A DNA stretch of 39,607 nucleotides, from assembly GCA_020436125.1 (NCBI GenBank), contig JAGQYK010000029.1, forward strand, positions 1 through 39,607, given 5' to 3'. Source of the stretch: Cyclobacteriaceae bacterium. Lineage in GTDB: Bacteria; Bacteroidota; Bacteroidia; Cytophagales; Cyclobacteriaceae. A model generated the notes under the pieces. It had not been told where the DNA came from. It saw only the letters and a list, made by a program, of their open reading frames with translations, and searched no databases. Shown piece after piece: positions 1 through 39,607 of the stretch. The number at the start of each line of letters is the position of its first letter. The stretch's first letter is position 1. A program made the position numbers and the translations under genes.

Positions 1-1
1 G

Positions 2-757
2 GGCACCCAACAAACAGTGAAGTCATTTCGGAGAAAAGACTTTCAGTCTTTTATTAAAGCCCATTTAGACACAAAAAAAATTGTGTTTTCCTGTGTGGGA
101 AATATCCCGATGGAGGAGGTGATCAGGTTGGCGGAGAAATACATGGGACATTTGCCGCGCATAACATCATCGAGCAGAAGAAAAAGATTTACGAAATATA
201 AGCCGAAGGAATTGTTGGTGCATCGCAATGTGAGCCAGTCACGATGTGCAATGGGCAGGCCCGCGTACGCCTTAAAGGATGAACGAAGGAGTGGGTTTTT
301 TATGTTAGTCAATATATTAGGTGGTTCGGGCATGAACTCACGGCTCAATTGGGCATTGCGTGAAAAGCATGGATATGTTTATTCCATCGGATCTCATTAT
401 TATCCTTTTTCCGATACTGGGCTATTTATGATATCATTCGGTACCGAGCCTAGGCAAATGAGCAAAAGTCTCCAGCTGATTAGTGAAGAATTAAGGAAAC
501 TAAAGGAAGAGCCATTGGGTATTAAACAAATGAATGCAGCCAGGGAACAACTATTCGGACAACTTGCGATGGCACAAGAGAATAATAGTAGCTATATGAT
601 TATGATGGCCAGAAGTATGCTGGACAGAGGAAAGGTATTGCCTATTGAAGAAACGTATGCAAGGATCAGAGCAACCACCCCACAAACATTGCTAACGCTT
701 GCAAACGATATTTTCGATGAGGAACAATTCAGTATGTTAAGAATGGAACCTAATTGA
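2..757 (+). CDS. M16 family zinc peptidase, C-terminal part (5' truncated)
   Basis: This is the last 251 residues of an M16 (pitrilysin or processing-peptidase type) protein. The reading frame is already open at base 2, and the residues before the GTG at 17 (GTQQTVKSF) read like the normal family linker, so the true start lies before the window. The visible part is the C-terminal M16 domain, which includes the stretch FMLVNILGGSGMNSRLNWALREKHGYVYSI (paraphrased: the 'LGG..SRL...LRE..GL.Y' substrate-cradle motif, around residues 95-125). The HxxEH zinc motif belongs to the N-terminal half and is not in view, so whether this is an active or an inactive subunit cannot be judged. The next gene starts one base after its stop, which suggests co-transcription with the O-methyltransferase and perhaps the lytic transglycosylase. 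Confidence 0.88.
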   Translation, partial: GTQQTVKSFRRKDFQSFIKAHLDTKKIVFSCVGNIPMEEVIRLAEKYMGHLPRITSSSRRKRFTKYKPKELLVHRNVSQSRCAMGRPAYALKDERRSGFFMLVNILGGSGMNSRLNWALREKHGYVYSIGSHYYPFSDTGLFMISFGTEPRQMSKSLQLISEELRKLKEEPLGIKQMNAAREQLFGQLAMAQENNSSYMIMMARSMLDRGKVLPIEETYARIRATTPQTLLTLANDIFDEEQFSMLRMEPN

Positions 758-758
758 T

Positions 759-1394
759 ATGGAGTTTATTGATGAAAGCATTCTTCGATACGCTGAAACC
801 CATTCTGTGCAAGAGAATGAACTTCTTCACAGGATTAATCGCGAAACACACTTGTCGGTACTTAAGCCGAGAATGTTATCAGGTCATTTGCAGGGACGTA
901 TTCTTTCGATGATTAGTAAAATGATAAGGCCTGATTTAATTCTTGAAATAGGTACTTATACAGGGTATTCTGCTCTTTGCTTGGCTGAGGGACTCTCCAG
1001 TAATGGGAAACTAATCACCATCGATGTTAATGAGGAGTTGGAAGATAGGGTGCGAGGCTATTTCAGGGAATCGAAATTTAATGACAAGATTGATTACAAA
1101 ATTGGAGATGCAAAGAAGATAATCCCCACACTCCAAGCGCCTTTTGATTTGGTATTTATAGATGCAGATAAAGAAGGTTATTCTTTATACTATGATCTGG
1201 TGATTGATAAGGTGACACCCGGTGGTTTTATATTAGCAGATAATGTACTCTGGAGTGGAAAAGTACTTGATACTGAACCCAGTAAGGATACCCTCGCAAT
1301 ACTCCATTTCAATAAAAAAGTGTGTGAGGACCCTAGGGTAGAGCACGTTTTGATGCCCATAAGGGATGGAATTATGATCTTGCGCAAGATTTGA
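759..1394 (+). CDS. Class I SAM-dependent O-methyltransferase (COG4122 type)
   Basis: A 211-residue cytosolic methyltransferase of the caffeoyl-CoA/catechol O-methyltransferase family. Motif I is ILEIGTYTGYSALCLA (about residues 66-81), which binds S-adenosylmethionine. DLVFIDADKEGYSLYYD (about 130-146) carries the metal- and substrate-binding Asp pair, and GGFILADNVLWSGKV (about 154-168) supplies the third metal ligand region (D-N). The length is normal for the family. The substrate cannot be read from sequence; family members act on catechol-like hydroxyls in a divalent-metal-dependent way. The ATG lies one base after the M16 stop, so the two are almost certainly translated from one message. 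A family-level call is secure, a specific substrate is not. Confidence 0.9.
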   Translation: MEFIDESILRYAETHSVQENELLHRINRETHLSVLKPRMLSGHLQGRILSMISKMIRPDLILEIGTYTGYSALCLAEGLSSNGKLITIDVNEELEDRVRGYFRESKFNDKIDYKIGDAKKIIPTLQAPFDLVFIDADKEGYSLYYDLVIDKVTPGGFILADNVLWSGKVLDTEPSKDTLAILHFNKKVCEDPRVEHVLMPIRDGIMILRKI

Positions 1395-1458
1395 TTCTTT
1401 GGATCGTTATGGGTTGATATTCAATAATTTGAGATTTATTCCTACATTTGCTTTAGAG

Positions 1459-3060
1459 ATGAGATTTTTTGCAGCAGCACTATTTTTTTTGGGAGCCGCT
1501 GTCTCTAACGGCCAGACTCCTGAAGTGCCCCACAAAATGCAATTCGCAGGCATGACCCTTGTTATTAAGGATGATGCCAGACGCGAAATTCAAAAAGATG
1601 TGGATGCACTAACCCAGCACCCGTACTATTTCAATATGAAAGTAGAACGGGCAAGAACTTACTTCCCCATTATTGAAAAAATATTCCAGGAGGAAAGGCT
1701 ACCTGATGACTTTAAGTTTCTTGCTCTGCAGGAAAGCGCTCTGATTTCAGATGCGGTTTCAAGCTCTAACGCTGTGGGTTTCTGGCAATTCAAAGATTTT
1801 ACTGCCGAAGAAGTTGGAATGCGTGTAGATAATGATGTGGATGAAAGAATGAACCTGATATCCTCAACGAGAGGAGCAGCACGCTATCTAAAACAAAACA
1901 ATTTTTATTTCAATAACTGGGTATATGCACTACAGGCCTACCAAATGGGAGCTGGAGGCGCAAGAAGAGAGGTAGGTGATAAGCACAATGGTGCCAAACA
2001 CATGGAAATTAATGGAAAGACGTATTGGTATGTAAAAAAATACCTTGCGCATAAGATTGCTTTTGAAAATGCCCTTGAAGGTGATGCTCAATTGAAATTG
2101 GTCACCTATGAAACAGCAAGTAAAACCTCGTTGAAGGACATTGCCAACGAATACCAGATAGACTTAGAAACTATTGAGGAGTATAACAAGTGGGCGAAAC
2201 GAGGAGCAATACCTGATGATAAGCAATATACGGTTCTCATTCCTCAGGGTGCATATGATCAAAACTTTACCAAGCTATCAATAAGTGCACCCCCCACACC
2301 TGTTTTGGTTGAAACAGGTGTAGCCTCTGCAGTAGTAGCGCCATCGTTGTTCATTAATGGTGTCTCAGTGGTGATGGCGAAACCGGGAGATAGAATCACG
2401 ACTTTAGCAGATCGTGCGGGCATTAGCCTCTCTGCATTTATCCGATTTAATGATGTCTCAATCGATCACGTGGTGATTCCCGGTAAAAAATATTTTACTG
2501 AGAAAAAGAAAAGGCGCGCCTCCGAAGCTTATCATAAAGTGATGGAGGGTGAAAACTTATGGATGATTAGTCAGACCTACGGTGTTCAGCTTAAAAGGCT
2601 ACGGAAATACAACAGGCTGGATCAAAACGAGAAAGTGAGTACCAGCTCTATGCTGTGGTTGAGTAGTGCCAAACCACCGAAAGAAGATGTACCAGCGCAG
2701 GGGGAAATCGTAGAATTAGATACTGATGAAGAGTTTAATTGGGGACAGGCCTCACTGAATAGGCCAATATCTACTCCAGAGCCAATAAAGGAACCGGAAT
2801 ATGCGATGGTGAAAAGCGAAAACTCTGATAGTCAAACACATGAGCCATTAACAGTTGTTAGCAACGCTTCAGTATCTTCTGAACCTGTTGTAGATTTAAA
2901 AAGTCAAAACTCGCCTATTGTCCATGAGGTAAGGCCATCAGACACGCTCTACAGTGTTGCACGACAATATGGTGTGACTATTAAAGAATTGATGGAATGG
3001 AATGAGAAGAAAGATTTTAACCTGTCATTAGGTGAAAAATTAAGGATATTGATGCCTTAA
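1459..3060 (+). CDS. Lytic transglycosylase (SLT domain) with four LysM repeats
   Basis: A secreted murein lytic transglycosylase of the MltD type, 533 residues. The start is taken as ATG 1459, which gives a clean signal peptide (MRFFAAALFFLGAAVSNGQ); an upstream in-frame TTG at 1399 would put 20 non-signal residues in front. The SLT domain spans about residues 75-195, with the catalytic Glu in FLALQESALISDAVSS and the conserved AVGFWQF and LQAYQMGAGG segments. Four LysM-like peptidoglycan-binding repeats follow at about 207-265, 300-345, 358-402 and 485-533; the last two are the most canonical (GENLWMISQTYGV and SDTLYSVARQYGV). A Pro/Ser/Glu-rich linker separates repeats 3 and 4. It probably remodels septal or side-wall peptidoglycan. 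It follows the O-methyltransferase by 64 bp on the same strand. Confidence 0.9.
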   Translation: MRFFAAALFFLGAAVSNGQTPEVPHKMQFAGMTLVIKDDARREIQKDVDALTQHPYYFNMKVERARTYFPIIEKIFQEERLPDDFKFLALQESALISDAVSSSNAVGFWQFKDFTAEEVGMRVDNDVDERMNLISSTRGAARYLKQNNFYFNNWVYALQAYQMGAGGARREVGDKHNGAKHMEINGKTYWYVKKYLAHKIAFENALEGDAQLKLVTYETASKTSLKDIANEYQIDLETIEEYNKWAKRGAIPDDKQYTVLIPQGAYDQNFTKLSISAPPTPVLVETGVASAVVAPSLFINGVSVVMAKPGDRITTLADRAGISLSAFIRFNDVSIDHVVIPGKKYFTEKKKRRASEAYHKVMEGENLWMISQTYGVQLKRLRKYNRLDQNEKVSTSSMLWLSSAKPPKEDVPAQGEIVELDTDEEFNWGQASLNRPISTPEPIKEPEYAMVKSENSDSQTHEPLTVVSNASVSSEPVVDLKSQNSPIVHEVRPSDTLYSVARQYGVTIKELMEWNEKKDFNLSLGEKLRILMP

Positions 3061-3144
3061 TTTTACTTTTTTGTCAATTTTTCCAAAATACTTACTTGAT
3101 TGACTTAATAGGCAAAGAAGTACCTATCTTTTTGCTGAAAACGA

Positions 3145-3152
3145 TATTTTTG
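3145..3152 (+). promoter_or_regulatory. Candidate -7 element of the receiver gene
   Basis: TATTTTTG is an exact match to the Bacteroidota -7 consensus TAnnTTTG, 52 bp before the ATG of the receiver gene. There is no clear TTG at the usual -33 distance, so it is only a candidate. Confidence 0.3.
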
Positions 3153-3204
3153 AAGTTAATTGAATTATTAAAATAGATGTTGTTCTGGGCAGATTTGATT
3201 TTGG

Positions 3205-3618
3205 ATGGAAACTTTGGATAAGGTAATTGATTTAGTAATGCTGGTTGATGATAACGATACTGATAATTTCATCAGTAAACGCATTATAGAAATAACCAAA
3301 TTTTCTAAACGAGTAGAAGTGAAAAGCTCAGGTAAAAGCGCCTTGGATTACTTGAAAGAAAATCAGAACAATGTTACTGAGCTTCCTAATATAATTTTTC
3401 TCGATATTAATATGCCAATTGTAGATGGTTTTGTCTTCCTCTACGAATTCGAAAAGTTTAATGAATTGGTAAAAAATAAATGCAAGGTGATTATCCTTTC
3501 CAGTTCGGACAACAAGCGAGATATTGATAAGATCGTGAATAATAATCACGTAATTAAATTTATTACCAAGCCACTTACTGAGGTAGCACTCGAAGAAATT
3601 AAACTCAACAACATTTAG
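3205..3618 (+). CDS. Stand-alone response regulator receiver protein
   Basis: A 137-residue CheY-like receiver domain without an output domain. The acidic pair is D15-D16 in VMLVDDND, the phospho-acceptor is D67 in IIFLDINMP, the switch Ser is at about 100 in VIILSSSD, and the conserved Lys is K122 in FITKPL. Every residue needed for phosphorylation is present, so it should work as a phosphotransfer or allosteric protein like the single-domain receivers common in Bacteroidota. No histidine kinase is adjacent; the only kinase in the window is at 26246-27121, too far to infer pairing. The A+T content is noticeably higher than in the flanking genes. Confidence 0.9.
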   Translation: METLDKVIDLVMLVDDNDTDNFISKRIIEITKFSKRVEVKSSGKSALDYLKENQNNVTELPNIIFLDINMPIVDGFVFLYEFEKFNELVKNKCKVIILSSSDNKRDIDKIVNNNHVIKFITKPLTEVALEEIKLNNI

Positions 3619-3673
3619 GTTAGATAGTCTTTGATTTTGCTTTTAATTTTGAGCATTAATCAACACTACCTTT

Positions 3674-4597
3674 ATGTTTTCTCTTAAATCTTTCAGCACC
3701 TTATTATTTCTCGTCACGCTATCGATAGCAACCTCGGCTCAAATTGTTCGGATCGATTCTGCTACTTTTTGGAAAAAAAACTTTAAGGCAGGTCTTAATC
3801 TTAATCAATCTTCCTTTTCTACAAATTGGAAGGCAGGTGGAGTCAATTCTTTTGGGTTCAACGCTTTTTTGAACACTAAAATCAACTACAAAAAAGAAAA
3901 AAAATCGTGGACTAACGAAGTAGATCTTTTGTATGGTATGGTAAACAATGATGGGCAGGGTTTCAGAAAAACACTGGATAGAATCTACTTGGATACTAAG
4001 TATGGTTACGACTTTAATGAAAATTGGGGGTTGTTCACAGCACTTAATTTCTCTTCACAATTTGCTGAAGGGTTTAAATACGAGGAAGATGTAAATGGAG
4101 TAGAGCAAGGCCGTCTCATTTCAAATTTTTTGGCGCCTGCCTTTATCACAGGGTCACTTGGTTTTGAGTATTCTCCTGATGAAAGTTTTAAATTGAGATT
4201 GGCGCCAATAGCTTCTAGATTAACTATTGTGCAAAATAGTAGACGTTATCTTGCAGTAGATTCTGTGGCTCCTTATGGTGTGAAAGTGGGTGAAACACTT
4301 CGTGTAGAAGCGCTGGCTTTTCAGATGCTAGCAGAATACAACAAGGATATTGCAGAAAATTTAAATTTAAAGTGGAGGTATTTGTTTTTTGCCAACTACC
4401 AGACGCTAGAAGCGAAGACAATCGATCATCGACTTGATATGAATATAACGGCTCAGGTGAATAAGTTCATCAATGTAAGTTTGGGTGGCATTTTACTGTA
4501 TGATTTTGACCAGGATAGTGGCGTGCAGCTCAGTCAGGCTTTCTCACTTGGGTTTCTATATACTTTTCAAAATTATAAAGACAAGAAAAGGCAATGA
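3674..4597 (+). CDS. DUF3078 family outer-membrane protein
   Basis: A 307-residue exported protein with a signal peptide (cut near MFSLKSFSTLLFLVTLSIATSA). The rest is rich in alternating aromatic and polar beta-strand segments (FKAGLNLNQSSFSTNWKAGG, FGFNAFLNTKINY, NWGLFTALNFSSQF, ending FSLGFLYTF), which fits a small outer-membrane beta-barrel. The opening motif 'WKKNFKAGLNLNQSSFSTNWKAGG' (shown here in part) is the hallmark of DUF3078, a family seen almost only in Bacteroidota and of unknown function. Its stop overlaps the start of the next gene by four bases (ATGA), so it is co-transcribed with the GNAT gene. Confidence 0.85.
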   Translation: MFSLKSFSTLLFLVTLSIATSAQIVRIDSATFWKKNFKAGLNLNQSSFSTNWKAGGVNSFGFNAFLNTKINYKKEKKSWTNEVDLLYGMVNNDGQGFRKTLDRIYLDTKYGYDFNENWGLFTALNFSSQFAEGFKYEEDVNGVEQGRLISNFLAPAFITGSLGFEYSPDESFKLRLAPIASRLTIVQNSRRYLAVDSVAPYGVKVGETLRVEALAFQMLAEYNKDIAENLNLKWRYLFFANYQTLEAKTIDHRLDMNITAQVNKFINVSLGGILLYDFDQDSGVQLSQAFSLGFLYTFQNYKDKKRQ

Positions 4598-5109
4598 TCG
4601 CAATTAGAACTGCATCGCTGAATGATCTGTCCCTTTTGGTTTCCATGGGAAGGAAAACATTTGTAGCCTCGTTTGCCAGTGAAAACATAGCTGAGAATAT
4701 GGAAGCCTATCTCCAGACAGCTTTCACTCATGAAAAAATTGAACAAGAACTAAGTGAGGATGAAACCCAATTCTTTTTGGCCTATGATGGATCAACCCCA
4801 TTGGGTTATGCTAAAGTAAGGGTTAATGATGAGGTAAATGGATTGCTCATGGAACCAGCCATTGAGCTGGAAAGAATCTATGTTATAAGTGCCTATCAAG
4901 GAAGAAAGATAGGGGTGGCCCTTCTGGAAAAGTGCATTGAATATGGGAAGCAAAATAATTTCTACTGGATTTGGTTGGGGGTTTGGGAGCATAACACCAA
5001 AGCGCAACAATTTTACTTAAAGTGGGGTTTTGAAAAATTTGGTGAGCATCCTTTCAAAATGGGAAGTGATATCCAAACTGATTGGTTAATGAAGAAAAGG
5101 ATTAAGTAG
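4594..5109 (+). CDS. GNAT family N-acetyltransferase
   Basis: A 171-residue GCN5-related acetyltransferase. The acetyl-CoA binding motif A is ELERIYVISAYQGRKIGVAL (about residues 90-109; the R/Q-x-x-G-x-G/A signature is seen as QGRKIG), followed by LLEKCIEYGKQNNFYWIWLGVWEHNTKAQQFYLKWGFEKFGEH, in which the N..A..FY..WGF motif B is clear. It resembles the RimI/spermidine-type general acetyltransferases of Bacteroidota; the substrate is unknown. Translation is probably coupled to the upstream DUF3078 gene through the ATGA overlap. Confidence 0.9.
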   Translation: MIAIRTASLNDLSLLVSMGRKTFVASFASENIAENMEAYLQTAFTHEKIEQELSEDETQFFLAYDGSTPLGYAKVRVNDEVNGLLMEPAIELERIYVISAYQGRKIGVALLEKCIEYGKQNNFYWIWLGVWEHNTKAQQFYLKWGFEKFGEHPFKMGSDIQTDWLMKKRIK

Positions 5110-5160
5110 CAAGTGGGATAATGCCCTTAATTCCACTAATTTGTAATGAAGTGAAATACC

Positions 5161-6675
5161 ATGAAACAGAAATTTATTGATGCAGTTCAAAAGTCGTATG
5201 CTCCCAAGGGATCATCTATTTTCCTTGGTGCCGGAATGTTGAACAATGAAATATTGCCTGAAGCAAAAGTGAAGCTACCCCTGAAGATGATGAATCGACA
5301 TGGGTTGGTTACTGGAGCGACTGGGTCTGGAAAGACTAGAACATTACAACTACTGGCAGAACAATTATCAGCCGAAGGTATACCAGTTTTTATGCCTGAC
5401 ATGAAAGGGGATTTGTCTGGAATGGGAAAAGCGGGAGCTACTAATGCCAGGCTAGAGGAGCGTGCTGCCGCATTAGGTATCGAATTTAAGCCATCATATT
5501 TTCCTCTGGAGTTATACTCTTTGAGCGGGAAGCTAGGTGCCCAGATGCGTGCTACAGTTACTGAATTTGGTCCTGTCTTGTTGAGCAAGATCATGGATTT
5601 GAACGAGGTGCAAAGTGGCGTATTGTCTGTGATTTTTAAATATGCAGATGATAAGAAGCTTCCAATAGTTGATTTAAATGATCTGAAAAAAGTACTCAAC
5701 TATTTATCAGAAGGAGAGGGTGCGAAGGAGATAAAGGAAGACTACGGTAAGATCTCTTCTGTTACAGCCGGTACCATTCTGAGGAAAATTGTAGTGCTAG
5801 AGCAAAAGGGGGTGAGTCAACTTTTCGGTGAAAAATCTTTTGATATAGATGATTTATTTGAAAGGGTGGATGGCCGTGGGGTGATAAGTTTACTGAACGT
5901 TTCGGATGTGCAGCATCAGCCTGCTATTTTCTCCACCTTTATGCTGTCTTTGTTGGCGGAATTGTATCAGCAACTTCCAGAAGCAGGTGATCAGGATAAA
6001 CCAAAACTAATTTTCTTTCTGGACGAAGCTCACTTATTGTTTAAGGATGCTCCTAAAGCATTCCTTGATCAAATTGATCAGGTGATCAGATTGATACGCT
6101 CAAAAGGTGTTGGTATCTTTTTTTGCACACAACTCTCTCAGGATGTGCCGGCCAATGTGTTGTCCCAATTGGGAAATAGGATTCATCATGTGGTTCGTGC
6201 CTTTACGCCCAATGATGTGAAAGCACTCCGGGAAACAGTTAACTCCTTTCCGAAGTCTGAATTCTACGACATTGAAAAACAATTTACTCAACTGGGAACC
6301 GGCCAGGCTTTTATTACTGTGCTCAATGAAAAAGGAATTCCAACAGAGACAGTAGCCACTCATCTTGCGCCTCCTGTTTCTGTAATGGGCCCGATGGAGG
6401 AGAAAGAGTATGATGAGCTACTAAGCCAATCGGACTTCTATAAAAAGTACCAGAAGACGATTGATCCGGAAAGTGCTTATGAATTGCTTTCAAAGAAAAT
6501 GAAAACTCAAGAGAAGGAAGAAGAGAAGGAAAAGGCAAAGCCAACCACGCGCAGGTCAACTTCCCGAAGAAAGGAAAAAAGTGCATTGGAGGAAATAATG
6601 GATTCTTCTATTGGCAAACAAGTAGGCCGATCTCTGGTACGAGGAGTTTTCGGTATGCTCTTCAGCAAAAGGTAG
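5161..6675 (+). CDS. HerA-like P-loop ATPase (DUF853 type)
   Basis: A 504-residue cytosolic FtsK/HerA superfamily ATPase of the DUF853 (helicase HerA-like C-terminal) family. Walker A is GATGSGKT at residues 52-59. Walker B is LIFFLDEAH at about 283-291. A sensor/arginine-finger region with IFFCTQLSQDVPANVLSQLGNR (in part) lies near 318-340. The C-terminus (about 440-504) is highly charged (KEEEKEKAKPTTRRS..RRKEK) and ends in a short hydrophobic tail resembling the GRxxxRGVxGxLF ending typical of the family. The family is widespread and is predicted to act on DNA, but no NurA-like nuclease lies beside it here, and the true role is unknown. The stop lies six bases from the stop of the convergent AraC gene. 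Confidence 0.88.
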   Translation: MKQKFIDAVQKSYAPKGSSIFLGAGMLNNEILPEAKVKLPLKMMNRHGLVTGATGSGKTRTLQLLAEQLSAEGIPVFMPDMKGDLSGMGKAGATNARLEERAAALGIEFKPSYFPLELYSLSGKLGAQMRATVTEFGPVLLSKIMDLNEVQSGVLSVIFKYADDKKLPIVDLNDLKKVLNYLSEGEGAKEIKEDYGKISSVTAGTILRKIVVLEQKGVSQLFGEKSFDIDDLFERVDGRGVISLLNVSDVQHQPAIFSTFMLSLLAELYQQLPEAGDQDKPKLIFFLDEAHLLFKDAPKAFLDQIDQVIRLIRSKGVGIFFCTQLSQDVPANVLSQLGNRIHHVVRAFTPNDVKALRETVNSFPKSEFYDIEKQFTQLGTGQAFITVLNEKGIPTETVATHLAPPVSVMGPMEEKEYDELLSQSDFYKKYQKTIDPESAYELLSKKMKTQEKEEEKEKAKPTTRRSTSRRKEKSALEEIMDSSIGKQVGRSLVRGVFGMLFSKR

Positions 6676-6681
6676 CTGCCG

Positions 6682-7644
6682 CTATTTGCTCATCAAATAT
6701 TTTTTAGGAGTCACACCAAATTTCTTTTTAAAGGCAGCAATGAAGTGGCTAGGGTTGGTATAGCCAATCTGATAAGCGACCTCATTTACTTTATACTTGC
6801 CAGAATCTAATAGAAGGTGAGCATTATCTAGCTTATGGTCAAGCAGAAACCCATAAACAGTGTTTCCATAGATTTGTTTGAAACCTACTTTAAGCTGGTA
6901 CTCATTAAGCCCGGCAATTTTTGCCAGTTCCTTAAGACTAGGAGGGTTTTCTGTATGCTTTACGAGATAATCTTTGGCATTTTTTATTTTGCGCACGGTT
7001 TCTTCGTCATTGAGAAAAGGGCAGCTCTCAGTATCGCCTTTTTTCTCAGAAAAATAGAGGCTGAGCAACTCAAGCACTTTGCCCTGGTAATAGAGCTTTT
7101 CAGCAGCTTCACTTAAATTGATTGTAAATAATTGATAGAGTACAACCATCAATGACGCTGGTATTTCTCGTTCGTCATAGAACTTTCTACTTACATTTTC
7201 CGGCTTCAGGAAGTGTAACGTATCATGAATGAATAGTCCATGCAAGTTTTCTAGGGATATAGAAAGAAAGACCATCCTGGTGTTTGGGAACAGTTTTATT
7301 TGAAATGGGAGATCTTTCTCAGGGTTATAGAAAAAATAATTTCTCTTGCCTTCAATTTCCCTTGAATAATGAGGGCCAAACTCGAAAACAGCACGGCCTT
7401 CCATGCAGAAGTAAAAATGAACAAGTTCTTTTTTCAGTTGGGCATTGTGCGTATACGTTTCATTGCTCTTGTTTTCAGCACTTTGCAACACTATTTCATC
7501 CCTATCATAAAGTACGTGAAGTCTACCTTCAAGGGCATTTTCTGTATTAATAGCTATTTCCAATGGATTCTTTTTAGTTAGAAAATGACAAAAATCATAT
7601 TGCTTTATAACGTATTTCAGGCCTTTTAGGTCCAAAAATACCAA
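6682..7644 (-). CDS. AraC/PchR-type transcriptional regulator of the heme locus
   Basis: A regulator of about 320 residues. The N-terminal half (about 1-200) is the sensory domain, with 'ELVHFYFCMEGRAVFEFG' as a cupin-like stretch. The C-terminal ~105 residues hold two helix-turn-helix motifs: SLKELAKIAGLNEYQLKVGF, then VNEVAYQIGYTNPSHFIAAF with FGVTPKKYL at the end. The 'LNEYQLKVGFKQIYG' pattern is typical of the PchR/YbtA subgroup that senses siderophores or related iron ligands. The start is uncertain: the frame is open to about 7686 but holds no ATG, so TTG 7644 is the best candidate. The gene is divergent from the TonB receptor at 7720, sharing a 75 bp intergenic stretch, so it very likely controls that receptor. 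Confidence 0.88.
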   Translation of the reverse strand: MVFLDLKGLKYVIKQYDFCHFLTKKNPLEIAINTENALEGRLHVLYDRDEIVLQSAENKSNETYTHNAQLKKELVHFYFCMEGRAVFEFGPHYSREIEGKRNYFFYNPEKDLPFQIKLFPNTRMVFLSISLENLHGLFIHDTLHFLKPENVSRKFYDEREIPASLMVVLYQLFTINLSEAAEKLYYQGKVLELLSLYFSEKKGDTESCPFLNDEETVRKIKNAKDYLVKHTENPPSLKELAKIAGLNEYQLKVGFKQIYGNTVYGFLLDHKLDNAHLLLDSGKYKVNEVAYQIGYTNPSHFIAAFKKKFGVTPKKYLMSK

Positions 7645-7719
7645 ATTTTGTTGAAAATATGGATAGAGTGAATAGACCGATAGAAATTATACTTATGGAG
7701 GTATTTAGAGAGTATAAGG

Positions 7720-9903
7720 ATGCCAATATTTGCGGCCATGTTTAGCAGGTTCTCCGCGTTTTCGATAGTCTTTCTGGTATTATCCACTTTAGGACAAGTT
7801 TTAGCTCAAGCTGAGTTTGCAGAAGACTCGTTACGCACTAGGGAGCTTGATGAGGTCATAATTACCGCTACAAGAAATGAGCGTACAATGGGTGCCTTGC
7901 CAATGCCTGTCTCATTAATTAGTAATGTCAAGATCAAGACCATGGGTTCTTTGCGACTCAACGATGTGCTTACAGAGCAAACGGGTCTTGTAGTTGTGCC
8001 ACAAGTGAATGGCCAGGGTAATGGAATTCAACTTCAGGGTCTCAATCCGGAATACACGTTAATTCTTATAGATGGTGAGCCGGTAGTGGGAAGGAATACC
8101 GGCACATTGGAGCTGAGCCGATTGGCAGTAGGCAATATAAAGCAAATTGAAATTGTAAAAGGTCCCTCCTCAAGCCTTTATGGGTCGGAGGCCTTGGCAG
8201 GAGTAATCAACATTATTACAGAGAGGCCGAGTGGATCAAAGTATAACTTCAAATCTCGTTATGGCAGCAATAATACACTGGACCTTGGTGGCGATGTAAG
8301 CTATACCCATAAAAATCTTGGTGTTTATGTATTTGGTAATAGATACAGCACGGATGGTTATGACCTGTCTCCAGAAAACCCTGGTAATACAGTGTCACCT
8401 TTTGACAATTATACTTTCAGTTCTAAAGTCACTTATAAGTTGGGTGAACGTACTGACCTAAGTATAGCAGGCAGATTCTTTCACGAAGATCAGCGCTTTA
8501 ATTTTGAGGTTTTACAGGGCAGCAGCCGAATTCAAACCTCCGGGACAGGAAATACGCAGGATTGGAATGTCAACCCAGTCTTGACACACAGATTTAACAG
8601 CAGATTGAAAGTGATTGGTCGATTCTATACAACCAAGTACAAAAATAATACGGACTTGAACTTTGAAGATAAGAGTGCTTATTACAATGATGAGCTGAGC
8701 CAGTCATTTCTTCGCCCTGAAGTAAATGGAGAATATTACATTAACGATAAGAATATTCTTACGGTAGGAGGTGGTTACATTAGTGAGTCTGTTCAAACAA
8801 CAAGATATGACGATGGGGCAGAACGATTTCAATACACAAGCTATGGTTTCTTTCAACATGAATGGATGCCTTTCGATAAATGGAGTGTGATTCTTGGTGG
8901 AAGGTACGATCGAAGTAATATATATGGCTCCCAGTTTTCACCAAAGCTTAGTAGTCACTTTGATTTGAATGATAAGATTGTCCTAAAGGCCTCTGTAGGA
9001 AAAGGCTTTAAGGCTCCGGATTTTAGGCAGGTATATCTCAACTTTACTAACCCTGCTGCAGGAGGCTATAGCGTTCTTGGCTCTGCTGTAGCCGGAGCGC
9101 GACTGAAAGAATTACAGGCGAATGGAGAATTAATCACGTCATTGGATCCTAGTCAAATTGGTGACCTTGAAGCTGAAGAATCCTTTGCAATCAACGTGGG
9201 GGCTAACGTAGAAATATTTCCAGGTTTGAAAGGGGACATCAATGTCTTTCACAATCAGATTGATAACTTGATTGAAACGCAGATTGTGGCAACAACTATT
9301 TTTAATCAAAATATTTATAGTTATCGCAATATTTTGCGAGCCTATACACAGGGACTCGAGACGAATTTAAACTATCCAATATTGAAGGACGTAAACCTTT
9401 CAGTTGGCTATCAACTATTATTTGCAAAAGATAGAGATGTAAAGCAAGCTGTTGAAAATGGTGAAGTATTTTATCGTGACCCCAATAGTTTGGTCACCAG
9501 ACGACTTAGTTCTGGGGAGTATTTTGGGTTGTACAACAGGTCTAGACATAGCGGAAATATTAAGTTATTCTATTCGAATAGACAGAAGGGATGGGAGGCG
9601 AGCGCTCGAGTTATCTATCGTGGCAAGTTTGGTATAGGGGATATTTCTGGTAATATCCAAGGAGAAACAATTCCACCTTCAGATAGAAATAGCAATGGAA
9701 TCTTGGACAACTACGATGATTTTGTTGCAGGATACGCTCTCTTAAATCTTTCAGTAGCAAAAAGTATTACATCTGGCTTTAGATTTCAATTGGGGATAGA
9801 CAATGTCTTCGACTATACAGAACCGGTTTTTATTCCAAATCTACCCGGCAGAATAATGTATGCAGGGGTTTCTTATTCATTTTCAAAAAAAGGCAATCAA
9901 TAA
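7720..9903 (+). CDS. TonB-dependent receptor, probable heme receptor (HmuR-like)
   Basis: A 727-residue outer-membrane TonB-dependent receptor. The signal peptide ends near LSTLGQVLAQA (ATG 7738 is an alternative start). A TonB-box/plug entry LDEVIITATRNERTM is at about 40-55, and the plug domain has GIQLQGLNPEYTLILIDGEP and IEIVKGPSSSLYGSEALAGVINIITERP. The 22-strand barrel ends at GVSYSF. GFKAPDFRQVY (about residues 428-438) and the following 'NPAAG' and 'IGDLEAEES' occupy the place of the FRAP and NPNL boxes of heme and hemoglobin receptors, although the NPNL box is poorly conserved. There is no N-terminal carboxypeptidase-regulatory domain, so it is not SusC-like. The directly following HmuY-like gene supports heme as the ligand; a siderophore receptor is the alternative. 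Confidence 0.9.
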   Translation: MPIFAAMFSRFSAFSIVFLVLSTLGQVLAQAEFAEDSLRTRELDEVIITATRNERTMGALPMPVSLISNVKIKTMGSLRLNDVLTEQTGLVVVPQVNGQGNGIQLQGLNPEYTLILIDGEPVVGRNTGTLELSRLAVGNIKQIEIVKGPSSSLYGSEALAGVINIITERPSGSKYNFKSRYGSNNTLDLGGDVSYTHKNLGVYVFGNRYSTDGYDLSPENPGNTVSPFDNYTFSSKVTYKLGERTDLSIAGRFFHEDQRFNFEVLQGSSRIQTSGTGNTQDWNVNPVLTHRFNSRLKVIGRFYTTKYKNNTDLNFEDKSAYYNDELSQSFLRPEVNGEYYINDKNILTVGGGYISESVQTTRYDDGAERFQYTSYGFFQHEWMPFDKWSVILGGRYDRSNIYGSQFSPKLSSHFDLNDKIVLKASVGKGFKAPDFRQVYLNFTNPAAGGYSVLGSAVAGARLKELQANGELITSLDPSQIGDLEAEESFAINVGANVEIFPGLKGDINVFHNQIDNLIETQIVATTIFNQNIYSYRNILRAYTQGLETNLNYPILKDVNLSVGYQLLFAKDRDVKQAVENGEVFYRDPNSLVTRRLSSGEYFGLYNRSRHSGNIKLFYSNRQKGWEASARVIYRGKFGIGDISGNIQGETIPPSDRNSNGILDNYDDFVAGYALLNLSVAKSITSGFRFQLGIDNVFDYTEPVFIPNLPGRIMYAGVSYSFSKKGNQ

Positions 9904-9928
9904 ATCAATCTATAATTATAATTTAACT

Positions 9929-10603
9929 ATGAAGTTTTTAAACTACTTTTTAATAATTGGTGTGGTATTCAGTTTTACTTTAGGGTTGTTCTCTTGCAGT
10001 GATGACGATCCAGCTCCAATTCCTGTGGTATCAACAATCTTTAGCGATCTAGACGCTGATTATGCACCATTTGAACCAATTACCGGCCCTCCAACAGGTC
10101 CTCCAAAAAGAATAGGAGAGACTAATGAGTTTACATTCTTTAGTTTTGCAACAGGCGAAATTGTTGCCAATACGGATAGTGCAACATCCAACTGGGATAT
10201 CGGCTTTAGAAGATCCGAAATAATTTTTAATAGTGGTGCTAACGGGCCCGGCAATACTACGGCTTTAATGCTGGAAGATATTTTTGATGAAGTTTTGGAA
10301 GCCCCAGCCGATGGATATGCTTCTGACACGGACAACGAGAATGTAATTTCATCAAGTCCTCAGAATACTGGAGCACCGGCAAACTACTGGTGGTTTAATA
10401 GCGGAAGTGGTTCGTCCACAGTTGTCGCTCCAATTGCAGGAAGGGTGATCGTAGTTAAGACATCACAAAACAGGTATGCAAAAATGGAAATCCTTAGCTA
10501 TTATAAAGGGGCGCCAGCTGCACCTGATAACATGGCTGATGAAGACAGACATTATACGTTTAGATATGTGTATCAGCCAAACGATACGAGAAAATTTGAA
10601 TAA
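9929..10603 (+). CDS. hmuY: HmuY-like heme-binding lipoprotein
   Basis: A 224-residue surface lipoprotein. The start is ATG 9929, which gives a lipoprotein signal with the Cys at position 23 (LGLFSCSDDD); an upstream in-frame start at 9860 would overlap the receptor gene and spoil the signal. HmuY family (PF14064-type) features are clear: NWDIGFRRSEIIFNSG, YWWFNSG, GRVIVVKTSQNRYAKMEILSYYKG, and the C-terminal HYTFRYVYQPN. HmuY proteins take heme from host or environmental hemoproteins and pass it to the HmuR receptor. The paired His ligands of Porphyromonas gingivalis HmuY are not apparent, as only one His (just before YTFRYVYQ) is present. Met-based ligation, as described for some homologues, is possible. 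It lies 25 bp after the receptor stop, in the same operon. Confidence 0.85.
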   Translation: MKFLNYFLIIGVVFSFTLGLFSCSDDDPAPIPVVSTIFSDLDADYAPFEPITGPPTGPPKRIGETNEFTFFSFATGEIVANTDSATSNWDIGFRRSEIIFNSGANGPGNTTALMLEDIFDEVLEAPADGYASDTDNENVISSSPQNTGAPANYWWFNSGSGSSTVVAPIAGRVIVVKTSQNRYAKMEILSYYKGAPAAPDNMADEDRHYTFRYVYQPNDTRKFE

Positions 10604-10626
10604 TGGATCACATGAATTAAATAAAA

Positions 10627-10654
10627 AAGCCAACTTCATGTTGGCTTTTTTTTT
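10627..10654. terminator. Bidirectional intrinsic terminator between hmuY-like and monooxygenase genes
   Basis: An 8 bp perfect stem (AAGCCAAC / GTTGGCTT) with a 5-base loop is flanked by A6 on the left and T9 on the right, so it can end transcription from both sides. On the minus strand the T/A tract overlaps the TAA stop of the monooxygenase gene. Confidence 0.9.
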
Positions 10655-10979
10655 AGTTAGCGATGACACTGTACGTCTTGAATGAGGAGGACATGGGAGG
10701 TTTCTCTCCTCGCTCTTTGGCCAGGCGAAGATCTTCAAAACCACGCTTATGACCTTCAATAAATTCTGGGGATTTGGTCCAAGCTTTAAAATCTGCCTCG
10801 GATTTCCAGTGACTTACGATTAAGTATTCATCCTTTAAATCTGATGGCCTTAACACTTGCATGTCAATGAACCCAGGAAGCCTGTCAATGGCATGGGCAC
10901 GGGTGGCAAATAGTTCTTCAAAGCGATGTGCATAGCCATCATCGCATTGGATGTAATTAATAGCAACAAAATTTTTCAT
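10653..10979 (-). CDS. IsdG-like antibiotic-biosynthesis-monooxygenase-fold heme monooxygenase
   Basis: A 108-residue ABM-fold protein. N8 (VAINYI), W67 (FKAWTKS) and H77 (FIEGHKRG) sit at the spacing of the Asn-Trp-His triad of the IsdG/IsdI heme oxygenases, and VSHWKSEADFKAW..SPEF.EGHK is a strong match to that family. The predicted activity is oxidative opening of heme in the cytosol to release iron, as a dimer. It is convergent to the HmuY-like gene, which completes a capture-import-degrade set. Its predicted promoter is flanked by two identical-type palindromes (10986-11002 and 11043-11061), so it is probably iron- or heme-repressed. Confidence 0.87.
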   Translation of the reverse strand: MKNFVAINYIQCDDGYAHRFEELFATRAHAIDRLPGFIDMQVLRPSDLKDEYLIVSHWKSEADFKAWTKSPEFIEGHKRGFEDLRLAKERGEKPPMSSSFKTYSVIAN

Positions 10980-10985
10980 ATGTTA

Positions 10986-11002
10986 TTTGGAATGATTCTA
11001 AA
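10986..11002. promoter_or_regulatory. Palindromic operator, copy 1 (Fur/PerR-like 8-1-8)
   Basis: TTTGGAATGATTCTAAA is an 8-1-8 inverted repeat with a single mismatch against copy 2. It lies just downstream of the predicted -7 element of the monooxygenase gene, covering the expected transcription start and leader. The 7-1-7 core layout is that of Fur-family boxes. Confidence 0.65.
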
Positions 11003-11007
11003 CAATG

Positions 11008-11038
11008 CAAATATGTGCTTCCCGTCTAAATAAACCAA
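11008..11038 (-). promoter_or_regulatory. Predicted promoter of the heme monooxygenase
   Basis: Read on the minus strand: TTGG (11035-11038), 19 bp, then CATATTTG (11008-11015), one base off the Bacteroidota -7 consensus TAnnTTTG. The two palindromes sit directly on either side. Confidence 0.5.
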
Positions 11039-11042
11039 CACT

Positions 11043-11061
11043 ATTTAGAATAATTCTAAAT
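11043..11061. promoter_or_regulatory. Palindromic operator, copy 2 (perfect 9-1-9)
   Basis: ATTTAGAATAATTCTAAAT is a perfect 9-1-9 inverted repeat, directly upstream of the predicted -33 element of the monooxygenase promoter and 43 bp before the DUF5009 gene. It shares the TTAGAAT-n-ATTCTAA core with copy 1; the centres are 58 bp apart. The protein that binds is not shown by sequence; a Fur/PerR-type repressor is the natural candidate. Confidence 0.7.
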
Positions 11062-11104
11062 TAAATTATGAACGATATGACTGATTCTGGTTATTTTTCC
11101 ACTT

Positions 11105-12217
11105 ATGACCATGGTAAGCCGAAATCTTGCGATAGATGTACTACGTGGCCTTACGATCGCATTGATGATCGTAGTCAATACACCAGGTAATCACATCACG
11201 ACCTACTCTCCTTTTCTTCATGCTGATTGGCATGGCTTCACCCTCACGGACTGGGTGTTTCCAACTTTTTTATTTGTGATGGGTAATGCCATGAGTTTTG
11301 GGTTCGCCAAAATGGAATCATTGGAGGAGCGCACTTTTCTGATGAAAATCATCAAGCGATTTATAATTATCTTTTTAATCGGGTATTTCATGTTTTGGTT
11401 CCCATTTATGAAATACAACACTGAGGGAGATCTAATTGCTAAGGTTTTTTCGACTACCCGAATATTTGGTGTGTTGCAACGGATTGCACTGGCTTATCTG
11501 GTTGCATCTTTAATTATTCATTATGCAAAACTAAATGGAGCCCTTTTGGTTAGCCTTTTCATTCTAATTTCTTATCGATTTATTCTTCTGGCCTTTGGTG
11601 ATTTAACACTTGAGAGCAACGCCATTTTAAAATTAGATCAATGGATTTTGGGAGAACAGCATATGTTTCACGGTGAGGGTATTGCTTTTGATCCGGAAGG
11701 GATATTGAGTACCCTTCCTGCTGTTGTGAATGTCATTGCAGGATATGGTGTTGGAATTTTCCTTATAAGGCGAGGCGTTTATTATCAGACCATTGTTCAC
11801 CTTATGGTTATGGGTTGCGTTCTTACTTTTTTTGGATTATGGTGGGACCTATTTTTCCCAATCAATAAAAAGTTGTGGACAAGCAGTTATGTGATTTATA
11901 CGGTTGGAATAGATTTGTTGGTACTATCCATATTGATTTATATAATAGACTTGCAAAAAATAGATAAATGGACATACCCATTTGAAGTATTGGGTAAAAA
12001 CCCGCTTTTCATTTACGTATTATCTATGGTTGGTGTCATTCTCCTTTTCTTTTTTAGAGTAGGAGACCAGAAACTCTATCACTGGATTTACCAAAAGGGA
12101 TATCAGCCCTTGTTTGGAGACTATTTCGGTTCTTTGATGTTTGCGTTGAGTGCCCTGGCAATTTGTTGGGGTATTGCGTATTGGATGGACCGAAAAAAGG
12201 TCTACATCAGAATCTGA
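11105..12217 (+). CDS. DUF5009 / HGSNAT-like membrane acyltransferase
   Basis: A 370-residue integral membrane protein with about ten hydrophobic segments. The N-terminus NLAIDVLRGLTIALMIVVNT, then DWHGFTLTDWVFPTFLFVMG, is the signature of the bacterial heparan-alpha-glucosaminide N-acetyltransferase (DUF5009, NagX-like) family. These proteins are thought to move acyl groups across the membrane to amino sugars. The start is ATG 11105, or ATG 11111 two codons on. It ends in GIAYWMDRKKVYIRI. The gene is divergent from the heme monooxygenase; palindrome copy 2 lies 43 bp upstream, so shared control is possible but unproven. Its stop is four bases from the dnaX stop. Confidence 0.85.
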   Translation: MTMVSRNLAIDVLRGLTIALMIVVNTPGNHITTYSPFLHADWHGFTLTDWVFPTFLFVMGNAMSFGFAKMESLEERTFLMKIIKRFIIIFLIGYFMFWFPFMKYNTEGDLIAKVFSTTRIFGVLQRIALAYLVASLIIHYAKLNGALLVSLFILISYRFILLAFGDLTLESNAILKLDQWILGEQHMFHGEGIAFDPEGILSTLPAVVNVIAGYGVGIFLIRRGVYYQTIVHLMVMGCVLTFFGLWWDLFFPINKKLWTSSYVIYTVGIDLLVLSILIYIIDLQKIDKWTYPFEVLGKNPLFIYVLSMVGVILLFFFRVGDQKLYHWIYQKGYQPLFGDYFGSLMFALSALAICWGIAYWMDRKKVYIRI

Positions 12218-12221
12218 TTTT

Positions 12222-13909
12222 TTAAAAATCTGTATCGAGATCCAGTCGTTGTTTTAATTCTTTTAGAACAGGATTCTTTTCCGTGAGCTTATCAAATTTC
12301 TCTTTGTTGGTATAAGCTATCTTCTGTGCTTGTATTTCGCGAATCTGACTGGTGACATTGATGCTTCTGTTTTTAAGGCGTTCTCTCAAAAATTCAGTAA
12401 GTGGATTGCGAATAGTTTGTAGAAGCGGTTCTTCTACCGGGTTGGTCAGATGAATCGTAATGAGGTTGTTTTCAAAATGAAACTCCTGTTTAAGGAGATG
12501 GTATTCACCCACTTGTGTTTTTCTTTGTTCAGTAAATTCATTCCACGCGAGTTTTAGCGACTCCAGCGTAACAGGTTGATCATTAGCAATGGCCGTGTCA
12601 TTGACTTCGGTATCTACTTTTGGTACTTCTTCAGATTCTTTGTTCTTGCCATTGGCAAGATCAGCAAGACTGGGCGTTAGTTTTTGCCTGCCACTTGATT
12701 TTATTTTTGAAATTGTAGGCTGAGGATTAGCAGTAGGCTGTGTTACTTCTTGAACTGGGTTAGGTGAGGGAGCAACTGGTTCCTCGACAGTTGTTTCCGG
12801 GCTTACTTCACTTTTTTTTTTACTGCTTCTTCTGAAGGCGCCCCATTGGGTTTCACAACAGCATTCACATGCGCCATTTTCATCAGCGCCAACTCCACAA
12901 GAAGGCGTTGATTCTTGCTGGCTTTGTAGCTCAGATCACATTGATTGGCAATGCTCAGCCACGATAGTAGAAGAGAAGGGGATGCAGCTCCGGCTTGCTG
13001 CAGATATTTTTTCTTGGTTGCATCTGGAACCTCCATCAGATCGATGGTTCGCGCATCTTGGGAAACCAGTAGGTTTCTAATGTGCTCGCTGAATCCTCCA
13101 ATGAAATTGTGACCATCAAACCCTTTTCTCAATATTTCATCCAGCAGTAGCAATGGCTGACTCATGTTCTCTGCCAGCAAGCTATCTACCACTTGGAAGT
13201 AATAGTCATAGTCAAGAATATGAAGGTTGCTTAGTACATCCTTGAAGGTCACTTCCTTTCCTGACGAAAAAGTCACCATCAAATCAAAAATGGATAAGGC
13301 ATCACGCAAGGCGCCATCTGCCTTTTGTGCGATAAGATGCAGTGCTTCATCCTCTACAGCTATTTTCTCCCGATCGGCAATCTTTTTTAGCTGCCTGCTG
13401 ATGTCGGATACCTGTATTCTGTTGAAATCAAATATCTGACAACGGGAAAGTATAGTAGGGATGACTTTATGCTTCTCTGTAGTAGCAAGAATGAATATGG
13501 CATAAGGTGGTGGCTCCTCCAATGTTTTCAAAAAAGCATTGAATGCTGAATTGGAAAGCATGTGAACCTCGTCTATGATATAGACTTTATATTTTCCGAA
13601 TTGAGGCGGGTACCTTACTTGATCGATCAGATTGCGGATATCTTCTACCGAATTGTTAGAAGCAGCATCTAATTCGAAAATATTGAGTGAATTGACTTCT
13701 GCCTTCTCTTCAAAACCATTGATCATACGGGCTACAATACGAGCACATGTAGTTTTTCCGATTCCTCTTGGACCACAAAAGAGAAGGGCCTGGGCAAGTT
13801 TATTGTTATCTATCGCATTTTTGAGCGTGGTGGTAATGTGCTCCTGGCCTACAACCTCATCAAAACCGAGCGGGCGATACTTTCTGGCCGATACAACAAA
13901 ATTATCCAT
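12222..13909 (-). CDS. dnaX: DNA polymerase III tau subunit, full length by -1 frameshift
   Basis: Full-length DnaX (about 562 residues) is obtained only if the reading frame moves by -1 at the A10 run at 12812-12821. After the shift the frame reads SEVSPETTVEEPVAPSP, a Pro/Glu/Thr-rich linker, then the conserved C-terminal block LKLAWNEFTEQRKTQVGEYHL, and ends LKELKQRLDLDTDF. This block is the Bacteroidota tau tail, which binds polymerase and helicase. With no stop codon in the -1 frame from the A-run to 12222, about 195 codons remain open and recognisable, so this is functional coding sequence and not decay. One added A (or two lost) in the mRNA would have the same effect as ribosomal slipping. 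Sequencing error in the homopolymer is the dull alternative. Confidence 0.85.
12803..13909 (-). CDS. dnaX: DNA polymerase III gamma-like short form (zero-frame dnaX product)
   Basis: The zero frame gives 368 residues: the clamp-loader AAA+ ATPase. Walker A is GPRGIGKT at 46-53, Walker B/DExx is VYIIDEVHML at 109-118, sensor 1 is LATTEKHK at 141-148, and the SRC motif is SRCQIF at 155-160. A domain III helical collar follows. It ends AVKKKVK then TAA, two codons past the A-run. This matches the size of a gamma subunit without the tau-specific domains. The Cys4 zinc module normally found after the ...ARI..K.INC segment is absent: residues 62-78 read MINGFEEKAEVNSLNIF with no cysteine cluster. 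M28-PDZ lies 54 bp upstream on the same strand. Confidence 0.9.
   Translation of the reverse strand: MDNFVVSARKYRPLGFDEVVGQEHITTTLKNAIDNNKLAQALLFCGPRGIGKTTCARIVARMINGFEEKAEVNSLNIFELDAASNNSVEDIRNLIDQVRYPPQFGKYKVYIIDEVHMLSNSAFNAFLKTLEEPPPYAIFILATTEKHKVIPTILSRCQIFDFNRIQVSDISRQLKKIADREKIAVEDEALHLIAQKADGALRDALSIFDLMVTFSSGKEVTFKDVLSNLHILDYDYYFQVVDSLLAENMSQPLLLLDEILRKGFDGHNFIGGFSEHIRNLLVSQDARTIDLMEVPDATKKKYLQQAGAASPSLLLSWLSIANQCDLSYKASKNQRLLVELALMKMAHVNAVVKPNGAPSEEAVKKKVK
12812..12821 (-). other. Slippery A10 run (frameshift or transcript slippage site) in dnaX
   Basis: On the coding strand: GTA AAA AAA AAA GTG AAG TAA, with ten A in a row. It contains A AAA AAA heptamers suited to -1 tandem slipping and is long enough for RNA polymerase slippage (Thermus dnaX uses A9). 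A 6 bp stem-loop (CAACTG/CAGTTG, bases 12788-12793 with 12773-12778) begins 18 nt after the run; whether it stimulates slipping is unknown. Confidence 0.75.
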
Positions 13910-13963
13910 CAGGCAGCAAATTAATACCTTCTTTGGGATAAGAAAATGTAAAACACGCTTACC

Positions 13964-15208
13964 TTAAAATTTAATTGGAAAGGTGAGCTCCTCATCTGCT
14001 CGCTTCACTTTTACAGTTGTCTCAGCACCTTTTTCAAATTTAGATAGGGCCTCCATGTATCCATTCATTCCATCTACAGCGAAGTCGCCTAGTTGGATAA
14101 CCACATCACCCTTTTGTAGCCCAGCTACTGCGGCAGGTTTCTCATCCGTCACACCATCAATGCGCATCCCCGTTCCTCCAAAAAGATAATCAGGTACTAC
14201 ACCGAGAGTAACAGTAAATCGAGGTGTGTCCCTCGATTCGTCCTTGGTTTTGGTGAAAGCAAGCTTGTCAACGGTATTTAATTCACTCACAATACGGTCA
14301 ATCATAAGCGCTATTTTGGCCATTCCTTCATAATTCAATTTTTCTGAATCATCGGTAGGTTTGTGGTAGTCTTCATGCTGGCCAGTGAAAAAATGCAGAA
14401 CCGGAATATCCTGAAGGTAAAATGAAGTGTGATCAGAAGGGCCGATTCCTGATGGTCTGAATAGTAGGGATATAGAATCCGTATTCGCTTTGTTTAAGAT
14501 GCCTTCCCATGAGGGAGAGGTGCCAGTGCCATGAATGGCAAGTGCTTTTTGCTCATCTAATTTTCCGACCATATCCATATTGATCATCGCACTTACTTTG
14601 CTCAGGTCAATGGTCGGGTTTTTACTGAAATAGTTAGAGCCCCAAAGGCCTTCTTCCTCTCCTGAAAAACCAATAAATAAAATGTCTTTTTGTAACTGCT
14701 CTTTCTTTAGTAGTTCAGCCAGTTGAATCATTACGGCCACTCCACTGGCATTGTCATCTGCTCCATTGTGTACTAAAGAATCTCCACGATATAATGAACT
14801 TACTCCCCCGTATCCAAGATGATCAAAATGTGCGCCTATGATGATTATTTCGTCACCAGGGTTATCGATTATGCCTATGATGTTAGTACCTTCAATGGTG
14901 AGGGAATCACCTCTTGTGCCTACTTTGGCCTGCTCATGTGGGTTTTGAGCCGGAGTAACTTCAAACTCTTGAATGTAGTTATCCGTTCCTGCAGGAGTTA
15001 AACCAATTTCCTTGAATCGGTCAACAAGATAAGCTGCAGCTTTTTTCTCTCCATCCGTACCGATTTCTCTTCCTTCCAATTCATCGCTTGCCAAAAAAGT
15101 AACGTCTTTCTTCAAAGAAATACCCAATTCAGCTACGGTCTTTTTTTCTTTACTGCACGAAACAAGGAATAAGATTAAAACTATGGATAAAAGTGTGTGT
15201 CTTGTCAT
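13964..15208 (-). CDS. M28 family aminopeptidase lipoprotein with C-terminal PDZ domain
   Basis: A 414-residue lipoprotein; the signal ends LILFLVSC with lipid-bearing C18. The M28 zinc peptidase domain has the expected ligands: IGAHFDHLG (His, first zinc), NGADDNASGVAVM (bridging Asp), FIGFSGEEEGLWGS (catalytic Glu and zinc Glu), NMDMVGKL (Asp) and SDHTSFY (His). A PDZ domain fills about residues 320-414 (RIDGVTDEKPAAVAGLQKGDVVIQLGD). Such proteins trim N-terminal residues from extracellular or periplasmic peptides; the PDZ domain may position substrate C-termini. The gene lies upstream of dnaX on the same strand and is divergent from the PD40 lipoprotein. Confidence 0.9.
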   Translation of the reverse strand: MTRHTLLSIVLILFLVSCSKEKKTVAELGISLKKDVTFLASDELEGREIGTDGEKKAAAYLVDRFKEIGLTPAGTDNYIQEFEVTPAQNPHEQAKVGTRGDSLTIEGTNIIGIIDNPGDEIIIIGAHFDHLGYGGVSSLYRGDSLVHNGADDNASGVAVMIQLAELLKKEQLQKDILFIGFSGEEEGLWGSNYFSKNPTIDLSKVSAMINMDMVGKLDEQKALAIHGTGTSPSWEGILNKANTDSISLLFRPSGIGPSDHTSFYLQDIPVLHFFTGQHEDYHKPTDDSEKLNYEGMAKIALMIDRIVSELNTVDKLAFTKTKDESRDTPRFTVTLGVVPDYLFGGTGMRIDGVTDEKPAAVAGLQKGDVVIQLGDFAVDGMNGYMEALSKFEKGAETTVKVKRADEELTFPIKF

Positions 15209-15215
15209 GATAAAA

Positions 15216-15247
15216 TTGAGGATTGCGATGCTTTACTATTAAATTTG
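15216..15247 (+). promoter_or_regulatory. Predicted promoter of the PD40 lipoprotein gene
   Basis: TTG (15216-15218), 21 bp, then TAAATTTG (15240-15247), an exact match to TAnnTTTG. The ATG is 45 bp after the -7 box. Confidence 0.5.
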
Positions 15248-15291
15248 CGACTAGAAATTGAAGCACGAATTTAGCACTTAGCATATACCCC

Positions 15292-16383
15292 ATGAAGTTT
15301 TATTATCTATTTCTTATTGTCATTTTGGCCGCCTGTAGCCAGAAGTCTGAAAATCAAAATACTGAACAAACAGTAGTAGCTGATACGCTTCGCTATGATG
15401 ATGAAAAACACCTAAAAAACATCAAACAAATAACCTTCGGTGGCGACAATGCTGAAGCCTATTGGAGCTTTGACAATACAATGCTTACGTTTCAATCTAC
15501 CAGTGAACAATTCGGAACGGAATGTGATCAGATTTTTTATGTGAATCCATTTAAGGATGACCTCAGTAACTCGACTCCACAGATGGTGAGTACTGGATTG
15601 GGAAGAACTACCTGTTCTTACTTTATGCCTGGTGATACAACGATTGTTTATGCCTCTACACACTTAGGCAATGAGGCATGTCCTCCTGTTCCAGCACGCA
15701 GAGATGATGGCAAATATGTATGGCCTATCTATCCAGACTTTGATATTTTTGTTACTGACTTAAAGGGTAACATCGTTAAGCAGCTTACAGATGAGCCTGG
15801 TTATGATGCAGAAGCTACTGTCTCTCCAAATGGAGATAAGATTGTCTTTACTTCATTACGCACAGGAGATCTTGAGTTGTATACCATGAATATTGACGGT
15901 ACTGATGTAAAGCAAATCACCAGTGAATTGGGATATGACGGAGGGGCTTTCTTTTCTCCGGATGGATCAAAATTGATTTTCAGATCTTCTCGTCCAAAGA
16001 CGGAGGAAGACATCAAGGTTTATAAAGACCTGCTTGCGGAAGGATTGGTAATGCCAACGGACATGGAGTTGTTCATTTGTAATGTTGACGGATCGGATTT
16101 GCGTCAATTGACGGATTTAGGAAAAGCCAACTGGTGCCCATTCTTTCATCCTTCTGGCGAGAAAGTAATTTTTGCTTCTAATCATGAAACAGAAAGGGGT
16201 TTCCCTTTTAACCTTTATATGATCAATGTAGATGGGTCGGGACTGGAGCGCATCACGCATGACGACACCTTCGATGCATTTCCCATGTTTTCACCAGATG
16301 GAAAATACCTCGTGTTCAGCTCCAATAGAAATAATGGAGGAACACGAGATACTAATCTGTTTTTTGCAGAGTGGGTTGACTAA
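15292..16383 (+). CDS. PD40/TolB-like beta-propeller lipoprotein
   Basis: A 363-residue lipoprotein; the signal ends VILAACSQK with the lipid Cys at 15. At least five WD40-like PD40 repeats are visible through their hallmark 'FSPDG..I.F.S.R' blades: TVSPNGDKIVFTSLRTG, FFSPDGSKLIFRSSRP, FFHPSGEKVIFASNHE and MFSPDGKYLVFSSNRN, each preceded by I-x-x-x-DG-S/T-D-L-x-x-L/I-T. It resembles TolB propellers but has no TolB N-terminal domain and no Pal neighbour, so it is likely a separate periplasmic or surface protein of unknown function. Its stop lies six bases from the convergent M20 peptidase stop. Confidence 0.85.
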   Translation: MKFYYLFLIVILAACSQKSENQNTEQTVVADTLRYDDEKHLKNIKQITFGGDNAEAYWSFDNTMLTFQSTSEQFGTECDQIFYVNPFKDDLSNSTPQMVSTGLGRTTCSYFMPGDTTIVYASTHLGNEACPPVPARRDDGKYVWPIYPDFDIFVTDLKGNIVKQLTDEPGYDAEATVSPNGDKIVFTSLRTGDLELYTMNIDGTDVKQITSELGYDGGAFFSPDGSKLIFRSSRPKTEEDIKVYKDLLAEGLVMPTDMELFICNVDGSDLRQLTDLGKANWCPFFHPSGEKVIFASNHETERGFPFNLYMINVDGSGLERITHDDTFDAFPMFSPDGKYLVFSSNRNNGGTRDTNLFFAEWVD

Positions 16384-16389
16384 GTCAAT

Positions 16390-17910
16390 CTATAATTTCT
16401 CTGTAAGGATATAATAGAAAGCTTTTACAGCTTCAACATAATTACCCACGCGGATATTCTCGTTGGGTGCATGTTGGTTGTTGTCGGCATTTACCGTAGG
16501 TACAGCTACTGCAGGAATTCCCAAAGTAATAACGAAAGGGGAAATAGGAATGGAGCCGCCTGCCGTTCTGATTTTAATGGGTTCTTTACCAAAGGCTCTG
16601 GTCATTGCCCGATTTAGCCATAATCCTACTTCCGAATCAAACGGAGTTTGAAATGCCAGATAAGAAGTGCTTGAGGTAAAGGATGCTAATCTGGGGTATT
16701 TCTGTCTTTCCTCTTCTGAGGGTTCTCCTTTAGTAAGGTGATAACCCTGGTCTTCAATATGTTTTTTCACAAGACCAATCAGCCTATCAGGATCGCTGGT
16801 AGGGACCAACCTAATGTCAATTTCTGCAGTGGCTTGAGCGGGGATAAGCGTTCTGGAATTTTCGCCTACATAAAGTGCATCCAGCCCTCTGATGTTCAGG
16901 GTAGGGTATTGAAGCGATTCTTGAAAATTATCCCCAATTTTATCGGGTTCAGCAATTCCTAGAAATTTATTGATCTCCTCTTCGTTATCGGGGACTAGCT
17001 TTAATGTTTCCTTCTCTGCATCCGTCAGCGTTGTTCCGTCATAATATCCAGGAATAATTACTCGTCCGTCCTCATCTTTCATAGATGCCAGCAGTTGAGA
17101 AAGCCGCATCGCTGGGTTGGGTGTATAGTTTCCATAGTTGCCGCTATGCACGGGCTGGCGAGGGCCATAGGTGGTTATTGTAATATCACTGATACCTCGT
17201 GCTCCAAAACTCAACGTAGGCTCATTGCTTACGTGTCTGGGGCCGTCAAAAATGATGAACATATCCGAGGCTAATTCTTTTTTATATTTGGTAACAGCCT
17301 CAGGAAGCCTTGGAGAACCTAATTCTTCCTCAAAATCCATAATTACCTTGATGTTGTAATTGGGCTCTGCTTTAGCTTCTATCATGGCATCCAGTGAACC
17401 AAGGAAAGCCACAGCTGGCCCTTTGGCATCAGAGGTAGACCGAGCAAAAACTCTCCAGTCAGGGTTATAATTCTCATATAAGCGTTCGTAATTGATGGCC
17501 CTCCATTCACCATTTGAATTCTTTTCTTTTAATGTGGGAGTCCAGGGGCTTTCTTGAAACCATTTACTGGTATCCACAGGTTGACCGTCTATTTGCAGAT
17601 AGATAAGAACAGTTTTTGTTGCCTTTTTGGCTTTACGTTCAGCAAGAAGTAATGGCACAGTAGGTGTTTCTAAACGTGATGTAGTGAAACCTCTTTTTGT
17701 GAATGCATTTTCACACCACTTGATATTCTTTTCAATATCTTTTGGATAATGTGCATCATTAGGGATACTTAGTAGCGCATAAAGATCTTTAAATGATTCG
17801 ATCGCATGTTTTTGGATAAGGTCATCTTGATTTTTTTTCTTTTGCGCCACGCTAGTCAATGTGCTGAGCATGACTCCAAGAAAGAGAAATAATTGAGCGG
17901 ATAGTTTCAT
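16390..17910 (-). CDS. Exported M20 family metallo-peptidase with an altered zinc motif
   Basis: A 506-residue exported peptidase of the M20 (dipeptidase/carnosinase-like) family, with a signal peptide at about 1-22. Recognisable motifs: ARSTSDAKGPAVAF (bridging Asp), IMDFEEELGSP (catalytic and zinc Glu), IIFDGPRH (Asp), RTAGGSIPISPF, and NNQHAPNE (final His). The first motif, normally H-x-D in 'GHxDVQP', reads LQIDGQP: Q106 stands where the zinc His is expected, with D108 kept. A lid/dimerization domain lies in the middle. It lies 13 bp after the NTF2-like gene on the same strand and is probably co-transcribed with it. Confidence 0.87.
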   Translation of the reverse strand: MKLSAQLFLFLGVMLSTLTSVAQKKKNQDDLIQKHAIESFKDLYALLSIPNDAHYPKDIEKNIKWCENAFTKRGFTTSRLETPTVPLLLAERKAKKATKTVLIYLQIDGQPVDTSKWFQESPWTPTLKEKNSNGEWRAINYERLYENYNPDWRVFARSTSDAKGPAVAFLGSLDAMIEAKAEPNYNIKVIMDFEEELGSPRLPEAVTKYKKELASDMFIIFDGPRHVSNEPTLSFGARGISDITITTYGPRQPVHSGNYGNYTPNPAMRLSQLLASMKDEDGRVIIPGYYDGTTLTDAEKETLKLVPDNEEEINKFLGIAEPDKIGDNFQESLQYPTLNIRGLDALYVGENSRTLIPAQATAEIDIRLVPTSDPDRLIGLVKKHIEDQGYHLTKGEPSEEERQKYPRLASFTSSTSYLAFQTPFDSEVGLWLNRAMTRAFGKEPIKIRTAGGSIPISPFVITLGIPAVAVPTVNADNNQHAPNENIRVGNYVEAVKAFYYILTEKL

Positions 17911-17923
17911 GAAAACGGTTTAA

Positions 17924-18436
17924 TTAATTGAGATACTTAGAAGGTAATGAAAAGCCCATGCTTTCGGCACACCAGAGAATATTAACAACGTAATAGCGAT
18001 TTCCATCATTGTACAGCTGAATGCTGTTAATGCCTCTGTTGCTCACTGGGCCATTTATGCTTTCGCGTGTTTCGTAAGTACTGAAGACATGAGCAATGGT
18101 TCCGTATTCTTCAGTTTCCTGATGTAGTTCTTTTTCAAAGAATCCACTTTTAATATTATTAGTAAACATTTGGATATAATCCTCTGGTGAAATAGCACGA
18201 ATGGTAAATTCATTCTGCTTGTTTTTTCCAGTAGGAATAAGTCGTGATTCTGGTAAGAATAAATTCCGGAAGCGTGCCCAATCCCTTTGTTGTTCAGGAG
18301 TTCCGGATATAACCTCATACAAAGCATGCACGATATTCTCTTTTGTTTTAACATCCTTATCGTAATCCATTGACTGGCTATAGGAAGTGGAAAGGCAAAA
18401 TAGAAAGATTAGAAAAAATAAAACGTTCTGTTTCAT
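17924..18436 (-). CDS. Exported NTF2/SnoaL-like small protein
   Basis: A 170-residue exported protein with a signal peptide (MKQNVLFFLIFLFCLSTSYS). The mature part follows an NTF2/SnoaL-like pattern: an N-terminal helix with the WARFRNLFLPESRLIPTG motif, SPEDYIQMF, then beta strands GTIAHVFSTYETRES, GINSIQLYNDGNRYYVVNILW. Many Bacteroidota encode this type as a hypothetical protein. No catalytic residues can be assigned. It is the first gene of a likely two-gene unit with the M20 peptidase 13 bp downstream. Confidence 0.75.
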   Translation of the reverse strand: MKQNVLFFLIFLFCLSTSYSQSMDYDKDVKTKENIVHALYEVISGTPEQQRDWARFRNLFLPESRLIPTGKNKQNEFTIRAISPEDYIQMFTNNIKSGFFEKELHQETEEYGTIAHVFSTYETRESINGPVSNRGINSIQLYNDGNRYYVVNILWCAESMGFSLPSKYLN

Positions 18437-18516
18437 GGCATTGAAGTACCAGGCCGATTTTTTACCTGGAGTTATGATTTAATATTCAAGGTAACTTTTT
18501 CATGTGAGAGGCGAAT

Positions 18517-18537
18517 GTAATCAATTGATTACTTTTG
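18517..18537 (+). promoter_or_regulatory. Palindrome overlapping the -7 element of the glycosyltransferase gene
   Basis: GTAATCAATTGATTAC (18517-18532) is a perfect 16 bp palindrome. Its right end overlaps TACTTTTG (18530-18537), an exact TAnnTTTG box. No TTG is seen at -33. The ATG at 18544 would then be very close to the transcript start. Confidence 0.4.
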
Positions 18538-18543
18538 TTTCTC

Positions 18544-19515
18544 ATGAGTCCTGTGCCAAAATACTCAATAATCGTTCCTGTATATAACAGGCCCCAGGAG
18601 GTAAAGGAGCTTTTGGAAAGTTTAACAGCCCAGACGTATACCAATTTTGAGGTGTTGATTATTGAAGATGGATCTACCGATACCTGTGTTGAAATTTATG
18701 AGCAGTATACGGATAAGTTACACATTCGGTACTTCTTTAAACCCAACAGTGGCCCAGGCCCAAGCCGGAATTTTGGGTTTGCGCAAGCGAAAGGAAATTA
18801 TTTTGTGGTATTCGATTCTGATTGCATTTTACCCTCTCACTATTTTAAAACGGTGGATGATTACCTTTCGCACGCCTCACTGGATGCCTGGGGAGGACCG
18901 GATAAGGGGCATAAAGGTTTTACCAGAGTACAACAGGCAATGGCATTCACGATGTCCTCGGTATTTACGACAGGAGGGATTAGGGGAGGGGATAAAAGAA
19001 TAGGGTCCTTCCAGCCACGTAGCTTTAACATGGGCATTACCAAGGAGGTTTTTGCCAATACTGGGGGTTTTAAATTTGATCGGTGTGCAGAGGATATTGA
19101 GTTCAGCATGCGGATGAAGAAGTTGGGGTATAAGGTGGGATACATTAATGATGCCTTTGTATATCATAAGAGGCGTACCAATTTCAAACAATTTTTCTGG
19201 CAAACGTTCAATTTTGGAAGAGGCCGCGTATTAGTGAATAAGGCTCACCCTGGAGCCATCAAAATAACCCATTGGTTTCCATCTTTTTTCCTGATTGGTC
19301 TTGTATTCACCATTATGACAATCCCATTTGACATACGAATAAGTGCACTCTTGGGATTGGGCTACCTTACGTATACGGTGATTTTGTGTGTTTCAGCCTA
19401 CCAAAAGACGCAATCTATAAGAGTAACCTTACTTGCGGGCCCTGCCGCATTCGTTCAATTGACAGGGTATGGCGCTGGTTTTTTGAAAGAGATCCTCAGA
19501 AACTTACATGAGTAG
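18544..19515 (+). CDS. Family 2 glycosyltransferase, membrane-attached
   Basis: A 323-residue GT-A fold inverting glycosyltransferase. The start is ATG 18544, because the upstream TTG 18535 precedes only three residues and lies in the -7 box. The nucleotide-sugar region begins YSIIVPVYNRPQEVKELLES; IIEDGSTD is the first Asp motif, FVVFDSDCILP (about 95-105) is the DxD motif that binds metal, and FNMGITKEVFANTGGFKFDR and CAEDIEFSMRMKKLGYKVGY hold the ED-x catalytic base region. Two to three hydrophobic segments follow (WFPSFFLIGLVFTIM, ALLGLGYLTYTVILCV). It probably builds a surface polysaccharide or glycolipid, though no pathway genes are adjacent. Confidence 0.9.
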   Translation: MSPVPKYSIIVPVYNRPQEVKELLESLTAQTYTNFEVLIIEDGSTDTCVEIYEQYTDKLHIRYFFKPNSGPGPSRNFGFAQAKGNYFVVFDSDCILPSHYFKTVDDYLSHASLDAWGGPDKGHKGFTRVQQAMAFTMSSVFTTGGIRGGDKRIGSFQPRSFNMGITKEVFANTGGFKFDRCAEDIEFSMRMKKLGYKVGYINDAFVYHKRRTNFKQFFWQTFNFGRGRVLVNKAHPGAIKITHWFPSFFLIGLVFTIMTIPFDIRISALLGLGYLTYTVILCVSAYQKTQSIRVTLLAGPAAFVQLTGYGAGFLKEILRNLHE

Positions 19516-19598
19516 CTCACAGGGGGTCATTAATGCTTAAAACCCCTTGAAAAAGTGCCATTTTTGCACAATATTTAGATTAACCAAAAGGCTTTATC

Positions 19599-20915
19599 AT
19601 GCGCTCATACTCTAAAGGAATTTTGATTTTATTATTCCTTTCTCAATTTCCCTATTTTCAAAGTAGCGCTCAGACGTCCGCCACTCCATTGACATCGGGT
19701 TATTATGTAGTTGTTGCAGCTTATCGCTTAGGTCAGGATACCTATGCACAAAACTATATCAATCGCATCAGTAAGGATGGTATTGAGGCCAAATATGGCG
19801 CTGATACGAAGAGAAAGTATCTATATGTCTATGTAGATTATTTTGAAGACTTTGATGAGTCAATAGCGGAGATGCTTGCAACTCGTAAAAAGTCTGGGTT
19901 TGAGCAGGCTTGGGTTAGAATAATGAAAGATGGGCAGCTGGATACCAAGGTAAATACGATTGCCAATAATGAGCCTTCAAATAGAACACCACAGGTTGCT
20001 GAAACAGCAAAGAAAGAGGAAGTTGTAGCTTCCAATGGAGTTGAAGAGATGAGCGAGCCAGTGCAGACAGAAAGCAAGGTGAAGGAGGAAATCAAGCCTG
20101 AGGAGAATGTGGTTGAGGAAGTAGAAGAAATTGCTTCTGAAATTACATCCGAAGAAGAAGCAGTCAAAGAGGAGGAGCCAATCACACCACCTAAACCTAT
20201 ATCGGAGGCATCAGTTTATTTAAGCCTTTTTAACGCAACCAATAATAGACAGATTGAGGGTGATGTAGAAGTGATTGATATAGATAGGGCAAGGCTAGTT
20301 GAAAAGGTAAAAGGAAATGAGTATACAAGTCTTCCAGATCCTAAAAGTAAGACTGGAAAAGTCTCATTGATTGCAAATGTTTTTGGGTATAGACCTGTTC
20401 AGCACACAATTATTTATGGAAAAGTTCCAAATGATAGCACAAGTCATTTTATGGAATGGGCAGGTAATCATTATGTAATCAAGTTTGACTTAGTTCGATA
20501 CCATAGGGGAGATATTAATACGCTCTATAATGTTTTCTTTTACAATGATGCAGCCATAATGCTTCCTGAGTCGAAGTATCAATTGAATAGCCTTTTGACC
20601 ATGATGAAGGAGAATCCTAATTACAGAATTATGTTGCATGGTCACACCAATGGAAATTCAAGAGGAAGATTAATTACAATGGGACCTAGTAAATCTTTTT
20701 TCTCATTGGCCAATGATGTGAAAGACGGAACAGGGTCGGCTAAGGAGTTATCAAGGCAAAGGGCAGAAGTGATTAAAGAGTGGTTGGTATCGCAGGAAGT
20801 GGCGGGGGATAGAATCGAAATCAAAGCCTGGGGAGGAGGAAGAATGATTCACGATAAAAATAGTGTGAATGCAAAGAAGAATGTTCGAGTGGATGTTGAA
20901 ATACTAGAAGAATAA
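19599..20915 (+). CDS. OmpA-family protein with SPOR-like N-terminal region
   Basis: A 438-residue exported protein with a signal peptide (cleaved near YFQSSAQ). The N-terminal region, GYYVVVAAYRLGQDTYAQNYINRI...YLYVYVDYF, looks like a divergent SPOR-type fold (about 30-110). A long Glu-rich acidic linker follows (about 125-205, many EE pairs). The C-terminal OmpA domain (about 310-438) has NYRIMLHGHTNG, ELSRQRAEVIKEWLVSQEV and KKNVRVDVEI in the places of the family's peptidoglycan-binding motifs, with an insertion between the first two. It should link the outer membrane to the cell wall. It is followed by a strong terminator at 20942-20971. Confidence 0.85.
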   Translation: MRSYSKGILILLFLSQFPYFQSSAQTSATPLTSGYYVVVAAYRLGQDTYAQNYINRISKDGIEAKYGADTKRKYLYVYVDYFEDFDESIAEMLATRKKSGFEQAWVRIMKDGQLDTKVNTIANNEPSNRTPQVAETAKKEEVVASNGVEEMSEPVQTESKVKEEIKPEENVVEEVEEIASEITSEEEAVKEEEPITPPKPISEASVYLSLFNATNNRQIEGDVEVIDIDRARLVEKVKGNEYTSLPDPKSKTGKVSLIANVFGYRPVQHTIIYGKVPNDSTSHFMEWAGNHYVIKFDLVRYHRGDINTLYNVFFYNDAAIMLPESKYQLNSLLTMMKENPNYRIMLHGHTNGNSRGRLITMGPSKSFFSLANDVKDGTGSAKELSRQRAEVIKEWLVSQEVAGDRIEIKAWGGGRMIHDKNSVNAKKNVRVDVEILEE

Positions 20916-20941
20916 ATCAGGAGTTTTAAAATTTTGAGCAT

Positions 20942-20971
20942 AAAAAAACCCTGAATCTTCAGGGTTTTTTT
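20942..20971. terminator. Bidirectional intrinsic terminator between OmpA-like and HU genes
   Basis: A perfect 13 bp inverted repeat (seven A, then CCCTGA, 4-base loop, then TCAGGG and seven T) serves both the OmpA-family gene on the plus strand and HU on the minus strand. Confidence 0.93.
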
Positions 20972-20987
20972 ATTTGTTAGCCTTTAA

Positions 20988-21254
20988 TTATTTAGTTAAA
21001 AGCTCTTTGCTCGCCTTAAATTTGGCAACTTTTTTAGCTTTGATTTTTATCTCTTCGCCAGTGAAAGGGTTGCGGCCTTTTCTTGCAGCTCTCTTGCTAA
21101 CAGAGAATGTACCAAAACCAACTAGTGTTAATTTGTCTCCTTTTTTCAATGTCTTAGTAACTCCTTCAAGAAAAGAGTTAAGCGCTGTTGTAGCGGCTAC
21201 TTTGGTAATTTCTGCATCTTCTGCAATCTTGGCAATAAGTTCTGCTTTAGTCAT
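20988..21254 (-). CDS. hup: HU family DNA-binding protein
   Basis: An 88-residue HU/IHF-fold nucleoid protein. MTKAELIAKIAEDAEITKVA, the FLEGVTKTLKKGDKLTLVGFGTFSVSKRAARKGRNP segment and the arm ARKGRNPFTGEEIKIKAKKVAKFKAS are all canonical, and the length is as expected. The TFSVSKRAARKGRNP motif with Pro at the arm tip is the HU DNA-bending signature. It is lysine-rich (about 20 Lys). It has its own strong promoter at 21296-21325 and ends just before the bidirectional terminator. The SET-domain gene lies upstream on the same strand. Confidence 0.97.
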   Translation of the reverse strand: MTKAELIAKIAEDAEITKVAATTALNSFLEGVTKTLKKGDKLTLVGFGTFSVSKRAARKGRNPFTGEEIKIKAKKVAKFKASKELLTK

Positions 21255-21295
21255 AAAAAAGTACGGTAAGTGTTTAATGAATTACTTATGGGGCG

Positions 21296-21325
21296 CAAAT
21301 ATATATCCTTTTTATTCATAGCAAA
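21296..21325 (-). promoter_or_regulatory. HU promoter (exact Bacteroidota consensus)
   Basis: Minus strand: TTTG (21322-21325), 18 bp, then TATATTTG (21296-21303). Both boxes match the Bacteroidota consensus exactly. This is the clearest promoter in the window. Confidence 0.7.
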
Positions 21326-21364
21326 CCTATTTTACTGAAAGTAGCGTAAAATAGTTACCAGCGC

Positions 21365-21784
21365 TTATTTCCCGTGTTTTTTAGCTATACGTTTGATAAG
21401 ATTCCAGTATTCCCTTCCGTAACTCACCAGAATTTCTTCGCCAGGTTTAATTTCTCTTTTTGCGAAGATGAAGCAACGTTTCCCCTCTATTAGAAACTCT
21501 GCATTGTTGGATAATTTATCATTTCTATTTATCCCTAGGGCATCATTCGCAAATCTACCCAGGGCACGTTTGTAGGGTAAAGCGTTGATAGCCCAACGAG
21601 AGTTTAGCTTAAGCAAGTAGCCATTATATCCATCCTGATCCTTTACTTCGCTCCATTTTTCAACACGACCCTTGTACTCTACAATACACGCACCCTTCAT
21701 GATCTTTTGTATGGTAAATAAACCAAGTCCAGAGCCAATTATCCTAGATTTTTTCACAATTAGCAATTTTTCTAGCAATGCCAT
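21365..21784 (-). CDS. SET-domain protein lysine methyltransferase
   Basis: A 139-residue SET-domain protein. The start is ATG 21784, because SET homology begins at KKSRIIGSGLGLFTIQKIMKG straight after it, and a TAAATTTG box sits at 21812-21819; the longer frame to 21868 would begin upstream of that box. SET signatures: GSGLGLF (SAM-binding G-x-G), LGRFANDALG...NNAEF (the RFxNHxCxPN equivalent, with ND in place of NH), and EEILVSYGREYW (the catalytic-Tyr C-terminal motif). No pre- or post-SET Cys clusters are present, as usual for compact bacterial forms. It should methylate a protein lysine; the substrate is unknown. It lies just upstream of the HU gene. Confidence 0.85.
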   Translation of the reverse strand: MALLEKLLIVKKSRIIGSGLGLFTIQKIMKGACIVEYKGRVEKWSEVKDQDGYNGYLLKLNSRWAINALPYKRALGRFANDALGINRNDKLSNNAEFLIEGKRCFIFAKREIKPGEEILVSYGREYWNLIKRIAKKHGK

Positions 21785-21811
21785 AATTAGGGATAAGGAG
21801 ATACGTTCACG

Positions 21812-21819
21812 CAAATTTA
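21812..21819 (-). promoter_or_regulatory. Candidate -7 element of the SET-domain gene
   Basis: TAAATTTG on the minus strand, 27 bp before ATG 21784, exactly matches TAnnTTTG. The -33 box is weak. It supports the shorter start. Confidence 0.35.
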
Positions 21820-21925
21820 GGTATTCAAGTATCGTGTTTAAAAGGTTACTTTGCCTAATCAGGAACAATCTATTGCATGAACATGTTTCATGGTCAGTAG
21901 AGTCGGAATGTTATAATAGGAAATT

Positions 21926-22348
21926 ATGAAAAGTGGAGTTTATTTGATAGCAGTTGCTGCTTTGTTATTAGGGTGCAGTGAGGATGATGACGCAGGTTTT
22001 ACCTCTCTAATCGGTTCTTGGACTTACACCACGCCAGATGAAAAGATAAAAGTAGAATTTGATATTGTGGGTGGTGATCCTGAAATACTAGCAGTGACCA
22101 ATCAAAAAATATTTGTTGATGGCCAAGAAGGTATGGCTGTAGTTCAAACTGAAGCTGTTACAGAAACAACATTTGGACGCCTTCGTATTAATGCCAATGA
22201 CGCAGACCTTGACTATCCATATGATATTATTTTTCTTAATCTTCAAGCTAGCACTGACTTCAGTAAAATAAAAGTAGAGGAAGTCAATTATATATTCCCT
22301 TGGCCAGACGGTAATGAGCTTACAAATATTGAAATTGTGAGGAGGTAA
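21926..22348 (+). CDS. Small lipoprotein of unknown function
   Basis: A 140-residue predicted lipoprotein; the signal ends AALLLGCSEDDD with the lipid Cys at about 17. The mature part has an opening LIGSWTYTTPDEKIKVEFDI, like the lipocalin-type 'GtW' start seen in many Bacteroidota lipoproteins, and then alternating strands. No known family was recognised with confidence. The gene is divergent from the SET-domain gene, and the DUF6702 gene follows 28 bp later on the same strand. Confidence 0.75.
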   Translation: MKSGVYLIAVAALLLGCSEDDDAGFTSLIGSWTYTTPDEKIKVEFDIVGGDPEILAVTNQKIFVDGQEGMAVVQTEAVTETTFGRLRINANDADLDYPYDIIFLNLQASTDFSKIKVEEVNYIFPWPDGNELTNIEIVRR

Positions 22349-22360
22349 CCTTTATCTTTG
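22329..22360 (+). promoter_or_regulatory. Predicted promoter of the DUF6702 gene
   Basis: TTG (22329-22331), 21 bp, then TATCTTTG (22353-22360), an exact TAnnTTTG match. The -33 box lies inside the end of the lipoprotein gene. Confidence 0.45.
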
Positions 22361-22376
22361 CCAGATACCGTTAACT

Positions 22377-22892
22377 GTGCAAATCCAAATAGTAGCCATT
22401 TTATTTGCTCTGGTGAGTTTTTCGACTGGATGGGATTTTAATCCAGACTCAGATCATGCGATTTATCTGTCCTTGATAGAGGTCGATCATAAAAATTTAG
22501 GGAGTACGGCAGTAATCAAAGTAAAAGTATTTGCCAATGATATGGAAGATGCAATAATGAATGCATCTAAAAGACGTATTGACTTTTTAAACCCATCAAA
22601 TTGTGATAGCAGCCGGTCTGAAGTAGAAGCTTACTTCGCAACACATTTTGATTATAGTATTAATGGAAAGAAAGCAGTATTAACGTTAACCCATTGTGAA
22701 CCAAATGGTGATGCCATTTGGTTTCACTTTAAGATAAATTGCCCTGCCCAATGGACTAAAGTAGATGTGAAAGCTGATTTCTTAATGGAGCTATTTCCAA
22801 CTCAATCGAATATAGTCACCATTTATCATGGAGAGGAAAAGCGATTTTTAAAAATCACCAACACACATCTAAAAGAGGTTGTTACATTTTAG
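22377..22892 (+). CDS. DUF6702 family exported protein
   Basis: A 171-residue protein starting at GTG 22377 with a short signal peptide (MQIQIVAILFALVSFSTG). The mature start HAIYLSLIEVDHKNLGSTAVIKVKVFANDMEDAI follows the DUF6702 pattern 'H..Y.S..E...N.....l.i..kiF.dD.e.al'; the rest has ILTLTHCEPNGD-type strands (VLTLTHCEPNGDAIWFHFK in part). The function is unknown; the family is restricted to Bacteroidota and often lies near M1 peptidases, which is not the case here. Its last 11 bases overlap the convergent M20 amidohydrolase gene. Confidence 0.8.
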   Translation: MQIQIVAILFALVSFSTGWDFNPDSDHAIYLSLIEVDHKNLGSTAVIKVKVFANDMEDAIMNASKRRIDFLNPSNCDSSRSEVEAYFATHFDYSINGKKAVLTLTHCEPNGDAIWFHFKINCPAQWTKVDVKADFLMELFPTQSNIVTIYHGEEKRFLKITNTHLKEVVTF

Positions 22893-24180
22893 TGTTGAAG
22901 AGATCAAGTAATGCCTGAGACGTAACGCCTACTCCCGTCTCTATAGAGATCTCCGGTTGTGGATAATAGTAAGGTGAGTGTAATCCAGGCAGGTCACCAC
23001 TTTTCATTCTCGTATCAGGCACAGTACCGAGCCAATAAAAAACAGTAGGTACCTTGTGTTCAGTTTGCCCATAGTAAGAAAAGTCTTCTGAAAGCATTAC
23101 AGGTTCTTCATCGATCACATTATCTTTTCCAACTACAGAGGTGGCTGATTCAATTACACGAGAGGCCATTGCAGGATTATTATAATTGGCGGGACCCGCC
23201 TCCTTGATAATGACTTCTGGCATTTTGTCTTCTGGTAATCCGGCTGCAATGCCCACTCCTCTTGCAATTTCTTTTATTCTCTTGTTCACTATGTCCAATA
23301 CTTCACTCTTAAATGATCTCACGGTTAGTTTTAGTGTAACCATGTCCGGGATAATATTGCCTACCGTACCGCCTTTGATCGTTCCTACTGTTACCACTGC
23401 TGATTCAGTAGGTTTTACATTTCTACTCACAATGGTTTGCAATTCCATGATTAGCATACTGCTTAACACTATTGGATCAATCGACATATGTGGAGAAGCT
23501 CCATGTGATCCTACTCCATACACATTAATATCAACGCTCTGAGAACTGGCCATTACAAATTCTTTCCCAATACCTACCTGACCTGCTGGAAGCGTAGGGC
23601 TTGAATGTAAACCTATTCCATAAGTAGGTACTCCAAATTTTTCATAAAGACCAGCTTCTAACATCATTTTGGCGCCAGCCCCTATTTCTTCAGCGGGTTG
23701 GCCAATTAACAAAAGAGTCCCTTTCCATTTATCCTTCATAGCAACCATGGCTCTGGCAGTTCCCAACCATGTGGTCATGTGAATGTCGTGACCGCAGGAA
23801 TGCATAGTGCCTACTTGTTCACCATTGAGTGATGCCTTCAATTGACTTTGATAGGCCAATTCAGTTTTTTCGTACATGGGAAGAGCATCCATATCAGTGC
23901 GATAGAGAATAGTAGGGCCATTGCCGTTTTTGTACACCCCAACAATACCGTAGCCGCCAAAATTTTCTGTAACTGAAAATCCAACTTTCTTCAATTCAGC
24001 AGCAAGTGCTTTTGAGGTCTCCTTTTCCTGAAGAGAAATCTCCGGATTCTTATGTCTGGTTTTATAAAACTCAACCAAGAATGGCATGTCGTTTTTGATA
24101 ATTTTTTTATCGATAACAGGAGGGCCTGCTACAAAAGCAGAAGAAACAATGAGAATTAGTATAATGGAAAGTATCCGCAC
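22882..24180 (-). CDS. Exported M20 amidohydrolase (hippurate hydrolase-like)
   Basis: An enzyme of the M20D (hippurate hydrolase/IAA-amino acid hydrolase) type, about 432 residues from GTG 24180. That start puts a signal peptide (RILSIILILIVSSAFVAG) at the N-terminus. ATG 24225 is possible; ATG 24264 lies inside the upstream terminator and is rejected. Metal ligands: MHSCGHDIHMTTW (Cys and His), LIGQPAEEIGAGAKMM (Glu pair), GIGLHSSP (His) and PGLHSPYY (final His). MLSEDFSYYGQ is the conserved domain-closing motif. It probably hydrolyses N-acyl amino acids or short peptides in the periplasm. It lies on the same strand as the amidase but is separated from it by a terminator. Confidence 0.88.
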   Translation of the reverse strand: MRILSIILILIVSSAFVAGPPVIDKKIIKNDMPFLVEFYKTRHKNPEISLQEKETSKALAAELKKVGFSVTENFGGYGIVGVYKNGNGPTILYRTDMDALPMYEKTELAYQSQLKASLNGEQVGTMHSCGHDIHMTTWLGTARAMVAMKDKWKGTLLLIGQPAEEIGAGAKMMLEAGLYEKFGVPTYGIGLHSSPTLPAGQVGIGKEFVMASSQSVDINVYGVGSHGASPHMSIDPIVLSSMLIMELQTIVSRNVKPTESAVVTVGTIKGGTVGNIIPDMVTLKLTVRSFKSEVLDIVNKRIKEIARGVGIAAGLPEDKMPEVIIKEAGPANYNNPAMASRVIESATSVVGKDNVIDEEPVMLSEDFSYYGQTEHKVPTVFYWLGTVPDTRMKSGDLPGLHSPYYYPQPEISIETGVGVTSQALLDLFNTKM

Positions 24181-24252
24181 GGTGTTGAGGTTTTGATTTG
24201 TAATCAACGAATGTAACAAAATCATCGCAAAGGTTAACTCAGCGTAAGCTAT

Positions 24253-24277
24253 AAAAAAGGCCACCGATGGTGACCTT
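24253..24277 (-). terminator. Intrinsic terminator after the amidase gene
   Basis: A stem AAGGtCACC/GGTGgCCTT (one mismatch, 3-base loop) at 24257-24277, followed on the minus strand by T6 (24253-24258), 42 bp after the amidase stop. Confidence 0.7.
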
Positions 24278-24318
24278 TCTAGATTTACATTATTCCCTTT
24301 AATGAGATAAAGGTCAAA

Positions 24319-26019
24319 TCAATCGATTTTCTTCATAAATCGCTCTGGATGTTGTTCACCAAACTCAGTAGACTGTTGAATGAGGTAAGCGGCTTCCAAA
24401 ATAGGGCCTTCGTCATACAAATTTCCCAAAAGGGTGATAGAGGTTGGGTGCCCCGATTTATCAAAGCCATTTGGAATAGAGATGGCTGGATGACCCGTAA
24501 GGTTGGTTGTTAAAGATTGATAACGTCCGAAGGTAGGGGAAACAATAATGTCCAGATTTTGAATTGTTTTATTAAATTTTTCTATGAGAACTTTTCTGTG
24601 TCGATTGGCTTGTAAGTATTCTACCGCAGAGATGAATCTGGACTGACGCAATGAGTTGGCGCGTGAGCCTTTATGTTGTTCTACCATCTCACGATCTTTA
24701 TGGTCAAGTACCAATTCATCAAAAAATGCACCTGCCTCTGCTCTTAAAATAATATCAAAAACATCAAATGGAATGCCATCAGGGAGCTCAACTTCTACGA
24801 GTTCAGCGCCTAATTTTTTCAGTGTCTCCAAAGTTTCGCTATTGTTTGACCCTACTTTGGAGGTGTCTTTGTCGAATAGCTTTTTAAAGTAACCGATCTT
24901 ATATCCACTAAGATCTGATTGCGGATTAAAAGCGAACGGATAATTCACTACTGTATGATCTTTTTCTATGGCACCAGCGTTTCCTTTTATCAATGAATAA
25001 ACAATAGCACAATCTTGGGCAGATCGACAAATAGGACCTACTTTATCCATGGACCACGATAAACTCATGCATCCGGCTCTGCTTACGCTGCCAAATGTGG
25101 GACGTAGTCCCGTTACTCCACATCTGGTAGATGGAGAAATAATTGAGCCTAACGTTTCGGTACCTATGGAAAACGCAACTAAACCGGCAGCAGTGGCAGA
25201 TGCAGAACCAGCTGAAGAACCACTTGCACCCTGTTGAAGATCCCAAGGATTTTTGGTTTTACCACCAAACCACACATCACCTCTGGCTAACGATCCAGAT
25301 ACTAATTTAGCTATAAGCACAGCGCCTGCGTCTTCCAATTTTTGAACGATTGCGGCTTTTTCATCAATTTCTTGATTTTTGTAAGGCATTGCACCCCATG
25401 TAGTTTTATAACCAGGCACAGCAAACAAATCCTTAATGCCATAAGGAATACCATGAAGTGGGCCTTTATAAATGCCATTACTTATTTCGTCATCCGCTTT
25501 TTTGGCTTGTTGTAGGGCAAGATCTCTGGTGATGGTGATACTCGCTTGTAATGTGTCTTTGTAGGTCTCCAATCTTTTAAGGTATAGGTTGGTCAATTGA
25601 GTTGATGTGATTTTTTTATTCTTGATAAGATTAGCAAGTTGTGCAACTGTCATAAAAGCAATCTTTTCTTCTACCTCTGGGTTGACCACATCTTCCGGTA
25701 AATTATAGTTCGACTTGCTATCGCGGATTTTTCTTTCGAATCCATCAGGTCTTGGATCAAAATACAGAGTAGGGGCAATACCGTAATCTAATTTAAAAAG
25801 ACGCATGGTATCATAGCCTTCTTTGTTTTCTTGTAGGTAACTCACCAGTGTGTCAATTTCCTGATTTGAAAATTGAACGCCTATTAAGTTTTGAGCTCCT
25901 TTTACATCCTGAGAGGTGATCTTCTCTTCTTTTGAAGTGCACTGCGTAAGTATCGCAAGTAGGGTGATTATTCCTGATGTAAAGAAAAAAATCTTTATCC
26001 TGGCGTCAGTTAGGTTCAT
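24319..26019 (-). CDS. Amidase signature family lipoprotein
   Basis: A 566-residue member of the amidase signature family. The signal ends LLAILTQCTSKEE, a good lipobox. The catalytic Lys is in LHGIPYGIKDLFAV; the Ser-rich core QQGASGSSAGSASATAAGL carries the cis-Ser, and the nucleophile Ser is in ETLGSIISPSTRCG (usual form GGSIRxPA). An N-terminal extension of about 130 residues (residues 30-160), including FYDPRPDGF-like text, precedes the core, a common arrangement in Bacteroidota. The substrate is unknown; these enzymes act on amide bonds of small molecules or peptides. The extra-cytoplasmic location distinguishes it from GatA. Confidence 0.88.
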   Translation of the reverse strand: MNLTDARIKIFFFTSGIITLLAILTQCTSKEEKITSQDVKGAQNLIGVQFSNQEIDTLVSYLQENKEGYDTMRLFKLDYGIAPTLYFDPRPDGFERKIRDSKSNYNLPEDVVNPEVEEKIAFMTVAQLANLIKNKKITSTQLTNLYLKRLETYKDTLQASITITRDLALQQAKKADDEISNGIYKGPLHGIPYGIKDLFAVPGYKTTWGAMPYKNQEIDEKAAIVQKLEDAGAVLIAKLVSGSLARGDVWFGGKTKNPWDLQQGASGSSAGSASATAAGLVAFSIGTETLGSIISPSTRCGVTGLRPTFGSVSRAGCMSLSWSMDKVGPICRSAQDCAIVYSLIKGNAGAIEKDHTVVNYPFAFNPQSDLSGYKIGYFKKLFDKDTSKVGSNNSETLETLKKLGAELVEVELPDGIPFDVFDIILRAEAGAFFDELVLDHKDREMVEQHKGSRANSLRQSRFISAVEYLQANRHRKVLIEKFNKTIQNLDIIVSPTFGRYQSLTTNLTGHPAISIPNGFDKSGHPTSITLLGNLYDEGPILEAAYLIQQSTEFGEQHPERFMKKID

Positions 26020-26245
26020 TGGGGTTGATGTTTATAGCGACAACTTACACCGAACAATAATTTAATCCAATCTTAATTTTATTGCTGGTTTTCACCCTTG
26101 TTGTAAAATTTGGTGGTTATGCAGATATAAATATTAGATTTTAGCAATTAATTATGCTACTTGCCCTCCTAAAATCCTGAGGGTTTAAAATGTATTTTTT
26201 GTTAGACAGTGAGATGTAGGAATTGAATAGGAATACGAATTGTCA

Positions 26246-27121
26246 ATGATCCCCTTTTATTCACTATTTATTCAGATGATTTACGGATGGGATGTAATCC
26301 TCCTTGGGTTATTATTTCTGTTCTTTGTTTCACTCGGCTCTTACGGGTTGGGGATGAATATTCGCGATAAGCGTAAAAAAGCACTTGAAAATTTAGTAAG
26401 AATAAGGACAGTTGAATTAGAAAAAGCCAACGAAGAACTCAAATTGCGAAATTCCGAACTCGATCGTTTTGTCTATAGTGCCTCGCATGACTTAAGTTCT
26501 CCTTTAAAATCAATCTTAGGATTAATCAATGTAGCCAAATTAGAAAACCCAGGAGATGATCAGCTGAAGTACTTAAGCATGATGCAAAAAAGTGTGGATA
26601 AATTGGAATCCTTTATTGAGGAAGTGATTCAGTATTCGCGTAATGCAAGACTTCCTATAAAGTATGAGTCACATCACTTTAAAAATTTTACTGCCGACAT
26701 TCTTCAAGGCTATCAATACATCACCAATTACGAGAAAATATCTTTTGAGATAGAAGACGATACAGGCGAGCCCATTATCACAGATGGGATGCGTTTAAGG
26801 ATTGTTCTTAATAATCTTATTTCTAACGCGATTAAATTTCATAGAATAAATGAGGACGTAAAACCAGTAATTAGAATTAATCGATCGATTGTGTCTAATC
26901 GTAATGTGATATCGGTACAAGATAATGGAAGAGGAATTCAATCTGAATACACGGAAAGGGTCTTTGAAATGTTTTTCCGTGGTACGGAGGAAATACCTGG
27001 ATCAGGGTTAGGTCTTTATATTTTGAAAGAAACAGTCAATCGATTGGATGGAGCAGTTACAGTTGAATCCAAGGTAGGCAAGGGCACTACGTTCATAATA
27101 TCCCTACCTATGGTTGAATGA
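26246..27121 (+). CDS. Membrane sensor histidine kinase without sensory domain
   Basis: A 291-residue kinase. The start is ATG 26246 rather than TTG 26240. One or two N-terminal membrane segments (about 14-36) are followed by a short coiled coil (residues 40-73, VELEKANEELKLRNSEL). The H-box is FVYSASHDLSSPLKSILG with phospho-His H81; the N-box is LNNLISNAIKFH, G1 is VQDNGRGI, the F-box is MFFRG, and G2 is GSGLGLYIL. There is no PAS, GAF or periplasmic sensor, so it may sense the membrane itself or work with a partner. The bacteriophytochrome-type kinases of Bacteroidota share the 'LDRFVYSASHDL' text. It lies alone; no response regulator is adjacent. The last 14 bases overlap the convergent helicase. 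Confidence 0.88.
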   Translation: MIPFYSLFIQMIYGWDVILLGLLFLFFVSLGSYGLGMNIRDKRKKALENLVRIRTVELEKANEELKLRNSELDRFVYSASHDLSSPLKSILGLINVAKLENPGDDQLKYLSMMQKSVDKLESFIEEVIQYSRNARLPIKYESHHFKNFTADILQGYQYITNYEKISFEIEDDTGEPIITDGMRLRIVLNNLISNAIKFHRINEDVKPVIRINRSIVSNRNVISVQDNGRGIQSEYTERVFEMFFRGTEEIPGSGLGLYILKETVNRLDGAVTVESKVGKGTTFIISLPMVE

Positions 27122-29027
27122 GTTCGAATGCGCTTTGGTAATAGTTTTTTCCTTGAACGTACTCCACCAGTTCATTGTAAAAGGAATTAGAATACAAAGT
27201 GCTGCTGTCTCCAATTATAATTACTTTTTTTTTGGCTCTGGTGATCGCCACATTAGTTCTTCGTATGTCATTTAGAAAGCCAATTTCACCACTCTCATTT
27301 GACCTTACCAGGCTAATGGCAATAACATCTCTTTCCTGTCCTTGAAAAGCATCCACAGTATTAATGGAAATGAGTGAAGCAATTTCATTGAGTTGAGGAG
27401 AGTCCTCAGCCAGATTTAATAAAGTGGCTACTTGTGCACTGTATGGTGTAATAATCCCAACAGTGTAGCCAGCATGTATCCATTCTTGCAGTCCTGTGTG
27501 GTCAACCAACTGTTCTAGTGCATTGATAAGTAATCTGGCTTCGTCTTTGTTGTATTTACTTAACGTTTCAGGATCTAATGTTTCATGATATCCGCAGCCT
27601 GCTGTATCAATAAAATTCATGGGTTGTTGATCAGACAATCGATGGTTCTTTATTGTGGAGTTTGCGATTAATTGATTTTTATAAAAATATTTTGAAGGAA
27701 ATGCCATAATGTCTTCATGCATTCTATATTGCACCTGAAGCATGCTGGCTGCTTCCGGATGTCTTTTAATACATTTTTCAAAAAGCGTTTCTGCCAACCC
27801 ATTGTTGGCTGCTTCTCGTGATTTAATGGTGGGAGGAAGTTGAAAGTGGTCACCAGCAAAAATGACACGTTCTGCCCTGCAGATAGGAATCCAACAAGCT
27901 GGTTCCAAAGCTTGCGCAGCTTCATCAATAAATACCGTTTTGTATTTCTTTCCTCTCAGGGTGGGGTGAGAGGCGCCTACAAGCGTGCACGTGATTACAT
28001 CACTTTTCTGAAGGATATCGTTGATGATGTAGAATTCCAACACGTCAGCATCTGCTTTCATAGCGTTGGCCTCTTGTCGCAGAAATCGTCTTTCTTCTTT
28101 CTCTTTGTATCCAAAATTGCGTTTGAATTTGGAAGCCTGATTACGCAGTTGTTCCATTTTCTTTCGCATCATCCTGAGTTCTTTGAAGTTGGGATGAGCT
28201 GCAATTTGTGCATCGAGGGTTTTGCTTAATGTCTGTTCTGTTACGCGAGCAGGGTGTCCAATTCGAACAACGTTAAGTCCAAATTCGCTTAATTTTTCTA
28301 CCAATAAATCTATAGACGCGTTGCTCGGTGTACATACCAATACCTGTTGTTCTGATTTTACCGTTTGTGCAATAGCCTGCACCAACGTTGTTGTTTTGCC
28401 TGTGCCAGGAGGGCCGTGTATGATACCCACTTCATTACACGAGGTTATGTGTTGAAGTGCTTTTTGTTGACTCTCGTTAAGGTGATCAGGGTAGTCAAAG
28501 GTCAGTTGTTCACGACTGGAGGTGGGAGACTTACCAAGAAGGATGTCTCTGAGTTCTGCTAGCCTCGAGTTTTCTGCCTTCATTACTTTCTTCATGGCCA
28601 GCTCCATTTCCCGATAACTCATCTCATCAAACATCACATCTATACCCAACAGACCGTGGTCGACCCAGTCGGGAAGGTCATCTGAGTTGAGGGTGATGAT
28701 CATTTGATTATCGCGGACGTAATTGATGACTCCACCGACATGATCCCGCTCTGGCTTTTGATGCGCATTACTAAAAACGCTTACCATCTTTCCACTTTGG
28801 AAGACATGTTTTTGTTCTAACTCGGTCGTTCGTTCCACCTCTATTATAAGACGTTCACCAGTACCGATATAATCCTTCTTCAGTTTTACAGGGTACCAGC
28901 AGATTCCCTCTTTGGTCTTTCTGTGCAGAGGAGTGAGCAGTACCTTTTGGCGATATTGTTCAAGGTCAGCCGCTCGTTCCAGGCGGATAAGGTCTAAGGT
29001 GTGTGAAAGTTCTTCTTGAATGTTCAT
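27108..29027 (-). CDS. UPF1/IGHMBP2-like superfamily 1B helicase
   Basis: A helicase of about 639 residues of the SMUBP-2/IGHMBP2 type. The start is ATG 29027; the longer frame to 29063 would begin upstream of a TAACTTTG box at 29037-29044. Motif I is HGPPGTGKTTTLVQA (about 201-215), motif Ia is VLVCTPSNASIDLLVEKL, motif II is VFIDEAAQALEPACW, motif III is IFAGDHFQLPPT, motif IV is LQVQYRMHEDIMAFPS, motif V is NTVDAFQGQERDVIAIS and motif VI is RRTNVAITRAKKKVIIIGD. An N-terminal 1B-type beta-barrel lies at about 30-140. Relatives unwind DNA or RNA 5' to 3'; the bacterial role is unclear. It is divergent from the FtsX permease. Confidence 0.92.
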   Translation of the reverse strand: MNIQEELSHTLDLIRLERAADLEQYRQKVLLTPLHRKTKEGICWYPVKLKKDYIGTGERLIIEVERTTELEQKHVFQSGKMVSVFSNAHQKPERDHVGGVINYVRDNQMIITLNSDDLPDWVDHGLLGIDVMFDEMSYREMELAMKKVMKAENSRLAELRDILLGKSPTSSREQLTFDYPDHLNESQQKALQHITSCNEVGIIHGPPGTGKTTTLVQAIAQTVKSEQQVLVCTPSNASIDLLVEKLSEFGLNVVRIGHPARVTEQTLSKTLDAQIAAHPNFKELRMMRKKMEQLRNQASKFKRNFGYKEKEERRFLRQEANAMKADADVLEFYIINDILQKSDVITCTLVGASHPTLRGKKYKTVFIDEAAQALEPACWIPICRAERVIFAGDHFQLPPTIKSREAANNGLAETLFEKCIKRHPEAASMLQVQYRMHEDIMAFPSKYFYKNQLIANSTIKNHRLSDQQPMNFIDTAGCGYHETLDPETLSKYNKDEARLLINALEQLVDHTGLQEWIHAGYTVGIITPYSAQVATLLNLAEDSPQLNEIASLISINTVDAFQGQERDVIAISLVRSNESGEIGFLNDIRRTNVAITRAKKKVIIIGDSSTLYSNSFYNELVEYVQGKNYYQSAFELIQP

Positions 29028-29036
29028 TTGTGGCGA

Positions 29037-29044
29037 CAAAGTTA
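29037..29044 (-). promoter_or_regulatory. Candidate -7 element of the UPF1-like helicase gene
   Basis: TAACTTTG on the minus strand exactly matches TAnnTTTG and lies only 9 bp before ATG 29027, implying a very short leader. No clear -33 box is seen. Confidence 0.3.
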
Positions 29045-29065
29045 AATGATAGAACCTTCCCACTG

Positions 29066-29077
29066 TCCGATATCGGA
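29066..29077. promoter_or_regulatory. 12 bp palindrome between divergent helicase and permease genes
   Basis: TCCGATATCGGA is a perfect palindrome in the 163 bp divergent intergenic region, about 22 bp upstream of the candidate helicase -7 box. It is possibly an operator, but no family can be assigned. Confidence 0.25.
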
Positions 29078-29190
29078 TAAAACTAAAAAATAATCAGTGC
29101 ATCCTTAAGATTGTTTATAGAACGAACATTTATATATGCTAAAAAGAAACCTTTTTATTTAATTGGAGTCTTCTCTATATATACCTATTC

Positions 29191-31656
29191 ATGATTAGCA
29201 ACATACTTCTCACCGCATTTAGAAGCCTCACTAAAAACAAATTCTTTTCAGCGCTTAATATTCTTGGGCTGGCCATCGGAATGGCTGTTTTTCTGCTCAT
29301 TGCTCAATACGTAAAGTTTGAAACGAGCTATGAGGATTTTATTAAGGGTAATGAGAATATCTATCGGGTAAAATTGGAAACCTATCTTAATAATGAGTTG
29401 CTGGTATCCAGTGCAGAAAACTATCCCGGAGTAGGTCCAGCATTAACAGATGAATTGCCTGAGGTGACAGGGTATGCACGTTTGTATAATTTGGGTTATA
29501 AGAATAATGTTATTATCACCAATGACGATGCGGTGCCCGAGCCAATAGCTTTTAAGCATAGGCATTTTCTTTATGCTGATTCTTCCTTCCTTCCCATGAT
29601 GGGTTATGAGATGTTGTTAGGAAATGCGGAGACAGTTTTAAGCGATCCAAATACCTGCGTGATTTCAGAGAAGTATGCCAGGATGTATTTTGGAAATGAA
29701 GATCCTTTAGGAAAGTCTTTACGGATGCAGGATGACGATTATAATAATGAGTTGGTAAAGGTGACAGGTGTTTTTAGAGATTTGCCACCCAATACACATT
29801 TAAAATATGATGTGTTATTTTCCTACAAAACCCTGTTTGGCAGAGGGGATTGGGCGCCTGGAAGATACGATCAAAGCTGGCAGAGAAAGGACATGTATAC
29901 TTTCATTAGCGTACGGCCAGGAACAGATCCTCGAGTTTTAGAGTCGAAATTCCCCGGAATTGTTTCCAAATTTAAGCCTGATCAGGCGGAAAGAAACCAG
30001 AGAGATGTGCTGTCGCTGCAGTTACTACCAGACATACACCTTACCTCTCGATTGGCCGAAGAGCCGGAACCGAATGGCGATCAACGCATTGTAAAGTTTT
30101 TAAGCATCATCGGAATTTTTGTGTTAATAATTGCGTGGATCAATTACATCAATTTGTCTACAGCCAAAGCGATGGAGCGCGCGCGCGAAGTGGGGGTGAG
30201 AAAAGTGATGGGCGCTTTTAAGGGGCAATTGATTTCGCAATTTCTTATGGAGTCAGCAGTCGTTAATCTTTTATCTCTTCTAATTGCTTTGGGATTGATT
30301 GCTGTTACTATGCCTTATTTTAATTCTATATCTGGGCTATCACTTACAATTGATTATTTATTACAAACTTGGTTTTTAATTCTGTGTGGCATTTTGTGGA
30401 TAGTAGGCACTTTGCTATCAGGGTTCTACCCTGCTTTGGTTTTATCTTCATTCAAACCTGTAACCATACTTAAGGGTAAATTGAAAAATAGCATTAGCGG
30501 GATATTGTTGAGAAAAACTTTGGTGGTGATTCAATTCACTGCATCGGTAGCATTGATAGCAGGAACATTTATTGTTTATCAGCAGCTCGACTTTATGATG
30601 GGGCGTGATATTGGTATGAACATCGATCAGGTAATGGTGGTGGAGCGTCCAGGTATTACTCCCTTAGATAGAAACTCATTCAATTCTGCTATTGATGTGT
30701 TTAGAAACGAAGTAAAAAAAGACCCTTCAATAAGTGCAGTTTCGGCATCGGTTACTATTCCGGGAAAACAACGTGAGTATAAAGCAGTCATCAAACGTTA
30801 TGGTGCGCCAGATGATCAGTCGTTGACGGTGAGATTCAATAGTATGGATTATGAATTCATGGATGTGTTTAAGATGAAATTAGTTGCTGGAAGACTTTTC
30901 TCAGAAGAGTATGTAGCTGATCAAGACACCAGTGTTCTAGTTACTGAATCTGCTGCTCGAATGATGGGCTTTGAGAAGCCTGAGGATGCCATCGGACAAA
31001 CTATAGCCATTGCTGCCTTTCGGTGGAATCCAATTATTGTGGGTGTGGTGAATGATTATCATCAGGTGTCATTAAAGAATGCATTAGATCCTACTGTATT
31101 TTACTTTACACAATATGGTGGAGAGTTTTACTCGTTCCGAATGAATAGCAATGATCTTACGCAATCTATTGAACATGTAAGAGAGGCATGGATAAAAGCA
31201 TTTCCTGGTAATCCTTTTGAGTATTTCTTTTTGGATGACTACTTCAATCAGCAATATGAAAATGAAAAACAGTTCGGAAGGTTGTTCACCACCTTTGCTT
31301 CGTTTGCAGTTATAGTAGGTTGCCTTGGTCTTTTTGGGTTATCAGCTTATACAGCTACTCAAAGAACCAAAGAGATTGGAATACGAAAAGTACTAGGCTC
31401 TTCTGAATCAAAAATCTTTCTTTTACTTTCTTCGGAATACATAAAATTGGTAATGCTAGCTATTATTATAGCTATGCCATTGATTTATTTTGGCATGAAT
31501 AATTGGATCAGTTCATTCCCCTATCAAACTAAAATATCATTATGGATATTTTTGGTTTCTGGAAGTATGGTGCTGATTGTGTCGTTGATGACGGTTACGT
31601 TTCAAACGCTAAGGGCAGCACGTACCAACCCGGTAAATGCACTAAGACACGAATGA
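29191..31656 (+). CDS. Large FtsX/MacB-type ABC transporter permease
   Basis: An 821-residue permease with the two-module layout typical of Bacteroidota. The N-terminal ALRSLTKNKFFSALNILGLAIGMA-like segment (about 5-30) is the first membrane helix. A MacB-type periplasmic core domain follows (about 50-260), then an FtsX domain with three helices (about 300-430, with AKAMERAREVGVRKVMGAFK). A second helix at about 445-465 leads into a second periplasmic region, and a C-terminal FtsX domain (about 690-821, with ATQRTKEIGIRKVLGSSESK) ends in TLRAARTNPVNALRHE. The ATPase partner is not in the window. The cargo is unknown; relatives export lipids, peptides or signals. The stop overlaps the convergent SMUG2 gene by 15 bp. 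Confidence 0.9.
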   Translation: MISNILLTAFRSLTKNKFFSALNILGLAIGMAVFLLIAQYVKFETSYEDFIKGNENIYRVKLETYLNNELLVSSAENYPGVGPALTDELPEVTGYARLYNLGYKNNVIITNDDAVPEPIAFKHRHFLYADSSFLPMMGYEMLLGNAETVLSDPNTCVISEKYARMYFGNEDPLGKSLRMQDDDYNNELVKVTGVFRDLPPNTHLKYDVLFSYKTLFGRGDWAPGRYDQSWQRKDMYTFISVRPGTDPRVLESKFPGIVSKFKPDQAERNQRDVLSLQLLPDIHLTSRLAEEPEPNGDQRIVKFLSIIGIFVLIIAWINYINLSTAKAMERAREVGVRKVMGAFKGQLISQFLMESAVVNLLSLLIALGLIAVTMPYFNSISGLSLTIDYLLQTWFLILCGILWIVGTLLSGFYPALVLSSFKPVTILKGKLKNSISGILLRKTLVVIQFTASVALIAGTFIVYQQLDFMMGRDIGMNIDQVMVVERPGITPLDRNSFNSAIDVFRNEVKKDPSISAVSASVTIPGKQREYKAVIKRYGAPDDQSLTVRFNSMDYEFMDVFKMKLVAGRLFSEEYVADQDTSVLVTESAARMMGFEKPEDAIGQTIAIAAFRWNPIIVGVVNDYHQVSLKNALDPTVFYFTQYGGEFYSFRMNSNDLTQSIEHVREAWIKAFPGNPFEYFFLDDYFNQQYENEKQFGRLFTTFASFAVIVGCLGLFGLSAYTATQRTKEIGIRKVLGSSESKIFLLLSSEYIKLVMLAIIIAMPLIYFGMNNWISSFPYQTKISLWIFLVSGSMVLIVSLMTVTFQTLRAARTNPVNALRHE

Positions 31657-32328
31657 TTCGGGGTCATTTAATTTCTTCAGATAATCATCGATGAATAGGT
31701 GCATGGTTTTTCTTCGGTACTGCATGATAAATCTTGGATGCGAGAGGGGGATTATATTTTTAAAGAACTGATGTTCGGCATTAAGTTTCGTTAGGAATTT
31801 ATAATTCTTTCCTTCACCAAGGCAGTAAGCTACTTCAGTATTTAGGCCAAAATTAATTTGTATGTTGATGGTATTGATAATAAATGGAAGTACGGCTTTT
31901 TGTAGTTTCGGATCGTCATAGTAGTTGAGGTTTTTTCCATCTTTTGTAAACCCCAATGGACTGACAGATCCGAAATAGAATTGGTTGTAAAAGATCTCTT
32001 TCCCCCCAAAAGCATTTATCATCAGGTATATAAAGTCGGCAGACAACTCTCTTTTCTTTGTTAAATTATTTTGTATGCCGCATTCTTCTTCCAGTTTCAC
32101 TGGGTCGGTGAATGGAATGCCTGTAAGCCCTGCGCCAAACCTTCCGGGGTTAATGCCTAATATTATTTTTCGAGGCTTTGAGTTGTTATAATATTTATTG
32201 TAGAACTTTTTACAAAGTGCGAAAGCCACTTCATTTTGGTACGGATTCATCACTTCTACGCCATTTGGGAGTTTATGCGTGAGATGTAGTCCTTTGAAGA
32301 AAGTGAGTATATGTTTTGAATAATCCAT
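31642..32328 (-). CDS. SMUG2-like uracil-DNA glycosylase family protein (DUF4918)
   Basis: A 228-residue protein from ATG 32328; an in-frame GTG two codons upstream is less likely. LGINPGRFGAGLTGIPFTDP (about residues 56-75) is the active-site loop of the uracil-DNA glycosylase fold (G-x-N-P-G), and the C-terminal LSHPRFIMQYRRKTM holds the H-P-x DNA-intercalation motif. SVSPLGFTKDGKNLNYYDD is a family-specific insert. It matches the SMUG2/DUF4918 group, which removes damaged bases, probably uracil. It should act in base-excision repair in the cytosol. The last 15 bases overlap the FtsX permease on the other strand. Confidence 0.85.
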   Translation of the reverse strand: MDYSKHILTFFKGLHLTHKLPNGVEVMNPYQNEVAFALCKKFYNKYYNNSKPRKIILGINPGRFGAGLTGIPFTDPVKLEEECGIQNNLTKKRELSADFIYLMINAFGGKEIFYNQFYFGSVSPLGFTKDGKNLNYYDDPKLQKAVLPFIINTINIQINFGLNTEVAYCLGEGKNYKFLTKLNAEHQFFKNIIPLSHPRFIMQYRRKTMHLFIDDYLKKLNDPESFVS

Positions 32329-32390
32329 CGGCACCTGTTTTCAAGTATAACAAGATTACAGAATACACTTAAGGTTTGGGTGCAATAAAA

Positions 32391-32398
32391 TAATTTTG
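32391..32398 (+). promoter_or_regulatory. Candidate -7 element of the D-aminoacylase gene
   Basis: TAATTTTG exactly matches TAnnTTTG, 27 bp before the ATG at 32426. A TTTG lies only 12 bp upstream, too close for -33, so it is a weak call. Confidence 0.3.
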
Positions 32399-32425
32399 AA
32401 TCTTCGTTAACTAAAATTACTACCC

Positions 32426-33997
32426 ATGAAAAGCATAATTACCCTTCTGATTGTATTTATTGCCTGTACTGGATATGCTCAAAACTTTGATATCCTGATC
32501 AAAAATGGAAAAATAGTGGATGGAGCAGGTAACTCTTGGTACTATGGTGATGTTGGAATCTGGAATGGAAAGATCTACGCCATCGGGCAACTGCCGAACG
32601 CAAAGGCAGCTAAAGTAATCGATGCGAAAGGACTAATTGTAGCACCTGGATTTATTGATGTACATGCGCATATTGAGGGTGATGAGTGGGACGTGCCTAC
32701 CGCTGATAATTTTATTCATGATGGTGTTACTTCGTTGGTAACAGGAAATTGTGGCGGTTCGAATGTAGATATGAAATCTTATTTCCATCGATTAGATAGT
32801 ATCGGTATGTCCTTGAATGTAGCTTCACTGATTGGACACAATACAGTAAGAAGAGCCGTAATGGGGGATGCACAACGAGACCCCAGCCCTACAGAACAAA
32901 ATGCAATGGAGCAACTGGTAGAACAAGCAATGAAGGATGGGGCCGTAGGTTTATCCACTGGATTGATATATGTACCAGGCACTTATTCCAAAACACCAGA
33001 AGTGATTGGATTGGGCAAGGCAGCATCCAAGTATAATGGCGTGTATGCTTCACACATTCGCAATGAGGGAGATAATGTGACAGATGCCATTGAAGAGGCG
33101 GTAAACATAGGAAGGCAGGCAAAGATGCCTGTACAGATTTCACATTTCAAAGTAACCTATAAAACGAATTGGGGAAGATCGGTAAGTACAGTGGAACAGG
33201 TAGTCAAGGCACGTGAAGAAGGAATTGATGTTACCATGGATCAATATCCTTATATCGCCAGCAGTACTACCTTGGACACCACACTACCAGAATGGGCTTT
33301 TAGTGGTGGTCGTGACTCTTTATATATAAGGTTGGATAACCCAGCCACCCGCTTACAGATAAGGAAAGAAATGTTAGCGAGTTTGAAAAGAAAGCAATTG
33401 AAGGACTACAGCTATGCGGTAATCGCACGGTATGGCCCTGATGATTCTTACAATGGTAAGAGTATATCCGAGGTGAATAAAATAAGAGGAGGAAAGGCTA
33501 AGGCCGAGGACGAAGCGGAAACTATTATGGAATTGATAAAGAGTGGTCGTGTGCAGATGGTGTACTTTAGCATGAATGAAGAAGATGTAGAGCGCATCAT
33601 GAAATACCCGTTTACCATGACGGCATCTGATGCTGGCATCGTAGAGTTTGGAAAAAACATGCCCCATCCACGAGCCTATGGCACCAATGCAAGAGTGTTG
33701 GGCCGTTATGTAGGCGAACGAAAAGTGATTGGGTTGGAAGAAGCGGTAAGAAGAATGACATCCTTGCCAGCGCAAAAATTTAAATTCAAGGACCGTGGTT
33801 TATTGCGAGAAGGTTTTGCTGCTGATGTAGTGGTATTCTCTGAATCAGAAGTAATGGATATGGCTACTTTCGAAAAGCCACATGCCTATTCCAAAGGGTT
33901 TCAATATGTAATTGTAAATGGTGAGTTGGTGATCGATGAAGGGAAGCATACTGGCATGCGAAGCGGGACTGTATTGATGGGACCGGGTGTGAGGTAA
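32426..33997 (+). CDS. Exported D-aminoacylase/N-acyl-D-amino-acid deacylase family amidohydrolase
   Basis: A 523-residue exported protein with a signal peptide cut near CTGYAQ. The metal-dependent amidohydrolase fold is clear. The first metal motif is GFIDVHAHIEGD (H80 and H82). TSLVTGNCGGS has the family's metal-binding Cys at about 109. GVYASHIRNEGD and QISHFKV bring further His ligands, MDQYPY is the conserved core, and FTMTASDAG has the catalytic Asp. The C-terminal GFAADVVVF...VIVNGELVIDEGKHTG returns to the small beta domain. Relatives remove acyl groups from N-acyl-D-amino acids. The TAA stop lies inside the first heptad of the repeat element that follows, so the very end may have been set by its insertion. 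Confidence 0.88.
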   Translation: MKSIITLLIVFIACTGYAQNFDILIKNGKIVDGAGNSWYYGDVGIWNGKIYAIGQLPNAKAAKVIDAKGLIVAPGFIDVHAHIEGDEWDVPTADNFIHDGVTSLVTGNCGGSNVDMKSYFHRLDSIGMSLNVASLIGHNTVRRAVMGDAQRDPSPTEQNAMEQLVEQAMKDGAVGLSTGLIYVPGTYSKTPEVIGLGKAASKYNGVYASHIRNEGDNVTDAIEEAVNIGRQAKMPVQISHFKVTYKTNWGRSVSTVEQVVKAREEGIDVTMDQYPYIASSTTLDTTLPEWAFSGGRDSLYIRLDNPATRLQIRKEMLASLKRKQLKDYSYAVIARYGPDDSYNGKSISEVNKIRGGKAKAEDEAETIMELIKSGRVQMVYFSMNEEDVERIMKYPFTMTASDAGIVEFGKNMPHPRAYGTNARVLGRYVGERKVIGLEEAVRRMTSLPAQKFKFKDRGLLREGFAADVVVFSESEVMDMATFEKPHAYSKGFQYVIVNGELVIDEGKHTGMRSGTVLMGPGVR

Positions 33998-34036
33998 TCA
34001 GTAATCAGTATTCGGTAGGTCAGTAATTGGTAGTCG
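33994..34036 (+). repeat. Left heptad-repeat arm of a small repeat element
   Basis: Read on the plus strand as units starting with TA: TAATCAG, TAATCAG, TATTCGG, TAGGTCAG, TAATTGG, TAGTCG. The first unit begins with the stop codon of the D-aminoacylase gene. The same unit set, in another order, forms the inverted right arm at 34483-34523. Confidence 0.8.
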
Positions 34037-34052
34037 ATAAACTTTTAGTGAT

Positions 34053-34428
34053 ATGGAGTATGTAAAAAGCTTTAGAGATTTGGAGGTGTATAAACTCTCA
34101 AGGCAATTGTCGTTGGAAATATTTAGGGAGACAAAAACGTTTCCTAAAGAAGAGATGTATTCACTAACAGATCAGGTAAAGAAGATATTCACGTTCGATC
34201 GGAGCCTAAATCGCTGAAGCATGGGCTAAAAGGAGATATGAAAAACATTTCTTGAGTAAGCTCACTGATGCAGATGGTGAACAGCAGGAAACTCAACACT
34301 GGTTAGAAACAGCGTTGGATTGTGATTATATAGCAAAAGAAAAAGCAGGCGAATTCTTACTTCAATATGCTTCTATTGGAAAAATGCTGAGAGTCATGAT
34401 GAACAAATATGAACAATTCTGCAAGTAA
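34053..34428 (+). pseudogene. Dead four-helix-bundle (S23/IVS-type) protein gene
   Basis: The first frame reads MEYVKSFRDLEVYKLSRQLS, then ..FPKEEMYSLTDQVKK, and breaks after 54 codons at TGA 34215-34217. From 34210 the next frame reads IAEAWAKRRYEKHFLSKLTD, then an intact C-terminal half down to KMLRVMMNKYEQFCK and TAA 34426-34428. The missing middle is the family core 'VKRSS.SIGANIAE': here a net one-base gain plus a TAA in place of the Asn codon (GCC TAA ATC) destroys it. Both halves are well conserved, so inactivation is recent. The family (four-helix-bundle proteins first known from rRNA intervening sequences) is abundant in Bacteroidota and of unclear function. The stop codon again lies in a TAATCAG unit. 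Confidence 0.8.
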
Positions 34429-34482
34429 TCAGAGTCCAACAGAATCATGCTGACAAACCGTTCATGAATACCGATTCTCGAG

Positions 34483-34523
34483 CTTTACTGATTACCGAAT
34501 ACTGGCCTACCGATTACTGATTA
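34483..34523 (-). repeat. Right heptad-repeat arm of a small repeat element
   Basis: Read on the minus strand: TAATCAG, TAATCGG, TAGGCCAG, TATTCGG, TAATCAG, TAAAG. The first 12 bases match the left arm exactly, and two further blocks (CAGTATTCGGTA and CGGTAGGyCAGTA) are shared in swapped order. The patatin gene reads into it and ends on its second unit. Between 34429 and 34482 nothing else is recognised except another ATCGGTATTC-like unit near 34466-34480 (minus strand). Confidence 0.8.
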
Positions 34524-36811
34524 TCTTTTTCAAGTAAAATCTTCAATTTCTTCAACTCTGCTTTGTTTCTCGAGGAATGAATGTTGCTCATCACGCTTTG
34601 TTTCTCCCTCATGGTGAGGCGCCAGCTTAAGGAAGCGCGTGCATTGTTTTGCCTTATGCTGTCCATCTTTTGAAGGATGGGAACATAAGAATCATCCGAC
34701 TGGTACTGGAGCTCGATACGTTCCAAAGGTTGGGTCAGCCAAGAAGTAGCCTGCCCGATTAATGCATCATTATTGATGTCCTGAAAGTTTTCAAGGTTGT
34801 TGTACACATTGCTGATAGGCTGCGTGATATTATCAATAATAGTCTGTCCTTGTTGAGGTGGGATTTCGCCAAGCTTGGGTGAATCTCTGATGGATAGCAA
34901 AATCACACCCGAAGTATTTTCGTTGATCCAATCTCTAAAAGCATACATGAATCGCGCTGTTGTAGACAATCCAAAATTATCCGACACTCCAGCATCCATG
35001 ATTTCGATGGAGGGCTCGGCTGGCAAAGTCGTATTGGGGGTGATGTAAGGGAAGGTAGCACTCATGCGCAGGGCAGAGAGGAACCTTAGACTATCACTCA
35101 TATGATTTTTAAAAAGTTTCCCAAAGTCAACTCCCCCAATCTTGTTGTCTGTATAGCCGGGTACACTCAGTACTTCTGAGTCGAGGTAACTTACTGGTTG
35201 GGGAGAGATGTATAATTTTCTTCCGTCATTGGTAATAATGGGTGTCAAAATCATCATTGGGATGATGGATTCAATTTCTGGCTTCCTGTAGGCACTGATG
35301 GTTTTGTCCATCATGTGGTTGGTGATCTCATCCAATTCTTTTTCGAAAGTAAAAGCACGGTCCCTCACATAGTCTTGTCCTGCATACTCAAACTTGGTGA
35401 GCCCAAGAAAAATTCCGTTGGCCAGAAAACTGAAGATCAGAGGATTGAGGTTGTCGGTAGAGACACTCACGCGATGATCAACAGAGTTTGGATCTACAGG
35501 TTCTCCTAGTTTTTGTCTGAGTTTCAGCTCACGGTAAAAGCTGGCACCAATCAAACCACCGGAGGCTCCGGTTATCAATGCAGTATTTTCCATGGCTGCT
35601 CCGTGGGTAAGACTGTCTACCGTTTGAAGAGCAGTCATGGCCCATAATGCAGCTCGTTTACCACCACCACTAACAGTAACAAAAATCATTTTAGGCTTTT
35701 GGTCTTCAGGAAACTTGTTGCGCCAGTTGTTAAGTATTTTGAGTGTGGCAGCTTTGTCTTTACGAATGGAATCGGGTGAAGCCAGCAGCTGCAAATTTTT
35801 AACAGAGTATTCCGCTGGAGGAACAGAATAATTCAGACCAAAGGCTTTCTCAGGTTTCGAGAAAAAATCCTGACCAGCGAGGTAATTGAAAAGTAAGAAA
35901 ACAATGAGACTGGCTGTTCCTGACCAAGAACCGAACCAATAAGAAAATGCTCCCGCCAACATGACAAGGATGGTAAGTAAAATAATAAAACTGGCAGCAG
36001 CAGGTAACTGAAATACCGGGTTGTCTTTAAAAATGCCCAGTACCAGCACCAAGGCTAAAATCAACGCCTGAATAACAACAAGGTTGAAATGATTTTGATC
36101 AAATACCTGCGTAATGGTTTGTCGGTCGTAGAAGTCTTTGTGATCGTCTACTGTTTTAAATCGAAAAGTATAATCGAAGTAATTATCAACGCGCACCTGC
36201 TTTTTGCGGGCAATGTCCAGTTTCTTCATGGCGCTGGCCCGAGTTACTCTTACGTTTTGTTTGAGTTTTTCATCCAGGCGGCAGACCATGTACTTGAAAA
36301 TGTCTTTGTTGGTAAACCAGAAATAAATAAAATACAAGGCAGTGAATACACCAAAGCCACTGAGCAAGCCCAGTAAGTCCAACATTAAATCTTGAGGGGT
36401 GCAATATTGGTTGCTGATCTGGAAGCTGATAATCTGCTGCACATACATTACCAGAAAGGCAAGGGGAAGAATACTGTTATTTAGCGCAAACTTGGTAAAT
36501 GGTTTGCGCAAAGCACCAACAAATGAAAAACGATGACCATCCGTGATGTAGCAGGTGATTTGAAAAGCTACTGTAAATCCAGAAAGCACCGCTCCAATGA
36601 TAAAGAAGCTGGTAAAATTGACTTCGTTGAGGTACTCTGGATCCAGAAAAAGGTACGGGATGCCCAAGTACTTACCAAAATTGCCCGTGATCATGGTGAT
36701 TAAGAGAATCCAGCAAAGCAGCAACACGTGATTCCTTTTGAAGTTGTTGAATAACAACTGCGTAGGGAACGAGTAGAAGAAGTGATTCCAGATAGTCGTA
36801 AGTTTCACCAT
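34514..36811 (-). CDS. Multi-pass membrane protein with patatin-like phospholipase domain
   Basis: A 765-residue protein. The N-terminal ~340 residues hold two blocks of hydrophobic helices (about 28-175, then 245-320) separated by a charged stretch (RVTRASAMKKLDIARKKQVRVDNYFDYTF, in part, about 195-225). The C-terminal patatin domain (about 375-690) has the oxyanion loop VSGGGKRAAL (G382-R386), the nucleophile elbow GASGG (S417) and the catalytic Asp D606 in MDAGVSDN, so the Ser-Asp dyad is complete. The predicted role is acyl-ester hydrolysis of lipids at the inner membrane, on the cytosolic side if the helix count is even. The last residues (DNQ) and stop come from the repeat element. Confidence 0.87.
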   Translation of the reverse strand: MVKLTTIWNHFFYSFPTQLLFNNFKRNHVLLLCWILLITMITGNFGKYLGIPYLFLDPEYLNEVNFTSFFIIGAVLSGFTVAFQITCYITDGHRFSFVGALRKPFTKFALNNSILPLAFLVMYVQQIISFQISNQYCTPQDLMLDLLGLLSGFGVFTALYFIYFWFTNKDIFKYMVCRLDEKLKQNVRVTRASAMKKLDIARKKQVRVDNYFDYTFRFKTVDDHKDFYDRQTITQVFDQNHFNLVVIQALILALVLVLGIFKDNPVFQLPAAASFIILLTILVMLAGAFSYWFGSWSGTASLIVFLLFNYLAGQDFFSKPEKAFGLNYSVPPAEYSVKNLQLLASPDSIRKDKAATLKILNNWRNKFPEDQKPKMIFVTVSGGGKRAALWAMTALQTVDSLTHGAAMENTALITGASGGLIGASFYRELKLRQKLGEPVDPNSVDHRVSVSTDNLNPLIFSFLANGIFLGLTKFEYAGQDYVRDRAFTFEKELDEITNHMMDKTISAYRKPEIESIIPMMILTPIITNDGRKLYISPQPVSYLDSEVLSVPGYTDNKIGGVDFGKLFKNHMSDSLRFLSALRMSATFPYITPNTTLPAEPSIEIMDAGVSDNFGLSTTARFMYAFRDWINENTSGVILLSIRDSPKLGEIPPQQGQTIIDNITQPISNVYNNLENFQDINNDALIGQATSWLTQPLERIELQYQSDDSYVPILQKMDSIRQNNARASLSWRLTMREKQSVMSNIHSSRNKAELKKLKILLEKDNQ

Positions 36812-36923
36812 AACCGAATTATCTCAATTTATGCATTTCGTAGGATATACTGCAATCGATATAATTTCAAAGTGGATTTTGTCGCCTATCTGTTTTCTGA
36901 TTCCTATCTTTCAGGAATTCTGA

Positions 36924-39607
36924 ATTCCAAAATTAAATCCTCTGGAAAAACCATTTCATATCTATCGTTCCTCAGCCGGATCGGGTAAAACCAGAACCCT
37001 GGCGAAGGCCTATCTCAAGCTGGCGCTAGCATCCAGAACGGATTACTTCAAGCACATATTGGCGGTAACGTTTACCAACAAGGCCACTCAGGAGATGAAG
37101 GAACGTATCCTTCATTATCTCAATGATTTTGCTAATGGCTTGGAAAACAACCTGGCCATAGAAATTGAAAAAGAACTAGGCTTTACTCCGGAGGAGTTGC
37201 GAAAAAGGAGCAAGGTGGTGCAATCTGCTATACTTCACCAATATTCACAGTTTGCGATCAGCACCATCGATGCTTTTTTTCAGAAAGTAATCCGGTCATT
37301 TACAAGGGAAGCAGGGTTGCTGGGCAACTTCAGGCTGGAAGTGGAGAACGATTTGGTGATGAAGGAGGTGGTCAACGAACTGATGGATGAGCTGGGAACT
37401 AACCAACAGCTGACCGACTGGGTGGTAGAATTTTCAAGGGATCGTTTGTTGGAAGGGGAGAACTGGAATATCGTAGCGGCCCTCAATGGATTTGCCAGAG
37501 AGATATTCAGCGAAGAGTTTCAAGCCATCGAAGACCAACTGGAGAAACCGACCAGTGATGCGAACCCTTATGTAGAAACCATGAAGGTGCTGCAAAAGGA
37601 ATTGGAGTTGTTTGAAAATGACATGAAGCAACATGCGGTGAGCGCATTGAGTATCATTGACAACAATGGAATCACTGCCGATGACTTTAGTTATAAAGAT
37701 CAAGGAACTGCATTAAAGTATTTTTTAGAGTTTTCGAAAAGGCGATACTATCCATCAAAGGGATCAAGAATACAATCAGCTCTTGCTGCAGGCTCCAATT
37801 GGGGAGCCAAGAAGGGTAAGAACTATAATGCCCTAACAGATTTGGCTGACAGCCAACTGCTTCCTATTCTCAGCACCATGGTGGATTATGACAAGGAGAA
37901 TGGCCCGAAGTACAACTCCATCATACAAGTATTAAAGAATTTCTATGCTTTTGGTTTGATTGCGGATATCACACGAAAGCTTAAAGTCTATAAACAGGAG
38001 AATAACATCATGCTGTTGGCAGATGCTCCCAAGTTTTTGAATGGGGTGATCAACGATAGCGATACACCTTTTATCTATGAGAAGGTGGGCTCATACTTTA
38101 GAAACTATCTCATCGATGAGTTTCAGGATACGTCAGGATTTCAGTGGAAGAACTTTTTTCCTTTACTGAAAGATGGCATCGATCAGAATCAGTCGAGCAT
38201 GGTGGTGGGTGATGTGAAGCAATCCATCTACCGATGGCGAGGTGGGGATCAGCAGTTGCTGCAAAACGGGGTAGAACAGGCCATAGGAGAAATTGCTACC
38301 GATATACAGGGGCTCAATACCAACTACCGCAGCGCGGAAGTGGTGGTGGATTTCAATAATTCCATCTTTGAGAAGGCTTCAGGGATTGTCAGTGACATCA
38401 CGGGGCAGGCCATGGCATCGGAAGCCTTTAAGGATGTGAAACAGGAAACAGTAAAGTATCCGGGTAAGGGTTTTGTGGAAATCAATTTTATTGAGAAGCC
38501 TGATGAAGAAGAGGACTGGACAGCGGAAGTGATGAAGCGACTTCCTGAGCTGGTAGAGGAGTTGCAGGATAAAAAGATAAAACTTAAAGACATTGCTATT
38601 CTTGTTCGTAAGAATGAGGAAGGACAGCGTATTGCTACAGAATTATTACAATACAAAAACACACAGGCTAAACCAGGGTATCGCTACGATGTGGTGTCTA
38701 ATGAGTCCTTAAGATTAGATACTGCTGCTTCTGTGAATTTGTTACTCAGCGCGTTGCGGTACCTGCACAACCCTAACGATGCCATCGTGCGGGGGCAGTT
38801 GGCTTTTGAAGTCACCAAAGACAAAGCTTTGGATAAAGTATTTCTTGAGGCAGGTAAGTTCCATATGGATGATTTGCTGCCTGAGGAGTTTTTAAAGCAA
38901 ACGGGATGGCTGAATAAACTTTCCGTATTTGAACTCACGGAAGAACTCATCCGCATGTTTGATTTGGGCAAGGAAGAAAGTGAGTTGGCGTATCTACAAG
39001 CTTTTCAGGATCTGGTGCTGGAGTTTTCTTCCATGGAAAAAAATGACCTGGCTACTTTTCTGGAGTGGTGGGAGAATGTAAAGGGTAAAAAATCCATACA
39101 AGTTGCGGGTAATGTAGATGCCATCAACGTGCTGACTATCCATAAATCCAAAGGGCTGCAGTTCAAATATGTGATTATCCCGTTCTTGAACTGGAAATTG
39201 AACCATGAAATTTCTCCTCTGCTTTGGGTGCAATCGGATCAACCACCATTTGATAAAATGGGATACCTGGCGGTGCGCTACAGTAGCAGTTTAGAGAATA
39301 CTTATTTTGAGGAGGCTTATAAGACAGAGTACAGTAAGGCCTTTATTGACAATCTCAATTTGTTGTACGTATCCTTCACCCGGGCGGAGGAGGGATTGAT
39401 TGCATTTGCCTCCAAGCCTAATAAAAAAAGAGATTGGAAGCCGACATCAGCAGGTGATTTGGTGCATGAATGCATTGAAGGAAACGAAAAGTTAGCCCCT
39501 TATTTTAAGGACAATCAGTTGCGGTTGGGGAATTTGGAATTACTGAACGATGCACAGCCTAAGAATGACTATTTGCCGGAATCATTAAAACACTATGCCT
39601 CATACGA
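36924..39607 (+). CDS. AddA/RecB-like UvrD-family helicase, 3' truncated and with no standard start codon
   Basis: About 894 residues are visible, running off the window end. Superfamily 1A motifs are all present: I SSAGSGKTRTLAKAYL, Ia AVTFTNKATQEMKERI, then SQFAISTIDAFFQKVIRSF, II YLIDEFQDTSGFQW (Asp near residue 398), III VVGDVKQSIYRWRGGD, IV LNTNYRSAEVV, V VLTIHKSKGLQFKYVIIP and VI NLLYVSFTRAEEGL. The large size and QSIYRWRGGD fit the AddA/RecB group that processes broken DNA ends for recombination; a C-terminal nuclease domain would lie beyond the window. The frame opens after TGA 36921-36923 and has no ATG, GTG or TTG before Walker A; ATT 36924 or CTG 36942 would have to serve. The coordinate given is the first possible codon. 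Confidence 0.88.
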   Translation, partial: MPKLNPLEKPFHIYRSSAGSGKTRTLAKAYLKLALASRTDYFKHILAVTFTNKATQEMKERILHYLNDFANGLENNLAIEIEKELGFTPEELRKRSKVVQSAILHQYSQFAISTIDAFFQKVIRSFTREAGLLGNFRLEVENDLVMKEVVNELMDELGTNQQLTDWVVEFSRDRLLEGENWNIVAALNGFAREIFSEEFQAIEDQLEKPTSDANPYVETMKVLQKELELFENDMKQHAVSALSIIDNNGITADDFSYKDQGTALKYFLEFSKRRYYPSKGSRIQSALAAGSNWGAKKGKNYNALTDLADSQLLPILSTMVDYDKENGPKYNSIIQVLKNFYAFGLIADITRKLKVYKQENNIMLLADAPKFLNGVINDSDTPFIYEKVGSYFRNYLIDEFQDTSGFQWKNFFPLLKDGIDQNQSSMVVGDVKQSIYRWRGGDQQLLQNGVEQAIGEIATDIQGLNTNYRSAEVVVDFNNSIFEKASGIVSDITGQAMASEAFKDVKQETVKYPGKGFVEINFIEKPDEEEDWTAEVMKRLPELVEELQDKKIKLKDIAILVRKNEEGQRIATELLQYKNTQAKPGYRYDVVSNESLRLDTAASVNLLLSALRYLHNPNDAIVRGQLAFEVTKDKALDKVFLEAGKFHMDDLLPEEFLKQTGWLNKLSVFELTEELIRMFDLGKEESELAYLQAFQDLVLEFSSMEKNDLATFLEWWENVKGKKSIQVAGNVDAINVLTIHKSKGLQFKYVIIPFLNWKLNHEISPLLWVQSDQPPFDKMGYLAVRYSSSLENTYFEEAYKTEYSKAFIDNLNLLYVSFTRAEEGLIAFASKPNKKRDWKPTSAGDLVHECIEGNEKLAPYFKDNQLRLGNLELLNDAQPKNDYLPESLKHYASY

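Follow-up and report, generated by a model that had tools for sequence, protein, structure and literature searches.

The dnaX gene of this Cyclobacteriaceae bacterium encodes a gamma-sized protein in its zero frame, which ends just past a run of ten A's, and carries the remainder of tau in the -1 frame. The frame break at the A10 is real, a sequencing error being very unlikely. Judged from sequence, the gene is probably one of programmed transcriptional slippage, in which transcripts with an altered number of A's would give access to tau. The main added evidence comes from a survey of the phylum, which indicates that in Bacteroidota conservation lies with the A-run cassette rather than with the reading frame.

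The window, by which we mean the whole 39,607-nt stretch of DNA analysed, contains the locus summarized in Table 1. The coordinates and frames agree with the preliminary description, which had reported a zero frame ending two codons past the A10 with a gamma-sized product: the residues VKKK span the run and are followed by VK and the stop. It had also placed an intact tau part of about 195 codons in the -1 frame, where we find 196 codons matching the C-terminal part of NCBIfam model NF011531. The frames support its view that a slip is needed for tau, a layout opposite to that of Escherichia coli and Thermus thermophilus dnaX, and the A run is likewise supported as the likely control point of the tau/gamma ratio. 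Since runs of at least ten A's are rare, occurring at 14 distinct places across the 4.2 Mb assembly and within the window at dnaX only, the presence of this one is more than chance.

Table 1. Features of the dnaX locus, in window coordinates.
Feature	Position	Strand	Remarks
dnaX zero frame, gamma-type product	12803..13909	minus	start at 13909; 368 aa; AAA+ clamp-loader ATPase, lid, domain III; C-terminus VKKKVK*
Zero-frame stop TAA of dnaX	12803-12805	minus	
A10 slippage run in dnaX (putative)	12812..12821	minus	
TGA closing the dnaX +1 frame	12808..12810	minus	one codon past the A10
Tau-specific linker and C-terminal domain, -1 frame	12222..12812	minus	open for 196 codons after the A10; stop 12222-12224

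The assignment of the two parts to dnaX was supported by profile searches. The zero-frame product matches Pfam DNA_pol3_delta2 and DNAX_ATPase_lid and scores 379.9 bits against NCBIfam TIGR02397, a model of the dnaX N-terminal part with a cut-off of 250. The two parts cover different stretches of NF011531, a model of 614 positions: the zero frame matches 1-367, and the -1 tail matches 437-613 (E 1.8e-20, 73.3 bits); each half alone, being only part of the protein, scores under the whole-protein cut-off of 685 bits. Among 18 gamma-first genes of the same genus, the window's included, differences in the tail per codon position of the -1 frame were 0.467, 0.338 and 0.663 over 171 of 236 alignment columns, a pattern indicating that the tail is protein-coding. 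It evolves fast: pairwise comparison of the same genes gave 14904 nonsynonymous codon differences as against 6606 synonymous ones. AlphaFold predicts a confident domain at about residues 80-196 of the tail (pLDDT of at least 90 at 103 of 196 residues), and the predicted structure has weak fold matches to DnaA domain I, DciA and an E. coli Pol III complex chain. A second full dnaX was not found in the genome's own assembly (216 contigs, 92% complete).

To compare the run among close relatives, we used 24 genomes of the same genus. A strong dnaX match was present in 21, of which 20 could be classified, the remaining gene (L023) starting at a contig edge. The gene is gamma-first with tau in the -1 frame in 18 of the 20, with A10 in 16 and A11 in 2, and a break so widely shared makes a private sequencing error very unlikely. 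The other two, L006 (A9) and L009 (A8 following an uncalled base), encode tau in the zero frame, and their other two frames stop 0 and 3 codons past the run. Because both retain the cassette, the frame can evidently switch while the cassette stays. The preliminary description had counted an unbroken frame in relatives against recoding. Such frames do exist, in these 2 of 20 genes and in 89 of 264 genes of the wider set described below; yet 78 of the 89 retain at least nine A's, and in 65 of these 78 both other frames stop within 7 codons. Retention of run and stops suggests that the unbroken frames indicate programmed slippage and do not refute it.

The wider survey combined relatives and an order draw (whose match list was excluded from counts) with 80 named contigs, with draws from the phylum and the class, and with 100 selected regions. 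From 282 loci, six unclassified ones (L002, a paralogue, and L023, L086, L249, L250 and L253) were set aside, leaving 276. Removal of four genes at contig edges (L082, L171, L205, L251), two that lacked a tail (L211 and, where a contig ends, L071) and six duplicates left 264. A gene was classed as gamma-first if a tail of at least 80 codons continued in another frame, and in tau-first genes the run was sought within gene nucleotides 1020-1400. The 264 dereplicated Bacteroidota genes, a non-random and related set whose counts are not independent events, comprise 175 gamma-first and 89 tau-first genes, numbers that give no prevalence since 57 of the 100 chosen regions were picked for a short zero frame. 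Two draws are less biased, although they overlap and include only genomes at least 90% complete. In the class draw, a gamma-sized zero frame with a verified tail was present in 38 of 147 matched genomes, out of 149 searched; its four other short rows consisted of two contig edges, one fragment and L211. The phylum draw gave 44 of 146 matched genomes, out of 148 searched, with one additional short row not counted among the 44. Gamma-first genes occur in named isolates of Algoriphagus, Belliella, Roseivirga, Fulvivirga and Pseudochryseolinea, and tau-first isolates that retain the run in Dyadobacter and Sphingobacterium.

The junction run measures 9-12 A in 252 of the 264 genes (A9 in 23, A10 in 213, A11 in 15 and A12 in 1), and a run of at least nine A's was present in 17 of 20 tau-first genes sampled one per family. 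Among the 252, the run starts at every codon position (140, 90 and 22 genes), and tau lies in the zero frame in 78, in the -1 frame in 170 and in the +1 frame in 4. The last four (L146, L190, L191 and L200; runs of 10-12 A) would require another product of slippage, and assembly errors may be among them. Within 7 codons of the run, 225 of the 252 genes have a stop in each of the two non-tau frames, whereas other positions along the same tails predict 42.2 of 249. The excess holds for the +1 frame by itself: a stop closes it within that distance in 65 of 78 tau-first genes, where 30.9 would be expected, and in 157 of 170 gamma-first genes, where the expectation is 77.3. With the four +1 genes left out, the frequency of +1 stops exceeded its own control in 56 of 66 family labels, which are group codes and NCBI names that partly overlap.

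To count changes of the tau frame, a FastTree gene tree was built from the N-terminal part of dnaX of the 252 genes, with the run excluded. The fewest changes on this tree were 35, falling to 31, 21 and 19 when branches with support below 80, 90 and 95 were collapsed, and both layouts were found within each of four single genera (g1, g135, g159 and g164). We lean towards the reading that dnaX in Bacteroidota is frame-blind, with the A-run cassette and not the reading frame as the conserved unit. Slippage would be so frequent that the 0 frame, the -1 frame or, now and then, the +1 frame can carry tau; lineages would have switched some 20 times or more with the run retained, and replication coupling in much of the phylum would hang on RNA polymerase slipping at one site.

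In the mechanism that we consider likely for the window's gene, RNA polymerase would slip on the template run and produce a mixed mRNA pool differing in the number of A's. The unchanged A10 message would give gamma; a message with one extra A would be translated in the tau frame past the run, so that the linker and C-terminal domain are added to gamma; and a message in the third frame would meet an immediate stop and also yield a gamma-sized protein. The spectrum of slippage would then set the tau:gamma ratio, and the annotated zero frame would mean little. The feature that marks programmed transcriptional slippage, a run of at least nine A's with early stops in the other frames, is present here, and the orthologues add runs of 9-12 A, closed other frames and tau in the 0, -1 or +1 frame. 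What the sequences show directly is the frames, the run and its conservation, the stops and the recurrent changes of frame; that the slip takes place in RNA synthesis rather than on the ribosome, how efficient it would be, and that both products are made and used are inferred.

The strongest alternative, though an unlikely one, is -1 ribosomal frameshifting on A_AAA_AAA heptamers with the E. coli roles reversed, such that standard decoding would give gamma and the shift tau. The frame distribution fits a single -1 step, as tau lies in the 0 or -1 frame in 248 of 252 genes; this counts against transcription, since free slippage would permit +1 tau more often unless insertion of a single A dominates. 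The four +1 genes are in turn hard to reconcile with a ribosomal shift, and a -1 shift never enters the +1 frame, so that stops there would be superfluous. Shine-Dalgarno (SD)-like sequence upstream of the run clearly exceeds that of other gene windows (mean -4.60 versus -1.78, 110 genes) and remains mildly stronger than under synonymous recoding (mean rank 0.389 versus 0.5), with an SD core in 18% of the 252 genes. In the window's gene no stable hairpin was found past the run: shuffled sequences fold better than the 60 nt that follow it (z 0.75) and better than 90 nt (z 1.51). No general post-run hairpin emerged among 110 genes drawn at random from the 252 (mean z -0.43, 9% below -2), although the post-run window was among the most stable tenth of its own tail in 20% of the 110, double the expectation. 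The run is also longer, at 9-12 A, than a ribosomal heptamer requires. Lysine codons in the first 340 codons of the survey genes are 35% AAG, and the genes' own codon usage predicts an all-AAA run in 0.357 of cases on average. One lysine run in 253 holds AAG, that of L081, the sole gene among the 12 run-less ones with at least three lysine codons there, so that the comparison, the other 252 having been selected by their run, turns on this single exception. L081 is the only gamma-first gene lacking a run of at least nine A's and has instead A7-G, the A_AAA_AAG heptamer of E. coli dnaX, as a ribosomal shift would use; its coverage is 3.8-fold, and the A7-G may be an error. A reversed candidate with E. 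coli-like signals is on record for Chlorobium phaeobacteroides (PMC5009743). Weighing the longer run, the scarcity of AAG, the +1 stops and the lack of a general hairpin against the SD-like sequence and the frame bias, we favour slippage in transcription over a ribosomal shift, and the ribosome may play a part.

We regard variation at the DNA level or an assembly error, by which the gene would truly be one frame or the population mixed, and the break an artefact of the homopolymer, as very improbable. The break is common to 18 of 20 genus genes and to named isolates, 175 of 264 genes of the non-random set are gamma-first, and stops in both other frames exceed expectation. The assembly of 216 contigs does contain other long A runs. 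On contig C111 at about 219889, an A15 between the two domains of coaBC (L322) breaks the gene into two frames; both pieces match TIGR00521, and the gene is one open frame in all 14 relatives with a match (16 searched), so the split is an artefact of assembly or else a change private to this genome. Further runs of A10-A17 lie on contigs C18, C23, C31 and C162, at contig ends, and on C122, C147 and C216. As some long runs sit at contig ends, the longest of the assembly may be artefacts. An A16 occurs in frame inside a 591-codon ORF (L323).

Least probable of all is that tau has been lost, with the organism living on gamma alone and the -1 tail a relic, as the gamma-only zero frame might suggest: the tail shows coding-type divergence, a dnaX model match and a confidently predicted fold, and in all 175 gamma-first genes, by definition of the class, the tail continues in another frame for 80 codons or more. 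L211 comes from a reduced genome of 0.5 Mb; its dnaX has 353 codons, no tail in its other frames reaches 80 codons, and it perhaps makes gamma only.

The preliminary description had taken this layout to be the reverse of the known cases, a claim that the literature does not support in general: gamma-first recoded dnaX is already known in kind, having been predicted in print in 2013. A passage of Antonov et al. 2013 (PMC3711429) lists 17 dnaX genes from 12 genera in which recoding is needed for tau, nine of them with ten A's, with Chloroherpeton and two Chlorobium species of the same GeneTack cluster among those with fewer. The authors proposed transcriptional realignment for these genes, and the relevant passages describe no test of dnaX recoding. 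Those genes have, like ours, two ORFs, a -1 change for tau and A10, with no difference in kind visible; the window's gene is of their type, as its zero frame ends after a poly-A run, tau lies in the -1 frame and the arrangement is conserved across species. Tau likewise seems to be the frameshift product in many fewer bacteria, according to a passage of Atkins et al. 2016 (PMC5009743). Other systems share single features. E. coli dnaX also yields two products from one gene in the -1 direction; its ribosomal slip site is a heptamer (PMC5009743, in the part dealing with dnaX), A_AAA_AAG with upstream SD and hairpin, and the shift gives gamma, whereas here the run is longer, no hairpin was found and the shift would give tau. 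In T. thermophilus, where slippage at the A9 of dnaX is published (in passages of PMC5009743, PMC3711429 and PMC1088944), slippage is transcriptional and the zero frame encodes tau, in contrast to gamma here. Shigella flexneri mxiE, described together with Thermus dnaX in part of Baranov et al. 2005 (PMC1088944), gains its longer product through slippage, as proposed here, but is an unrelated gene for a transcription activator. No later paper on gamma-first or slippage dnaX in Bacteroidota was found among the matches listed from the openly licensed literature. The layout is apparently commoner than published so far, and as far as our searches show, the phylum-wide extent and the repeated switching of the frame are new.

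If this interpretation is correct, the coupling subunit of the replisome would be made in many Bacteroidota only through slippage at one homopolymer, and gamma-sized dnaX annotations in the phylum can omit the tau half. In E. coli, what gamma does was resolved only after considerable controversy, as a passage of PMC5009743 recounts; if tau has repeatedly changed frame while the run persisted, this would strongly indicate selection for making both tau and gamma.

Several other features were observed. First, a helicase-like ORF of the AAA_11/AAA_12 type (27108-29063, minus) contains an in-frame A9 on its coding strand close to the 3' end, at 27225-27233. Second, a short inverted repeat followed by T9 at 10629-10654 resembles an intrinsic terminator. 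Lastly, the window's DnaX ATPase domain (12803-13909) is without the four-cysteine zinc module; among 258 genes in which the segment was found, it holds no cysteine in 107 and four in 151, with no intermediates, a distribution that looks like repeated loss of the module.
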